The position numbers and the translations under genes are program-made. The notes below the pieces were generated by a model, which searched no databases, had not been told where the DNA came from, and saw nothing but the letters and a program-made list of their open reading frames with translations. A DNA stretch of 64,000 nt from Gongronella butleri (Eukaryota; Mucoromycota; Mucoromycetes; Mucorales; Cunninghamellaceae), in contig JAIWZP010000048.1 of NCBI GenBank assembly GCA_025201375.1, positions 156,252-220,251 of the forward strand, given 5' to 3'. Numbering within the stretch: the stretch's first letter is position 1; each line of letters opens with the position of its first letter. Of the stretch, positions 1 to 64,000 are shown in pieces.

Positions 1-1110
1 ACCTGCCCGCCAATGAAACCTGCGTCACGGCATAAACTCTAGCCCAGTGCTCAAGAAGGATCCGCCCGATTTTTTTGGACTCGAAAATGCCAAAAACCTC
101 AGATTTGTACTATTTTGCATTCATCTGGCCATTTGCATGATCGACCCCGCTCAAAAATACCTGCATCGAAATCAGCGTAAAATTTTCAACAAAAAAGCTT
201 AAAACGCCAAAGCGCTACGACCACTTCTGAAAAATTCAGGGGTCACTCAGGGGTCACACTTTTCAATCTCAGAAAATGCCAAATTTGGGAAATTTCGAAC
301 TCCGAGTGATCAATGCATCCCAAATAGGTAACTCCAACCATTTGCTATTGGCAGACAAAATGACATGTCGCCCCAACTTCAAAAAAAAGCCCAAGGAGTG
401 ACGCATGAACGGCGATCGACTGAGAAAAGTGCCTACTTTGTGCAAGTTTTTTTTCCAAAAATTTAAGGTTTGACACTTCCAAATTAAGGTGGTGGATTGC
501 ATGGAATTTTTGTTTTTTTTTAATTTTTTTATTTTTTAATTTACACGTTTTTGTGCGCTGATGAGTGGGTGGCAGGCTAGTGAAATTACCGATGCAAAAA
601 GTTAAAACACAAGCTAGCGCGCCGTAAGTTATTGCATTAGGTGCTTTGCTCCCCTATTTGTTGTAAACTGCAATAAAATCACAGGTTTATTAGACCAGTA
701 TCGAGCAAATCGCGATTAAAGATTTTGGTGAAAAAGTGAATTTTCTCTGCGATTTTAAGCCATCCATCGATGAAACTGGTCTCGTTCGGCAGAGATGAAA
801 GAGGTGCCTTCGACACGTTAAAAGCGCCGCCAAGCCTTGTCCAATCCGTTGCCGAGAACATCGAGGTCAAAAAAATTGAAATGTTTGAACGACTTTCACA
901 AGCATACAAATATCATGAATCGGGCAAACAAACATTCTGGAAACGACATCCAAGCGTGTTTTTTTTTGAATGGTGCCAGTTTCATCCCGATTCGCGAAAT
1001 ATTTCGAAAGCCACTGCTGAATTTGTGAAAACATCGATATTTTGGATTCATCCGCACAACGACTCAACTGACCTCTGGTTTTCAACGTCATGTCGAAAAA
1101 AGACGCGACA
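1..1110. repeat. Long dispersed repeat, copy A
   Basis: This stretch matches 42690-44000 along nearly its whole length. Shared blocks include the opening CTGCCCGCCAATGAAAC, a block ending GCTACGACCACTT, and a block with GATCAATGCATCCCAAA. Shorter partial copies lie at 42415-42660, 16690-16830 and 61500-61600. On the minus strand (about 502-269) a short open frame is recognisable in the sister copy as well (43260-43006); both contain the peptide WDALITRSSK. That suggests the element once carried coding sequence, but the frame is short and broken elsewhere. I do not recognise the family. No terminal repeats or target-site duplication can be seen because the copy is cut by the window edge. Confidence 0.8.
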
Positions 1111-2270
1111 AAATGGCCTAATGAAACAGTTTTGCAGGCGCTTCAACCATGGTTTGTAGTATTTAAGATTGTATTTGTGAAAATAGATTACTGTAAAAAT
1201 TGTCAAATTTACAAAATTGTTGACTATTCGCCTGGCTGGTCTCTGGTTTTTATTGATTTTGAAAGTAAACGCGCGGAAATGGCATTGTTTTGGCAACGTT
1301 CCTACCCTTTGTTCTTGGCGTTCAAATTGAATTTGCGGTTTTTCGTGAAATTGATGAATGCCTCGACAACGGCCTGATCGACTGCCGGTTTCCAATTTTT
1401 CCTGAAAAACAAGGCGCAAATCGACCACGTGAAGAATTTTCGCGGTGATTAAAGCACGATTTCACCGCGAAATGATTTTTGAAAAAACGGGCTACAGCCA
1501 AGCAAATTTTCAGCAATGTCAAGTTTCTCGTCGAACCAGCCGATTGATATCGGGGTTTTAATTTTTCTGAAAAGAGAGGAGCCAAATCCTATAAGTGGCA
1601 AAATTTCGTGGCTCTGCGACGAGTCCTTGGTAGCGAATGATTTTTCGACTTTTTGAAAAAAGTTGTTGGTCAGCAGGCCGAAATGCATCTGGAGGGTCCC
1701 CCGCTTGATAGGTTTAAGCTCAGCCAGAATATCCAAATCCGTTTGGCAACCTACACGCCAGCGCTATGAGAGTCATGTCATTAGATGCGTCGACCCCTCT
1801 TTTCAATTAAATCTGCAAAAAAATCGGACGTTGACTTAATGGATCACGAGGAACAACAAGCGAACGAAGTCAAATTTTTGAAACTCGAATTTCTCCACCA
1901 GTTTTCGTCTCATGCCCATGAAACTGGGCTCATTTGACTGAGAATCAAATTCTGCATCTTTTGTCTCTGCAAGTTTGCTGCCATGGATTGCTTTGTTCTT
2001 TCCCGAGAAAATTGATGAAGTTGAAATTTTAAATCTGGAGTCGCAAGTGGACAAAGGTTGGGCATCGGCCTTGCAAGACCGGGATAAAATGTTCTTGTCG
2101 CATTACTGTACTCTTGCCGTGAGTAAGTTTTCAGCAAGATCAAACCAGATTTTTACGTGCCAGGATCAAAATTGTGAATTTCTGGAGAAATATCGATTTT
2201 CTCCTCAACGGCCTGACGAACCCCCGGTTTTTATTTTTTGTTTTCGAGAAGCATGTAGCTAGCCAAAAAG
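700..2270. repeat. Degenerate tandem modules, unknown origin
   Basis: The segment around 720-930 aligns with 1850-2060 at roughly 60-65 percent by eye, in the same orientation. Both contain ATGAAACTGG followed by a CTC..TT..GAGA pattern, and later a CCGAGAA..AT block. A further shared phrase, close to CAACGGCCTGA followed by GGTTT and a T-rich run, occurs near 1362-1400 and 2208-2245, and a weaker version near 1533-1570. The pattern looks like an old tandem array with units of a few hundred bases. Minus-strand translations of the 679-909 and 1836-2054 segments align over about 70 residues (C-[ED]-S-R near the start, N-E-[TP]-S-F in the middle), which hints at decayed coding sequence. No function can be assigned. 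Confidence 0.5.
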
Positions 2271-2550
2271 CATAAATCACGATACCGGTAAGCCTCATGA
2301 TAAAATACAGTTCTAAGCACTTTATAGCGAGCATTGCTGCTGATTATTTTAATGAGTTAAGGATTTTCTAGCGATTTTGCAAGGAGGTCGGTCGGCATTT
2401 TATGGCAGAAAAATTAGGTCTTCGTCGGAATCTCGGATCGCTGCTGCGCCAGTTACAACACGGGAAGGTACGTACAGTACAGTAGTAGTAAAAAAACATG
2501 CCTTCTTGTACGTATTTTGCGAAAATGAAATACAGTATTGGAAAAACCAA

Positions 2551-3096
2551 TCAAGGACTACGGTGGTGGTACTTAACTCGGTACTTCTTCTTCTGTGCCA
2601 GGATCCTCCGCCCCGCGTCGTTCCAGAAGACATGCGCCACGCCTTCTTGACGACTGTACAGTAGAATCTGGGGTGGTGGAGAAGTACGGTAGTGTGAACA
2701 AGAAAACAATAAGACAAGAAAATACAATCGCAAACAGATGTACTGTATGAATTTGTCGATGGCCGTAAAAATCGGTTTGTTCGGAATGGCGTCCTCGTCA
2801 CGAACAACTTGTAGCACTGGCAGGTTGCGAGGAAGGCGCACCAGATCGGCCACACTTAGCAAATTTCGATCCAGGCGATTGTGACGATCCTCTGCTGGAC
2901 CGTCCTCTTGCGGTGTTGGGGCCCAACGGGCCAGCGTCTCTGGCGCAAGCACGGAGCGCAAAGTGGGGCGGCGATGGGTCACGTCGACGGCCCGCTTAAC
3001 GAGACGTCCGCAACGTGGTTGTTGTTGCGCATGGCGTGAAGCGGCGCCACGGATGTGGCGAGCAGGGCGCTCGTGGACTCTCTTGGCAGGACGCAT
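2551..3096 (-). CDS. Hypothetical protein, doubtful gene model
   Basis: An open frame on the minus strand starts at an ATG at 3096. Its first 120 or so residues (down to about 2740) are Arg-rich and GC-rich like real coding sequence here, with a stretch RRPTLRSVLAPETLARW. Beyond that the frame enters AT-rich DNA carrying TACTGTA motifs typical of the repeat islands, so the last third is probably not original protein. A purine-rich leader (on the plus strand, 3125-3510) sits directly upstream of the ATG. I recognise no family. It may be a truncated gene whose 3' end was replaced by repeat DNA, or a chance ORF. Confidence 0.3.
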   Translation of the reverse strand: MRPAKRVHERPARHIRGAASRHAQQQPRCGRLVKRAVDVTHRRPTLRSVLAPETLARWAPTPQEDGPAEDRHNRLDRNLLSVADLVRLPRNLPVLQVVRDEDAIPNKPIFTAIDKFIQYICLRLYFLVLLFSCSHYRTSPPPQILLYSRQEGVAHVFWNDAGRRILAQKKKYRVKYHHRSP

Positions 3097-3124
3097 CTTG
3101 ATATTGTATACAAACAAGGGAGTT

Positions 3125-3563
3125 TTATTGTAACAGCAAGAGGGGGTTCAGGGGAGGAGAAACGGTGTTGAAAGGGTGAAGAAAAAAAAGAAAAGAAAAA
3201 AAGGGGGAAAAAAGGAAAGTGGCGGGTCTTTTATGTGCGACAAGGCCAATTGGTCTGCTGCCTTGGCGCACAGACAGATCGAGATTCCAGCGGCGCAGCA
3301 AAAGGAGAAAAAGCGGGGCAAAGGAGAAGATCGGCCATTGCTCGATGGGGAGAGCAGCTACAAACTTGTGAGAGAGTGCGTTTGAAAGCCACGAGCCATG
3401 GCCAGATGATGGTGTTGGAATTGGGCGGCGGCCAAAGGAAAAGAGAAGGACTGGAAACAAAAAGGAACGAAAGGGAGCAAGAAAAAAAAAAGAGTTGTGG
3501 ACAATGCTCACGAATTGGATCGTGACAGCGATACGGTGGCGAATTGGCTGTGCTGCTTTGTCC
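3125..3563. other. Purine-rich spacer between two minus-strand features
   Basis: Long A/G runs on the plus strand give spurious low-complexity frames on both strands. It could be the leader of the 2551-3096 ORF. I see no convincing gene, RNA or repeat in it. Confidence 0.4.
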
Positions 3564-5240
3564 TTAAATGTTGCTTACCGGTAATTGGCCTTGGGTGCTG
3601 CTTAAACCATCTGTGTTGAGACCCATTGCTGCGTTGTCAGGGCTGACAAAATACGCGCAGGCTGATTTCAGGACGTGCTCCAGATGGCTCCTAACAGCCA
3701 TCACATCCCGCTGGACACCGGCAACTTGAGCAGATTCAGAGCTGGTCGTCGCTTGCTGCTGAAGTATCATGTTTCGGATGATCTCCTGGTTGCTGTCAAT
3801 CTTGTTGCTTAAATTTTGCAATTGCTCGGCGAACAAGAAGGTCCTGGGGTTCTTCCGCAACGTTGATTGCAGAAAGCAATTGCTCCTCAAATGTGAGGTG
3901 GTATTCGGGGTCGCTAAAGACAAGAGTGCCGAAAAAAAAGGATGGTTCGGCCAGCAGTCAACGCAGTTCATCAACACGGAATCTTGGAGCAGCACGCGGC
4001 GCATTGTCGCCAGAAGGTTGAGAAACGCTTCCGCGCAAATGGAATACTCTGCTCCATCGAGTTTTTTGTGCGTGACCTTGTTGAGCCATTCTTCAACTTG
4101 CGGAAAGATTTTCTTTTGCAGCGACTCGGGGGGTCCAAATTTGCTCTGGGCAGCCAGTAAAAGCCCTTTTCCGAGGAAAACCCATTGATGATGCGAATGG
4201 ATTTGCGAGGGAGAGCAAGCAGGTACAGTAGCGCTTTTCCATGCTTCCAGTTTCCCAACGACCGTGGCGGCGCAGGTCTTCTTCTTCCGTCGCACCATCG
4301 ATTTCCGCCAATTGGGCACCACTTCCACGGCCAGAATGTGTTTTCTTGGAAATGCGAATGTTCAAGTCCTCAAACATGCATTTCACAGCCCTAAGCTGCG
4401 TTCGATAGGTCATTGCATTTTCCGGGTAGCCATTCTTGAATGCCTTGACATCAAACCCAAGTCGCGTTTTTCTCAAAATTTGGGAATTCTTCGCCTGAGA
4501 TGTGCCATCGATAAAAAAAGTATTGTGCAAGGGTACCAAACGCACACACACGGTGGTCCTTGTGTCGGATGGCGCCACCAAACTCAACCTTGCCGAACTT
4601 GTTAGTTTTTCCATGGTCGAGACGAACCACCAACGCAGGACATTCGCTAAATCCTTCATCAGGAAAGTGCACTTTGCAAAGATCCGAAATCAATGTCTCG
4701 AGAGCTTTCACCAAGCAACAGCATCATATGCTGGAGCAGAAACCAAGTACGATCCCTGAGCGAGGAATCTCTTTGTTGATCAAAAAAAAAAAAAAACATC
4801 GAGATTTGCACAAGCTGGTCACCAGAGTAGCCGTCCTGAGCAGTATGCGCGCCACGACCCACATATTCTTCACGCTTGCTTTTGTGCTCCGCAATGCGCT
4901 TGTTCTTCATCCAGGCTTGCAATGCCTTGCCTCGAATCTTCCCAGGTTCCACACCCGAGATTTTCTGAATGACTTGCGTTGAATGCAAATCAATCAAGGC
5001 CTTCACCTCCATTGAGTACAATTCGAAGGATAAATCACAAGGCGTGCCATCGCCGCGTTTTTTGGATGGGTGGCCACGGGCCTACGGCGAGATACGATGT
5101 CCTCCAAACACACCAAGATCTTTTCCTCTGTGACGGCGGGACCATCAGCATATTGTCTCTCGGCACAGAAATTCTATAAAAGACATTCGCATTCAATTCG
5201 ACCTCTACATACGTTCTCTTGAGCTGCTGCGCAACCATTC
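3564..5240 (-). pseudogene. Decayed Crypton-type tyrosine recombinase (CBF3/Ndc10-like)
   Basis: Read in pieces on the minus strand this is a recombinase of the Crypton/Ndc10 family. In order: an N-terminal piece with VTEEKILVCLEDIV (about 5140-5090); a segment with SMEVKALIDL and HTAQDGYSGDQL (5020-4830); LRDRTWFLLQHMMLLLGE (about 4765-4710); VVRLDHGKTNKFGKVEFG and YFFYRWHISGEEFP (4660-4480); DVKAFKNGY, then KKTHSGRG, RRHGRW and KRY (4460-4225), which fit the H-x-x-R and nucleophilic Tyr boxes; and a C-terminal half with FPQVEEWLNKV and a Gln-rich tail (4180-3564). The pieces lie in different frames. Single-base shifts are visible near 4690, 4462 and 4185, and one or more near 5030. No intron explains the shift near 4462, where one extra G breaks W-F-D-V-K. 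I read it as a dead mobile-element copy rather than a host kinetochore gene. Confidence 0.8.
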
Positions 5241-5457
5241 ATGGCTTACAATGAGTTTTTCTTGTCTTGGTTTAAGCTACCCAGCGTGTTTGTCGGTCTC
5301 ACTTCTTGCGTAAAAGGTGTTCATTGTTTGGCGCACGTCTTCCTGGCCTCGCTCCGTGTTTCTATCATTAGCGGATGTGCTGCTGCTAGCAGTCTCACGT
5401 GACGCATTAGATCGAGATCAGGGAGAGGGCATAATAAAGGTGTTTCAAAACAAAAAA

Positions 5458-5490
<33 letters not shown>

Positions 5491-6602
5491 AAAGAAAAGA
5501 ATTGACCCCTTTTCCCCTTTTTTGTATTGAATGGAAAAAAAAAGATCTCCGCGGCAGCCCAAAGTTTCTCCTTCAAATGCATCCATCCCCGTGTCACTGC
5601 GACCACCAGATGACGTGCAATAAAAATCGCGAGTTCAAAAGCTCCATTTCGCGCAAAACGCGATTGAAGGTGTTTGAGACCATGTTTTCGTCACAATACT
5701 ACCCTGGTTTGCAACCCACCAGCAAGAGCTTGATCTGCCGCGTACGTGACTATCCATGATCAAAGAAAAAGTCCGAGTTTTGGAAAATAAGCGCGTCGCA
5801 AAGTTAAGTGGCACTTTAGGCGATTTTCTGACGCGTGATTTATCGCGTGTCCCTCTGGCTTATAAAATCGATGTACCTGGCCCACAAGTTGCTGGTAGAC
5901 GTGTTGGCACGGCTCTAGGACGAGAGTTTAAGGTGCTATTATCCAATAAAGTTAAATCCAAAATCATCCATTGCTCGATACGTACTTGTCTGGGCGAATG
6001 GCCCGCTTTTTGGGTATACTAGTCATTTCTCCAAGGGCTGCATCCTTCGTGCAAGTTTGGTGCTCTTTAGGCGAGCTGGTTTTCCGCTCGGGCGCCTTGT
6101 TAGATATGATTTTGATTTGCGCGTTGAGCCCACCTCATGGCTTTTTCGGCGCTGCAACCCCCCCTCCGCGTCGTACACGTGGGACGTGTTCTGTGGCACC
6201 GTGGGCCTGGATTGGTGCATTTTTGTCATGATGCACTTGTGAACCCCGTGATTTCCGCTATTTTCTGTTGTTGCTGCTTTTTTGATTGACAACCAACGGC
6301 GCCAGCGTGATGGATATCTGGTGCGGTGGACGTAGTGGGCGTAGGTTCAAGAATGGATGAAATGGGCAATTGTGCGCGGGCGGATGGATAAAATTTATAC
6401 GCCGCACGCGGATCAGTGCCCCAGTGCGCGGGAAGAAATGGCCAATGACCCTGTTTAAGCGCACGTGTTGAAAGTCAGCGGTCGAGACGCTTCGATAAAA
6501 GTGGCTTGGGGGCGGGTTAGTGGCTCGAAACAAGAAAAAAAATAATCCCAGCTTCTTTTTTTGTTTTTTCTTCTTTCTTTCACTTTTCTTATTCACATCA
6601 AC
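5241..6602. other. Intergenic region with long poly(A) tract
   Basis: No supportable gene. An AATAAA at 5432-5437 is followed within about 25 bases by an A tract of about 30 (near 5460-5488), resembling the 3' end of a retroposed transcript. The right end, with CT-rich DNA just before the eEF1B-beta ATG, is presumably that gene's promoter and leader. Confidence 0.4.
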
Positions 6603-7553
6603 ATGTCTGTTACTCTCCCCTCTGGCTTGGCCTACAAGATCCTCAACGGCTTCTTCGAGAACGCCTCTTACGTCCGTGGGTAGGTGTTGTTTTCTCGCTC
6701 GTTTTGCCCAAAAAGCGCGTACGCGCTTTTTTCAAGTCGACCCCCTGCCGAAACTGACACGCTTTTTTTTTTTTTTTTCAAAACTAGCGTCGAGGCCTCT
6801 GACTGCGACAAGGCTCTCTTTGAGTCTCTCTCCGAGGGTGCCAATGCCCAAGACTACCCCCACTTGGCCCGCTGGTACGCTCACATTGCCGCCGTCCAGG
6901 GCTTGACCGCCAAGTAAGTTACTATTTTTTTTCTAATTGCGTTGCCACGCGATTTTGGAGACCATCCTGGTGTGTATGATGATGATGACTGATTGTGTTC
7001 TTTTTCTCTCCTTTTTTGTTTTACCCCTGTTTAGGGCTGCCGCTGCGCCCTCTGCCGCTGCCGCTGCTGAGGAGGACGACGACGACGTCGACTTGTTCGG
7101 CTCCGACGACGACGAGGTCGATGAGGAGGCCGAGCGTGTCAAGGCCGAGCGCGTTGCCGCCTACAACCTCAAGAAGGCTGCCAAGCCCAAGACCATTGCC
7201 AAGACCACCGTCACCCTTGGTAAAGAAGAAAAAAAAGTGCAAGATGAGCGAGCATTGAAAATGCTAACAATGTTGCGACATGCCCCTTTTTTTTAAAAAA
7301 AAAAATAGACGTCAAGCCCTGGGATGATGAGACCAACATGGACGAATTGACCGCCGGTGTCAAGGCGATCACCATGGACGGTCTGTTGTGGGGTGGTTCC
7401 CAGTTGGTTGCCATCGGCTTTGGCATCAAGAAGCTCCAGATCAACTGTGTTGTTGAGGACGACAAGGTCTCCATGGACGACTTGCAAGAGGCTATTGAGG
7501 GTCTTGAGGACTATGTCCAGTCGGTCGATGTTGCCGCCATGCAAAAGATCTAA
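6603..7553 (+). CDS. EFB1: Translation elongation factor 1-beta (eEF1B-beta)
   Basis: Exons 6603-6679, 6788-6913, 7035-7219 and 7309-7553 join to a 210-residue protein, normal for the family. It is the guanine-nucleotide exchange factor that reloads eEF1A with GTP during translation elongation in the cytosol. The N-terminal 70 residues match the GST-C-like domain that binds eEF1B-gamma. An Ala- and acid-rich linker follows, with the DLFGSDDDE signature. The C-terminal exchange domain has [26 protein letters not shown] and the closing AAMQKI. The start ATG at 6603 sits in a CA-rich context after a CT-rich leader, as expected for a highly expressed ribosomal-type gene. Third codon positions are strongly C-biased compared with neighbours, which also fits high expression. 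Identification is secure. Confidence 0.97.
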
Positions 7554-7688
7554 GCAGTTCCTCCTCTTTATTTTTTCTTCTTCATTGCATTTTTATTAAA
7601 AGAAATCCAACGCTCTCTCTTCCTCTCTCTTTTCATCTTGATTTTGTGTGTCACACTTGTTTTCACGCGAGATTTGTCGCGCGTTCCA

Positions 7689-7722
<34 letters not shown>

Positions 7723-7884
7723 GCGCTTGTGCGCGTGTCCCCTCATCGGGCTCGTCATCTGTCGCTCCTCACTCTCCGCTGTTAGCCTGTCCTTTTTGCC
7801 CCCTTTTTTTGGGTGCGTCGGCGAATTCTTGTTGCTTTTCTCTCTTTTCGCTCTTTTTTTACTTTTCTGCACAAAATCATCCTG
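7554..7884. other. Spacer with long poly(T) tract
   Basis: Contains the 3' end of the eEF1B-beta transcript and the promoter of the J-protein gene. A run of about 30 T lies near 7690-7721. No gene is seen. Confidence 0.5.
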
Positions 7885-9207
7885 ATGTCCGTGACCACGG
7901 CGTCCATGCTTAAGGCGTCGACGTCGACGACGACCGAACCATTCGATGATGCGGCGGCGGCGGCTGCGCGGCCCATTGACGACATTCTTGCCGCCGTCAA
8001 TTACTTTGACGTGCTGGGTGTGCACAAAAAGGCGACGAATGACGAGATACGCAGCGCATATATCAAGGTACACCTCCAATGATGACAGCACTCGTGCGCC
8101 GTGGTGTTTGTCGCGTCATACAGCTTTTTTTTATTTTATTTTTTATTTTTTTGTCTTTTGTGGGGCCCATGGCCATTAGAAGAGCAGGGTGTGCCATCCG
8201 GACAAGCTGCCCAACGATCCGCGTGCGACGGCGTGTTTCCAGCGTAAAAAGAGAACACAAAAAAAACAACTGAAACACGCAAATCCAAATTTTTTTTTTG
8301 GGTCATATCGCTCCCCCTCTCCCCTTATTTTGCCTTTTATAGGCCTGACGGAGGCACATGAAACGCTCATCCACCCGCGCTCACGTTTAAATTATGAAAT
8401 CACACTGGAAGCCGATCCGTCGCACGCCATGATGAATTATCCTATGGATGAAGCGACGGCTCAAGAGGTGTTTGAGCGTGTTGTGCACCAGGTATTTGTT
8501 TTTTTTATGAGGGGAGAGGGTGCTACGCTTATCAGCAGAAGCGACGGTGGGGCAGGGGGGCCGAGGCAACGCGTGTTCCATGGCTGAGGGGCGTGTCGAT
8601 GAGCTGACCCGAGTCCTTTTTTATTTTTATCTCTTAGTTGTACACAGAGATGGTGGATGGGGAGTTTGAGACGATGAGGGTGATTCTTGGTAGGGCCGAG
8701 TCGTTGTCTGTGGCACAGACACGTGAAATTGGGACGATGACAGCTCATGCACTTATTTTTTTTCTTGTAAAATTGGCAAGGTGCGGTCAATGAGGCGTCG
8801 CCATATCTCAAAGTGTCGGATGACCTGATCAATCACACAGAGGACGCGCTGCGCAAGATCCGTGATCTGATGTTTTGTAATCATGGCTCCTTTTTTTCAC
8901 TTTTTTTCAGCACTAATGCCCGTTTTTGGTTTCAACAGCAACGCAAAAGTATTATCGTGTGATTGAAGATGAACTGTTGCGGCTGTACGAGCTGCAAATG
9001 GCATTGCGGTCGCTAGGGCTCTTTGAGCTGCGGTCGCGGTTGCGGCTGTCGCTGGCGATCAGCCGATCGCTGCTTGAGTTGCCGATCCTGATCAACAACG
9101 CGACTAAAAAAGACCATCCGACGGGCATCTTGGGTGCGTATGTCGAGTCCATGCTGCAAAAAGTAGCGACTGCTCTTGAGACTGGAGAGCAGTACGCGTC
9201 AAGGTGA
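7885..9207 (+). CDS. J-domain (DnaJ/Hsp40) co-chaperone
   Basis: Six exons (7885-8067, 8180-8243, 8343-8491, 8638-8689, 8781-8876, 8939-9207) encode 270 residues. A J domain spans about residues 39-98: YFDVLGV, then the catalytic HPD at 67-69 in CHPDK, then LTEAHETL and RSRLNYE. J domains stimulate Hsp70 ATPase. There is no Gly/Phe region, zinc finger or classical substrate-binding domain, so it is a class C (type III) J protein. The remaining 170 residues are mostly helical and end in a Leu-rich region that I cannot match with confidence; a relation to the Caj1/Djp1 X-domain is possible but unproven. No signal peptide or membrane segment is visible, so it is likely cytosolic or nuclear. A polyadenylation hexamer AATAAA lies at 9217-9222. 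Confidence 0.85.
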
Positions 9208-9428
9208 CGCTTTTGCAATAAAATTGCTGTTTTTCATGATACCATTCATTCTTGGTCCTTATATTGAAAAGATGATCCAGAGGAGCGGGGTTTCAAATGT
9301 CGAAGCATGGGCGCGCGCTGCCCTTTTCTTGTCGTGAGGCACCGCACCCCCCATTTTTTTCCGCTCTCGTTTCCACTTTTTTTTTTTTTTTTTTTTTTCA
9401 GTCTTTTTACTGCTGTTTTTCTCTGTTT

Positions 9429-12400
9429 ATGCCTGCCTCACTGTCGCTGGGTGATACGACGACGACCATGACCCCTCTTATGGGTCCGCTGGTGTCGTCC
9501 AAGCCGAGTATTCTGTGGGTGCATGACCCGTCGACCACGTCGTTTCATCAAGACGCCGTTGTCAACCCGGACGCTTTTCCGACGATTCAAGACGGGCAAC
9601 TTCTGCGGCTCCACTTTGCGCGATCCCAAAACAACGGCCCGCACGTCGAGCCCATCATTGTCAAAGCGGCTGTTGCCGACAGGGAAGCCATTGGCCGCCA
9701 ACAGCAGCTACAGGTAAATCCTCGCCAAATGGCCCTTTTTGTTGTTTTCTCACTCTTTTTCTTCTTTTTTTTTTTTTTTTTTTTGTATGTGTGTGTGATC
9801 GGATCGGATTAGATCTCGCTGTGCAAAGACATTGCCGATCGCCTACAGCTGCGGTTTCGCAAGGAGGTGTTTATCGAGCTGGTACAGATAAAAAAAAAAC
9901 ATGCGAAATCGACAAATCAACCGTTTTTTTTTGTTTTTTTTTTTGCTCATTTTTAATGCTTCTCACTGTGCTAGATTGATACAAGCATGCCCGGTGTCGT
10001 GCTGGACCACGTAGAATTGGGCTTCAAGGAGCAATACCTGGGTCGTAGCGACATGTGGCGGCTGCAGCAACACCTTGCGTCGTCGTGCGTGTATTTGGAA
10101 AAGAAGATCTTGTTTGCCGGGTCGATTAAGACGACAGTCAAAAAGTTGTGGTCTGGAGACAATGAGGTAAACGAAAAAAGGAAAAAAAAGACGCGTCGCG
10201 TCGAGTAGTGACGTCTTTTTTATAAAAAAAATAGGTCTTTTCCGGGTACATCAATGACCACACCAAGATTGTGTTCCGGTCTGGGTCGGCCAAGTACTTT
10301 TTGTTCATCCAAATGTCGCGCGAGATGTGGGAATTTGACGAGGATGGCGAGCTGTACTTTGAAAAAGTGGTGAATCACTTTTTGCCGCAGCTATTCCATC
10401 GGTGGAAGGACGAGGGCACAAACCACGTGGTGTCGATTGTGCTTTTTACGCGCGTGTTTTACGATGGTGCGCCGTCATTGGATCAAAAAGACAAAAGCGG
10501 CAAAAAAGACGACAAAAAGAACGACGACGATGATGATATGCTGCTTCAAACCGAAGATGGGCGCTATTACAAGGATTTTTACAAGGTGCTTGCGGATTGG
10601 GAGACAGCGGATGACTGGACATCGATCATCATGCCTCTCAAGGAGGAGCAGCTTCAATTTGAGTCGCGCGTGCTGACGCGTGTGGACGTGCACAGCGGCG
10701 TGACGTCTGTGTCTGGCAGCATTGGCATGGCGTACGAGGGCAATATCCTCGAAGCGGTGAATTTGGCGCTGAATCCCTTTGACAGGCACTATGTGGATCG
10801 TGATTTGATGCGCACAGGTCTTTCGTTGATCCTGATCACGCCCGGGGCCGGCAAATTCCACGTGGACAAGAAGCTGTTGCGATTGACGAATGAGCGCATG
10901 TCGGACAATGGCATTGCGATGGATCTTGTGTGCCTTGCACGGCTTCCGCTGCACATCACGCCTCTTCTGCGATACCAAAGCGGGCCGCCGCCCGAGGAAC
11001 TGGTCGTGTCTGCTGCCGCCGCTGCTGCTGCTTCTAATGCACAAGAAGGAGGAGGGTTTGCGAGACATCACACAACGACTCTTTCGCCGGATATCAAGGC
11101 ACCTTTACCATCATCTTATTCGGACCCATTGTACCACGACACGGACGACGCCTTGGGCAAAAAGTACACGTACTATGCAGTGCCGCACTGGATCGACTGC
11201 AGCTTTTATTCGCACGAGACGGGCCAATTCATGCGCAATGACAGCTTCAAAACGCGATGCAAGATGTTTGACGTGCAAATGATGGGACTCATGGAGAGCG
11301 ACATTGCCACACTGCAATTGCCATTGATGATCGACGATGTCCAGCCTCCCACAAGGTCAGCATCCATGGCATCCACCATGTCTGCGCATTTCCCACCCTC
11401 ATTACGCACAAAACAGAGCAGTAGCAGCCTCAATGACAAGGACGACTCCCAAAACATAACCCCAATGCATCTGCAGGGCGCCGCGCCAAGTTCTCTGGGC
11501 AATGGCGAATCGTACCTGTCGCGATCCGCCAATTTTGCAATGACCCCACGTCGTTCATCCTTCCATCCTCCTCCTCCACCTCCGCTTCCGCCCTCAATGG
11601 CCAATCCTCCGCCTCCCACAGAGAAAACCATCGACCCCGAGCGATATGACGCCCTCGTCTTCAAGGATTCGTACGAACCGCGGTTCCACCGCCGCGGAGC
11701 CGACTTTAAGGGCACCAATCAACCTTCCACAGCGTCCAAATGGTCTGCCACCAAGAATGGACCCTCAAGAACATCCATGGACACGGCTGACAGCGACCAT
11801 TCTCGCACCAATTGGAAGTATGCCTCGGGCACAACGGTAAATTCAAGAACAAATAGATAATCGAAAAAAAACCGCGCTTTCGGCTCGAAATTCACACCTT
11901 TTTTTTTTTTTTTTTTGTTTCTTTTTTTTTTTTTTCCAAAAAAGACGTGGCACCATCATGAGCAACAACAACAGAGACGAATGGCGATCCCCATCTCGCA
12001 GAGCCAGCAGGCGGGGGGCAAAATTACGTTTTTTGATCCAAAAGAAGATGCGCCGCAGCATGGTGCGCCGCATGGAAGCAACAGGGAATCGTCGCCAACG
12101 TACACAAGGCCCGGTGGGGCGACATTGTCGCGGCGCAACACGAGCGGTGATTTGCGGCCGTTGTCATCGGGTGAAAACGAGGACGACGAGTCTGTGGTGA
12201 TCAGTTCGAGCACCGTAGAGCCCGTGCCCATTGGCGGCAACAAGTCGATGCATCGTGTTCCGCCAGGCAAAATCAGCGGTCCAAACACCACAACCAATCC
12301 CGCAATTACAACGACCAGTGGTGGCGGCGTCACGGACGCCAAGATGACCGTCACTGGCAATGGCAGTCTGCCATCGCTGCACAAGCACGCATCTGGCAAT

Positions 12401-12914
12401 AGCGATCATTTGCGAACAACGACGCATTTAGCCGCGAATCGGAGCTCACCTTCGCATCATGCGCCATCGCAATGGAACAGCCACCGCTCCATAAAGTCCA
12501 CCTCTGTGAATCCTTGCTTTCCAGCGGGCTACACCGCCCTGTTCACGTCGCATCTACGTCGCTGGCAGCACGCCTTGCCCAAACAGGCCACTTACGATGG
12601 ACCTGTCGTCTATTGGAAGTCCTTGGCTACACCTGCCTGTCTCCCGCTCACAACAGATTATTTTCCTTCAAACGACGAGTTGAAATTGCTCTACACTCAC
12701 TACATGTATACCGTTTCCGCATCAGAAGACGTCAATCTTTATCAAGCAGGCGACCGCAACCTTTCTGAGCTCAAAAAGACAGAAATATTGCTCACAGAAA
12801 TGATCAGCCAACGGCTTGCCCAAGGTTTCCAAATCATTGTCGACATCACTGGCTCTTCCAACTATCAAAAGACATCCACGTCTGCTGCTGCTGCCGCGTC
12901 AAAGGTAAATCATA

Positions 12915-12950
<36 letters not shown>

Positions 12951-15900
12951 GCGGGGCAAGCATATTAGAAAAAAATTGAAAAAAATGACTAATTTTCCCT
13001 CTTTTTATTTTTTAAAAAAATCGCAGGTTGTCAATCCGATGCTCGTGGATCAAGAAGACGCGGCGTCATTGTCGTCGGCCACGATGTCGCCGCCGCTGCC
13101 GCCGTCTGTTCCACACGTGGCTGCACAGCAAGCGCGGCGCCAATGGCAGCAACAACAGGTGCCACAGCAACCTCCGGTGCCAAGCAGGCCCACAGGCGGA
13201 ATCTCGCACGCCTTGTCGCGCGCGGCAGCCGCTGCAGCAGCGGCCGCCGCTGCCAATGCGTCGTATTCGACAAATGCGCTCACGGAAAAATCCATGTCCA
13301 CGCCGCCCGCACCGCCGTCATCGCCGGCCATCATCAAGCCATTGCAACCACCAACGACGACAACAAGCACAAAAACACGCGTCGCGTCCGGTCTGACCAC
13401 TTCGCTCTACGCGCCGCCACGCACACTCACTAAACCGATCCCAGGGCCACCGAGCACGACCGAAAAGTTGGCGGTGACCGCCGCCACCGCTGCAGCCATG
13501 GCAACACCCATGTCGACGACGGCGACAGGTACCAATGGCACCACCAACACAGCCACCGCAACCACGTCTGGTGGCCAAGGCGTGCTGTCGACGACACTGG
13601 TGGGCGATCATGCGAGTCAAGGGCGGTGGAAGCATATGGTGTGGTGGTTGTCCATGGGCCACCAGGTGCATCAATTGACGTTTGATCCGTCGGGGCAAAA
13701 TGTCGAAGTGCGCCGATACGTGCGCGAAGTTGACTTCGACGATACAAAAATTGGGTACAAATGCGCCATTTGGCCCAAGAATGTCGATTCGTACCGGCCA
13801 AAGGCGGTCACCTTTAGCTATACCAATGTCATGTACGCATGGAATTATCTTGACCACCTCGTCGCGGGCTACCAGGAGGAATTGACAGACAATCTGCGCT
13901 TTTGGCGCGCACGCTTCATTGTCATTCCACGTGAAAAATTACCCTCCAACACCTTGGCCGTGCGTAGCACCACCGACGACAGACTCAACGACGAGGAGCG
14001 TCGACTCGTTCTCTTTGACACATGGCTCCAGACATTACGCAAAGCCAAATGGTTCTCCCCAGTGGAGCGCGAGGAGATGCAGCGACGCAAAAAAAAGGAA
14101 ATTGGCCCGGATTTCGGCCTCAAGCTGACCACCATGGACCCATCCACGTATCTGACCATTGAGGCCGCCAAGGCCGTCGAGGGCCGTCGTCATCATCTTC
14201 ACAGCGACAATGACAACAACGCCAATGTGCACGCCATGTCATCCTTTTTTTCTTCCTCGTCGCCCTTGCATGGCAGCAGCAAGGACGCCAAATCGCTCGA
14301 TATTGTCAATGCGATGCGCGACCCAAAGGATGGCGTCAAGATCATGGACAGACGATGGCATTTCAAGGTGTTTCGCGGCGCCTTTATTGGCTCCGAGGCC
14401 GTCGACTGGCTCATTGCTCACTTTGATGACATCAATTCACGCACCGACGCCGTCAAACTCGGCAATGACCTCATGAAACGCGACCCTCCGCTCTTTGTTT
14501 CGTCGTCCAATCGCCACGGATTCTTGGATGGCCATTATTTTTACCAGTTCCACGAGGAATTCGCCCCGGGTCATCAGCGCTCCTGGTTCCTCACCACACG
14601 CTCGTCCTCGGCTGCCCGTCGCCAAGTGGCCGACCCTGAAAAGGCGTCGTCTGATCAGACGTCGAGTGAAAAGGACGACGAAAAGAGCGATTCGACGGCA
14701 ACGGCAGCGGCACCGGTGTCATCCACGTCTTCGTCAACCACAACCACCACCACCACAAACGCCACCACACCGAGCGGCCCGGGCACGCCTGCTACTGCTG
14801 CGCCACCTCCTGAAAAAAAGAAAAAGACGACGTACTTTGATATGGCGCGGTCTATGATCATTGACGTGGATCCGTACAAAAAGAGCAATCGCCGCGAAAC
14901 GGCCATTCTGCACTACGACACCATCCACAATGCGAACAATTGCTATCATTTCCAGCTGCACTGGATGGGATGCACGGCGCAGCTGGTCCAGGAGCTGCTG
15001 CGTGCCTGGAGCCTGCAAGCCGACCGCTGTGGCTTGAAATTGGTCGAGGGCTCCGTCGAGCAGGCGTACGCCGAATCAGAAAACAACAATCCGTTCCAGT
15101 GCCCGGTGCCCATTACGCTAGCGCAGTCGCCCCCACCCGTCACGGAGCTCGCTCACCTGTTTGATGTCCCCGACCAATTTTACGAGATTGCTCTTGTGCG
15201 CCATTTGGGCTTTGTGCTGGATGTCGAGGCCGACGACAAGTACGAGCGAGCACGCGCCAATGCCGGCGTCCAGGTCAGATATCCTTACTTGAAATACCCT
15301 TACAAGTACGACCAGTATATTCACCGCACAGGCGTCGCGTTTGTCCAAATCCGACCTGACGGCAAGGGCTTTTATTGGGTCAACAATCGCCTCTACACCA
15401 ACCACACGCCAGCGCTTGCTGCTCGCAGACGCGATGCATCATCCCACTTGCAGCACCCCGACTACCTGCGCAGGCTCTTTGTCGACGCATGCAGCGACAA
15501 AGACTGGCTCGCCGCCTTTTGGACCGCCACACGCAACCAATTGCTCCACATTAAGGATGACACAAAGGACGAGGACGAGGACGACGGAGACGACTTGGTC
15601 CACGACGACGATCCCGCCGCCACCGCTGGCCATGACACACTCAGCAGAACAACCTCCTCCACATCCACGTCCGCCACCACCCTGACAACCACAGACAAAC
15701 CCGAGCCCGATACCAACAAGAAGAGCAACAAGCAGCCGCCAACAGCCGGAGGATTTCTTCAGGATACCATTGGTCGCTGGGTGTTTGAGAATGCACGCGC
15801 TGTCGTCGATCCCGGTTTGCCAATCACCACTACCACCGCCACTACTACTACACCGCCCCCAACTTCACAACAACAACCCGCCGCCACATCGTCCTCGTCG

Positions 15901-16032
15901 TCACGAACCAATTCCACTGCCACAACACCCGTCCCAGCAGCATCCACATCAACAACACTTCCACATACTACCTCATCCTCCACCGCCACCACACCCCAAG
16001 CAGCAAGCCCCAACCCGCCGCCATCCACCTAA
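9429..16032 (+). CDS. IML1: Iml1/DEPDC5, GATOR1 (SEACIT) subunit
   Basis: Exons 9429-9713, 9813-9881, 9975-10166, 10235-11836, 11945-12904 and 13027-16032 give 2037 residues, longer than most Iml1 proteins because of long Ser/Thr/Ala/Pro-rich inserts. With Npr2 and Npr3 it forms the GTPase-activating complex for the Rag/Gtr GTPases that switches TORC1 off at the vacuole when amino acids are scarce. Visible landmarks are the N-terminal region with YLGRSDMWRLQ and SGYINDHTKIVFRSGSAKYF; the core with QMSREMWEFDEDGELYFEK and FDRHYVDRDLMRTG; a DEP domain at about residues 1455-1550 (DGVKIMDRRWHFKVFRG, GSEAVDWL); and the C-terminal domain at about 1640-1830, with YHFQLHWMG and DGKGFYWVNNRLY. ATG 9429 is chosen because conserved sequence starts soon after it; an in-frame ATG at 9297 also exists. 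The ends of exons 4 and 6 are low-complexity and less certain. Confidence 0.93.
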
Positions 16033-18091
16033 ATTCAGTCCCCTCCGTTTTTGTATATTGATTTGATTTCATAAAAAATACTTTGTCACCTTGGTTTTTC
16101 ATGAAAATTCGCTTGTTCTTGCCTGCCTGTCATTCAATTTCTACAGTATTGCCATTTTACCAGCGGCATGAGACTACAGTAGAGGATGCACAACTTTAGG
16201 GGTTTTGATACAATATACAGAAAAAAAAATATGATATGACAACCGTATCATATAATACAGGAATACGTATCTAAAAGAACTAATTTCGCAATGTTTGTTT
16301 CGCAACACTTACATTATCTCAGGAACCTACAGTAGACCTCTTCTCGGATTTGAAAAGGCCATTGCTTACGACCTTACGTAGTACGTACATTACAAGCCTA
16401 CAGTATGATAATGCGTCTCCGGCATCCCGCATCCGTTTGAAAAAAAAAATCGGCCAAGCCGCCAGCGTCCGAGAAAATACATAGAAGCTCAAATTTTTTT
16501 TTTTTTTTTTACGTATCAAAGGATTTTACACGCAACAACGTAAGTACAGTAAACCACACGGATCGACCATTTTTAAATCGCCTTGTTGGTGGATAGAACC
16601 AGACGCGTACTGTCACTTGCATGCATAAAACATCGCGCTACACCGCACAAAAACGTGGATATTTACTTTTTAAGAACCAATACGCGTGTTTTTCATACAA
16701 ATGCATCACGGCCTAAACTGCAGCTCTGTGCTCAAGACTGACCCGCCCGATTTTTTTTTTTTTGGGATCAAAAACACCAAAAACCTCATATTGTGCTATT
16801 TTGCGTTCATCAAAAATAGCTGCATGGATGACCACCATTAAATGAATCATCGGCCGGACAAGTAAAAATAGTGTACGGTATTGTGTACACAAAACACAAT
16901 GCGGTACCCTGAGGAATCGATTTTGTAAAAATTGTGGCTCGGTGCCAAAAAAAAAAAAAAAAGCGATTACATTAAAATCGCGTCAATTCAGCGCGTTGAC
17001 ACGCGACATTTTGCCGAGCATTGATGCTTTAATTGGCAAAAAATGTAGTAAAACGAATAGCAAAGCATGCCAGGACTCTGTGAACTTAACTTTGAACACA
17101 ATGTAATGCAATCTTGCAAAAAATTAAAGCAAAAATAAAAAAATTACAGCACCTGGTATTCCCGCATGATCTCTCACTGCAGTACTAACCAGGCCGTACT
17201 ATGGATCGCTGCAGAGATCGGACGGGATCTGGCGCTTTCATAGTCGTATGGCCGTAACATGTTAATGTTTTAGCTTGGCTCAACACATCGCCGCTTTTCG
17301 GCAATTCGGCCGCCGAAAAGCCGAACCAATAAGTGAATCCAAGTTCCCAAAAGCTGTTGTGATTGGCTGATCTTCGTCATGGCATGATTTAAATTTGACA
17401 GGTGGCGCAAAATGGCTTTTGCTCTGAGAAAACAACGGCATTGTGCGCCTCAAGGGGCTGCCGTTGGCACAAATGGTATGTAAAAGCACCATGAAGATAA
17501 AAAGCTAGCGCGCAAAAGACACCAATGCTGACAAAGTGGCTGTTGCTGTCAAAAAACCCAGTTTCGCCGTTGCGATAAAAAATGTGGGCGTGTCAATGTG
17601 CGTTGCTGCGATCGAGCAAAAAAAATAGGGGGGGGAGCGCTAGGTCGATCCGTTCAAATTCGAGTTACGAGCGCTTGATGATATTTGTTGATTGTGAATG
17701 CGTTGGCGCGACCATTGGTCTACTTAGACACACATGTACCGCGTCAAGTCGTCCAGAGCGACCGTAGTCCATTTGATAAGGCTCGCACTATGCAAGCCAT
17801 GGACAATTAGTCAGACAGCTGTCGAGAAAAAGGGTCATTTCGTGATTTTCAAAGATTTCGACTGAAAATGGCGAGTGAGCGGGGCTGTAGCTATGCACGT
17901 GGGCTTTTTTGAACGCCAATTTCTACGCGCATATTTCAAAATGAGATGATTGCCAAGCGAACAGTTGATCAAAGGTAATATGAGCTTCAAAGCACATTGT
18001 GCCAGTTTTCGCAACACAAAGCCGTAGAGACTCGACGTACGGGGTGCTGGCACAAGGACGAGAAGATTGTAATATGATGGTACAGTGGGCA

Positions 18092-18150
<59 letters not shown>

Positions 18151-18386
18151 AGAGCGGGAAACTTGCAACTCTGGGACACTTGGATCCGACATGGCAACAA
18201 CGTTGATGAATGGCTGCTTGATCGGATGGTGTGCCACGTTACACAGAGATCGTGGAAAAGTTTTTCAAGTCCGCGGTGTCAATTTCCCACCCGTCAAAAA
18301 GTGAGGCGTATGGACTCGCATCCCCCTGCCCCTTGTTTCCCCTCTTTCTTTTTCCTTTTTTTTTCACAAAACACAAACAGCATATC
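16033..18386. other. Gene-free spacer with repeat fragments
   Basis: From 16140 to 16560 there are several TACAGTA motifs. At 16690-16830 lies a partial copy of the dispersed repeat, recognisable by a ...GCTCAAGA.TGACCCGCCCGATTTTT stretch. From 17000 to 18080 no gene is seen. An A run of about 50 lies near 18090-18140 just upstream of the CBS gene; a CT-rich leader precedes its ATG. Confidence 0.6.
16690..16830. repeat. Dispersed repeat, partial copy C
   Basis: Shares CTCAAGA, GACCCGCCCGATTTTTT and a downstream phrase CTATTTTGC.TTCATC with the copies at 1-150 and 42415-42830. It is truncated on both sides. Confidence 0.65.
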
Positions 18387-20502
<2,116 letters not shown>

Positions 20503-20657
20503 AAAAAAAAAAAAAAACGCGCTCCTCCTCCCTCTCCCAATTAGGCATTGAATTGGCTTTTTTCAAAGTGACCCTAAAGCTTGTTTTTATTTTTCTTTTG
20601 CATTACAAAAAATAAAAATCATGACCATTTGCTTTATTCTATGCTCTTTTTTGCTTT

Positions 20658-22245
20658 CTATTGATAGGCAGTGCGCTTCTTTTTGATGGACACGCCAAGT
20701 GATTGCGCGGAAATCTCATCTTCGTGGCTGAGCTCGCCGTCGGTCTCCTTGTCATGCTTGTACTGGCGCATAAACGCGTCCGTGCGCTTGTCAAACTGGC
20801 CCTCATCGATCGATGTGCGAATCGCTTGCATGAATTCGTTCATCTTGAACACATTGTGGCTATGGAGGGTGCACAAAAAGGACGTGTTAGCGGCAAACGA
20901 ATTAAAAAAAGAAATAAAAAGATCGAAAAAGAGTGAATATCTTACCTCATGAGCAGGATGGTCGCAAGCATTTCGTGCGCATTGAGCAAATGGTGGATGT
21001 ATGCACGCGTCTGGCCGCGGCTGCACGCGTAGCAGGTGCAGGTCGCGTCCAATGGCTCAAATGCATCGGCATACTGCTTGTCCCACAGATTCAATGTCTT
21101 TTCCTGGAGCTCGTCACTGTGTGAGTCGGCGCCATACTTGAACATGATGGCACGACCACGCTGTGTCGTCCTGTACGCATAGCTTTTACACAAAAAGTGA
21201 GCAAGATTGCGGTTTAAAATGTGAAATTTGCCACTTTTTCTCTGTTTTTTACCTGCCGTCAAACATGTCAATGCCGTGGCGGACGCCTCGTAGGATCTGC
21301 TCGGGGGCAATAAGGCCGTAGCCAATGCGCAGCTTGTCGGCTGGCAGCGGCTCCAGCGACGCCTTGATAAAATCGTCGAACTTTGCGTGATCCAGCGTGT
21401 GGACGTCCAACACAAAGCCCTGGACATCGCGTTTGGCGGTCTCCTCGCTTGAACGCTTGCGCTCCTCCACATTGTCGTTACCCATCACGTGCGCAATGAT
21501 CGGTGTCGCGTCACCCTACGCAAAAAGCGAAAAGAAAAAAAAATAGAGAGAAAACGCGTCAACAAACCCGTCTTCATGCTCAATTACGCATTTCCACGCG
21601 TCGTGCGTACGTACCTTTGCTTTGGCAAGGCAGGCATCAAGCCATTTTAGCGTGCGATCGACGGAGCGACGGATACGCTTGACACCGGGGTCTTTGTCGT
21701 TGATGGTGTCTGCCATGGTGGCAATGAGATCTGGGCGGTACGATTGCAGAATGCGCGTCCACAGTTCCGGCGTGATCTGACGTGTACCGCCATGGGTATC
21801 GATCGACAAGTACTTGTCCGTATTGATCGCCTTGAGCGTGTTCTTTTGCGGGTCGCGCACGTCGCAAAACACCAATTGGCCCTCCAAGTTCAGGTATTTG
21901 TGCAATCCTGCCGTGAATTTCAACGACGACGGGTCCTTTTCCTCCAAGCTGGTGATAAAAAAAGGAGTCACTATGGCAAAATCCATCTCGTTTTTTGTAA
22001 TTTTTTTTTGTGCTTTACAAGTGCTCCAAGGTGATGTGGTACATATCAATTGGCAACCCCTTTGTGTTTTCGACGATCAGGTGCGGAATAGTGCCTCGTA
22101 TAGTGTACGACAGACAGGCAGGCGTCTGGACCGTCTTGCTCTTGCTGGCAAACTGCACCGTTGCACGGCGCGGGTATAATTTGTTCGTGGAGCTCTTGGA
22201 CTCGGTCAAACAGGCGAAGGAGAGCGTGCTAGCCATTCTACGCAT
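20658..22245 (-). CDS. QTRT2: Queuine tRNA-ribosyltransferase accessory subunit 2
   Basis: Exons on the minus strand are 22245-22019, 21948-21615, 21515-21253, 21182-20946 and 20859-20658 (420 residues from the first ATG; an ATG three codons later, at 22236, is equally possible). It is the non-catalytic partner of eukaryotic tRNA-guanine transglycosylase, which swaps G34 for queuine in tRNAs with GUN anticodons. The zinc site reads CTCYAC followed by AYIHHLL and a later His in SHN. The barrel carries GYGLIAPEQILRGVRHGIDM. The N-terminal part, with ACLSYTIRGTIPHL, resembles subunit 2 rather than the catalytic subunit, and the catalytic Asp motifs are not evident. Relative to most family members one residue seems inserted between the third Cys and the His. 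The gene for subunit 1 is not in this window. Confidence 0.88.
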
Positions 22246-22477
22246 AGACAAGAGAGGACAACGTGAAGTAAAAAAAAAAAAGAAGCAAAACGAGCAAGAG
22301 CAGGTTGTCAAAACTGCTTTTTTTTTTTTTTGTGGACTGCAGCCTTCCATTTAGGGAATTGAAGCACCGACGTGGCTTGGGACAGATTCCCACTCTTCGC
22401 GACGCGTCAATTGCACTTTTTTTTTTTTTTTGGATGATTGACCTTTTTATTTTAAAAAAGTAAAATATTAAAATAGC

Positions 22478-23809
22478 CTAGTAGTAGGTTCCAACAAGTT
22501 TTTTGGTGCGTCGCTTCCTTAGAGTGCCATTGGCGACTTTTTCTTGGCGTGTGACACGGCGCGATCGCAGCTCTGCATGCCTGTTGCGGTAGGAATCCAC
22601 GGCGCGTTGAATCAGACCGCGCTTGCCAAAGAGCTGGTCGCGATTTAACCAGCAGAGCTTCCATCCAAGCTCATTGCAGCTTGTTTCGTAATTCCACCGA
22701 TTGCCATCGTATTCCTCCTTGTCCACATTGGCTCGTGGATAAATCTAAAAAAAAAAGTAAGAAAAATTCGAAACCCTGGCGTTTTTTCTTTTTTTTTTTT
22801 TTTTTGATTTTACCGCGTTTTGCAGTCGGAAATCCATTGGTATGTCATCGAGATTCACACTGTTGATGTCTGTTCGGACGGTGTACTCCTTGACCAGTCG
22901 TTCATGCGAATATAAAAACGTGATGTGCTCAATTCCATTGACAAAATGGGCGACTGGCTCGTGGGCGGTCAAGGACACGACGGACGCGACCGAGGATGCT
23001 CGACGGCGCGTCGAGCTCTGTCTGCGTTGCTGCTGTTGCTGCTGTGGATGTGGATGTGGATGTGGCAGATACGCGCCGTGGTCGGAACGCCGGCGCGGCT
23101 GGGCGTGCATTTTGATGTTTGGGTGGAACGGCGAGGTCATGATCATGTTTGCTAAGGAATTGGCTTGTGCTGGAAGGGGCATGGGCGCTTGGCACGCGAC
23201 GTATGAGGCCTCAATGGGCGGTGTGGGCGGCAACAGGCCGGGAAACCCAGTATTTGTCGCGTGTGGTGGTGGTGGTGGGAGTGCGTCGCCTGTTTGTCCA
23301 AGTGGATGCACGGCGCCAGCTGCTGCGGCGGCGGCATGCATCATGGAAGCATTGAAGGGTGTGTAGGTCGGGGTTGGGGGCTGCGACTGGTGATGGGGCG
23401 GATGCTGAGGCGCGTTTTGCTGATGTTGCGGCGTAATTTGCTGATTCGTGAGCCAAATTTCGTCTGTGGACTTTAGCGTTGCCGGTGCCGAGTGGTGCTG
23501 CTCGGCAGACGATGGAGTGGCCACTTCCGACGGCAATGTGGGCGTAATGCTTGTCAATGCAGACCAAAACGAGGGATCAACGACATTGCCCATAGACAGA
23601 TCACCACCCAATGGGTCCATATCCAGGCATTGGCCATCATCACCTACAAAGGCAAGCAAATCATCCATCGAAGATGGCATCAACACGTCCTCTGGCAACT
23701 TGCTGTTGTCATGGCTGCTGCTGCTGCCGCCGCCGCCGGCACCAAGCATCAGGCCATCCACGCTCTCCAACTTGAGCTCAGGGCTGATCTTTGTGTTTGC
23801 TGTCGTCAT
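22478..23809 (-). CDS. DUF8032-type fungal protein, putative transcription regulator
   Basis: Two exons (23809-22814, 22744-22478) encode 420 residues. The first 240 residues are disordered, with Ser, Pro, Gln and His runs and an acidic stretch near the N-terminus (MDDLLAFVGDD), the look of a transactivation region. The C-terminal 130 residues hold a conserved fungal domain with FVNGIEHITFLYSHERLVKEY, VRTDINSVNLDDIPMDFR, RWNYETSCNELGWKLCWLN and AVDSYRNRHAELRSRRV. I match this from memory to the DUF8032 family, found in uncharacterised fungal regulators. A basic RKRRTKK near the end could be a nuclear localisation signal. It lies upstream of and divergent from the chitin deacetylase gene, 948 bp between start codons. 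Role unknown. Confidence 0.75.
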
Positions 23810-24757
23810 TTACAGGTGGATCAAAAAGTAGTGGGTTTGTTTGTTGGATACGAGAAGCAAATAAAAAAAGAAAAAATGCAACAAACAATGCGCGTCGTCT
23901 CTTAATCTCGGCCTGTGTCATTTGTCGCCTAAGACAAACACCACCTCACTCGTCCCAATGGCTCTCTCTCGATCTTTTTTGACTTTGATGAGTCCGGCTA
24001 CAAGCGTGTTGAATGGCTACGAAGCATCAGGGGCGTCACAACAAGGGAAATTCATTTGAAACCGGTGATTGCCTGTCCATGGGCGGGGTCGGCGGGAATG
24101 TGAGCCGAGGTGGAACCATGTGCGTCAAACATTTTAATCGAAAAATGAATCAAAGTTGATGCCTAATTAGGCGAGCAGATGGGTTTCAGAAAGATGATCC
24201 AAAAATAAAAAAAAATGGCACGCTGGCTTGTCAATGAAAAGGAATCGTGAGCAGAAAAATCGAGAGAAAAAAAAAATACAAATGTTTGTTTGATCACTAT
24301 TTTTGCCTCCATGGCCGACAAGACCACCTTTGCGGGCTGCCGTTTTGGGTTAGGTTGGTAGAATTTTGTCTAAATTTGGAGAATTTATCCTTTTGCCAAG
24401 AGACCCGTGTCACCTTTTGCATGTCCCCGCTCCTAGTTCCTTCCCCCCCCCTTTTTTTTATGCACAGCACGCGAGGGTGATGGTTTTTCCTTTTCGTTTT
24501 TGCGCGTTTTGTGCGTATTTGGGGGGAGAAAGAGACGAGTTTTGCATGGCATGGGCACACAAGATGAAAAAGGAGTGTGTGTGCGACTCAGAAAAAAAAA
24601 ATAGATTTGAGAAAGCGACAAAGGCGACCGTCGTCCGCTGGCTGAGCTTGATACATCAAAAAAGACACCACGAATATAAAAGGTGGAAAAGAGGTCCCTT
24701 GATTTTGCCATTTTCTTCCTTCTTTCCATCCATTCCTTTTATTTATTTCATCTTCCA
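23810..24757. promoter_or_regulatory. Divergent promoter region, DUF8032 protein / chitin deacetylase
   Basis: No gene is seen in 948 bp. A TATA-box candidate for the plus-strand gene is at 24675-24683. The middle is AT-rich with short A and T runs. Confidence 0.5.
24675..24683 (+). promoter_or_regulatory. TATA box of chitin deacetylase gene
   Basis: TATAAAAGG lies 75 bp before the ATG at 24758 and is followed by a CT-rich initiator-like stretch. Confidence 0.65.
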
Positions 24758-26241
24758 ATGCTTGCCAAGCTCGCTGCATGCGCCGCCTTGGCCCAGGGCA
24801 TCCAATTGGTGTCTGCTGACTATTGGTCCAACTTCAATTCGAGCGTGAACCCTCTCAACGTGAAGGTGCCCCAAATCACACAGACCACGTCGATTGATCC
24901 CGTCACGGAGTGCACGTACTACACGCCTGATCCCTCGTTGATCACCATCACGCCCACCGACTGGCCCTCCAATTGGCTCACGGCCACCACCAATGGCATG
25001 AACACCAGTGCTGAATTCACCGCCCTTTACAACTCGATCAATTGGGCCAACGCGCCCAACATCTCGGTGCGCACCTTCAACACCGATGGCTCCATGAACA
25101 CCAATGGCTACGACGTGGCCAATGATCCCGATTGTTGGTGGACTGTCTCTGGCTGCACGGTGCCCAAGCTCCAGGATGTCAATGCTGACATTTACAAGTG
25201 TCCTGAGCCCGATACGTGGGGCTTGTCGTATGACGACGGCCCCAATTGCTCGCACAATGCCTTTTACAACTTTTTGCAGGAGCAAAATCTGCGCGCTTCC
25301 ATGTTTTACATTGGCTCCAACGTCATGAACTGGCCCTATGGTGCCATGCGTGGTGTCCAAGACGGCCATCACATTGCTTCCCACACCTGGTCCCATCAGG
25401 TAAAAAAAAACATCCATTGTCGTGCCCTCTTTTTTTTTTTTTTTTTTTTTGGCTTCATGCCAAGCTATTGGCAATGTTTCACGATCCCCGATCACTCAAC
25501 TTTATGATTTTTTGTTCATTTTTGATAGTACATGACGACCCTGACCAACCAAGAAGTGCTCGCCGAGTTCTACTACACGCAAAAGATGATTCACTTGGCC
25601 ACTGGTGTGACACCTCGCTACTGGCGCGCTGTAAGTCTCCCATTGGCACCCTAAAAACACGCATTTTCGCATTGACCAGGCGATTGACACGGTCGTTTTT
25701 TAATTTTTAATTTTTTTTTTAGCCCTATGGTGATGTCGATGATCGTGTGCGCTGGATTGCCACGCAATTGAACCTGACGACGATCCTCTGGGACTATGAT
25801 ACCAACGACTGGCAGGCAGGCGACGGTGTGCCCGAGTCGACGGTGCAAAACACGTACAATGAATTCATCCAGATGGGCAACAATGGCTCGATGGCCAGCG
25901 GTGGCAACATTGTGCTGACGCACGAGATCAACAACACGACGATGCAATTGGCCGTCGAGAACATCCCCAACATGCTCAAGTCTTACAAGCACGTCGTCAA
26001 CGTTGCCACCTGCATGAACATCACGTACCCGTACATGGAGCAGACCGTTGCCTTCCCCTCCTTTAGCCAATTCATTGCGCAAAACAGCTCGGGTGCGGGC
26101 GGTGCCGCCTCCAGCATCACCACGGGCGCCGGCGCTCAGAGCTCAAGCTCGTCTTCCTCGTCGGGCGCCATGTCCTCTGCCCAAGCCAATGCCGGTGTCG
26201 CCATTTTGATGACGGTCGTGGCCGCTGCGCTTGCCCTCTAA
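24758..26241 (+). CDS. Chitin deacetylase, GPI-anchored
   Basis: Exons 24758-25399, 25529-25630 and 25723-26241 encode 420 residues. A signal peptide occupies about residues 1-20. The NodB-type deacetylase domain shows all five motifs: LSYDDGP (metal and base Asp), HTWSHQ (metal His pair), RYWRAPYGD, LWDYDTNDW and IVLTHE (catalytic His). The enzyme converts chitin to chitosan at the cell wall. The C-terminus is Ser-rich followed by a hydrophobic tail ending ALAL, typical of a GPI attachment signal, so it should sit on the plasma membrane or wall. Several N-x-S/T sites are present. Strong C-ending codon bias and a clear TATA box suggest high expression. A polyadenylation hexamer lies at 26299-26304. 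Confidence 0.94.
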
Positions 26242-26298
26242 ATCTTTCCCAATGGGCCCCCTTTCTCCCTTCCCTCATATGCTCTCTGTACAACCCTC

Positions 26299-26304
26299 AA
26301 TAAA
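26299..26304 (+). terminator. Polyadenylation signal of chitin deacetylase gene
   Basis: AATAAA 58 bp after the stop codon. Confidence 0.6.
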
Positions 26305-28130
26305 AACTAGTCTTTTTTTCACTCCAAAACGCGCAATGTCTTTGGTCTTGCCCAGGATGCTGGGATTTGCATGAGCCTGTACGACTCTGAGTTGGGCGCG
26401 CACACGGGGGGTTCCATTTTTGATCAAGGTTGAATAAAAAAACGTCCATTTTTGGCGAAATTAAGCTGTCTCTGTGTCACGTTGAGCGGCCTATGATGTT
26501 GCTCTTCTTGGTCAGTTCAAAGGTGAGGCCGATGAAAGAGCTTGATTTGGCCACCGGTGTTCTCAATGGCACCTCTATTGGCCGCAATCGCCTCCTTGAG
26601 GGTCAATGGACGAACGGCAGACGCGCCATCCTTGCAACGTGCTCGAGTGGCTTTGTAAACGCGTCATTTTGGTCCTTGACCCCCCTCCCCTTTTTTTCGC
26701 CACCCTGCACGCCCTGGCACCAACGACCCAGCAACCCAGTGCCAAGAAAATTTCTGTAGCAACAAAAATAACAAGATTTTGATTTGCCCATCTCACGACC
26801 ACTATATTTTCCACCCCCATCCGATGAATTTTAAAAAAAAAGACGACAAAAAGCATGTTCCACTTCCTTTCAGGGCTGTCTCGCCTTGCCCTGCAAACCG
26901 CAGCCAAGTCTAGACTCATTGTCTTTTCCCTGTGCATGTACCCCACGCCTGCTCTGTATAAGCAATGGCTGGAAAATGACGTGTCCATTGGGCCAGGCCA
27001 CATTGTCGCCATAAACGGCCGCAAAAAAAAAAAAAAAAAAAACAAAAAGCCTCGCGATGCACGACAAATAGCCGCCGTGCACGGCTGGCCCTCTTCTCCC
27101 TTCCAATGTTCCAGTTTTGAAATATTAAAAGCCTAATCTTTATTTTTAGATGCATGTGGGCGTGCTCGGCTCCTCCGGGGACACCATTACGTCAGTTGTC
27201 AAAACAAAAGCACTCCCTCACGCGACCCGTCTCACCCACCGTCCTCATTGGCTTTGTACTCCCCCTCTTTTTTTTTTGCCCCCTCCCCCCTCGTGCTGAT
27301 TCTGAAGGACTAAGCTCGGCTATTCCTTGTGTGGAGCCCCCAAATGCAGAAATATTCGACACGCATGGCTTATGATGTACTTTTATGTGCGAAGGCGCTC
27401 AGTGCTTGGCAGTTCAAGAAAATAAAATGGGGACACGCGCACTGTGCATTATTGCAATATCATTCTCCTGCAAATTAATACGCAAAATGGCTTATTGCTC
27501 GTCAACTGACAGATGGGCTGTTATCATTTTCGGTTTTTTTTTTTTTTTTTTTGTGGTTTCTTCATGCCTATTACTTGCAGATGAGCTTGGCGTCATCCTG
27601 GAGCCCTATTTTTTTCGATTTTGGTTTGGAAGCTGGGTTATAGCTGATTTTGGATCGGCTATGATAGTGGCGCCCATTTTGCCTGCTTCAAGCCAGCAAA
27701 TTTGACGCCCTCACTGGGGTTATCAGCTCATTAGGACGCCCTGGACGCGTTTCAGACCATGTGCAGCGTGCCTGTTTGCTGAAATCATTACGAGTTGCGC
27801 GATTTTGCAAAATGCATGACATTAAATCCCTTTTTATAGGACAATACCCGTGAAATTTTTTTCTTCATCGTCTGCATCTTTCATCGAGCTAGTGCACCCT
27901 GGCATTGCAAGGTCCAATGCCAACAGTTTTGTCTTTTTGCTGGCAAGTTCTCGCAAGTTTGCAAAAAAAAAAAAAGATAAATCACCATGAAGCGTCTCCA
28001 ATTTAAAGTGATAGCGGACAGGTTCATGCCATATTGCTGTGATTTGAAGCCATTAGAGCCTCCACGAACAGGCAAAACTTTGATTTTGGTAGCAAGTGAC
28101 CGTTGGCGCTCAAACGCGTCCGAGTTGCGG
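26305..28130. other. Intergenic region, nothing supportable
   Basis: Short frames on both strands have no recognisable motifs and are broken by A and T runs (for example near 27023-27042 and 27533-27552). The right end carries the promoter of the six-HTH gene. Confidence 0.5.
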
Positions 28131-28133
28131 GGC

Positions 28134-28140
28134 TTTAAAA
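28134..28140 (+). promoter_or_regulatory. Possible TATA element of the six-HTH gene
   Basis: TTTAAAA about 65 bp before the ATG at 28205, followed by a CT-rich leader like those of the other genes here. Confidence 0.35.
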
Positions 28141-28204
28141 GTGAATGTCGCAGTCCGACCACGTTCGTTTCTCTCCCTTTCCGTTTCAAACTATCTTTTG
28201 CGAG

Positions 28205-29335
28205 ATGCATCCCCTCACACAAGCGAAACGAGACGAAATCAAAGTTTGTCTACTGAATGGCAAGTCAAACCTGCAAACGGCGCACGACTGTGGCGTCAGT
28301 CAATCTTCGGTGTCAAGAGAGCGAATCAGGAACGGTCTTTGCAGGCCGCCCCGCGACGCGTCGACTACAAAAAAAATCAAGCAGCTTCTTCTCGACGGCA
28401 TATCTATGAATAAGATTGCTCGAGAGTGCAGCGTGCCGTGGGACAAAGTGCGAAGGATACAATTTTTGAACGACATCCCGGCGAATAACCGCAGAACATA
28501 TGACGAAAGCACGCTTGAAGAGATCAAAAGGCAACTCATAAACGGCACGCCAGTGACTACGGTTGCAAAGGATTTCCATGTCGGATTTCAATTTGTGAGG
28601 ACGATAAAAAAAAAAGCCAGTATCGGCCTAGGCAGCTCAAGTATGAGGCTCAGTGCGAATAAAATCGAGGAGATCAAGAAACGCCTCCACGACGGCCAAT
28701 CTGCAATGGCCACAGCGAAATTTTGCGGTGTGAGCTGCACGACAGTTACGAAAATTAGAAATCGCTACAAGATCCCAATTACGTGGATGACCAGGTCAAA
28801 GCTCAGTGCAACAAAAATCGAAGAGATCAAGAAGCACCTCTGCGATGGCCAATCTGCTAGTGCCACGGCGAAATTCTGTGGTGTTAGCCGCGACACGATT
28901 CGCAAAATTACAAAATACTACAAGATCCCATTTGCTCGGAGGCGCTTTTCACCCAGTACGACAAAAGTCAACGAGATCAAGAAACAACACCTTTGCGGCG
29001 GACGATCTGGCAATTTTACAGCGAAATTTTGTGGAATGTGCTGCGCAACAGTTTGCAAATTCCCCAAGCATCACGGGATCTTGCGGCTGCTCAAACAGCT
29101 AAACCAAAACGACATAGATCCTTGCTGGACCGTAGAAAAGTGCAAAAACAGCAAAGTCACTGCGAGGCATGTGGAAATGTCGCGTGAAACCGAAGGCTTG
29201 CAGGTCATCAAGGAAGAATCGATTGAATTGCCATCGTTGACAACCAGTGGCATGTCCTTCAACATCACCACTGTTGATGTACCATTGGCGAGCATCGAGT
29301 TTCTGGACGCGATCCCTTTTTGCATCTTGATTTGA
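28205..29335 (+). CDS. Protein of six tandem helix-turn-helix units
   Basis: A single-exon frame of 376 residues from ATG 28205 (an in-frame ATG at 28145 would add 20 residues). Residues 4-292 consist of six repeats of 46-51 residues. Each has a first helix ending in a conserved Gly (positions 19, 65, 114, 164, 215 and 265/266) and a second part of the form A-x2-[CF]-x-V with a recognition-like helix. Units 4-6 are closest to each other (IEEIKK, DGQSA, TAKFCGVS). The pattern resembles the HTH of resolvases and Tc1/mariner transposases, which normally occurs once or twice next to a catalytic domain. None is present: the tail (293-376) is acidic and hydrophobic without recognisable motifs. Unit 6 has extra Cys and a weaker second helix. 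It is probably a DNA-binding protein, perhaps derived from a transposase; function unknown. Confidence 0.7.
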   Translation: MHPLTQAKRDEIKVCLLNGKSNLQTAHDCGVSQSSVSRERIRNGLCRPPRDASTTKKIKQLLLDGISMNKIARECSVPWDKVRRIQFLNDIPANNRRTYDESTLEEIKRQLINGTPVTTVAKDFHVGFQFVRTIKKKASIGLGSSSMRLSANKIEEIKKRLHDGQSAMATAKFCGVSCTTVTKIRNRYKIPITWMTRSKLSATKIEEIKKHLCDGQSASATAKFCGVSRDTIRKITKYYKIPFARRRFSPSTTKVNEIKKQHLCGGRSGNFTAKFCGMCCATVCKFPKHHGILRLLKQLNQNDIDPCWTVEKCKNSKVTARHVEMSRETEGLQVIKEESIELPSLTTSGMSFNITTVDVPLASIEFLDAIPFCILI

Positions 29336-30964
29336 TGCCTCCCGTTGCCTCCTATATTTTTTTTTGCCTCAATTACTGTAACAAGAGCTGCCTATAAAAG
29401 TACAAAGAGCACAATAGAAGCGTGTAAAAATATTTCAAAAGGAGTAATTGAAGTTTTACATTTTTGATTCGATTTTGATTTGCGTAAATATTCGCCCATC
29501 TGGACATCCATGTGGGGACCGAAGTGTGCCCGAGCGCGTCGCCATTTAACGGTGCAAGATTCATCTCGATCGACCAGATATTTTGCGAGTTTTGATACGA
29601 TTGTGCTGAATTTGTAAAAATGTCGCGCCTTTCTCGACAATGAGCTAATGAACCTCCGATTTTTACTTGTTTTCTGTGAAGAGAAGATAGATACCGTTGT
29701 GCATCCAGTCTGGGAGTGCTGCGGCCACGGGATGGTTTACAATGATGATTTTCAAAAACGACGCACTTTCCAAGGGTAACGCCGAGGGGTTGAAAATGAC
29801 GAGATATAGGTCTTTCAATCACAAGGTAGAGCGCGCTTTGTTTGCCAATAAAAATGAAGTAAAAATCGCAAATCGATTAACTGGTTCTGGCGTGAAACGT
29901 GATGGACACGGTCGTTTTCGACCCAAGGCCAAGTTGACAAAATCGGAAACAGAGCCGTGAAGCATGGACCATCAGAAAGAGCACGGTCTGCTGCATACGT
30001 AAAACGATTCCCAAGCAGAATTAAAGTGAGAAACTCGATTGCGGGTCAACTTGGGCGCGTGATAAACCGCGTCAAACATTGTGTTGCACGCGTATGTACC
30101 TAATCAAGTCCATGGACTTGGTGCCTCTCGTGATAGCGGACGCGTCGGCGGCGATATAGGAGCGCGTTTTCCCCGTGCAATTCACGCTTGAGGTTAAATT
30201 TAAAATCACAAATTGCTCGTCAACGAGTACGTTGATCCCCTTCTGTTTTGGCCGTTTCGGTGAGGTCTCCATGCAGTAAACCATGTGTGCAAGTTTAATG
30301 CAATTACGGCGGCCTGATTTATCAATTTTCAATTTTTTTTCTCTTTTCCAGCAGCCATTCACATCTAATTTTTGATTCGCATGCGATGCTTCTCCAACTA
30401 ATTTGCGACAGATGCAGCCTGATTGAGGAAGACGCCAGTGCATAAAGATCGGGGGTTGACAGAAAGGGTGGCGAAGAACGGCGAAACGTCAACTTTTACA
30501 GTATAAAACGCTGATTTCTCCACCAATTTACGTTGCATAGTGGTAAAACCACATTCATTTGGAAGCGAGATTCGAATCCTAGCTCTTGCCAGAAAGCTAC
30601 ATATTGTGTTGGCTGAGTCTCGAATTTCAGGCGCGAAACATATAAAAAACATTTTAATGCATTGCTTACGCCTACAAAATCCAACGTCAGTACCATTACC
30701 TGGTAAGTAGATATACAGCGTAAAGGCACAGCTTTCCAATGATCTAAATGGCACCGCCGAGGTCTATGTGTTTGTAAAATTGTGAAGAAAATAAGCGAAA
30801 AGCGCATAAAAAGTGCCAATTCACCGCAGTCGAGCGCCCGCCGGGCGAGCGGAGTTGTGCCCCACACCTTGGGGGGGAACATTGAGCCAGAATTTTAGCG
30901 CGGCGTTGTTCCGCTGTGCCCTATTTCTTCTCTTTCTTTCCTTATTCCCTTTTCTTGGGCTGCT
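29336..30964. other. Intergenic region with possible tRNA-derived remnant
   Basis: No clear gene. A stretch near 30533-30585 resembles pol III A and B boxes (see findings). Minus-strand frames between 30072 and 30882 lack motifs and introns that would make them genes. The last 100 bp are the CT-rich leader of the cyclophilin gene. Confidence 0.45.
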
Positions 30965-32511
30965 ATGATCAATCCAAGAGTCTTTTTCGACATTGACATT
31001 GATGGTCAAAGGAGTAAGCTTACCGAAGCGATCTGCGCAGGATGCTTTGCTGTGAAATCATACTCATGGTGGTTTTTGCTTTTTTTTCTTAGTTGGGCGC
31101 GTGATCTTTGAGCTTTTTGCCGATGAGGTGCCCAAGACGGCCGAGAACTTTCGATCGTTGTGCACTGGTAAGGGCGGACGGATCCGAGCGACATTGAGAG
31201 GGGGGAGGGGGGTTGCTTATTAAATTTTTTATTTTTATTTTTATTTTTTAGGCGAGCGCGGTATTGGCAAAGTGAGCAACACGCTTTTGCACTACCGCGG
31301 GTCGATTTTCCACCGGATCATCAAAGGCTTTATGTGCCAGGGCGGCGACTTTACAAAGCGCAATGGCTCTGGCGGCGAGAGCATATATGGCGCGACGTTT
31401 GCAGACGAATCGTTTACGCGCAAGCACACGTCCGAGGGCCTTCTTAGCATGGCAAACCGCGGACCCGGCACCAATGGGTCGCAATTCTTCATCACGACGC
31501 GCCCAACACCGCATCTCGATGGAAAACACGTCGTTTTCGGCCACGTCGTCCATGGATTCGACGTTGTGCAAAAAATGGAGGCCGAGGCTGTTGATGAGCG
31601 CGATAGGCCTCTGCACACCGTGATGATTGCCAATTGCGGCGAGCTCGAGCTGCGCCTGCCTGCCCAGCAACAAGGTAGCCTAGAATTGACGGCCATTGGG
31701 AGTACAGATGGAGTGGAAGGGGGTCAAAAACTGAAATTCTCATTTCCTTTTTTTTTGCAGCTGCGGGTGCGGCTGTCTCTGGGTCGGAAGGCGAGTCGGA
31801 CGAGGAGAGTGCGAGCGACGACGAAGAACGACGACGTTCGCGCAAGCGGAAACACAAAAAGGGGTCGAAAAAGGATCGCAAGAAGAAGAAGCGATCAAAG
31901 AAGCGGCGCCGCAGCTCGAGCGTGGATTCTGACGACGACAATGACGACAATGAGTCGTCGCGCCGCCATCGCCGCCGCCGTCACCACCGTCACCGACGAC
32001 ACGACCGCTCGCGTTCGCGTTCGCGTTCGCGTTCGCGTTCGCCTTCTCGCTCGCAATCCGCGTCGCCTGCGGTGCATGACGATGATCGCGCACCAGCGAG
32101 CCCCAAACGACGCGACAAGGACGACAAGGACGCGTCGCGTTCAATTTCGCGTTCACGTTCGCGTTCGCGCTCACGCTCGCCGACGCGCAGCCGATCGCGG
32201 TCGGCGCGTCGATCTTTGTCGCGCTCTCGATCACGCTCTCGCTCCCGCTCGCGATCGCCCGGTCGCTACCAGAGGCGCCATGACGATTACCAGGCACCTG
32301 CATGGGAGCGCGAGCGCCGCTTTGCCGGCGACCCCGAGGTGCAATTCAAGGGTCGCGGTAGAAAGGTAAAAAAAAAAAAAAAAAAAAAAAAAAAGTCAAG
32401 CAAAAATCAAAAAAGAACAATTATCCCAATGCTCTTTTTTTTTTGTTTCCCCAGAAATTCTACCCGTCCGCAGGATCGCGCACGAGCCTTGCTCGATTGT
32501 TTGAGCGATAG
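30965..32511 (+). CDS. SR-rich nuclear cyclophilin (PPIG-like peptidyl-prolyl isomerase)
   Basis: Exons 30965-31013, 31093-31167, 31252-31674, 31761-32365 and 32455-32511 encode 402 residues. Residues 1-180 are a cyclophilin domain that isomerises X-Pro bonds: [24 protein letters not shown] (catalytic Arg, Phe, Met, Gln), NGSQFFITT and [12 protein letters not shown]. The position that is Trp in cyclophilin A is His here, as in SR-cyclophilins. Residues 185-375 are Lys/Arg-rich with acidic patches, then long RS dipeptide runs (SRSRSRSRS) like splicing SR proteins, which suggests nuclear speckles and a role with the spliceosome or RNA polymerase II. The final small exon is Ser/Arg-rich. It converges with the next gene, only 51 bp between stop codons. 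Confidence 0.92.
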
Positions 32512-32562
32512 AAATAGAGTTGAATGTGGCCAAAAATAAAAAAAAAAATTAGAAAAGGGAGA

Positions 32563-33695
32563 TCAATCGCGGGTCTGCTCGCTATTTATTATCATAAATA
32601 CAAAGCTGAGCAATAAAGCAAAACAATTGACAGTAAAAAAAAATAAACAAAAAGAGACAGAAAAAAAGGAAAACTCTGAAAAATGAAGAAATTGGTCACC
32701 CATCGGCTGCGGTCGCTTCCGTTTCGAGCTCATCTTCCTCTGAATGGTGCTGTGTGGACAGGCCATTCTGATGGCGGCGAGCGAGCCTTGTGATGCACGC
32801 GATGTGTGCGAGGCGAGGGATGTTTGAAGTGAGATGATGGATGCATGCTCGTGTCGGTGCAACAGACTGGGTGAGAGGGACAATGAGATGCGATTACGAT
32901 TGCGAATGACACGTGCATCGTCTTGGGAAAGCGCGTCGAATCTCGCGACGAAGCTGTCGATTTGATTTCGAAAGTTGCATGCTTGGTGAACAAAAAAGCG
33001 GCTGATGCGTGCGAGGTGGCGTTTTTGTGTCTCCAGTTGGTCGTGCTTGATTCGCCACTCGGCATCGCGTTGTGCATGGTGGTCGACCTTCAAAGGGATG
33101 GGCGACACGGCGGCGTCGACAGCAATGCTATTGATATTTTCGGCATTTTCGTCAGTTTTTGTGTCCCAATCGTCAATTTCATCCTCGTCCATGTCGTCGC
33201 CTGCATCGATGATTGCAGTGGAAACAATGGGGCGACTGCGTGTGGGGTCGAGGATGCTCAATTCGGTCTCCACGCGGTGTAAAAAAGCCTTGAGGGCGCG
33301 ATAGTTGTGCTTACGCTGAGCGGCATTTTCTGCGGGCTTGGTGACGCGGTGGAGCAGCTTGGCCATGCGCCTGCTCTCGTGGTGCGCCGACCGTTTCATG
33401 GTGCTCACAAGATGGCCTGGTCTTGCCACCGTCGTGAAGGCATGTATCATACCACACTGTCGCGCTTGCTGCGCCGAATTTCTTGGAAAATGTCCACGAG
33501 GCTCTTCAAATCAGGGTGGAAACGCGCATTTTCCGGCGTCACAAATCGCAAACGCGGCGTACTACGCGGAAAAGTCACGGCTGGCGAGCTCATGGGTCGC
33601 CTCAGGCGTTTAACACGAGAACGCACCACGCCATTATCGCGGATGATGGGCGTTTCCATGCAATTCGCGCGTTCCTCAGCGCTGCTTTCAGACAT
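32563..33695 (-). CDS. Conserved-looking hypothetical coiled-coil protein
   Basis: ATG at 33695; exon 33695-33458, a 41-bp intron (donor GTGTGG, acceptor CCAG), then exon 33416-32563: 363 residues. The intron is short and inferred from phase alone. The first 75 residues include RSRVKRLRRPM and FHPDLKSLVDIFQEI. The middle has basic helices (MAKLLHRVT, NYRALKAFLHRVETELS), an acidic patch DDMDEDEIDDWD, and a probable coiled coil from AEWRIKHDQLETQKRHL through FDALSQDD. The C-terminus (from about residue 325) is Phe-rich and may be mis-modelled. I do not recognise the family; the small acidic/helical build would fit a subunit of a nuclear or kinetochore complex, but that is a guess. Confidence 0.6.
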
Positions 33696-34271
33696 TAGAA
33701 AAAAAAATCAAAGTAGGATGAATAAAAAGACAAAAAAAAATGAAAAAAAGAATGAATGAGCGCGCTTGTTTCATATGTTTTTTTTAGGGACAATCAAAAA
33801 AGCGCATCAAAACGTGGTCTGATTGATGCGCAGCCTCTTTGACTTGTCTTTTTGTGATCTTTTGAGGAATTCATTGTTCTGGCGCGTTAAAATATGTGGG
33901 GTCAGTATGCCGATCATGGTCGATCAATAAAAAACTGAAAAAAAAACTGAAAATGGCGCTTGGGCTTAGCAATTCGCAACGCGTCAGCGGAGTAGACGCG
34001 TCGGGTTCGTGTTCAGGGCATGCTCTTGACTTGCGTCATCTGCTTAGTTCACAGCAAAAGAAGGTCAGCGGAATAAAATCATAACAAAGGGGTGTCATGA
34101 GACGACGCTGAACCGCAAATTGGTAAATAACCTAGGAAGTGTATCTCCTCAAATTTTATTTGAGTTGAAATAGTGTGATTCATTTTTTTGTTTTAGTGAG
34201 AGAGAGAGAGAGAGAAAGAGAAGAGCGCGAGAGAGTTGAAAAGGAAGGTATCATAATAATAATGTGGTTGG
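33696..34271. other. Spacer between two minus-strand genes
   Basis: Contains an AG microsatellite near 34197-34216 and A/T runs; no gene seen. It should hold the promoter of the 33695 gene and the 3' end of the p24 gene. Confidence 0.5.
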
Positions 34272-35025
34272 CTAGACGCCACCACGGCGATGCTGGCTGA
34301 AGAAGCCGCGGATCACGAGGACCTGGAGAGCGGCCATGGACACAATGGCGATAGATTCAAGCGACGCGAACCAAAAGATGCGCTGCTCAGTGGACGCGAC
34401 GGTGCTGGCGTTGCGATTTTCGCGCGTGCGCAAGAACTTTTGCGCGCGCGAGATGGACGTGAGCGTGCCGCCGATACGGTAGAGGGTGTCCTCGAGTGTA
34501 GCAGCAGGGCTGTTGGCATTGGCCGCGGCATTGCCGGAAGTCGCCTCCTTTTCCGGATCGCGTGTGTGATCTTCGACCAAAAGTTCAAAATCGATCAATT
34601 TCTCGGCAAATGTCGACATGTCATTGGTGAAACACAAGGCGTACTCGCCCACGTGGCGCGCGTTCAGCACATAGTCGCCCTGGCGCTCACGCTCCCCATT
34701 GAGAATGATCTTGCCTTGCGGATCCGTCATTTCAAAGTCAATGTCAAACGAGCCGCCCGATTGCACCTAAAAATCAGCATAAAAAGAAAGAGGGTCGGGC
34801 ATGAGCGACGACATGGCGACGAGACCAAGGGTAAAAAAAGAGAAAAAAAAAAAAAGACGGCCAACTTACAGCAAAATACAGGCCAAGCTTCTTGTTTGGG
34901 GTATCGACCCAGGTGAAAAAGCAAGGCCGGTCGTGGGCAAGGATATTGTAGGTAAGAACAGTCGCTTGCACGCGACAAAACCACACCAGCAAGGCAACAA
35001 GGCTAAAATGAACCAGGCGGGCCAT
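34272..35025 (-). CDS. p24/EMP24-GOLD family cargo receptor
   Basis: Two exons (35025-34870, 34766-34272) encode 216 residues, the usual size. p24 proteins are type I membrane proteins that cycle between ER and Golgi in COPII/COPI vesicles and help sort GPI-anchored cargo. A signal peptide (ALLVWFCRVQA) is followed by the GOLD domain (CFFTWVDTPNKKLGLYFAV, GSFDIDFEMTDP, GEYALCFTNDMSTFAEK), a coiled-coil neck (LEDTLYRIGGTLTSI), a transmembrane helix near residues 182-204, and a cytosolic tail FFSQHRRGGV, whose FF and RR fit COPII and COPI sorting signals. Which subfamily it belongs to is not decided. It is divergent from the uridine kinase gene, with 211 bp between start codons. Confidence 0.92.
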
Positions 35026-35236
35026 GAGCAAGATGAAGGAATGGAGAAAGTAGGTGTATTGTACCTCGAAAAGCCCAATTGCTCGTCGCCACCGAAAAAG
35101 ATGCATTTGGAGCGGGGCTTGCAATATTCACGCGCCGACCAATGGGATCAATTCCGCTGCAAAAGCACAAAAATGCGGCTTTGCATTCGCATTTCTATTT
35201 TTCCCGCGCTCTTCTTCCCTTTTTCCTCTCGTTCTC
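35026..35236. promoter_or_regulatory. Short bidirectional promoter, p24 / uridine kinase
   Basis: Only 211 bp separate the two divergent ATGs, so the core promoters must overlap or share elements. Confidence 0.6.
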
Positions 35237-37441
35237 ATGGAAACCCACACACCCACCGCCAAAAACAAGGTCTTTCAGATATGCTCCACTGGAAGAAGGT
35301 AAGAAAAGAGAATTCTAGAGAAAAATAGTCATTGACACCGCCCTTGTTCGTGTGTTTAGCCCTTGGTTTAGGTAATAAAAAGACTCGACGCGACCGGCTT
35401 CTATTTGTATTGCAGCCAAGAATAGACTGACGTTGATCTTGCATAGACCGGACGGCTCGTCCACGCAGACGTACATCATTGGCGTGGCTGGTAAGGATTT
35501 GTGAGCCATCGTTGAGAAAGGTGCAGCATTGACGCCGTGATTTTTTTCGTTTGGCAGGCGGCAGTGGCAGCGGCAAGACCAGTGTGTCCGAGTAAGTAAC
35601 AAGATCAAGACCAAAAAAGGGCAACCATTGACGCGCATGTTTTTTTTACCCCCTTTTAGACGCATTCGCAAGAATTTGAACGTGCCTTGGGTCGTGATCA
35701 TTTCCATGGACTCGTTTTACAATGTGCTGACGCCCGAGCAGAGTGTCCAGGCTCACAAAAAGTAAGTCCGCGTGGTCAATGGTTCAATGCAATGGATACT
35801 CATGCTTTTTTGCTATTTTTTCTCGTAGCAACTTTGATTTTGATCACCCGTCCGCTTATGATTACAACCTGCTTTACGAGTGCCTGTGTAAACTTAAGAA
35901 TGGCAAGTCGGTGGAGATCCCCCATTATAATTTCAGCAAGCACGCGCGCGACGAAAAGACCACCACCATCTATGGCGCCAACGTCATCATTTTTGAGGGC
36001 ATCTTTGCCCTGTACAGCGACAAGATCCGTGACCTCATGGATCTCAAGGTAGACATGGCTTGACAGAATCGCGCGTTTTGCAATCTGACTGTTTTTTTTT
36101 TATAGATTTTTGTTGACACGGACGCGGATATTCGGTTGGCGCGTCGTTGTAAGACCCATTGCGCGTAAAAAAAAAGCATCTCGGGAGGCTCATGATCTTT
36201 GTTTGTGATTAGTGCAACGCGACATTGTCGAGCGCGGACGCGAGGTGCCTGGCATTTTGGATGTAAGCAGCAGAAAGACGAATTTTGGTCCAATTATATA
36301 CTCGGTGCTCACCTTGTTTCGCCCTTCCCCCCTTTTTTTTTGTAGCAATATTCGCGCTTTGTCAAGCCCGCCTATGATGAGCATGTGCGACCCACCGTGA
36401 AACACGCTGACGTTGTAAGTTTTATAAAAAATCAAGCTCAATCCCTTGGCTCACATCCCCTTTTAGATTATACCTCGAGGCTTGGAGAATGCCGTGGCCA
36501 TTGACCTGATTACCAAGCACGTGCAGCGTCAATTGAATGAAAAAGAGCTGAACTTGCGATGGGATCTTGTGAAATCGAGCGGATCCAACGACACGCCCGC
36601 GGATGTCGTTGTCCTGCCCGCCTCCAAGCAGATCAGGGTAAAAAAAGAACTACGAGACAAGCATCGAGGCAATATCGTGCTCATTGTCACCATTTACAGG
36701 GCATTCACACGATCCTGCGTGACAAGGACACGCCACGAGATGAGTTTGTGTTTTATGCCGAGCGCTTGTCCAAGCTGATTGTCGAATGGTAAGATAAAAA
36801 TAGATGGCGCGATGCAGTGGGTTCACGCGGGTTTCTTCACTTTTAAAAGTGCGCTTGGGCAATTGCCGTGCAAGGAGAACAACGTGGAGACACCGACGGG
36901 CGCCATTTACAACGGTGTGGCGTTCACGTCGGATGTGTGCGGTGTGTCGATCCTGCGCGCAGGCGGCACCATGGAAGAAGGTCTGCGCCGCGTGTGCCAG
37001 GACATTAGCATTGGCAAGCTGCTCATCCAGACAGCGTCGTCCACGGGCGAGCCTCAGCTTCATTATTGCAAGCTGCCCGCTAATGTTGCTGATTGCCACG
37101 TCCTGCTCATGGATGCCACCATTGGCACCGGTGCAGCGGGCCTCATGGCCATCCGTGTCTTACTCGATCACGACGTGCCAGAGGTAAAAAAAGAAAGAAA
37201 GAAAAAAAAAGAAAGAAAATTAAGAAAATGGGACTCATCTTGTATAAATGCTTAGGAAAACATTATCTTTTTGACCTTCCTGGCTGCGCCTGTCGGTCTC
37301 AATGTCATCAAAAAGGCGTTCCCCAAGGTCAAGATTGTCACGTCCATGGTCGATCCTGTTCTTTCAAAGGAAAAGCTCTGGATCGAACCTGGCATCGGCA
37401 ATTTTGGCGATCGCTACTTTGGCACCGAATACGACTTGTAG
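35237..37441 (+). CDS. URK1: Uridine-cytidine kinase fused to UPRT-like domain
   Basis: Twelve exons (35237-35298, 35426-35490, 35558-35591, 35660-35761, 35829-36048, 36106-36148, 36213-36262, 36346-36414, 36467-36637, 36700-36788, 36850-37183, 37256-37441) encode 474 residues. It phosphorylates uridine and cytidine in pyrimidine salvage. The kinase part has the P-loop GGSGSGKTS, MDSFYNVL, FDFDHPSAYD, FEGIFAL and FVDTDADIRLARR. The C-terminal 220 residues are uracil phosphoribosyltransferase-like (SILRAGGTMEEGLR, LLMDATIGTGAAG, PGIGNFGDRYFGT), as in eukaryotic UCK-like 1 proteins, where uracil transferase activity is doubtful. The exon 2 acceptor at 35425 (AATAG) is picked because an upstream CAG gives a stop in phase; the first 25 residues are therefore less sure. 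Confidence 0.93.
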
Positions 37442-38262
37442 CCTGCATTCTCCCCTTTCATCCGATTAAACGTATCATCCCTCTGTGCATCTCTAATCAC
37501 GCGAATGGCTCACGAAAAAAGCTGACTTGTACCTTGAAAGTCGATTTTTCGATCAAATCATGCCCAAAATACAACTTGAATCATATCTATTTTTATTTTA
37601 TTTTTTTTTTTTTTTTTTTTTTACGTATGTCCATGAGGGGACAGCTAGGCCAAAATTGACAGAGTTTAGATCAGTGAAACGCGAGCAATTGCCAACGTGA
37701 ACTTTTGAAGATTGACGCGTCGATGACGCCGCAATACGCGTTTGCATGCGATCACCGGCACCCTCGAATGAACACAGTCTTCGTGCGCGAGATATCATCA
37801 TTTTGAGTCACCCGATGATGTCCCTCACGACTCCTGTCATATTTTTTAAAAATTGGATGTTTTCGTGCTGTCATAGCACAAATACGCAGACCCCAGCCTC
37901 TGTGGGTATAAAACGAAAGCTTGACGCGACCTTGATTAGCCTGGCGCGCACGGAACTCAATGATGATTGCGTCTGAACGAATGAAATGACGCTTTTATTT
38001 CAAAGGCGCGTTTTACTCTATGATCATTGGCACCGCCATATGCGTTCAAGTCAATTCCACTTTTGTGGGTTGCCTGGTGAACAATGAACTACTGGGAAAA
38101 GTGCGCTTGGCTGTTTTTGGTAATAGACCAAAATGTGGCAGCGCGCATTTTTCATCATTTTCTGCGGGTGACACCAAGATCACTTTTCTTTCTCTTCCCT
38201 CAATTTTTTTTTCAACTTGGCCACGTTGACTTGTCCCTTGACATAGCGTGGTCTTTGCCATT
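37442..38262. other. Spacer with T tract, promoter of SRO7-like gene
   Basis: A run of T near 37599-37621 and no recognisable gene. The CT-rich stretch with a long T run near 38186-38215 is the likely leader of the next gene. Confidence 0.5.
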
Positions 38263-41200
38263 ATGACCTTTTTCAACAAGATATCCAATTTTGCACAAAA
38301 AACCAAAGAAGCGGCTCTTGCGCGCGCTATCCTTGCCAAAGACAAGCGGCTCGACACAGCGCTTGGAGGGGTCCCTGAAACGCCTCAGCTCGACATGGTA
38401 AAACGGAAGACGGGGTCGGTAAAAAAAAAAAAGGGACGCTAACGCACGGCGGCTTATATTTTAGGTGACCACGTTTGGTTTGCCTTCCAAGGTGGCCACA
38501 CTGGCCTATGACCCTGTTGCTGGGCTGCTAGTCACTGGTAAAAGGGAAAAAAAAAGTGCTCTCTTGCTTATGCCGCGCCTTGGTGGCCATTTTGGCTGAA
38601 TTTTTTTTTCGTTTTTTTTTTTTTTCGTGCTCAGTGACGAGGGATCAAGAGCATCTGGTGCTCAATTTCTTTGGCAGGGGCGTGATGTCGAGCATGGGTG
38701 TGCCTGGCGTCCAACAGGTCAAGTATTTGCAATTCAAGACGGGCCAGCCTTGCCTTGTGCTAATTGACACGAGCAATGTGGTGTATTTGATTGATCTGCG
38801 GCAGCGCAAAGTGCAGCATGTGCTCCGTTCGCAAGGGATCATTACGAGCTGCGCGTATTGCACGGGCACCGATTGGCTGTTTCTTGGGATGGCCGATGGG
38901 TATACTGACGTGCTCGATACGCGACTCGGCAAACTCGCGTCGTACAGCATCCCCGATTTGTTACAGGCGGATCCGTCGCAGGCGCAGCCGCAACAAGAGC
39001 AACAGCAGCCCGAGCAATCACAGCCAAAGGCGCGTCACATGGTGGTGGGGCTCGAATCGCACCCGTCCAATGTGAATTGGCTTTTAATTGCGTACGATCG
39101 CGTCGTGTTCTTGTGGGACATCAAAGAGCAGCAGATTCACGACGAATATCATCATCGGTCGCCGTCGTCCAATGCACACATTACTAGTCTGACGTGGCAT
39201 CCGCGCGGAGACGCGTTCGTGACGGGAGATGACCATGGGCAGATCCACGTGTGGTCTGTTTCCACGCCCAGCAAGCCAATGATCTCGCGACCTGTGTTTC
39301 CTGCCATTGATAATGCTGCCGCATCGATTGAGCCCGTTTACAAGCTCGCGTGGTACCAACCACAAGCTGACGATACAACGAGTTGCCTGATTGTGGCCGG
39401 TGGTACGAGTTTGCAGGATATGCACGGCGTACATTTGCTCGAATTGGACGGCCCGCACGACGCGCGCAAGCAGTCGATGCTTCCATGCGCGGCGGACGTG
39501 GCGGACTTTGTGGTTTTGTGGTCTGACGCGTATGCGCGCTCACAACCAATCGGGATCGTGATTGTTGCCGCAGACGGCTCAATTTCGTCGCATCAGCTCA
39601 CATCCGGATTTCCGCGGTTCACGCTGCCGCCGGCCCTGTCGCTACTGGACCCATTGATCGCCAACATGTGCTTCTTACCCATGGTTCATCCACCTCTCTA
39701 CCACGCTCTTACCACCGTCACCGAAGAAGACCGCCAACTTTTACACCTGCCACTCATGGGTGGCTCCGTGTCCCCTCGCCACATCTACAAACTTGCCTCC
39801 AATGATATCCTCATGACCCTCCACGTCGGTGAGATCATTCAATTCTGGGACGCGTCCTACACAACCCTTCGTCCCCTGCCACAGCTCACCATCCAATGCC
39901 ACGACAACATGCCTGAAGGATCCTCTGTCTTTGTATGCACCATCGACATCAATGCCTCCAATGGCGCAGCAGCCATTGGCTTCAATGACGGCACCGTCTT
40001 GCTTTATGAGTTTGTACACCCGACGCCTGCCGCTGCCCCTGATCACCGGGAGGACAACGACACCAGCAGCACTATGCCACTCAATGTCGGTGCTCAATTC
40101 ATCGAACAATGCGACGACACCATCAATGAGCTGCAGGATATCTTGGACGACATGAAAAAGACATCAATCGATGACGACGAACCACACGACGACCAAAACG
40201 ACGGCAAGGCATCCGCTGACGATCAAATGCCGCAGACAGCGCCACCAAAAGAGGCTCAAATCGCCCCAACCTCTGCCCCTGCGTCGACAAATCCGTTTGA
40301 ATCAGCCGATACCAACCATACAGCCGCGCCTGGACCTTCCTCTGCTGATGACTCAAAACCCTCAGAGTCCACCAATCCTTTTGAAGAGCCCGCGCGCCCC
40401 TCCATTTCATCCTCTGTCCAAGACACTTCCGCCAATGATGCCTCCACCGCCAAAAATACCAATGGCGCCATCATTAGCGCCATAAAACGCTCTGAAAAAC
40501 CATTTGGCTATGTTCCAGACCTGAAGATTCAACTGGACAGTGCCGTCAGCCTCATGGCTAGCGCCGGCGATGACCTGTAAGCTAGGGGGGGGAAAAGAAA
40601 AAAATGGGAAATTGACGCCCATGTCTCCCTTTTTCTTCTAGACTCGCTTGTGCCACGTGCCATCACCGCATCTATGTCATCCATACGACATTGCAAAAGG
40701 TGATTGCTTGCTTTAGAATCCAAGGTAAGAAAAAAAAAAAAAAGAAAACGGCCAAACAATTATTTACGCCACTTTCCAGATTTCCCTGGCTTGGAAGTCC
40801 TGCCGCAAGACCACGAGAACGCCAATGCATCGCCCATGCCTAGCATCACAACACTTTACTTTTCCAACACCTATGCCCATGGATTTTGTAAGTCATCAAG
40901 GCAAAAAAAAAAGGGCATTTTGCTGATCGTCTTGTTTTAGATACCCACGAAAGCACCGTGCTATTTATTGGTTTAGAGAATGGCCAGCTGTTTGAAATTG
41001 ATATTGCTTCGTTGCAGCTGCATTTTGTCCATGCGTTCAATGGCAGCGTCGTGGATGTGCATTGCATTGACCAGCGTGGTGTGCCGCAAAAGGCACTGCA
41101 GCATCATGTTGCCCACGGCAGCGAACCAAAGCGTGCTGGACCACCCGCGCCACCCGCGCCACCTGTTGAGCCCGTTCCGGCCGCTGAGACCGTACATGCA

Positions 41201-42372
41201 CCTGCGCCTGCTCCGACACGTGCCGAACGCAGCAAATCATTCCTCCGTCGCAAACCGACAAAGAAGAAAAAGGATGACCACCAAGGCGATGTGGCGGCCG
41301 ACGATCAATGGGATGCCTTGACGCGCTCGTCCACCGTGACCACCACATCCAGCGCTGGCAGCAATGCTTCTATTGAAAGGAAAGCCAAGCACGAGTACCA
41401 GCCGCAAGAACGACCGCACTTTGTCTTGGTCGCGTCGCCCACGTCCATCGCGTGCCTTCTCGCCGGCTACAGCGTCAAGCTCTACGACATTGACTTGCCT
41501 GAGCAGGACGGTACACTAACACGCATCACACCCGTGCAATTGGATGGTAAAGGGACACGACCAATGTCATGAAACAGACACGCTTACGCTCCTTTTTCTT
41601 TTTTCTCTGTAGATATCGCTTGTTTGTCGGTGCTCATGTCCTCGGGCAATCTTTTGCTCCTGTCGCTGCCTCATCTGACCCCGGTGGCACGCATTCCCTT
41701 GGCCACCAACTCACGCAAGCTGAAAGAGGCTACATTGACCACGGATGGCCGCATCCTGTCCTGGCATGGCGCATACGAGATGAAGGAATGGATATACATC
41801 CACTCGGCATCGACAATGTAAAAGAAAAAAAAAACGCAAAAGTGGGCCGTAAAAAAAGGCAGTGGGCTCTGACCAAGTCATTTTCTTTCATAGACCGTAT
41901 GGCCATGATGTCCAGCTGTTTGATATTGAGCGCCGTTTGCCCCCGCATCCGTCGCAGATCCAGCCTACACAGCAGACAAACAAAAAAACATGGTTTGGTG
42001 CCGTCGCCGGCGTGTTCAAAAAGGAGCCCTTGCGCTTAGAGGAATTGGATCTCATCAGTAAGCACTACTCAATGGGATGTCGAGACACTGGCCGTAAACT
42101 CACTCGTTTGTTTTTACTCAGTGGGACGCCATCCAATGACACATAAACATGCACAGCAGGGCGCAGCAGGCACATCCAAGCAGCAAGACCAGCCATCCGC
42201 TGGCCAGACGGGTGTGTTCAAGGAATTGAGCGACCGCATGAATGAGCGCGGGCAAAAGCTGGATGATCTCGGCCAAAAGTTCTCAGACATGAGCGACGCG
42301 TCCGGTGCTTTCCTCAAGGCAGTGCGTGAGCTCAATGACAAACAGACACAGAAAAAATGGTGGGAATTCTAG
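38263..42372 (+). CDS. SRO7: Sro7/tomosyn (lethal giant larvae) family protein
   Basis: Nine exons (38263-38397, 38465-38537, 38635-40576, 40642-40724, 40780-40887, 40941-41546, 41613-41817, 41894-42057, 42122-42372) encode 1188 residues. Family members are double beta-propeller proteins that bind the t-SNARE Sec9 and Rab Sec4 and act in polarised exocytosis. Propeller 1 is recognisable from VTTFGLPSKVATLAYDPVAGLLVT and the WD-like repeats with SNVNWLLIAYDRVVFLWD, ITSLTWHPRGDAFVTGDDHGQ and IGFNDGTVLLYEF. A 120-residue acidic, Ser/Pro-rich insert (about residues 560-680) follows, with two NPF motifs. Propeller 2 runs from ACATCHHRIYV. The last 60 residues, VFKELSDRMNERGQKLDDLG and onward, form an R-SNARE-like helix as in tomosyn. 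A polyadenylation hexamer is at 42396-42401. Confidence 0.92.
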
Positions 42373-42395
42373 TCGTCTACAGCTCTACACTACGA

Positions 42396-42401
42396 AATAA
42401 A
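42396..42401 (+). terminator. Polyadenylation signal of SRO7-like gene
   Basis: AATAAA 24 bp after the stop; repeat DNA starts within 20 bp of it. Confidence 0.55.
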
Positions 42402-42414
42402 TACATTACAGGTA

Positions 42415-42660
42415 CAAAACCTCATGTTTGTACTATTTTGCATTCATCTGGTGGTCATCTGCGTGGTCGATCCCGCTCAAAAGTATGATAGCCGCATCGA
42501 ATTCAGTGCAAAGCGACCTGTTGTGCCTCCAGAATTTTTTTTACAGCTTACTTGCCCGCCAATGAAACTTGCCTCGTGGCGTATGATAAACTATACGGTA
42601 GCTCAGTGCTCATCTGCTCAATACAGACCCGCTCGATTTTTTTTTGGAACGAAAATGTAA
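42415..42660. repeat. Dispersed repeat, partial copy B1
   Basis: Matches the first 150 bp of copy A in permuted order: ATTTTGCATTCATCTGG, then CTTGCCCGCCAATGAAAC. It is followed directly by a second copy (42690 on), so two units lie head to tail. The phrase TGTGCCTCCAGAA.TTTTTT.ACAG precedes each. Confidence 0.75.
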
Positions 42661-42689
42661 GAATGCGTGTTTTCAGACTTTGCCGGCCT

Positions 42690-44000
42690 GCTGTGCCTCC
42701 AGAAATTTTTTTACAGCCTACTTGCCCGCCAATGAAACTTGCATCATGGCGTAAACTACCGTATAGCTCCGTGTTCAAGACGGACCCGCCCGATTTTTTT
42801 GGACTCGAAAATGTAAAAAAATATGACCCGGCACCAACCACCGCCTGCGGTGAGTAGCGGAGGGCATTAGAGCCGAAGGCTCGCCCGGGAAGCTACCTGT
42901 ACAGTAGTTCAGTGCAAAATTTGCAACGAAAAGGCTTAAACCCCCAAAGCGCTACGACCACTTTTGAAAAATTCAGGGGTCACACATTTCAATCTCAGAA
43001 AATGCCTAATTTGGATTTTTCGAACTCCGAGTGATCAATGCATCCCAAACAGGTAACTCCGACAATTTACTATTGGTTGACAAAATGACAGGTCGCCCCA
43101 ACGTACAACAGTAAGAAAAAAGCGCAAAGAGTGACGCATGAACGGCGATCGACTGAAAAAAAGTGCCTACTTTGGGCAAGATTTTTTTTTGCAAAAATTT
43201 AAGGTCTGACACTTCCAAATTAAGGTCGTGGACTGCATGGATTTTTTTTGCATTTATCATATCATACAGTACGTATTTTTTTGTTTTTTATTTATTGCAC
43301 ATTTTTGTGTGCTGAGTGCGTGGGCTACAGGCCTGCAGTGTGCAGCCTGCTGGTGAATGAAATGAACGCAAATGACCGATGCAAAAAGTTAAAACCCAAG
43401 AAGCTTGTACTGTAGTGCACCGCAAGTTGTTACAGTATCATCCCAATAGGTGCTTTGCCCCTCTGTTTTTTGTAAGTAGAACTGTAATATAAAACTGCAG
43501 TAAAATCACAGGTTTACAGTTTTACAGTAGACCATTGTCGAGCAAATTGCGATCAAAGAATTTGATGAAAAAGTGGATTTTCTCTGCGAGTTTTTGCTAT
43601 CCATCGATAAAACTACAGTACATACGGTACAGTGTGATAGTAGTCTCATCCGATAGAGCTGGAAGAGGTGCTTTCGACACGTTATGATAAAAGCGCAGTA
43701 GTGTGTCGTTCTGTCCGTTGCCGAGAAAATTGGATATTGGAAATTAATCAATAAGTTTGAACAACGACTTTTGCAAGCATAGAAAGGTCATGTTTCCATC
43801 GGGCGAGCAAATATCATAATCAAAAAATGACGTTCGAGTGCGTCTCTTTCAAGAAGTGACAACATTTTCACTGCGATCCACAAAATATTTCGAGACCTTG
43901 TGCTAAATTTGTAAACATATCATACCGCCATTTTGAATTCGTCTGCACAAGGACCAAGAAGCCGAGCACCTACCTCGCGCTCTAGTTTTTAAGATTTTGT
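42690..44000. repeat. Long dispersed repeat, copy B2
   Basis: Collinear with copy A (1-1110) from CTTGCCCGCCAATGAAAC to the phrase GCCGAGAAAATTGG and beyond, very similar over 42920-43260. Relative to copy A it carries many small insertions made of ACAGTA, ACTGTA or ATGATA motifs, for example near 43432, 43515, 43617 and 43685. It lies just downstream of the SRO7-like gene. Confidence 0.8.
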
Positions 44001-44862
44001 ATGAAATGGGCGCCTGAAAATACAGTAACCTCCTACAGTAATGCGTACCGTAAGTTTGGAGACGCGATATCATACAATCATGGTTTGTGGCTTTTAGACA
44101 TGGGTGAAATTCTGAAATAGAATCTACCGTATGTCTTGAGCTGACTTACCGGTAGCCATTTTTTTGCCTGGGGTCTCGAGTATCATACAGTATGATACCG
44201 GTATGATAGGTCGAAAACTGGGCCAAAAATCGCAAAAAAAATGGCAAAGTCATCAGCTCAAGACATACGGCAAATTCTACTGTATTTTGCCCGACACATG
44301 AGCGAGACTCACGTCAAATGAACCAGCGGGCAAACGCGGTAAAAGCGCTTGTGGTTTGGGAACATCGCGTCAAGATCTCGGCGAGTTGGCCTTCACGGGG
44401 TCGATTTGGCCCTGATTCATACAAAATGCAGTCCTTTACTCGCCTCTTCATGTGTTTTCCCCGATACAGTAAAAGGATCCCCATGACCCCAATTGGAGCT
44501 ACCGGCGGTAGGTGATATAAATTTAGTAAGGTTGTTTATTTGTACAGTTGTAATTAGAAAAAGAGAAGGGAAATGGCGAACAAGAACCAGCTTCGTTGCA
44601 CATTACAGTATAATTAGGATGCTGCATCCGCCTCCTCAAGGCTTTAGCCAGCTTTGTATATCTCGTCGTCTTCCGAGCTCTGTTGTTGGGCGCGTAAAAA
44701 AAGAAGAAAAAACGAGTGAGTACGTGCGAAAAAGAAGATTTTGCAAAAGTTTGCTCGTTTTCCGTTCTTACATCATTGTCAGGTCTTTGTGGATGACAAG
44801 AACAGAATATAAAACGAGAAATGGTGAGATTGGATGCGCCTTGACCTGATCATGTCAATTGC
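44001..44862. other. AT-rich spacer with TACTGTA/TATGATA motifs
   Basis: Holds at least six TACAGTA/TACTGTA motifs and the palindrome-like phrase GTATGATACCGGTATGATA near 44195. No gene seen; the last 160 bp are the 3' flank of the bHLH gene. Confidence 0.5.
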
Positions 44863-45417
44863 TTACAAGTCGCCCAGCAACACCTGCAACTCGCGCACTC
44901 GGTCTTTCAATTGCGACTTGGTGTCTATGAGCTGATGGATGTAGTCGTAAGCTGATTTTTAAAGACAGATGACGATGAAAAAAAAAGTAGAGGAGGAGTG
45001 AGGATCACGCATGGTGTTTCACGGACGCGTTTTTCATTTTTCTTCATTTTTACATTTTTGGAGTATTAGCGACTCGCTTCGATGGCAATGGCTAAGTGTT
45101 GGCACGATATCAACAAGCTGATCGAATCCGATGCGGATGTTGGCACGTCTTTTTTGCTCGGATGCAATGTGGTTTGCTTTTTTTTGCTCTTCGGTGAGCA
45201 GCTCATGCGGCGGTTTCTTGCCGCGTCCGCCGGCGCGTGCCTTGGCACCTGCACCGGTGGGCGAGCCCTTGTCATTGGACAGCGACGCGTCGTATGGCGT
45301 GGCGGAGCGGTCGCGCTGTCGCTCATTCTTGCGCTTCAATGGCTCGCGCAGCGCCGAGTGCTGGGTGTCCAAGTCGGGGAGCTGGCTGAGAAGCTTGCCA
45401 CTGCTGGAAGAATACAT
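44863..45417 (-). CDS. Basic helix-loop-helix transcription factor
   Basis: Two exons (45417-45054, 44951-44863) encode 150 residues. The N-terminal half is polar and basic with a Gly/Ala/Lys linker (GAGAKARAGGRGKKPP). The bHLH runs from about residue 82: basic region NHIASEQKRRANIR, helix 1 GFDQLVDIVPTL, and across the intron helix 2 ESLILQKSYDYIHQLIDTK, then a short Leu-heptad stretch. The basic region has His, Glu and Arg at the DNA-reading positions, as in class B factors that bind the E-box CACGTG. The size and layout recall Ino4-type dimerisation partners, but I cannot fix the orthologue. A TATA candidate lies 195 bp upstream. Confidence 0.88.
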
Positions 45418-45610
45418 GATCAAAAAAAAAAAAAAACGAAAGAGAGGAGCAAAAAGAGTGAATTACAAAAAAATAAAATAAAACGAGTTTTATATACAAG
45501 GCGAGAGAGGGGAAGGGAAGGAGTAAAGAAAGTGGCGGGGAATAGCGAGAGATTAACCAAAAGAACAATGAACAATGAAAAATTGGGAGGCGAATAAAAC
45601 GATGGGCCGC

Positions 45611-45621
45611 CCCTTTTTATA
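45611..45621 (-). promoter_or_regulatory. TATA box of bHLH gene
   Basis: On the minus strand TATAAAAAGGG, 195 bp before the ATG at 45417. Confidence 0.5.
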
Positions 45622-46319
45622 TGCGCGAGGCAAGCAGGCAATTTGTCATTGTCGGATCGCCCGATTTAGGCATCGCTAGAATCTGGCAGTTTGCCCATGC
45701 TACCCCAATCATTTCTGGGGATGCACATGAATCCTCCAAGATGCAAACTCTAAATGGCCCGTTTATGCAAATTTTGTGCGCAAGCCTCGGCGTTTGCGCT
45801 CAATTGCGCCTTGTGTTCCTCGCGGGCCGTCCACGGCCCGCCCATCACGTTGCTTGGATCATGCTTTCCCTGTTGCCCATCCTGTGGAAGTGTCACTTGT
45901 TGCCTGGCAACCAGTTCATTGCTCCCCCTGACGCGTTGTCTGTGGCCATTTTGGCGCTCAATGGCTCAATTCTCATATATTTTTATTTTTTTTATGTTTT
46001 TTTTTTATTTTTTTGTGTGTATTGAAGCTTCCAATGCCTATTTACGGTGCCAATTTTCTTTTGCGCAAGTGTAAACAGACGAGAGTTGGTCAATTGTGGC
46101 ATTGGTCGCATGAATTTCCTGCAGCATTTTGATGAGAGACGCTCAGGGACCGAGGCAGGCTGGATTTGTCAGACGATGAAACAGGGCGGTCAGGCGGAGA
46201 ACCAATCAAAGGCGACTGGCTTTTTCTTTCTGGTTGGCGCAAGTTTAAGCAGTGAGAATTTTTCCTCCTCAGCTTGCCAACGCGCTTTTTTTCCCCTCGC
46301 TTCTTCACTTTTGTTTATC
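45622..46319. other. Spacer between divergent bHLH and CRM1 genes
   Basis: No gene recognised. A T-rich stretch lies at 45980-46015, and a CT-rich leader precedes the CRM1 ATG. Confidence 0.5.
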
Positions 46320-49300
46320 ATGTCTGAAAGCATTCTAGACTTTAGCAAAGAGCTGGATGTTTCCGCGCTCGATCAAGTGGTCAATACGCTTTATTCCGGC
46401 TCCGGCAGTGATGTAAGAGAAAAAAAGAATGATAAAAAAGACGACGTTTGTCGTTACTATCAATCAAAACAACCCACTGACCCCTCATTTCCTTTTTGCC
46501 AATAGCAACAAGTTGCCCAGCGAGTGCTGACGCAGTTCCAGGAGAACGAGGAGGCCTGGACAAAGGTCGACGGCATTTTGGAGCACTCGAAGCTGCCCCA
46601 GACCAAGGTAAAACGGCGACAAACAGCGCCAAAACGCAAAAGGATTGCTTGAGGCGTGACGTACACCATGAATGGCCTGGACAATGGGTCCGGCGTGTGT
46701 ATCATTCATACATTTTGCATGCTTACGCGCTATCTTGCTTTTTTTGACTAGTTCATCGCGCTTCAAATTCTTGAAAAGTTCATCCAGACGCGCTGGAACA
46801 CCCTCGTCGCGGACAGTCGCAACGGTAAGCGCCAATTCCGCGTCTTTCCAGGGCGCCAACATGCTTAATTCTTTCTTCGTTTTATTCTTCCTCAGCGATC
46901 CGCAACTTTATTGTCAACGTGATCATCAAGGTGTCGTCCGACGAAGCCACTATGGCCAAGGAAAAGGCCTACATCAGCAAGCTCAACATGGTCCTTGTCC
47001 AGGTACAACAGCACATGACGCCATCGTTTGCGACCGCAGCTCACTTTCTCTCACTTTCTCTCTCTCTTTTTTCCTTGTCTTGTTTTAGATTCTCAAGCAG
47101 GAATGGCCGCGCAATTGGCCCTCATTCATTCCTGAAATCGTCGCTTCCAGCAAGGCCAGCTTGACCATTTGCGAGAACAACATGGCCATTCTCAAGTTGC
47201 TCAGGTAAAATCGTCTGTTTATGCAATTGGAACAGGAATTGACGCGTTTTTTTTTTTTTTTTTTTTTTTTTTTGCCACCTCCTTTGCTAGCGAGGAAATC
47301 TTTGATTATTCCGCCGAGCAGATGACCCAGCTCAAGACGTCCAACCTGCGCAACCAAATGTGCGGCGAGTTCTCCGAGATTTATACGCTCTGCAAGGAGG
47401 TTCTTGATCGTGCCACCAAGCCGAGCCTCATCAAAGTCACCCTCGAGACCCTATTACGTTTCCTGAACTGGATCCCTCTCGGCTACATCTTTGAAATGGA
47501 TCTCATCGACACGTTGCGCAATCGCGTAAGAAAAAAAAAGAAAAAGAAAAAAGGCCTGTATCTCACTTTTTTTTTACCAGTTCTTTGAGGTGCCGCAGTT
47601 CCGCAACGTGACGCTCAAGTGTTTGACCGAGATTGGTGGTCTCAAAGTGGAGAACAATTACACCGACAAGCTCGTCCAGCTGTTCACGGGCGTCCTCATG
47701 GCCGTCAATAACATGGTGCCTCCCAGCACGGGTAAAAAACCAAGCCAAAAGAGGTCAATTTGAGCAACAAGACACTCACTTTTTTATCCCATGAATAGAC
47801 ATCGCCATGGTGTACGAGAACAGCAGCGACGATGACCAGGAATTCGTGCAAAATTTGGCTCTTTTCTTGACGAGTTTCCTTTCGTCGCACCTGCGCATCA
47901 TTGAGCGGTCGCCGGCCACTCAGGACATGCTCATCAATGCGCACTACTACCTCATCAAGATCTCGCGCGTCGACGACCGAGAAGTGTTCAAGATTTGCTT
48001 GGAATACTGGGGCATTTTGGTAAATTTCTTTTTTTTTCTTATTTTCCCCTGACTAGCCGCGTATTTTTGGTCGAATTTCCCACTCACCCTTCTCTTCAAT
48101 TGCCTTATTTCTCCCTCTAGGTGCAAGAGCTCTTTGAGGAAATGCGCCAGCCGTCGCACATGGACGTCCCTTTGCTTGATTTGTCCGTCGCCGGCGGCCA
48201 AGGCTACCCCCCTCGCAAGCAGCTGTACGCCGAGATCCTTACCAATTTGCGTGTCGTCATGATTGAGCGCATGGTCAAGCCCGAAGAGGTAAGAAAGAAA
48301 AAAAAGAAAGAAAAAAAAGAAAGAAAAAAAGAAAGAAAAAAAAAGAAAAAAATAAGAAAATAGCGCGTTCCAATGATGGTAGACTGACACTTTTTACTAT
48401 TTTTGATTTAGGTGCTTGTGGTTGAGAACGACGAAGGTGAAATTGTGCGCGAGTCGCTCAAGGAAAGCGACACCATTGTGCTGTACAAGAGCATGCGCGA
48501 GGTTTTGGTGTACTTGACCCACTTGGACGCCGCCGACACGGAGGAAATCATGGGCAACAAGCTTGCGCGCCAGGTAAGTCGTGGTAATATGCGTCTAAAA
48601 TTGGCTGCTGACGCGTGAATTCTTGAATTTGATAGATGGATGGCACGGAATGGTCGTGGCAAAATCTCAACAAGCTGTGCTGGGCCATTGGTTCGATTTC
48701 CGGCGCGATGAACGAAGAGCCCGAGAAGCACTTTTTGGTGCGCGTGATCAAGGACCTGCTCCAGCTGTGTGAGATGAAGCGCGGCAAGGACAACAAGGCT
48801 GTTGTCGCGTCCAACATCATGTACACGGTCGGCCAATATCCCCGTTTCCTCAAGGCTCATTGGAAATTCCTAAAGACGGTTGTCACCAAGCTCTTTGAGT
48901 TCATGCACGAATCCCACGAGGGTGTCCAGGACATGGCGTGCGACACGTTTATCAAAATCTCTCAAAAGTGCGCCCGCTACTTTGTCGAACTGCAGGCCAA
49001 CGAGCGCCAGCCGTTCATTGACGAAATTCTCGACAAGATCGAGCGTGAGACATCCGACCTTGTGGTCCCTCAGCAGGTAAAAATGCCATTGGCAAGCAAA
49101 AAAAAAAAAAAAAAAAAAAAAAAGAAAAACGACGCTCACTCTTTTTTTTTCCCGCTTAGATCCATACCTTTTACCAAGCCGTGGGCTACATGATCGCGTC
49201 GCAGACAAAGAAACCCGCCCAGGACCGCCTGATCACGCGTCTGATGGAGATCCCTAACATGGCTGTAAGTCCAAAAAGCTCAAATTGATGATGCGAATGA

Positions 49301-51043
49301 CGCGCTGACGCGTTTTTTTTTTTTTTTGTATTGACAGTGGAATGGCATTGTGTCGCAGCTCAAGCACAATTTCGATCTGCTGAACGATGCTAACCAAGTC
49401 AAGATCCTCGTCAATGTGCTCAAAACCAACGTGTCGTGCTGCGCGTCCGTTGGCGCACCCTTTGTTCTGCAGGTGTCCAAAATTTACAGCGACATGCTCT
49501 CGCTGTACCAGCTCACCGGCGAGCTCGTGAACCAGATCGTGGTTCGAGATGGTAAAAAAAAAAAAGAACAAAGAACAAGCCAAGAAACGGGCAATTGACG
49601 GGTCTGTTTCGTTTTTCTTTTTTTTTTTTCCGCGTTTTAGGCCTCATCGCGACCAAGACGCCCAAGATCCGCGGTCTCCAAGCCATCAAAAAGGAGGTGC
49701 TTCGGCTCATTGATACCTATGTCTCTGCTGCAAAGGACCTAACCATGGTCAATGACAGCATGGTGGGCCCCTTCTTTGAGGTTGTCCTTGTTGACTATCA
49801 AAAGAATGCTGATCTTGCCAAGAACCCCGAGGTTCTCAGTGTGCTGGCCACGATGGTCGACAAGCTTGGCGTAAGTTGACAAAAAAGCCAAAAAAAAAAA
49901 AAAAAAAGAGTGGGGAAGGGGGCCGCCAAGCTGACTTTATTTTTTTTGCGCGCAGAATTTGATGACCCCACGCGTCCCCCTGATCTTGCAAGCCACGTTT
50001 GAGTCGACGTTGAGCATGATCACCAAGGATTTCACCGAATTCCCTGAGCACCGCACCGGGTTTTACAACATGATCCGCGCCATCAATCAGCACTGCTTCC
50101 CTGGTAGGCATTTTTTTCTGCTTGTTTTCTTTTCTTTTTACCCTTTTATCGCGCAATTCTTGCATCATGCAAGCGTTATTTTTTATTTTTTCCCTTGATC
50201 ATGCAGCACACTCATGCTCTTTCCACATTTTTTTTTTCATTTAGCCTTGTTGGAATTGGAGCCTGCTCAATTCAAATTGGTGATTGACAGCATCGTTTGG
50301 GGCTTCAAGCACACGATGCGCGACATTGCTGATGTGGGCCTGCAGATTTGCTTTGAATTGGTGCAGAACATCAGCCAGACGGACCCCTCCATTGCTGGCG
50401 GGTTTTACCAGTCGTATTTCTTGGCCATTCTGCAAGACACGTTCTTTGTTCTCACGGATCGCGACCACAAGAGCGGCTTCAAGGGTCAAACCGAGCTGCT
50501 TGCTCTTCTCTTCAACCTGGTCACCACCAATCGCATCCAAGTGCCATTGGACCAGTCACAAGGCAACGTGCCTAACCAACAATTCTTGGAAGGCTATGTG
50601 ACGCTCTTGCTACAGAATGCGTTCCCCCATTTGCAAAGGTACGCCAATGGCTGAGAAAAAAAAACAAAGGGAGAGGACACGGGGCAAGGGGGACGGGCGG
50701 ACGCGTCTCGTCGCCCTTTTTTTTTTTTTTTTTAGCCCCACCCCCTTGAAATGCGATCTGACGTCATTTTCTTATTCTTTATTTTTTTAGCGGCCAAATT
50801 AAGGTGTTTGTGATGGCCATGTTCGAGTACAACAACGTGCCTGCCAAGTTTAAGCTTGAGGTGCGTGATTTCCTCATCCAATTGAAGGAATTCGCCGGCG
50901 AGAATGCCGAGTTGTACCTGGAGGAAAAGGAAGCCGAAATGGACGCCAAACGAAAAGCCGAGCGTGCCAAGGCCCTGAGCATTCCTGGCATGGTCAAGCC
51001 AGCTGATCTTCCAGCCACCATGGATGAGGACGAGAATCTCTAA
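46320..51043 (+). CDS. CRM1: Exportin-1 (CRM1)
   Basis: Seventeen exons (46320-46412, 46506-46607, 46752-46824, 46896-47002, 47089-47204, 47291-47525, 47581-47731, 47799-48019, 48121-48288, 48412-48573, 48636-49076, 49160-49264, 49338-49551, 49641-49870, 49956-50103, 50245-50638, 50791-51043) encode 1070 residues, the standard length. CRM1 is the karyopherin that carries leucine-rich NES cargo and RanGTP out of the nucleus. Diagnostic segments are the N-terminal Ran-binding CRIME region ([14 protein letters not shown]), [18 protein letters not shown], the NES-groove HEAT repeats ([32 protein letters not shown]) and PTQFKLV-like [12 protein letters not shown]. Cys521 in [10 protein letters not shown] corresponds to the leptomycin-reactive cysteine. 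The C-terminal regulatory helix and acidic tail are present. AATAAA lies at 51293-51298. Confidence 0.97.
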
Positions 51044-51928
51044 ATTTCGCTCCACGCCCTCGTTTTCTCTCAATTTCCCCCCCCCCTTTGCCACCCCACC
51101 CCCACCCAAACCCCCCCCCCACTCACCCGCCACTCCAGCACACAAATCCCCCACCTAGTTGCCCAATTGATATCTTTTTCCCACCTCTTTCTCTTACTCA
51201 CACTCTCTTTGCCACTACCTCATTGAAAATGACTGCTATTCTCCTTTTTTCTTCTATTTTTTTTCGTTCTCGCCTATGCATATCATTGAAAAAATAAATC
51301 CGTCGATACATCCAACTTTGGATCTATGCCAAACCTGGTCCTAGCGTGAATGGAGGGCGAAATGCGCGCTGAAGGGCGAGCGGAGTGCAGAAAGCATGAA
51401 AAAAGGCGGGGCAAGCCACGCACCCGATTTATTTTTTTTGTCAGGTACCTTTTTAAACGTCCTTTTTTTTTTTCTCTTGTTCTTCCTTGTCTTTCTTTCT
51501 GTTCAATTTCTCTTTTTCGTCCCCCTCCCTTTTTTTTTTTCTATTTTCCTTTTTCCCTTTTTATTTGTTGGCCCGTCCTTTCGAATGGTTCAACACTTTT
51601 TGTTTTGATATTCTTTTGCACCGCGTCACTCCGTCTCTTTCTCACTCCTCGCCATATGCGCTTTGATACTTTCAGAAACAATTTGGTTCGATATTTGATT
51701 AGTTTGCCCTTTCGACTGCATTTTTCCAACTTTTGGTCCTGACAGCCCCTACACCCCAGACATACAACACACAAAAAAGACACATCCACGCACCATTGAA
51801 TTGCTCCCTGTTTCCTTTGTTTGATTTCTTTGCTTGTTTTTCCCTTCCCCACCTCTCTTTTTGCTCCAAACACGACCTCTTGAATTTTTTTTTTGTTTGT
51901 CATCTCCGACACCTTGATTTCCACGCCC
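51044..51928. other. Pyrimidine-rich leader region with small upstream ORFs
   Basis: Contains the CRM1 3' end (AATAAA at 51293-51298), then a strongly C/T-rich stretch leading to the decarboxylase ATG. Two short upstream ORFs lie in it: 51585-51608 (7 codons) and 51656-51742 (28 codons). No other gene is visible. Confidence 0.5.
51656..51742 (+). other. Candidate upstream ORF before S-adenosylmethionine decarboxylase
   Basis: A 28-codon frame starting ATGCGCTTTGATACT, ending 186 bp before the main ATG. It could act in translational control if the transcript starts upstream of it; the transcript start is unknown. Confidence 0.3.
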
Positions 51929-53491
51929 ATGATCCATCCCTCTGCTCCTCCGCCTTGCTCGGGCGACAATTACAGCGCCGAGCACGGCTGCTTTGAAGGT
52001 CCTGAAAAACTTCTTGAAGTTTGGTTTGCTCGCGCGCCTGTCATGCATCATCCGCATCCTCTGCAACACCACGGCGTGTCGTCGTCGTCCGACTTGTCCG
52101 ACGACTCGGCGCCTCCCACCCCGACGCTCTATTTCGAGCAAAATCTGCGCGCCGTGCCCAAAGCCGTGTGGGATGAGATGCTTGCACAGGTCAAGTGCAC
52201 CGTCGTTGATGTCATTCGCAATGATCACGTCGATGCCTATCTGCTGAGGTAAAAGAAAAAAAAAAAAAGGGCACAGGTCGGGCCCAATTGGTCCCGCTTT
52301 TGGCTCACTTGTGAATCTAATTATAGTGAATCGTCCATGTTTGTCTATCCACACAAGATCATCCTCAAGACCTGCGGCACAACGACGCTACTGCAAGCCC
52401 TGCCTGCCATGATGGACATTGCAAGCAAGATTTGCCACCTGGACACGGTGTATCGCGTCTTTTACTCGCGCAAAGCGTTCATGTTCCCCGACAAGCAGCC
52501 GGCACTCCACAAGAGCTGGCACGATGAAGTTGCCTACCTCGATACATTCTTTGGTACGAAAAAAAAAGAGCCAAAGACCTTGATTTTTTTTAAGGTTGGG
52601 CCCGGGAAAAGGCATGCATCCGCGCCTTTGAGCCTTTTTTCGCGTTTTTTTTTTTTTTTTTTTTTGGTTGACTTTTTTTTTTTCCCTTTTCCAGACCAGG
52701 GTGCCTCTTATATTATTGGTGATACCAATGCGGAGGAATGGCATTTGTACCTGACGCCGCCGTTTCCTGGGCGTCGACGCGTGCACCATGTTAGTTTGGG
52801 CATGAACAAGCTTGTGGACGGTGGCGCGTTTGATTGGCCAGTGCATGAGTCCGCTGGGCACCCCGCAGCGGAAGACCCCACGTGCGAGGCGGTCGTCGCA
52901 CCAGGCAATGCCGCGGAAAACGACTATTTTGCACATTCGCCGCGTTTTTTGGCGTCGTCCGCGTACCGTGAGCGCGACGAGACGCTGGAAATCCTCATGA
53001 CGGGCTTGGACGCGCGTGCCATGGAGCCTTTTTACCAGCAGGGCGACGAGCCGGGCGGTACGGCCGGTGGACGTCGTGTCGACCGCGATACGGGTCTCGA
53101 TAAATTGCATCCCGCGGCGGACGTGAATTCGTACCTTTTTGAGCCCTGTGGGTACTCGGCCAACGGTCTACAAGGCGACGGATATTACACCATTCATGTG
53201 ACGCCAGAGCCGCAATGCTCGTACGCGTCGTTTGAGTCGACCATCCCGCCAACAGCCGCAGGCGACCGCGACAATGACGCCATCTCTGCTCTCGTCGCCA
53301 ATGTCATTGCCATCTTCCAGCCCACCGACTTCACAGTCACGTATTTCGCGTCAAAGGATCGCGACGACAGCGACCACGCCATGATGGTCCATAGCACCTT
53401 GGGCTCTTTTGCCGGCTACCGCCGCAAAAACAAGATTCTGCACGAATTCGATGGTTACGACCTGGTCTTTGGTCATTATCGTCGTGCATGA
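51929..53491 (+). CDS. SPE2: S-adenosylmethionine decarboxylase proenzyme
   Basis: Exons 51929-52248, 52327-52553 and 52695-53491 encode 447 residues. The enzyme makes decarboxylated AdoMet, the aminopropyl donor for spermidine and spermine. It self-cleaves between Glu108 and Ser109 in SESSMFV to create the pyruvoyl cofactor. FEGPEKLLEVWF near residue 22 carries the two active-site Glu residues, TCGTTTLL the catalytic Cys, and CGYSANGL plus YYTIHVTPEPQCSYASFE the Ser/His pair needed for processing. The beta chain is about 40 residues longer than in animals because of a His/Ser/Pro-rich insert (about residues 35-66). A second insert with Asp/Gly/Arg lies between 52830 and 53110. AATAAA is at 53582-53587. 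Confidence 0.95.
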
Positions 53492-54983
53492 AATGCACAT
53501 GAATGCAAACAGGGAAAAAAAATACGCAAAAACGCGTGATTTCGCCTTTTTTTTTAGGCTTTTAGGCTTGGATGCCGTAGAAATAAATCAATTGCTAGCC
53601 TATGGCTATTTTTATCGTTCATTTGCACGCTCACGCTTTGTTTGCCAGGAAGGGAACCATGGCGCAGCTGCCGTGCCTGATCGCAATGATGCAATCATAC
53701 ATGGAAAGTAGAATAAACAGAGCTAAAAACAATATTATACATGGCCAATGCGGCCATCCGTCACCGACAGGTTGTGAAATCTGACAGGATAGGCTAGCGT
53801 CGCCCAGTGACATGTGAGATGGGGTCCAAAAAAAAAAACAAGCACTGGAATCACGCGACACTCAAAAAAAGTATAACTTTTAGAGCAACTTGTGGCCCGC
53901 GTTCGTGCAAGTTGGAGCGCGTGCGACGAATTGAGCCGGTTGGCAGCGGAACACGTTCAATGTGAGGTGAATTGATCCGTCTACGACGGGATTCGTCTCA
54001 TTTTTGACGAAATAACACAAAATAAAATCATTAGAGAATAAAAAAAGGGAGGACAAGCGGCAATGAGACATGGCCAATTCGTAATGCATGACGGAAGTCC
54101 TCACAAAACGCGTGGTGCCAATTGAACAAAGGGGGGAAACAGGGCAAATTGCAATGAAAGGACGCGAATCAAAACATTGGAGATGAAAAAAAGGGGGAAA
54201 GCCAAGTGACAATGAGACATGGCCAATTTGCAATGAGTGCTTTTGTGAAGCGTGGTGGCAGCCCACCAGGTCATCATGTGTCGCACGCGCCACATGGGCA
54301 GACAAGCAAAAAAATCCTAGAAAAGGTGGAACTTTGCGTCACTGTCACTGAGAGCAGCGTGTAAAACCAAAAATAAAGAACAGTCGAAAACAAGACATGC
54401 ATGCATCCAAAAAAAAAAAAAAAAATCTGAGTTGAATCGCGTCCTTTTAATTTTAAAAAAAAAAAGCACCGAGAATGATGATCAAAGCGAAAAAAAGAAA
54501 AAAAGAAGCGTGCCGTCTAGAATTGGCGCCAGACGCAAGTTTAAATTAAGGGGCGCCAAATCGGGATGGCGAAGACAAGGGGAACGGGCCAATGGTCAGG
54601 GACCCGTTCAAGCGCGTGATCGAGAAAAAAAAGAAAAAAAAATCGGCCCAGCCTCAGCGATCCAAGCAGATCAGCGGCAATGTTGTATGTTGCACGCGCA
54701 CACGTACATTGGAACCTTGCTGAAAATGGCTAGTCATCCCGTGTGCAAGTGAAATTGTGCAACATTGGCACGCAAGGTCTAGAACCACGTCGCCCAAGAC
54801 AATGGACAAAAGGAAAAACCATTGAATTATAGTGTATCGAAAAAAGAACGAATGTTGTATTAAAAAAACTAGAATACAAATAGTACAGGAGGGGAAAAAG
54901 GAAGGTGCGGGGGAAGGGGAAAGTGAAACAAAGGGGGAGATGTGTAAAAAAAAGAAAAGAAAAAAAAGGATCTGATAAAATCC
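53492..54983. other. Intergenic region with small direct repeats
   Basis: No convincing gene. CAATGAGACATGGCCAATT occurs at 54061 and again at 54210, with a related GCAAATTGCAATGA between them. A plus-strand A/G-rich stretch fills 54830-54975. Confidence 0.5.
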
Positions 54984-55392
54984 CTACCATTGATAGTTGG
55001 GGCTCTGTGGGGAGTGTTGGCGTGGGAGCAGCTGCAGTGGTGGCGGCAAGTCGTGGCGATAGTGCGATTGCTCGTATGAGGACGATTGTTCATGATGCTG
55101 GCCATCTGACGGGTACATGAAGCCAACCGAGTTGTCTTGCATGATGGGCGCTGAGATGCTCTGGGTGAACACCTGGTGCGTGGTCATGGCTTCTTCCTCC
55201 TGGCGCGCCTTGCGCTTGCGGTACACCTTGACGGCCACCACGGTCGCCGCCGCGTAAACAATGGCTGCTGACGCGACACAGATGCCAATGATGCCGCCAC
55301 GCGACAAGCCGCCGCTGCCACCTGACGACGAGTCGCTTGCGCCGCCGCTGCTGCTATTAGGGTCTTGCAGCGAACCAGACGAGCTCGTCACT

Positions 55393-55434
<42 letters not shown>

Positions 55435-57627
55435 AAAGAATTGAGCCATTTGCGCACACAAAAAAAAAAAAAAAGAAAAAGAAAACGAGGCTTGTCTCTG
55501 CTTACCATGGGCATTGAGTGGGTACGAGCTGTCGATGAGGGTGGGCAGCTGGCCATTGGACGATGCGTACAAGGAACTTGTCGTGTTGGTGATGATATTT
55601 TGCAGAGAAACCGTCTGATTGTCTGGCAAGGCCATGTTGAGCACGACACCCGGGATGGACGCGTCACCATCGCGCTTGCTGAGCGTGCTGCCCTTGAAGG
55701 GGATGATGGAAAGGACAATGATATCGTCCACTGAGCACGCCAGCGCATTGCTAAACAGCGTCGGCACCGATTGCACGAATTTCGCCGTCAAAATCGAATT
55801 GGACACCATCTCGGGGAACGAGATGTAGTTGAATTTGATGGTCACGGTCGAGTATTCATCTGAGGGGGGAATTGCATGAGTTTGGTTAGGATCCCTTTTC
55901 ACGTCAATTCGGTTTTTTTTTCTTTTTTTTTTTCTTTTTCTTTTTTGATTTGTTTACCTGGCACGCTGACATTGTCATTGGGGATGATGGCGGCGGGCAA
56001 ATTGGAAGCGCTCGGTGTTGGCGAGGCATTGGAGCTGGAGGAGGGCAGGACGGTGGGCACGCTAAAGGTGGTTGTCAACCACGTATACGATGTATACTTG
56101 TACGGCGTCGTGGTGATGGTCGTGCTGGAGCCATGGTCGGCAGGCGACGTTGTCGTTGTCGTTGTTGTTGTTGTAGTGGTGGTGGTGGCGGTGGTGGTTG
56201 TGGGCGTGGGTGTGGTTGTGGGTGTATCCGTGGACGTCGCAGACGAATGGCCGGCATTGGACGAACTCGACGTGTTTCCAGTGGCCGTGGTGGTGCTTGT
56301 GGTACTGGAATCTGTGGACGAGGAGGTCTTTGTGGTGGAGGAGCTGTCGGAGCAGCCAATGCCTAGCAGATTATGACAAGTGGTTGTTGTCGTCGCTGTG
56401 GACGACGTTGATCCGCGATGGTTGCTAAAGGCGGCCGTGGACTTTTGAGAAGTGGTGGTCGACGAAGACGTGGGCTTGTCGCAGCCAATGCCAAGGAGAT
56501 TGTCGCATTTGGACGTGGTGGAGCTGGAGGTGGTCTTTGTGTTTTCACTTTCCGTGTCGGTTGGCGTGCTCGTGGGCGTTGTCGTGCTTGACTTCGTGGA
56601 CGTGGGTTCCGCGCACCCAATGCCAAGCAGGTTGTCACATTTAGACGTGGTGGAGCTGCTGCTGCTGGTGGAGCTGGTATCGGAGCTCTTGGTCTTGCTG
56701 CTATCGCTGGTTTTCGTCTCTGTTGGCTTGCTGCTTGTGGTCATCGTGGGCTCATCGCATCCAATGCCAAGGAAATTCGTGCACTTTGACTTGGTCGTCG
56801 TCGTAGACGTCGTGGACGTCGTGGACGTTTGATTGGCTTTTTTCGACGTCGTCGTGGCCGTGGGTTCATTATCGCACCCAATACCCAGCAAATTATCACA
56901 TTTGGACGTGGATTTTGTCGCGGCATCGTGTGTGGACGACGAATGATGAGTCGTGGACGTGGGGGTGGGCTCATCACATCCAATGCCAAGGAGGTTCGTG
57001 CACTTTGACTTGGTCGTCGTCGTGGTTGTCGACAAAGACGTGTGTTTTGCCTTTTTCGACGTCGTTGTCGCCGTGGGCTTGTCATTGCATCCAATGCCTA
57101 GCAGATTCGTGCACTTCGTCGTCGATTGGGTCTCAGCATCGTGCGTTTTCGTGGTCGGCTTTGTCTCGGCGTGATGCGTCGACGAAGTATGGTGGTGTGT
57201 CGTTGTAGCAGTGGGCACGTCGTCGCAGCCGATGCCCAAGAGATTGTCGCAGTGGGATGTTGTCTTTTTCGCCTTTTGGGTCGTGGTGTGATGGTGTGAT
57301 TTTGTGGTTGTATGCTTCTTTTTTGACTTTGTCGTCGTCGTTGACGCATGATGCGTGGAATGATGCTTTGGCACCGTCGTCGTGGGGCAGCCAATGCCCA
57401 GCAGATTGTCGCATGGCGTCTCTGTCGCAGCTGCACGTCGAGCCAGTCCCTGCAGATCATCGAATTCCTGGGGCAAAAAAAAAAAGGGGGGCGTGAGCAA
57501 GCCATTTAACACGTTTGGCAAGAAAAACAAGGTATTTTACCTGCTCCAAGGCAACGACGGGGCGCAAAGCGCAAAGAAGAGCAACTAAGCAATAGCATCC
57601 GAGCAGGCAGAGGTTCAGTTTACTCAT
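54984..57627 (-). CDS. Mucin-like type I surface protein with nine CxNLLGIGC motifs
   Basis: Exons 57627-57541, 57467-55958, 55859-55506 and 55390-54984 encode 785 residues. A signal peptide (LLGCYCLVALLCAL) opens the protein. Residues 30-530 are Ser/Thr/Lys/His-rich and mucin-like, interrupted by nine copies of C-[DTH]-N-[LF]-L-G-I-G-C. A globular segment follows (TVTIKFNYISFPEMV, VQSVPTLFSNALACSVDDIIVLSIIPF), somewhat like the extracellular membrane-proximal domain of sensor mucins such as Msb2/Hkr1; this likeness is only an impression. Then come a Gly/Ser linker, a transmembrane helix (GIIGICVASAAIVYAAATVV), basic stop-transfer residues (YRKRKARQEEE) and a 90-residue Gln/Ser/Tyr-rich cytosolic tail. 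It is probably an O-glycosylated plasma-membrane or wall sensor. Confidence 0.82.
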
Positions 57628-58082
57628 GTAGACTTCATATAAGGTCGGGCAAGGGGAAACACAAAAATCAAGGGGTTAAAAGCGGGTTAGCGGCGAAAAA
57701 AAAGGGGTGAAAGGGGGGAGAAAAGACGGGCTGTCAAGCAACACTAGTGTGTTTAGAGAGTGGAAGTATTGGGGAAAGCGAGAGCAAAGGGAAGAAGAGG
57801 GGGAGGAAGGAACGACTTGGGTGGACGAGGGTGTGGAAAAAGGATTGACAATAGAGAAAAGAGAGAAGAAAAAGAAAAGAAGGCCAGAATCTGCGCTTCC
57901 AAGGGCAAAAACTCAAAAAACGTGACACAAAAAAGCTGGCTGGTGATACGGAAATCAATCCTCGTTGCACAAGGCTTCCCAATTCGGCGACGCAGTGAAC
58001 CCAACAACAGGTCGGTACCCCTGCCTGCTTTGGTTAAGCGCCACGCGCCCTCAAATCAAAAAAGATGTTCATTTTTATAATT
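57628..58082. other. Spacer between mucin and MATE genes
   Basis: 455 bp, G/A-rich on the plus strand around 57690-57900, holding the mucin promoter and the MATE 3' end. No gene seen. Confidence 0.5.
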
Positions 58083-60176
58083 TCAAAGTGGCAGTGTCTC
58101 TTGTTGCCTGACGCGCTTCATGGCAACCAGGCATTCCTTTTGCCAATCTGTCCTAAACACCAAAATATACACCTCACACACAATTTTGATGGCGGCCGCC
58201 AACATGACGCCATACCAGACACCCGCCAGGCCATAATTGTGCCAAAATGTCAACCAGATGCCAAACGGCAAACCAATCAAGTAGTACGATCCAAGGTTCA
58301 CACTGGCCACAATGTATTGTTTCCCAAAGGCATTCAGCACCGCCGAAAGCATCACACCATTGCCCTATAAAAGGCAATACAAAGATGAAAAAAAAAAAAT
58401 AGCTGGGTGAGCTTTGCCTTTTTTTTTTTCATGGTTGCACCAGCCTTGTGTTTAATTTTCTTTTCTTTTTTTTTTTTTTTTTACCACCAAAAAGTGACAC
58501 GGACTGACGACGTGTAGCAATTCAGCCACGGCATCCACCACCATTTCATTTGTCGTGAAATGAATCGCGATCGGGTACCGATAGCCAAACAAAATCATCG
58601 CGTTGAGCGATGTGAAGCAAAATCCAAAAAACACGGCAATCATCACGCATTGTTTAGCTTTGCCAGGCTCATTGGCACCCAAGTGGTGACCTAGCCGCAC
58701 TGCCAACGCCGTCGCCAGCGCGCTATCAATATGAATATCCGGGAGATGATCAGCATCAGGGGCCAGAAAATTAAAAAAAAAAGATGGCCTGATCCAGATC
58801 CTCCCCCCTTCCCATTTGCCTTGAAACGCCACCTTTTTTTTTTTTTTTTTTTGTCTTACAATGGGATCATGAGCAGAAATGTGTTCACGGTGAGCACAAT
58901 GGATTGTGCTGCAAGCGAGATTTCGCCCAAAACGCCCGTGACCAAGGCGCACACCTCGAATGCCCAATCTGTCGACACGCTGAGCATCCCTGGTACGGCC
59001 AGCCTGAGAAAGGTGCCCCATTGGGACGTGGCCTCGCGCCATTGCCAGCCTGGCCACACGCGCTCCGACGCGTCGCCGACCACACCTGGGTACATGAAAC
59101 GCAGGTACACAAGAAACATGCAAAACAAGAGCGTTTGGTAGGCAATGTTCTCGACGCCAATCCCCACGATGCCAAGGTCCATGTGCTCGAGAAACAGCCA
59201 ATCCAGCGCGTAATTGGCGGGAAAAACGAGGAAAATCATCACCATGGTGACTCGCATTCGATTGACAGCCTGCAGATATCGGCGGAAAGCAGTGGACAGC
59301 AGCATGGGGTACAAGACCGGCAGCAATAACACAATGTACCTGTGAGCCATGGCCGCCAGCTCGGCATCTTGCCCCATCCAGATCATGATGTCCTTGGCGT
59401 AGATCCTGCAAAGAGGGGGGTGAAACATTTCAATTTGCACTAGTCGGGGTCCCTTTTTTTTCTCACTTTACCATGCAATGGCCACAGGAACACAATACGC
59501 GCCAACGATAAGGATAGACCGCTGCAAGATGATGCCTAACGTCCGTTTTTGATGCGCCCCCGTGAAAGCTTGCGACACGAGCGTGTCAATGGCTGATGAA
59601 GAATTAAATATCAATCGTCTCGTCGTTTTCTTTTTTTTCACTAGCAATAAAGATACCTGTCATCAGGCCGTTGCCCATAGCAATGCCACACACCGTGATA
59701 AAAAGCATGGCCAATCCATTGGCCGCAAGCACTGCGCGGAAAAGAAAAAAAAAGAAGAAAAAAAAGGGCAGTGATGAGATCATGCTCGTTTCATCGTCCG
59801 CGCGCGGTTGGAAGGGCGAGCGGCCGTGTCAAAATTCATGCATCAGCGTGCCCTGACCCTCTTTTGTTTTACCTTGCGGGCCCATACGGCCGATGAAGCG
59901 CATGTCGACAATACGATTGCCCATCCCCACCAAAAAAGTGATCAGCAACGGCCATGCGTACTTTGCAAGTGCTTTCGTTTCGGCGACAATGTGCGTCTCG
60001 CGGACCATGGCATAGAAATCGTGGCTGGTCAGCACGTTTTGATAGGGGTCCTTGGCATCCAAAAAAGGCATAGCCATTGTCTGAAGCGTCGAACTCGATG
60101 ATGACGGCGTCATACACAATGGCGTTCGCTCCGTGGCAAGCGCATTGGCTTCTTTCTTGTCCCGTTGGAAATGCAT
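58083..60176 (-). CDS. MATE family multidrug/metabolite exporter
   Basis: Six exons (60176-59873, 59731-59657, 59592-59472, 59405-58860, 58722-58485, 58364-58083) encode 521 residues with about twelve membrane segments. MATE proteins exchange protons or sodium for organic cations and other small molecules. Recognisable parts are KYAWPLLITFLVGMGNRIVD in TM1, GLAMLFITVCGIAMGNGLMT, AIDTLVSQAFTGAHQKRTLG (the conserved loop after TM2), PANYALDWLFLEHMDLGIVG, and in the second half ALATALAVRLGHHLGANEPGKA, the repeat of that loop. The N-terminal 65 residues are polar and cytosolic. The layout fits eukaryotic MATE proteins such as yeast Erc1 or fission-yeast homologues. Whether it sits in the plasma or vacuolar membrane cannot be told. 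Confidence 0.94.
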
Positions 60177-61499
60177 GAAGAAAAAAATGAACGAACAATG
60201 ATTAGAAAGAGGGGGAAAACTTGGCAGAATCGCGAAAAAAAAAGAGGAAAAGGGTCATAAATTTCCCGTCTGCATTCAGCAACCACGGCCCCCCATGGAT
60301 GGCCGTGGACCCCGTATGCCAACAAGGTTCAAGTGTTTGTTTTGAAGGCTAAAAAAATGAAAAAGAAGCTTGTATTTGTCACCCATCATGCTCAAATCAA
60401 CAAAAAGGTTTCATATATCTGTCCAAGCACAGCGACCCAAGGTTCCTCCTATCGCCAGTGCGTTACACACAGCGTCGAACAATCTGCTCGGAAAGAAAAC
60501 AGGATCCACACGGGCACCCCGACACGAGCAATTGCATATGCACCCGACAAAAAAAAAAAAAAAAAAAAGAGATGACAGGTTGGACCGCATGGCATCGGGG
60601 TCCGCGCCGATCCTTGGGAAATTGCCTTTTCCATGCCCACTTTTATTGTCCTCAATGACCCGCTGCGACTGCGAGCCTCCAATGCGTTGGAAAAAAGCTA
60701 CTTTTGAGAATTTCGTCATTTTATGCCGCCGATTTTCACATGGTATGCCTTTGATAATACAATTTGAAGATCTAGAGTCGCGTTGGCACAGCGCGTATCA
60801 TATTCAGGTCAGCTCAGGGGTACTGTATGGTACATACTGTATTCAGCAATTGTATGATATGATAGCACTTGTATTCCTGGTTGGCGGCCAAATCGCGCTT
60901 TGTCCTGCACAAAGCTATTGAAAAGAATATTTAAGCAGAATCACTTGGAAAGCAGCACTATTTTGGTACTGTATCTCTGTACAGTATGATTCTATGATAC
61001 TGTAGTGATATATCATACTGTATGATACTGTAAAACTGTATGAATGTAGCATATGCTTGTTCCATGATGAGATGATGTCTCCCCTGATGATGAGTGATGA
61101 TTGCATCATCTCACTATTTAAATTTGGCAAGGGCGTTGCTGCAAATACCGTAAACCTGCAGCTACAGTACACTCTGTACTGTATGATACTGTTTACTGTA
61201 TCACACGTACAGTAGAACTCGATTTAAAAAACTGATTCAGCACCTGCTGAAAAAATGCACGGAAGCACGATTTTCATGATTTTGGTGATATCATATTTTT
61301 TTACATACAGCCAAAGAGCCAATGATGTTTGACCCGCTCGCTTTTCAAGCTCAGTGGTAAACAATATCTTACGCGCACTCCTACCGGTATTTCAGATTTT
61401 CAGTGCATGCTGTGTCATCATGCACTCATGCTAAGCTGCACAAAAAAAGTACACGTTTGCGTTTTTAAAACGAAAATGCGCGTTTTTGGAATTTGCGTA

Positions 61500-61600
61500 T
61501 TTTCCAGTTCACTGTGCCTCCAGAATTTTTTTTTACAGACTCCCTGCCAGCCGATGAAAATTGCGTCACGGCACGAACTACAGGCCGATGCTTGCGATGG
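61500..61600. repeat. Dispersed repeat, partial copy D
   Basis: Shares TGTGCCTCCAGAATTTTTTT and the following CTGCCAGCCGATGAAAATTGCGTCACGG-like block (compare CTGCCCGCCAATGAAAC in copy A). Confidence 0.65.
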
Positions 61601-62552
61601 GTCTGTCTAGGGTTGCTTATCGATCGATTGAGACGAGATTGACCCCATCTCGTATCAATCGATTATTTTTTAAAGCGTCTCAATCGAAATGCCATATGAG
61701 ACAGCGCGAGATCGATCGAGATCCGAGACATATCGAGATTTCGAATTCAATCGCATTTCGATATTTTTAGTCATCCGGACCCAATTGAGAATTTGAGACG
61801 CGAGCGATCGAGACGCGATCGAGACGCGATCGAGCGAGACCGATCGAAATGAAAAGATCAACAATAATAAAATGACATTTTCAACCAAAAGATTTGAACC
61901 TGAGGCACTAAACGCTCAGATTCGAGACGAAAAACGAGAAAACAAGACAAGTAATTGAGAGAAAAAGAGACAAGAGAGCGAGGAAAAACGAGGTAAGGGC
62001 GAGAGGCGACAAGAACGAGAAAAAAAGAGGAAAAAAGAAGGATACTGTATAATACAGTAGTAGTAGTATGACGGTGTGTACCGATATCGTAGTTTATCAC
62101 ACTCTTTTCGCTTTACCTGGTGTACCGGTACAATATGTACAGTATGTTCTAAAGTGGATGCACGCACGATCAAAAAAAAAAAAAGAAAAAAAAGAAAAAT
62201 ACGGGTAAGGGCACGCACCCAGCCGACTCCAATAAAATTTCTGAGGCGTGGCAAATCAAAGGGAGGGACGGGGGAGCACATTCCAAAAAGAGAAAACCTG
62301 TGGAAGTATGATACCATAACAACAAACAACCAAAAGTCACTACTCCTTGCTGTGTGCACCGCCGCTTTGGCTTGGCATTACTGTGAGGGCAGTGTTGCAC
62401 GAGCGACTTTGGCTACGCAGAAAAAAAATGAAGACGCCAGCCCTTGAACCGACAATCACCAGCGCTCAGTGCATGCAAAATACACACTGTACTACTTTAT
62501 CGTCGAATGAATCTGCAATCATACTGTAGATCTACGCCTTCTGTTGTACGGC

Positions 62553-62572
62553 CGCCGCCGCGCGCGGCGGCG
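62553..62572. repeat. Perfect 20-bp GC palindrome
   Basis: CGCCGCCGCGCGCGGCGGCG reads the same on both strands and continues into more CG alternation to 62580. It stands alone in AT-rich DNA. Confidence 0.85.
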
Positions 62573-63603
62573 CGCGCGGCATGCATGTACGCACGATGAT
62601 GATACACGACGATCGAGCGACAAAAAAAAAAGAACAACAGTACAACATGCACAAACACAGCAGCAAGTTACATCAGGGATCCCGAGTTCCTGATGACCGC
62701 CCTTGTTTGCCTACTCCTCTCTTTGCACGGATGAGCCCATGCTTGCAACATTGCAGCCACTATCATAGATGGCTTGCAATCACGAATTTTTAAAGGTTGT
62801 CAGGCACCAATTTGCAAACTGAGAGATTTGGGTCCTCGGATCGCCACGCCATCATTATTCAGCCATATCATCTTATCATCATACTGTATGATATTCTGGA
62901 ACAGACTTCATTCATCAATAAATATGTGACAAAATTTAATGATACATTGATTATTTGGTTTTGACTCAAAATGCATGTACAGTACAGTATTTCAAGTTTT
63001 GTTGGCAATCGGCTCGCAACATGTATACTTGATTGATGCACGAATACCGTTTTGAATGATTTTCGGGCAATTCTAACGATCGTCGCTGGCTCTTGAAAAA
63101 AAAATTCATACTGATATAAAAATAAACTCAGGCCATCATGATACCGTATATAAAGTTTGGGACGCTTCCAGGCACTGTGTAGTCGTCCATATCAAAAAGT
63201 GCGTTTTCGCTGGCAAATGGCTGTAAAGATGCGATTTTCTTGCACCTTCTAAGTAAGGCAAGTCTGACGGGTGTGACAAATGGGACACCGCAACAGTTTT
63301 GACAACTGATCGAGCGAGCGATCGAGCGATCGATATCTCGATCAAATATGTGTTTTTGATGACTTTTTTGCCAAGAGAAATTTTTATGAAACATATAAAT
63401 AATATCATAAACAATGTGAAAGATAAGAATGGAACGGAGCCCCCAGGCAGTGCAGGTGCCCGCATCATGGCGTTGTTGTGATACATAATGACTCCTTGAG
63501 TGTTATGGATTGCACCACTCTTGACCGTGTTAAATTTTTTCTCTACTCTTTTTTTTTTTTTTTTTTTTTTTTTACAAAGACGATCATTTATCTACCGTAA
63601 TCA

Positions 63604-64000
63604 TCATGACACATCGTCAGCGTCAAGACGCCGATGATTTCTTGTTGGACGACGACGAGACCAATGATACGACGTCCAGTTTTGTCGCCATCGAGGCAGC
63701 AGTTGATGATGACGGTGAAAGTCATGGATCGACGAGCACTTCGGCCGATGTATTGCTGGACAGCCAAGACACACAGGGCTCCACGACGTCAGCATCCCGC
63801 CGCTTGCGATCTTGGATATTTGTCAAAGGGTGGGCGTATCGCTGTGCTAAGAATGGTGAGCCCGATGAAACGGGTGAGTATCTCAAGTGCCTGTACAAGA
63901 GCTGCTCAAAAAGTTTGGTGCCGTCAAAGGAAAAAAACACTACTGGAATGGTGCGTCACTTGAGAGTCTATCACAGAGTGGACGCGTCAAGTGCACCCAA
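63604..64000 (+). CDS. BED-like zinc-finger protein, N-terminus (cut by window edge)
   Basis: From ATG 63604 the frame stays open to the end of the window (132 codons). The first 65 residues are acidic and Ser/Thr-rich (FLLDDDETNDTTSS). Then comes RSWIFVKGWAYRC, KCLYKSCSKSL and MVRHLRVYH: an aromatic pair, Cys-x4-Cys, then His-x4-His, close to a BED-type zinc finger. Such fingers open many hAT transposases and their host-derived relatives. The catalytic part, if any, lies outside the window, so domesticated factor and transposase cannot be told apart. Confidence 0.6.

Follow-up and report, generated by a model that had tools for sequence, protein, structure and literature searches.

Tandem helix-turn-helix arrays with diversifying recognition helices and a near-fixed C-terminal tail in Gongronella butleri: a candidate repressor family

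What is the function of a protein that carries six DNA-binding units in a row and no recognisable catalytic domain? The question is raised by a gene in a 64,000-nucleotide stretch of the Gongronella butleri genome, which was analysed as a whole and is referred to here as the window. The gene is a single-frame coding sequence on the forward strand (28205..29335, 376 amino acids, ATG at 28205, stop codon at 29333-29335). A second in-frame ATG lies upstream at 28145; since most paralogues, as judged by eye, have a methionine a few residues ahead of the first KRDEI-like helix, the start at 28205 is supported. A preliminary description had read the product as a stepwise expanded DNA-reading array of six tandem helix-turn-helix (HTH) units, possibly a domesticated transposase DNA-binding domain or a novel regulator of repeats. 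Its observation was right; its interpretation is partly supported and too small. It contained no mention of three things reported below: existing paralogues, a tail at the C-terminus and a pattern of selection.

A unit profile and an AlphaFold2 model agree on six tandem HTH units, and the glycines listed in the preliminary description (positions 19, 65, 114, 164, 215 and 265) are all present. The three Pfam profiles that it had proposed for a search all match the window protein (HTH_7, 8.6e-16; HTH_38, 1.3e-15; HTH_23, 9.7e-15). No catalytic domain is found among the 19 Pfam families matching with E ≤ 1, which comprise only HTH-type and weak other models. Structure prediction, likewise proposed there, was run with AlphaFold2 on the window protein together with 24 family sequences and yielded three helices in each of the six units, with block-mean pLDDT values of 88-96 for units 1-5 and 74-82 for unit 6. 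Residues 333-369 and 374-376 fall below a pLDDT of 50. With a pTM of 0.42, the relative placing of the units is not fixed by the model. Coordinates of all features are compiled in Table 1. Downstream of the HTH-array gene, a cyclophilin-type peptidyl-prolyl isomerase frame (PF00160, 6.2e-39) is located at 31272-32369 (+) of the window.

Table 1 Positions of features in the window and in the encoded HTH-array protein.
Feature	Position in window	Strand	Residues and remarks
HTH unit 1	28223..28336	+	7-44 (unit profile); AlphaFold2 helices 6-17, 22-29, 33-42
HTH unit 2	28361..28477	+	53-91 (unit profile); AlphaFold2 helices 52-63, 68-74, 79-88
HTH unit 3	28508..28624	+	102-140 (unit profile); AlphaFold2 helices 101-112, 117-123, 128-137
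HTH unit 4	28661..28774	+	153-190 (unit profile); AlphaFold2 helices 151-162, 167-174, 178-187
HTH unit 5	28814..28927	+	204-241 (unit profile); AlphaFold2 helices 202-213, 218-225, 229-238
HTH unit 6	28964..29080	+	254-292 (unit profile); AlphaFold2 helices 252-264, 269-276, 280-289; lowest AlphaFold2 confidence
I-K-E-E, sumoylation-consensus-like motif	29207..29218	+	335-338
Family C-terminal tail IEFLDAIPFCILI	29294..29332	+	364-376, directly ahead of the stop
~670 bp repeat	29915-30329 and 27547-27655	-	reference L010:6061-6860

The window gene is one member of a paralogue family. Searching the G. butleri assembly (33.0 Mb, 110 contigs) with the window protein gave 55 matching places, among which 25 long frames of 277-612 amino acids were collected, each a single open frame. 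They hold 5-11 HTH units, a few of them partial, and 169-170 units in total by the unit profile; the paralogues with differing repeat number that the preliminary description had suggested looking for thus exist. The set includes C45c, which is without the C-terminal tail and was excluded from alignment A1, and C78, which is stopped ahead of it. Broken or partial copies left out of it were L010 5115-5528, L011 8938-9900 with L012, L015 8145-8892, L020, L024, L026 5782-6099, L029, two L030 fragments, L044 and L045. Family genes occur singly and in clusters: five consecutive genes lie at about 93-100 kb of contig C67, and clusters mixed with broken copies are found on C52, C44 and C34. Broken or partial copies are present on C93, C100, C44, C46, C34 and elsewhere. 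In the tree, the window gene groups with an 11-unit gene on C1. Next to this pair is a group of 12 genes (support 96), and nine of the 12 make up clade I (support 100); the genes of the C67 cluster form a clade of their own (support 100).

Two further members, L022 and L045, were scanned with Pfam for catalytic domains and gave HTH-type matches only. Both are distant members. L045 (C17) combines HTH matches with a long low-complexity stretch; L022 (C45c) has five units and a proline-rich stretch and is without the tail. The two may represent an ancestral form of the family. The named G. butleri relatives in the database are all annotated as 'hypothetical protein'. Among the precomputed Pfam accessions of the eight G. 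butleri proteins P0003-P0010, those that we recognised are HTH-type, and P0006 additionally carries PF15978, a TnsD-like family.

Outside G. butleri, a protein search based on shared 5-residue words, which also missed known members, returned no relatives. Protein queries returned 3, 3 and 7 proteins, all from G. butleri or the window's own, and the search was incomplete in that P0003 was recovered by some family queries and missed by another. Viral contigs yielded 31 tail-like pattern matches and prokaryotic contigs 79, with no relatives among them. On the evidence of the protein search, the one type of search that covered other fungi, the family appears to be lineage-specific. No published description of the family was found in the literature covered, from which subscription journals are largely absent.

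A match to a known multi-HTH family with a defined role would, by the preliminary description, have counted against its reading; no such family reached its cut-off. The best NCBIfam match of the window protein is Cbp1 (NF040595, 3.6e-24) with 85.2 bits against a cut-off of 140, and none of the 34 matches to this model in the genome exceeds the cut-off. Among natural solved structures, 2lvs, a Cbp1 relative, is the one that the family profile matches best (1.7e-6). Cbp1 is not known to have a fast-evolving paralogue family or a shared C-terminal tail. Cbp1 and the window protein are alike in having tandem HTH domains that arose by duplication. However, Cbp1 has three units and the family described here 5-11, and the archaeal CRISPR context is absent here. 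Cbp1 of Sulfolobales is described as laying its three duplicated HTH domains in order along the CRISPR repeat, with the third recruiting a chromatin protein, Cren7 (PMC10883916). The HTHs of Tc1/mariner transposases, of Hin/Sin recombinases and of IS21 share the fold of the single unit. In these proteins, a catalytic domain is accompanied by one or two HTHs, whereas no such domain was found in the three family frames scanned. A domesticated transposase DNA-binding domain could be the origin of the array, the HTH likeness being one to a broad fold. Pipsqueak-type proteins are eukaryotic regulators that likewise contain a number of HTH motifs in tandem; the Psq family is absent from the 19 Pfam families matching the window protein with E ≤ 1.

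Comparison of the units points to growth of the array from within. Units 4 and 5 of the window gene have 74% of their residues in common, unit 6 shares 50% with unit 4 and 53% with unit 5, and all other pairs lie at 26-43%. Units 1-3 pair one to one with those of the C1 gene, the nearest paralogue (50, 72 and 53% identity). Units 5 to 10 of C1 are 66-100% identical among themselves, with no difference between two of them over the profile, while units 4 and 5 of the window gene resemble each other more than any C1 unit (at most 61%). Unit number must therefore have changed after the two genes separated, and by these identities the later units expanded separately in each. This supports the earlier suggestion that units 4-6 are the newest. 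Between adjacent later units of C1, 12 nonsynonymous differences fall on 56 contact sites and 40.5 on 488 sites elsewhere. With paralogues of 5-11 units, separate expansion of the later units and diversification of the recognition helix, which fits DNA reading, the stepwise expanded DNA-reading array of the preliminary description is well supported by sequence comparison.

The strongest result concerns the recognition helix. Over the 39 positions of the unit profile, entropy is highest at position 27 (4.06 bits), followed by 16, 28, 17 and 31; conserved positions are G13, L10, A20 and V30. Positions 27-36 correspond to the third helix in the AlphaFold2 model (unit 4). The third helix of an HTH meets the major groove with its first residues and with those one turn further along; by alignment to LacI and Hin, we take positions 27, 28 and 32 to be base-contacting. 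The contact set 27/28/31/32 was picked after the entropy table had been seen, guided by these presumed contacts. The site models (M1a versus M2a, in a program written for this analysis, with naive empirical Bayes posteriors) choose no positions beforehand and use this set in the mask test only.

In a set of 14 paralogues to which the window gene and C1 belong (248 HTH codons, 45 columns with poor register agreement removed), M2a was favoured with 2ΔlnL of 88.1 and ω of 3.89 for 10.5% of codons. Eighteen sites had P > 0.9: six at position 28, five at 27, three each at 31 and 17, and one at 16. Fourteen of these 18 lie at 27, 28 or 31, and the 27/28/31/32 mask ranks first of 39 register shifts. 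Window-protein residues among these sites include Q33, S34, W79, D80, Q129, T179, R229, R233, C280, A281 and C284. Clade I (nine genes, 300 HTH codons) gave a similar picture, with 2ΔlnL of 75.8 and ω of 4.76 for 8.3% of codons; of its 15 sites with P > 0.9, positions 27 and 28 hold four each, 31 holds three, 17 two, and 16 and 21 one each, so that 11 of 15 lie at 27, 28 or 31, and the mask again ranks first of 39. When all columns of clade I were used, 2ΔlnL was 119.5 and 26 sites had P > 0.9, of which 11 are in linkers. The signal in the second clade, C67, is weak: 2ΔlnL was 8.75 (p 0.013) for HTH codons only, where position 28 came out on top and the mask ranked third among the 39 register shifts, and 5.84 (p 0.054) for all codons.

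Class-wise codon models gave ω values for clade I of 1.75 at contact, 0.94 at other surface, 0.48 at frame and 1.22 at linker positions. For C67 they were 0.91, 0.49, 0.29 and 0.75, respectively, and 0.18 for the tail. In partition models, contact ω of clade I was compared with 1 (2ΔlnL about 6.0) and with the linker value, from which it did not differ significantly (2ΔlnL about 2.4); contact ω of C67 was no different from 1. Forty pairs (30 non-C67 and 10 C67) passed the thresholds for pair counting, which were 200 residues aligned, an identity of 40% and a dS of less than 1. All 40 show more change at 27/28/31/32 than at the remaining HTH positions; an excess over neutrality at p < 0.05 is seen in 11 of 30 non-C67 and 0 of 10 C67 pairs, the pairs not being independent. 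The window gene and C1 differ by 34.5 nonsynonymous changes at these positions where 21.6 are expected under neutrality (p 8e-4), in an alignment that places window units 4-6 against C1 units that are not strictly orthologous. In a pool of six chosen pairs, the share of differing residues is 99/150 at contact positions, 130/304 at other surface positions, 317/665 in linkers and 267/916 in the frame. The excess of contact over linker has a p of 3e-5 in the pool and reaches p < 0.05 in only two of the six pairs taken singly; in the pair C44c/C78, contact is lower than linker. The HTH framework and the tail are under purifying selection, the absence of which the preliminary description had counted against its reading. 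Taken as codon-level evidence, the data indicate positive selection concentrated at the recognition-helix positions expected to face DNA.

The opposite behaviour is seen at the C-terminus. A shared end peptide, typically I-x-F-L-D-E/A-I-P-F-C/V-I/V-L-I, abuts the stop codon in 23 of the 25 frames; the exceptions are C45c and C78, and C34b retains only the last eight residues. In alignment A1, the columns of I364, I370, P371 and F372 are near-invariant. The window gene ends in IEFLDAIPFCILI, most of clade I in IEFLDEIPFCILI, and genes on C67 and C34 in PFVVLI forms. The same ending occurs in five more fragments or broken copies. All 14 places found with a tail query of the genome are family copies, and as the query missed the PFVVLI forms, their number is at least 14. 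Among the 23 non-C67 pairs with a comparable tail, 19 show zero nonsynonymous tail changes at dS of 0.34-0.97; the remaining four show one (window/C1) or four (pairs with C44a). Of the seven non-C67 pairs without a comparable tail, three show 1-3 differences over the part compared. The C67 tail is more variable, with 0-3.5 nonsynonymous differences per pair and a pooled ω of 0.25.

Ahead of the tail, a sumoylation-like motif is present in 10 of 25 frames, compared to a mean of 2.5 and a maximum of 9 in 1000 shuffles; in eight frames other than the window gene it lies 41-45 residues from the end. As the paralogues are related, this evidence is weak. An HP1-type chromoshadow domain is a candidate partner of the tail, since the P-F-V-V-L core of seven tails (C67a, c, d, e, f, C34a and C34b) fits a PxVxL-type reading. 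In C45d the core reads P-M-V-V-L, and ten genes, the window gene among them, have P-F-C-I-L. In fission yeast, Chp2 is described as accepting a degenerate xx[IV]x[IV] motif, and Swi6 as doing so more weakly (PMC6499331). A profile search of the genome with PF01393 (Chromo_shadow) gave no match, with the positive control also silent. There were 49 chromodomain matches, and none of the seven places read by eye is HP1-like: four resemble retrotransposon ends, one a CHD-type remodeller and one an EF3-type ATPase, and one is ambiguous. On contig C53, at about 82025-83386, Pre-SET and chromodomain matches lie ~1 kb apart on the same strand, which suggests a Clr4/Suv39-type H3K9 methyltransferase. 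The exact C-terminal placement of the tail would suit equally a pocket that reads the free carboxylate.

We propose, with a probability of about one half, that these genes form a lineage-specific 'polydactyl HTH' repressor family that tracks fast-changing DNA, probably transposons, and acts via one shared effector. The proposal rests on sequence: tandem units, internal duplication, clusters, broken copies, selection at the recognition helix and a near-fixed tail. Each protein would lay its 5-11 HTH units along DNA and read a long composite site. The free tail would dock the same partner throughout the family, most probably a repressor or a component of heterochromatin, and the bound DNA would be silenced. 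A changing reader combined with a constant tail implies an unchanged output on changing targets, as would be expected where a host and its transposons or other selfish DNA are engaged in an arms race. The 'novel regulator of repeats' of the preliminary description comes near to this explanation.

By analogy, such a family would work like the KRAB and FiNZ zinc-finger proteins without being one of them. These are described as lineage-specific tandem readers with clusters, changing unit number and dead copies, and with positive selection on DNA-contacting residues next to a constant effector part (PMC5363842; PMC10547256). In zebrafish, M2a is reported as favoured in four of seven clades, with enrichment at base-contacting positions in two (PMC10547256). 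The likeness covers tandem-unit families, clusters, change in unit number, dead copies, selection on residues that by homology would contact DNA, and a constant effector part. However, KRAB/FiNZ proteins belong to animals and combine C2H2 zinc fingers with a KRAB or FiNZ domain, whereas the fungal family has HTH units and a C-terminal peptide; no C2H2 zinc finger, KRAB or FiNZ model is among the Pfam matches of the window protein with E ≤ 1. The resemblance would be convergent at most. The role of KRAB/FiNZ proteins against transposable elements rests on experiment, while that of the present family is putative. That a fungus independently evolved the KRAB-zinc-finger strategy from another fold, with 5-11-unit HTH arrays following transposons and one tail leading to one silencing machine, is a tentative idea that we hold to be somewhat less probable than not. 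If true, the rapidly diversifying reader strategy would prove to be a general one that depends neither on zinc fingers nor on a KRAB-like domain. Sequence-directed silencing by proteins of this diversifying, tandem kind is known chiefly from animal zinc-finger families. In this fungal group, RNA interference is usually given the main defence role, and the family offers a direct test of arms races there. It also provides a natural set of long HTH arrays, from whose many recognition helices an HTH reading code might be learned, and, with the tail, a defined peptide for effector pull-down.

Several other explanations account for part of these observations. The proteins might be ordinary lineage-specific transcription factors that read host promoters and underwent duplication and subfunctionalisation without any conflict with selfish DNA. 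A fixed tail would be in keeping with an ordinary co-regulator, and homeodomain-like families are described as belonging to the three that account for most of the growth of transcription-factor repertoires in fungi (PMC5415576). Nonetheless, a class ω of 3.9-4.8 concentrated at DNA-facing positions, several broken copies and changes in unit number after duplication are more typical of conflict, and we regard this explanation as unlikely. Readers of centromeres, satellites or recombination sites, in the manner of CENP-B or PRDM9, or parts of a drive system, would track fast-evolving satellites or hotspots and should show the same selection pattern at DNA-facing residues. The window protein has a weak Pfam match to CENP-B_N (2.4e-5, 24.3 bits), and HTH arrays suit repeated DNA, as described for Cbp1 (PMC10883916). 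Such readers would, however, be expected as one or two members and not as ~25 divergent ones, and the three Pfam-scanned family frames contain no methyltransferase or toxin domain; we consider this reading distinctly improbable.

The HTH fold, which is that of resolvases and Tc1/mariner transposases, the dispersed and partly broken copies and the transposon-like repeats nearby would also be explained if a mobile element had spread the arrays as its own genes or relics, the tail belonging to the assembly of the element. Against this stand the lack of a catalytic domain in the three scanned frames and the broad flank homology between some pairs of copies, e.g., 3,347 bp at 75% between L011 and L019, of which 1,796 bases are outside the gene, as from segmental duplication. 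Positive selection on contact residues would be unexpected in a transposase whose binding is restricted to the ends of its own element, and we judge a transposon-borne origin to be very unlikely. Finally, the recognition-helix signal could have a source other than adaptation, namely gene conversion, misalignment or a loss of function. Linkers are fast as well, the C67 test is weak, the site-model program is our own, window units 4-6 lack strict orthologues, and gene conversion can inflate selection tests of this kind. Yet the pooled contact differences exceed those of the linkers, class ω stays well over 1 with HTH codons only and the 45 poor-register columns dropped, the remaining HTH positions and the tail are constrained in the same genes, and pairwise unit alignments show only 0-5 register mismatches. 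We judge relaxed constraint or artefact to be the least probable of the explanations considered, and the repressor family remains the preferred one.

Several repeats occur around the family genes. A non-coding interspersed repeat of ~670 bp, whose copies share about 65-76% identity, lies near many of them. Matches of at least 200 bp number 19 in 217,923 bases of family loci, one in the 64,000-base window and one in 31,845 bases of other loci. At least 40 copies were found from 1277 first-look candidates, which makes it a common genome repeat. It was considered and rejected as a target or partner gene, being common and without a long frame in the three copies translated. A second repeat of ~600 bp with near 80% identity occurs at L009:6302-6930 and in L013, L014, L017, L022, L023 and L029. 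A recent element is present at L017:5160-6177 and L029:6125-7144, with 425-bp inverted ends that are 99% identical and copies that are 97.6% identical. A segmental duplication (L018:5300-8370 and L029:295-3483, 76-84% identity) adjoins two family genes.
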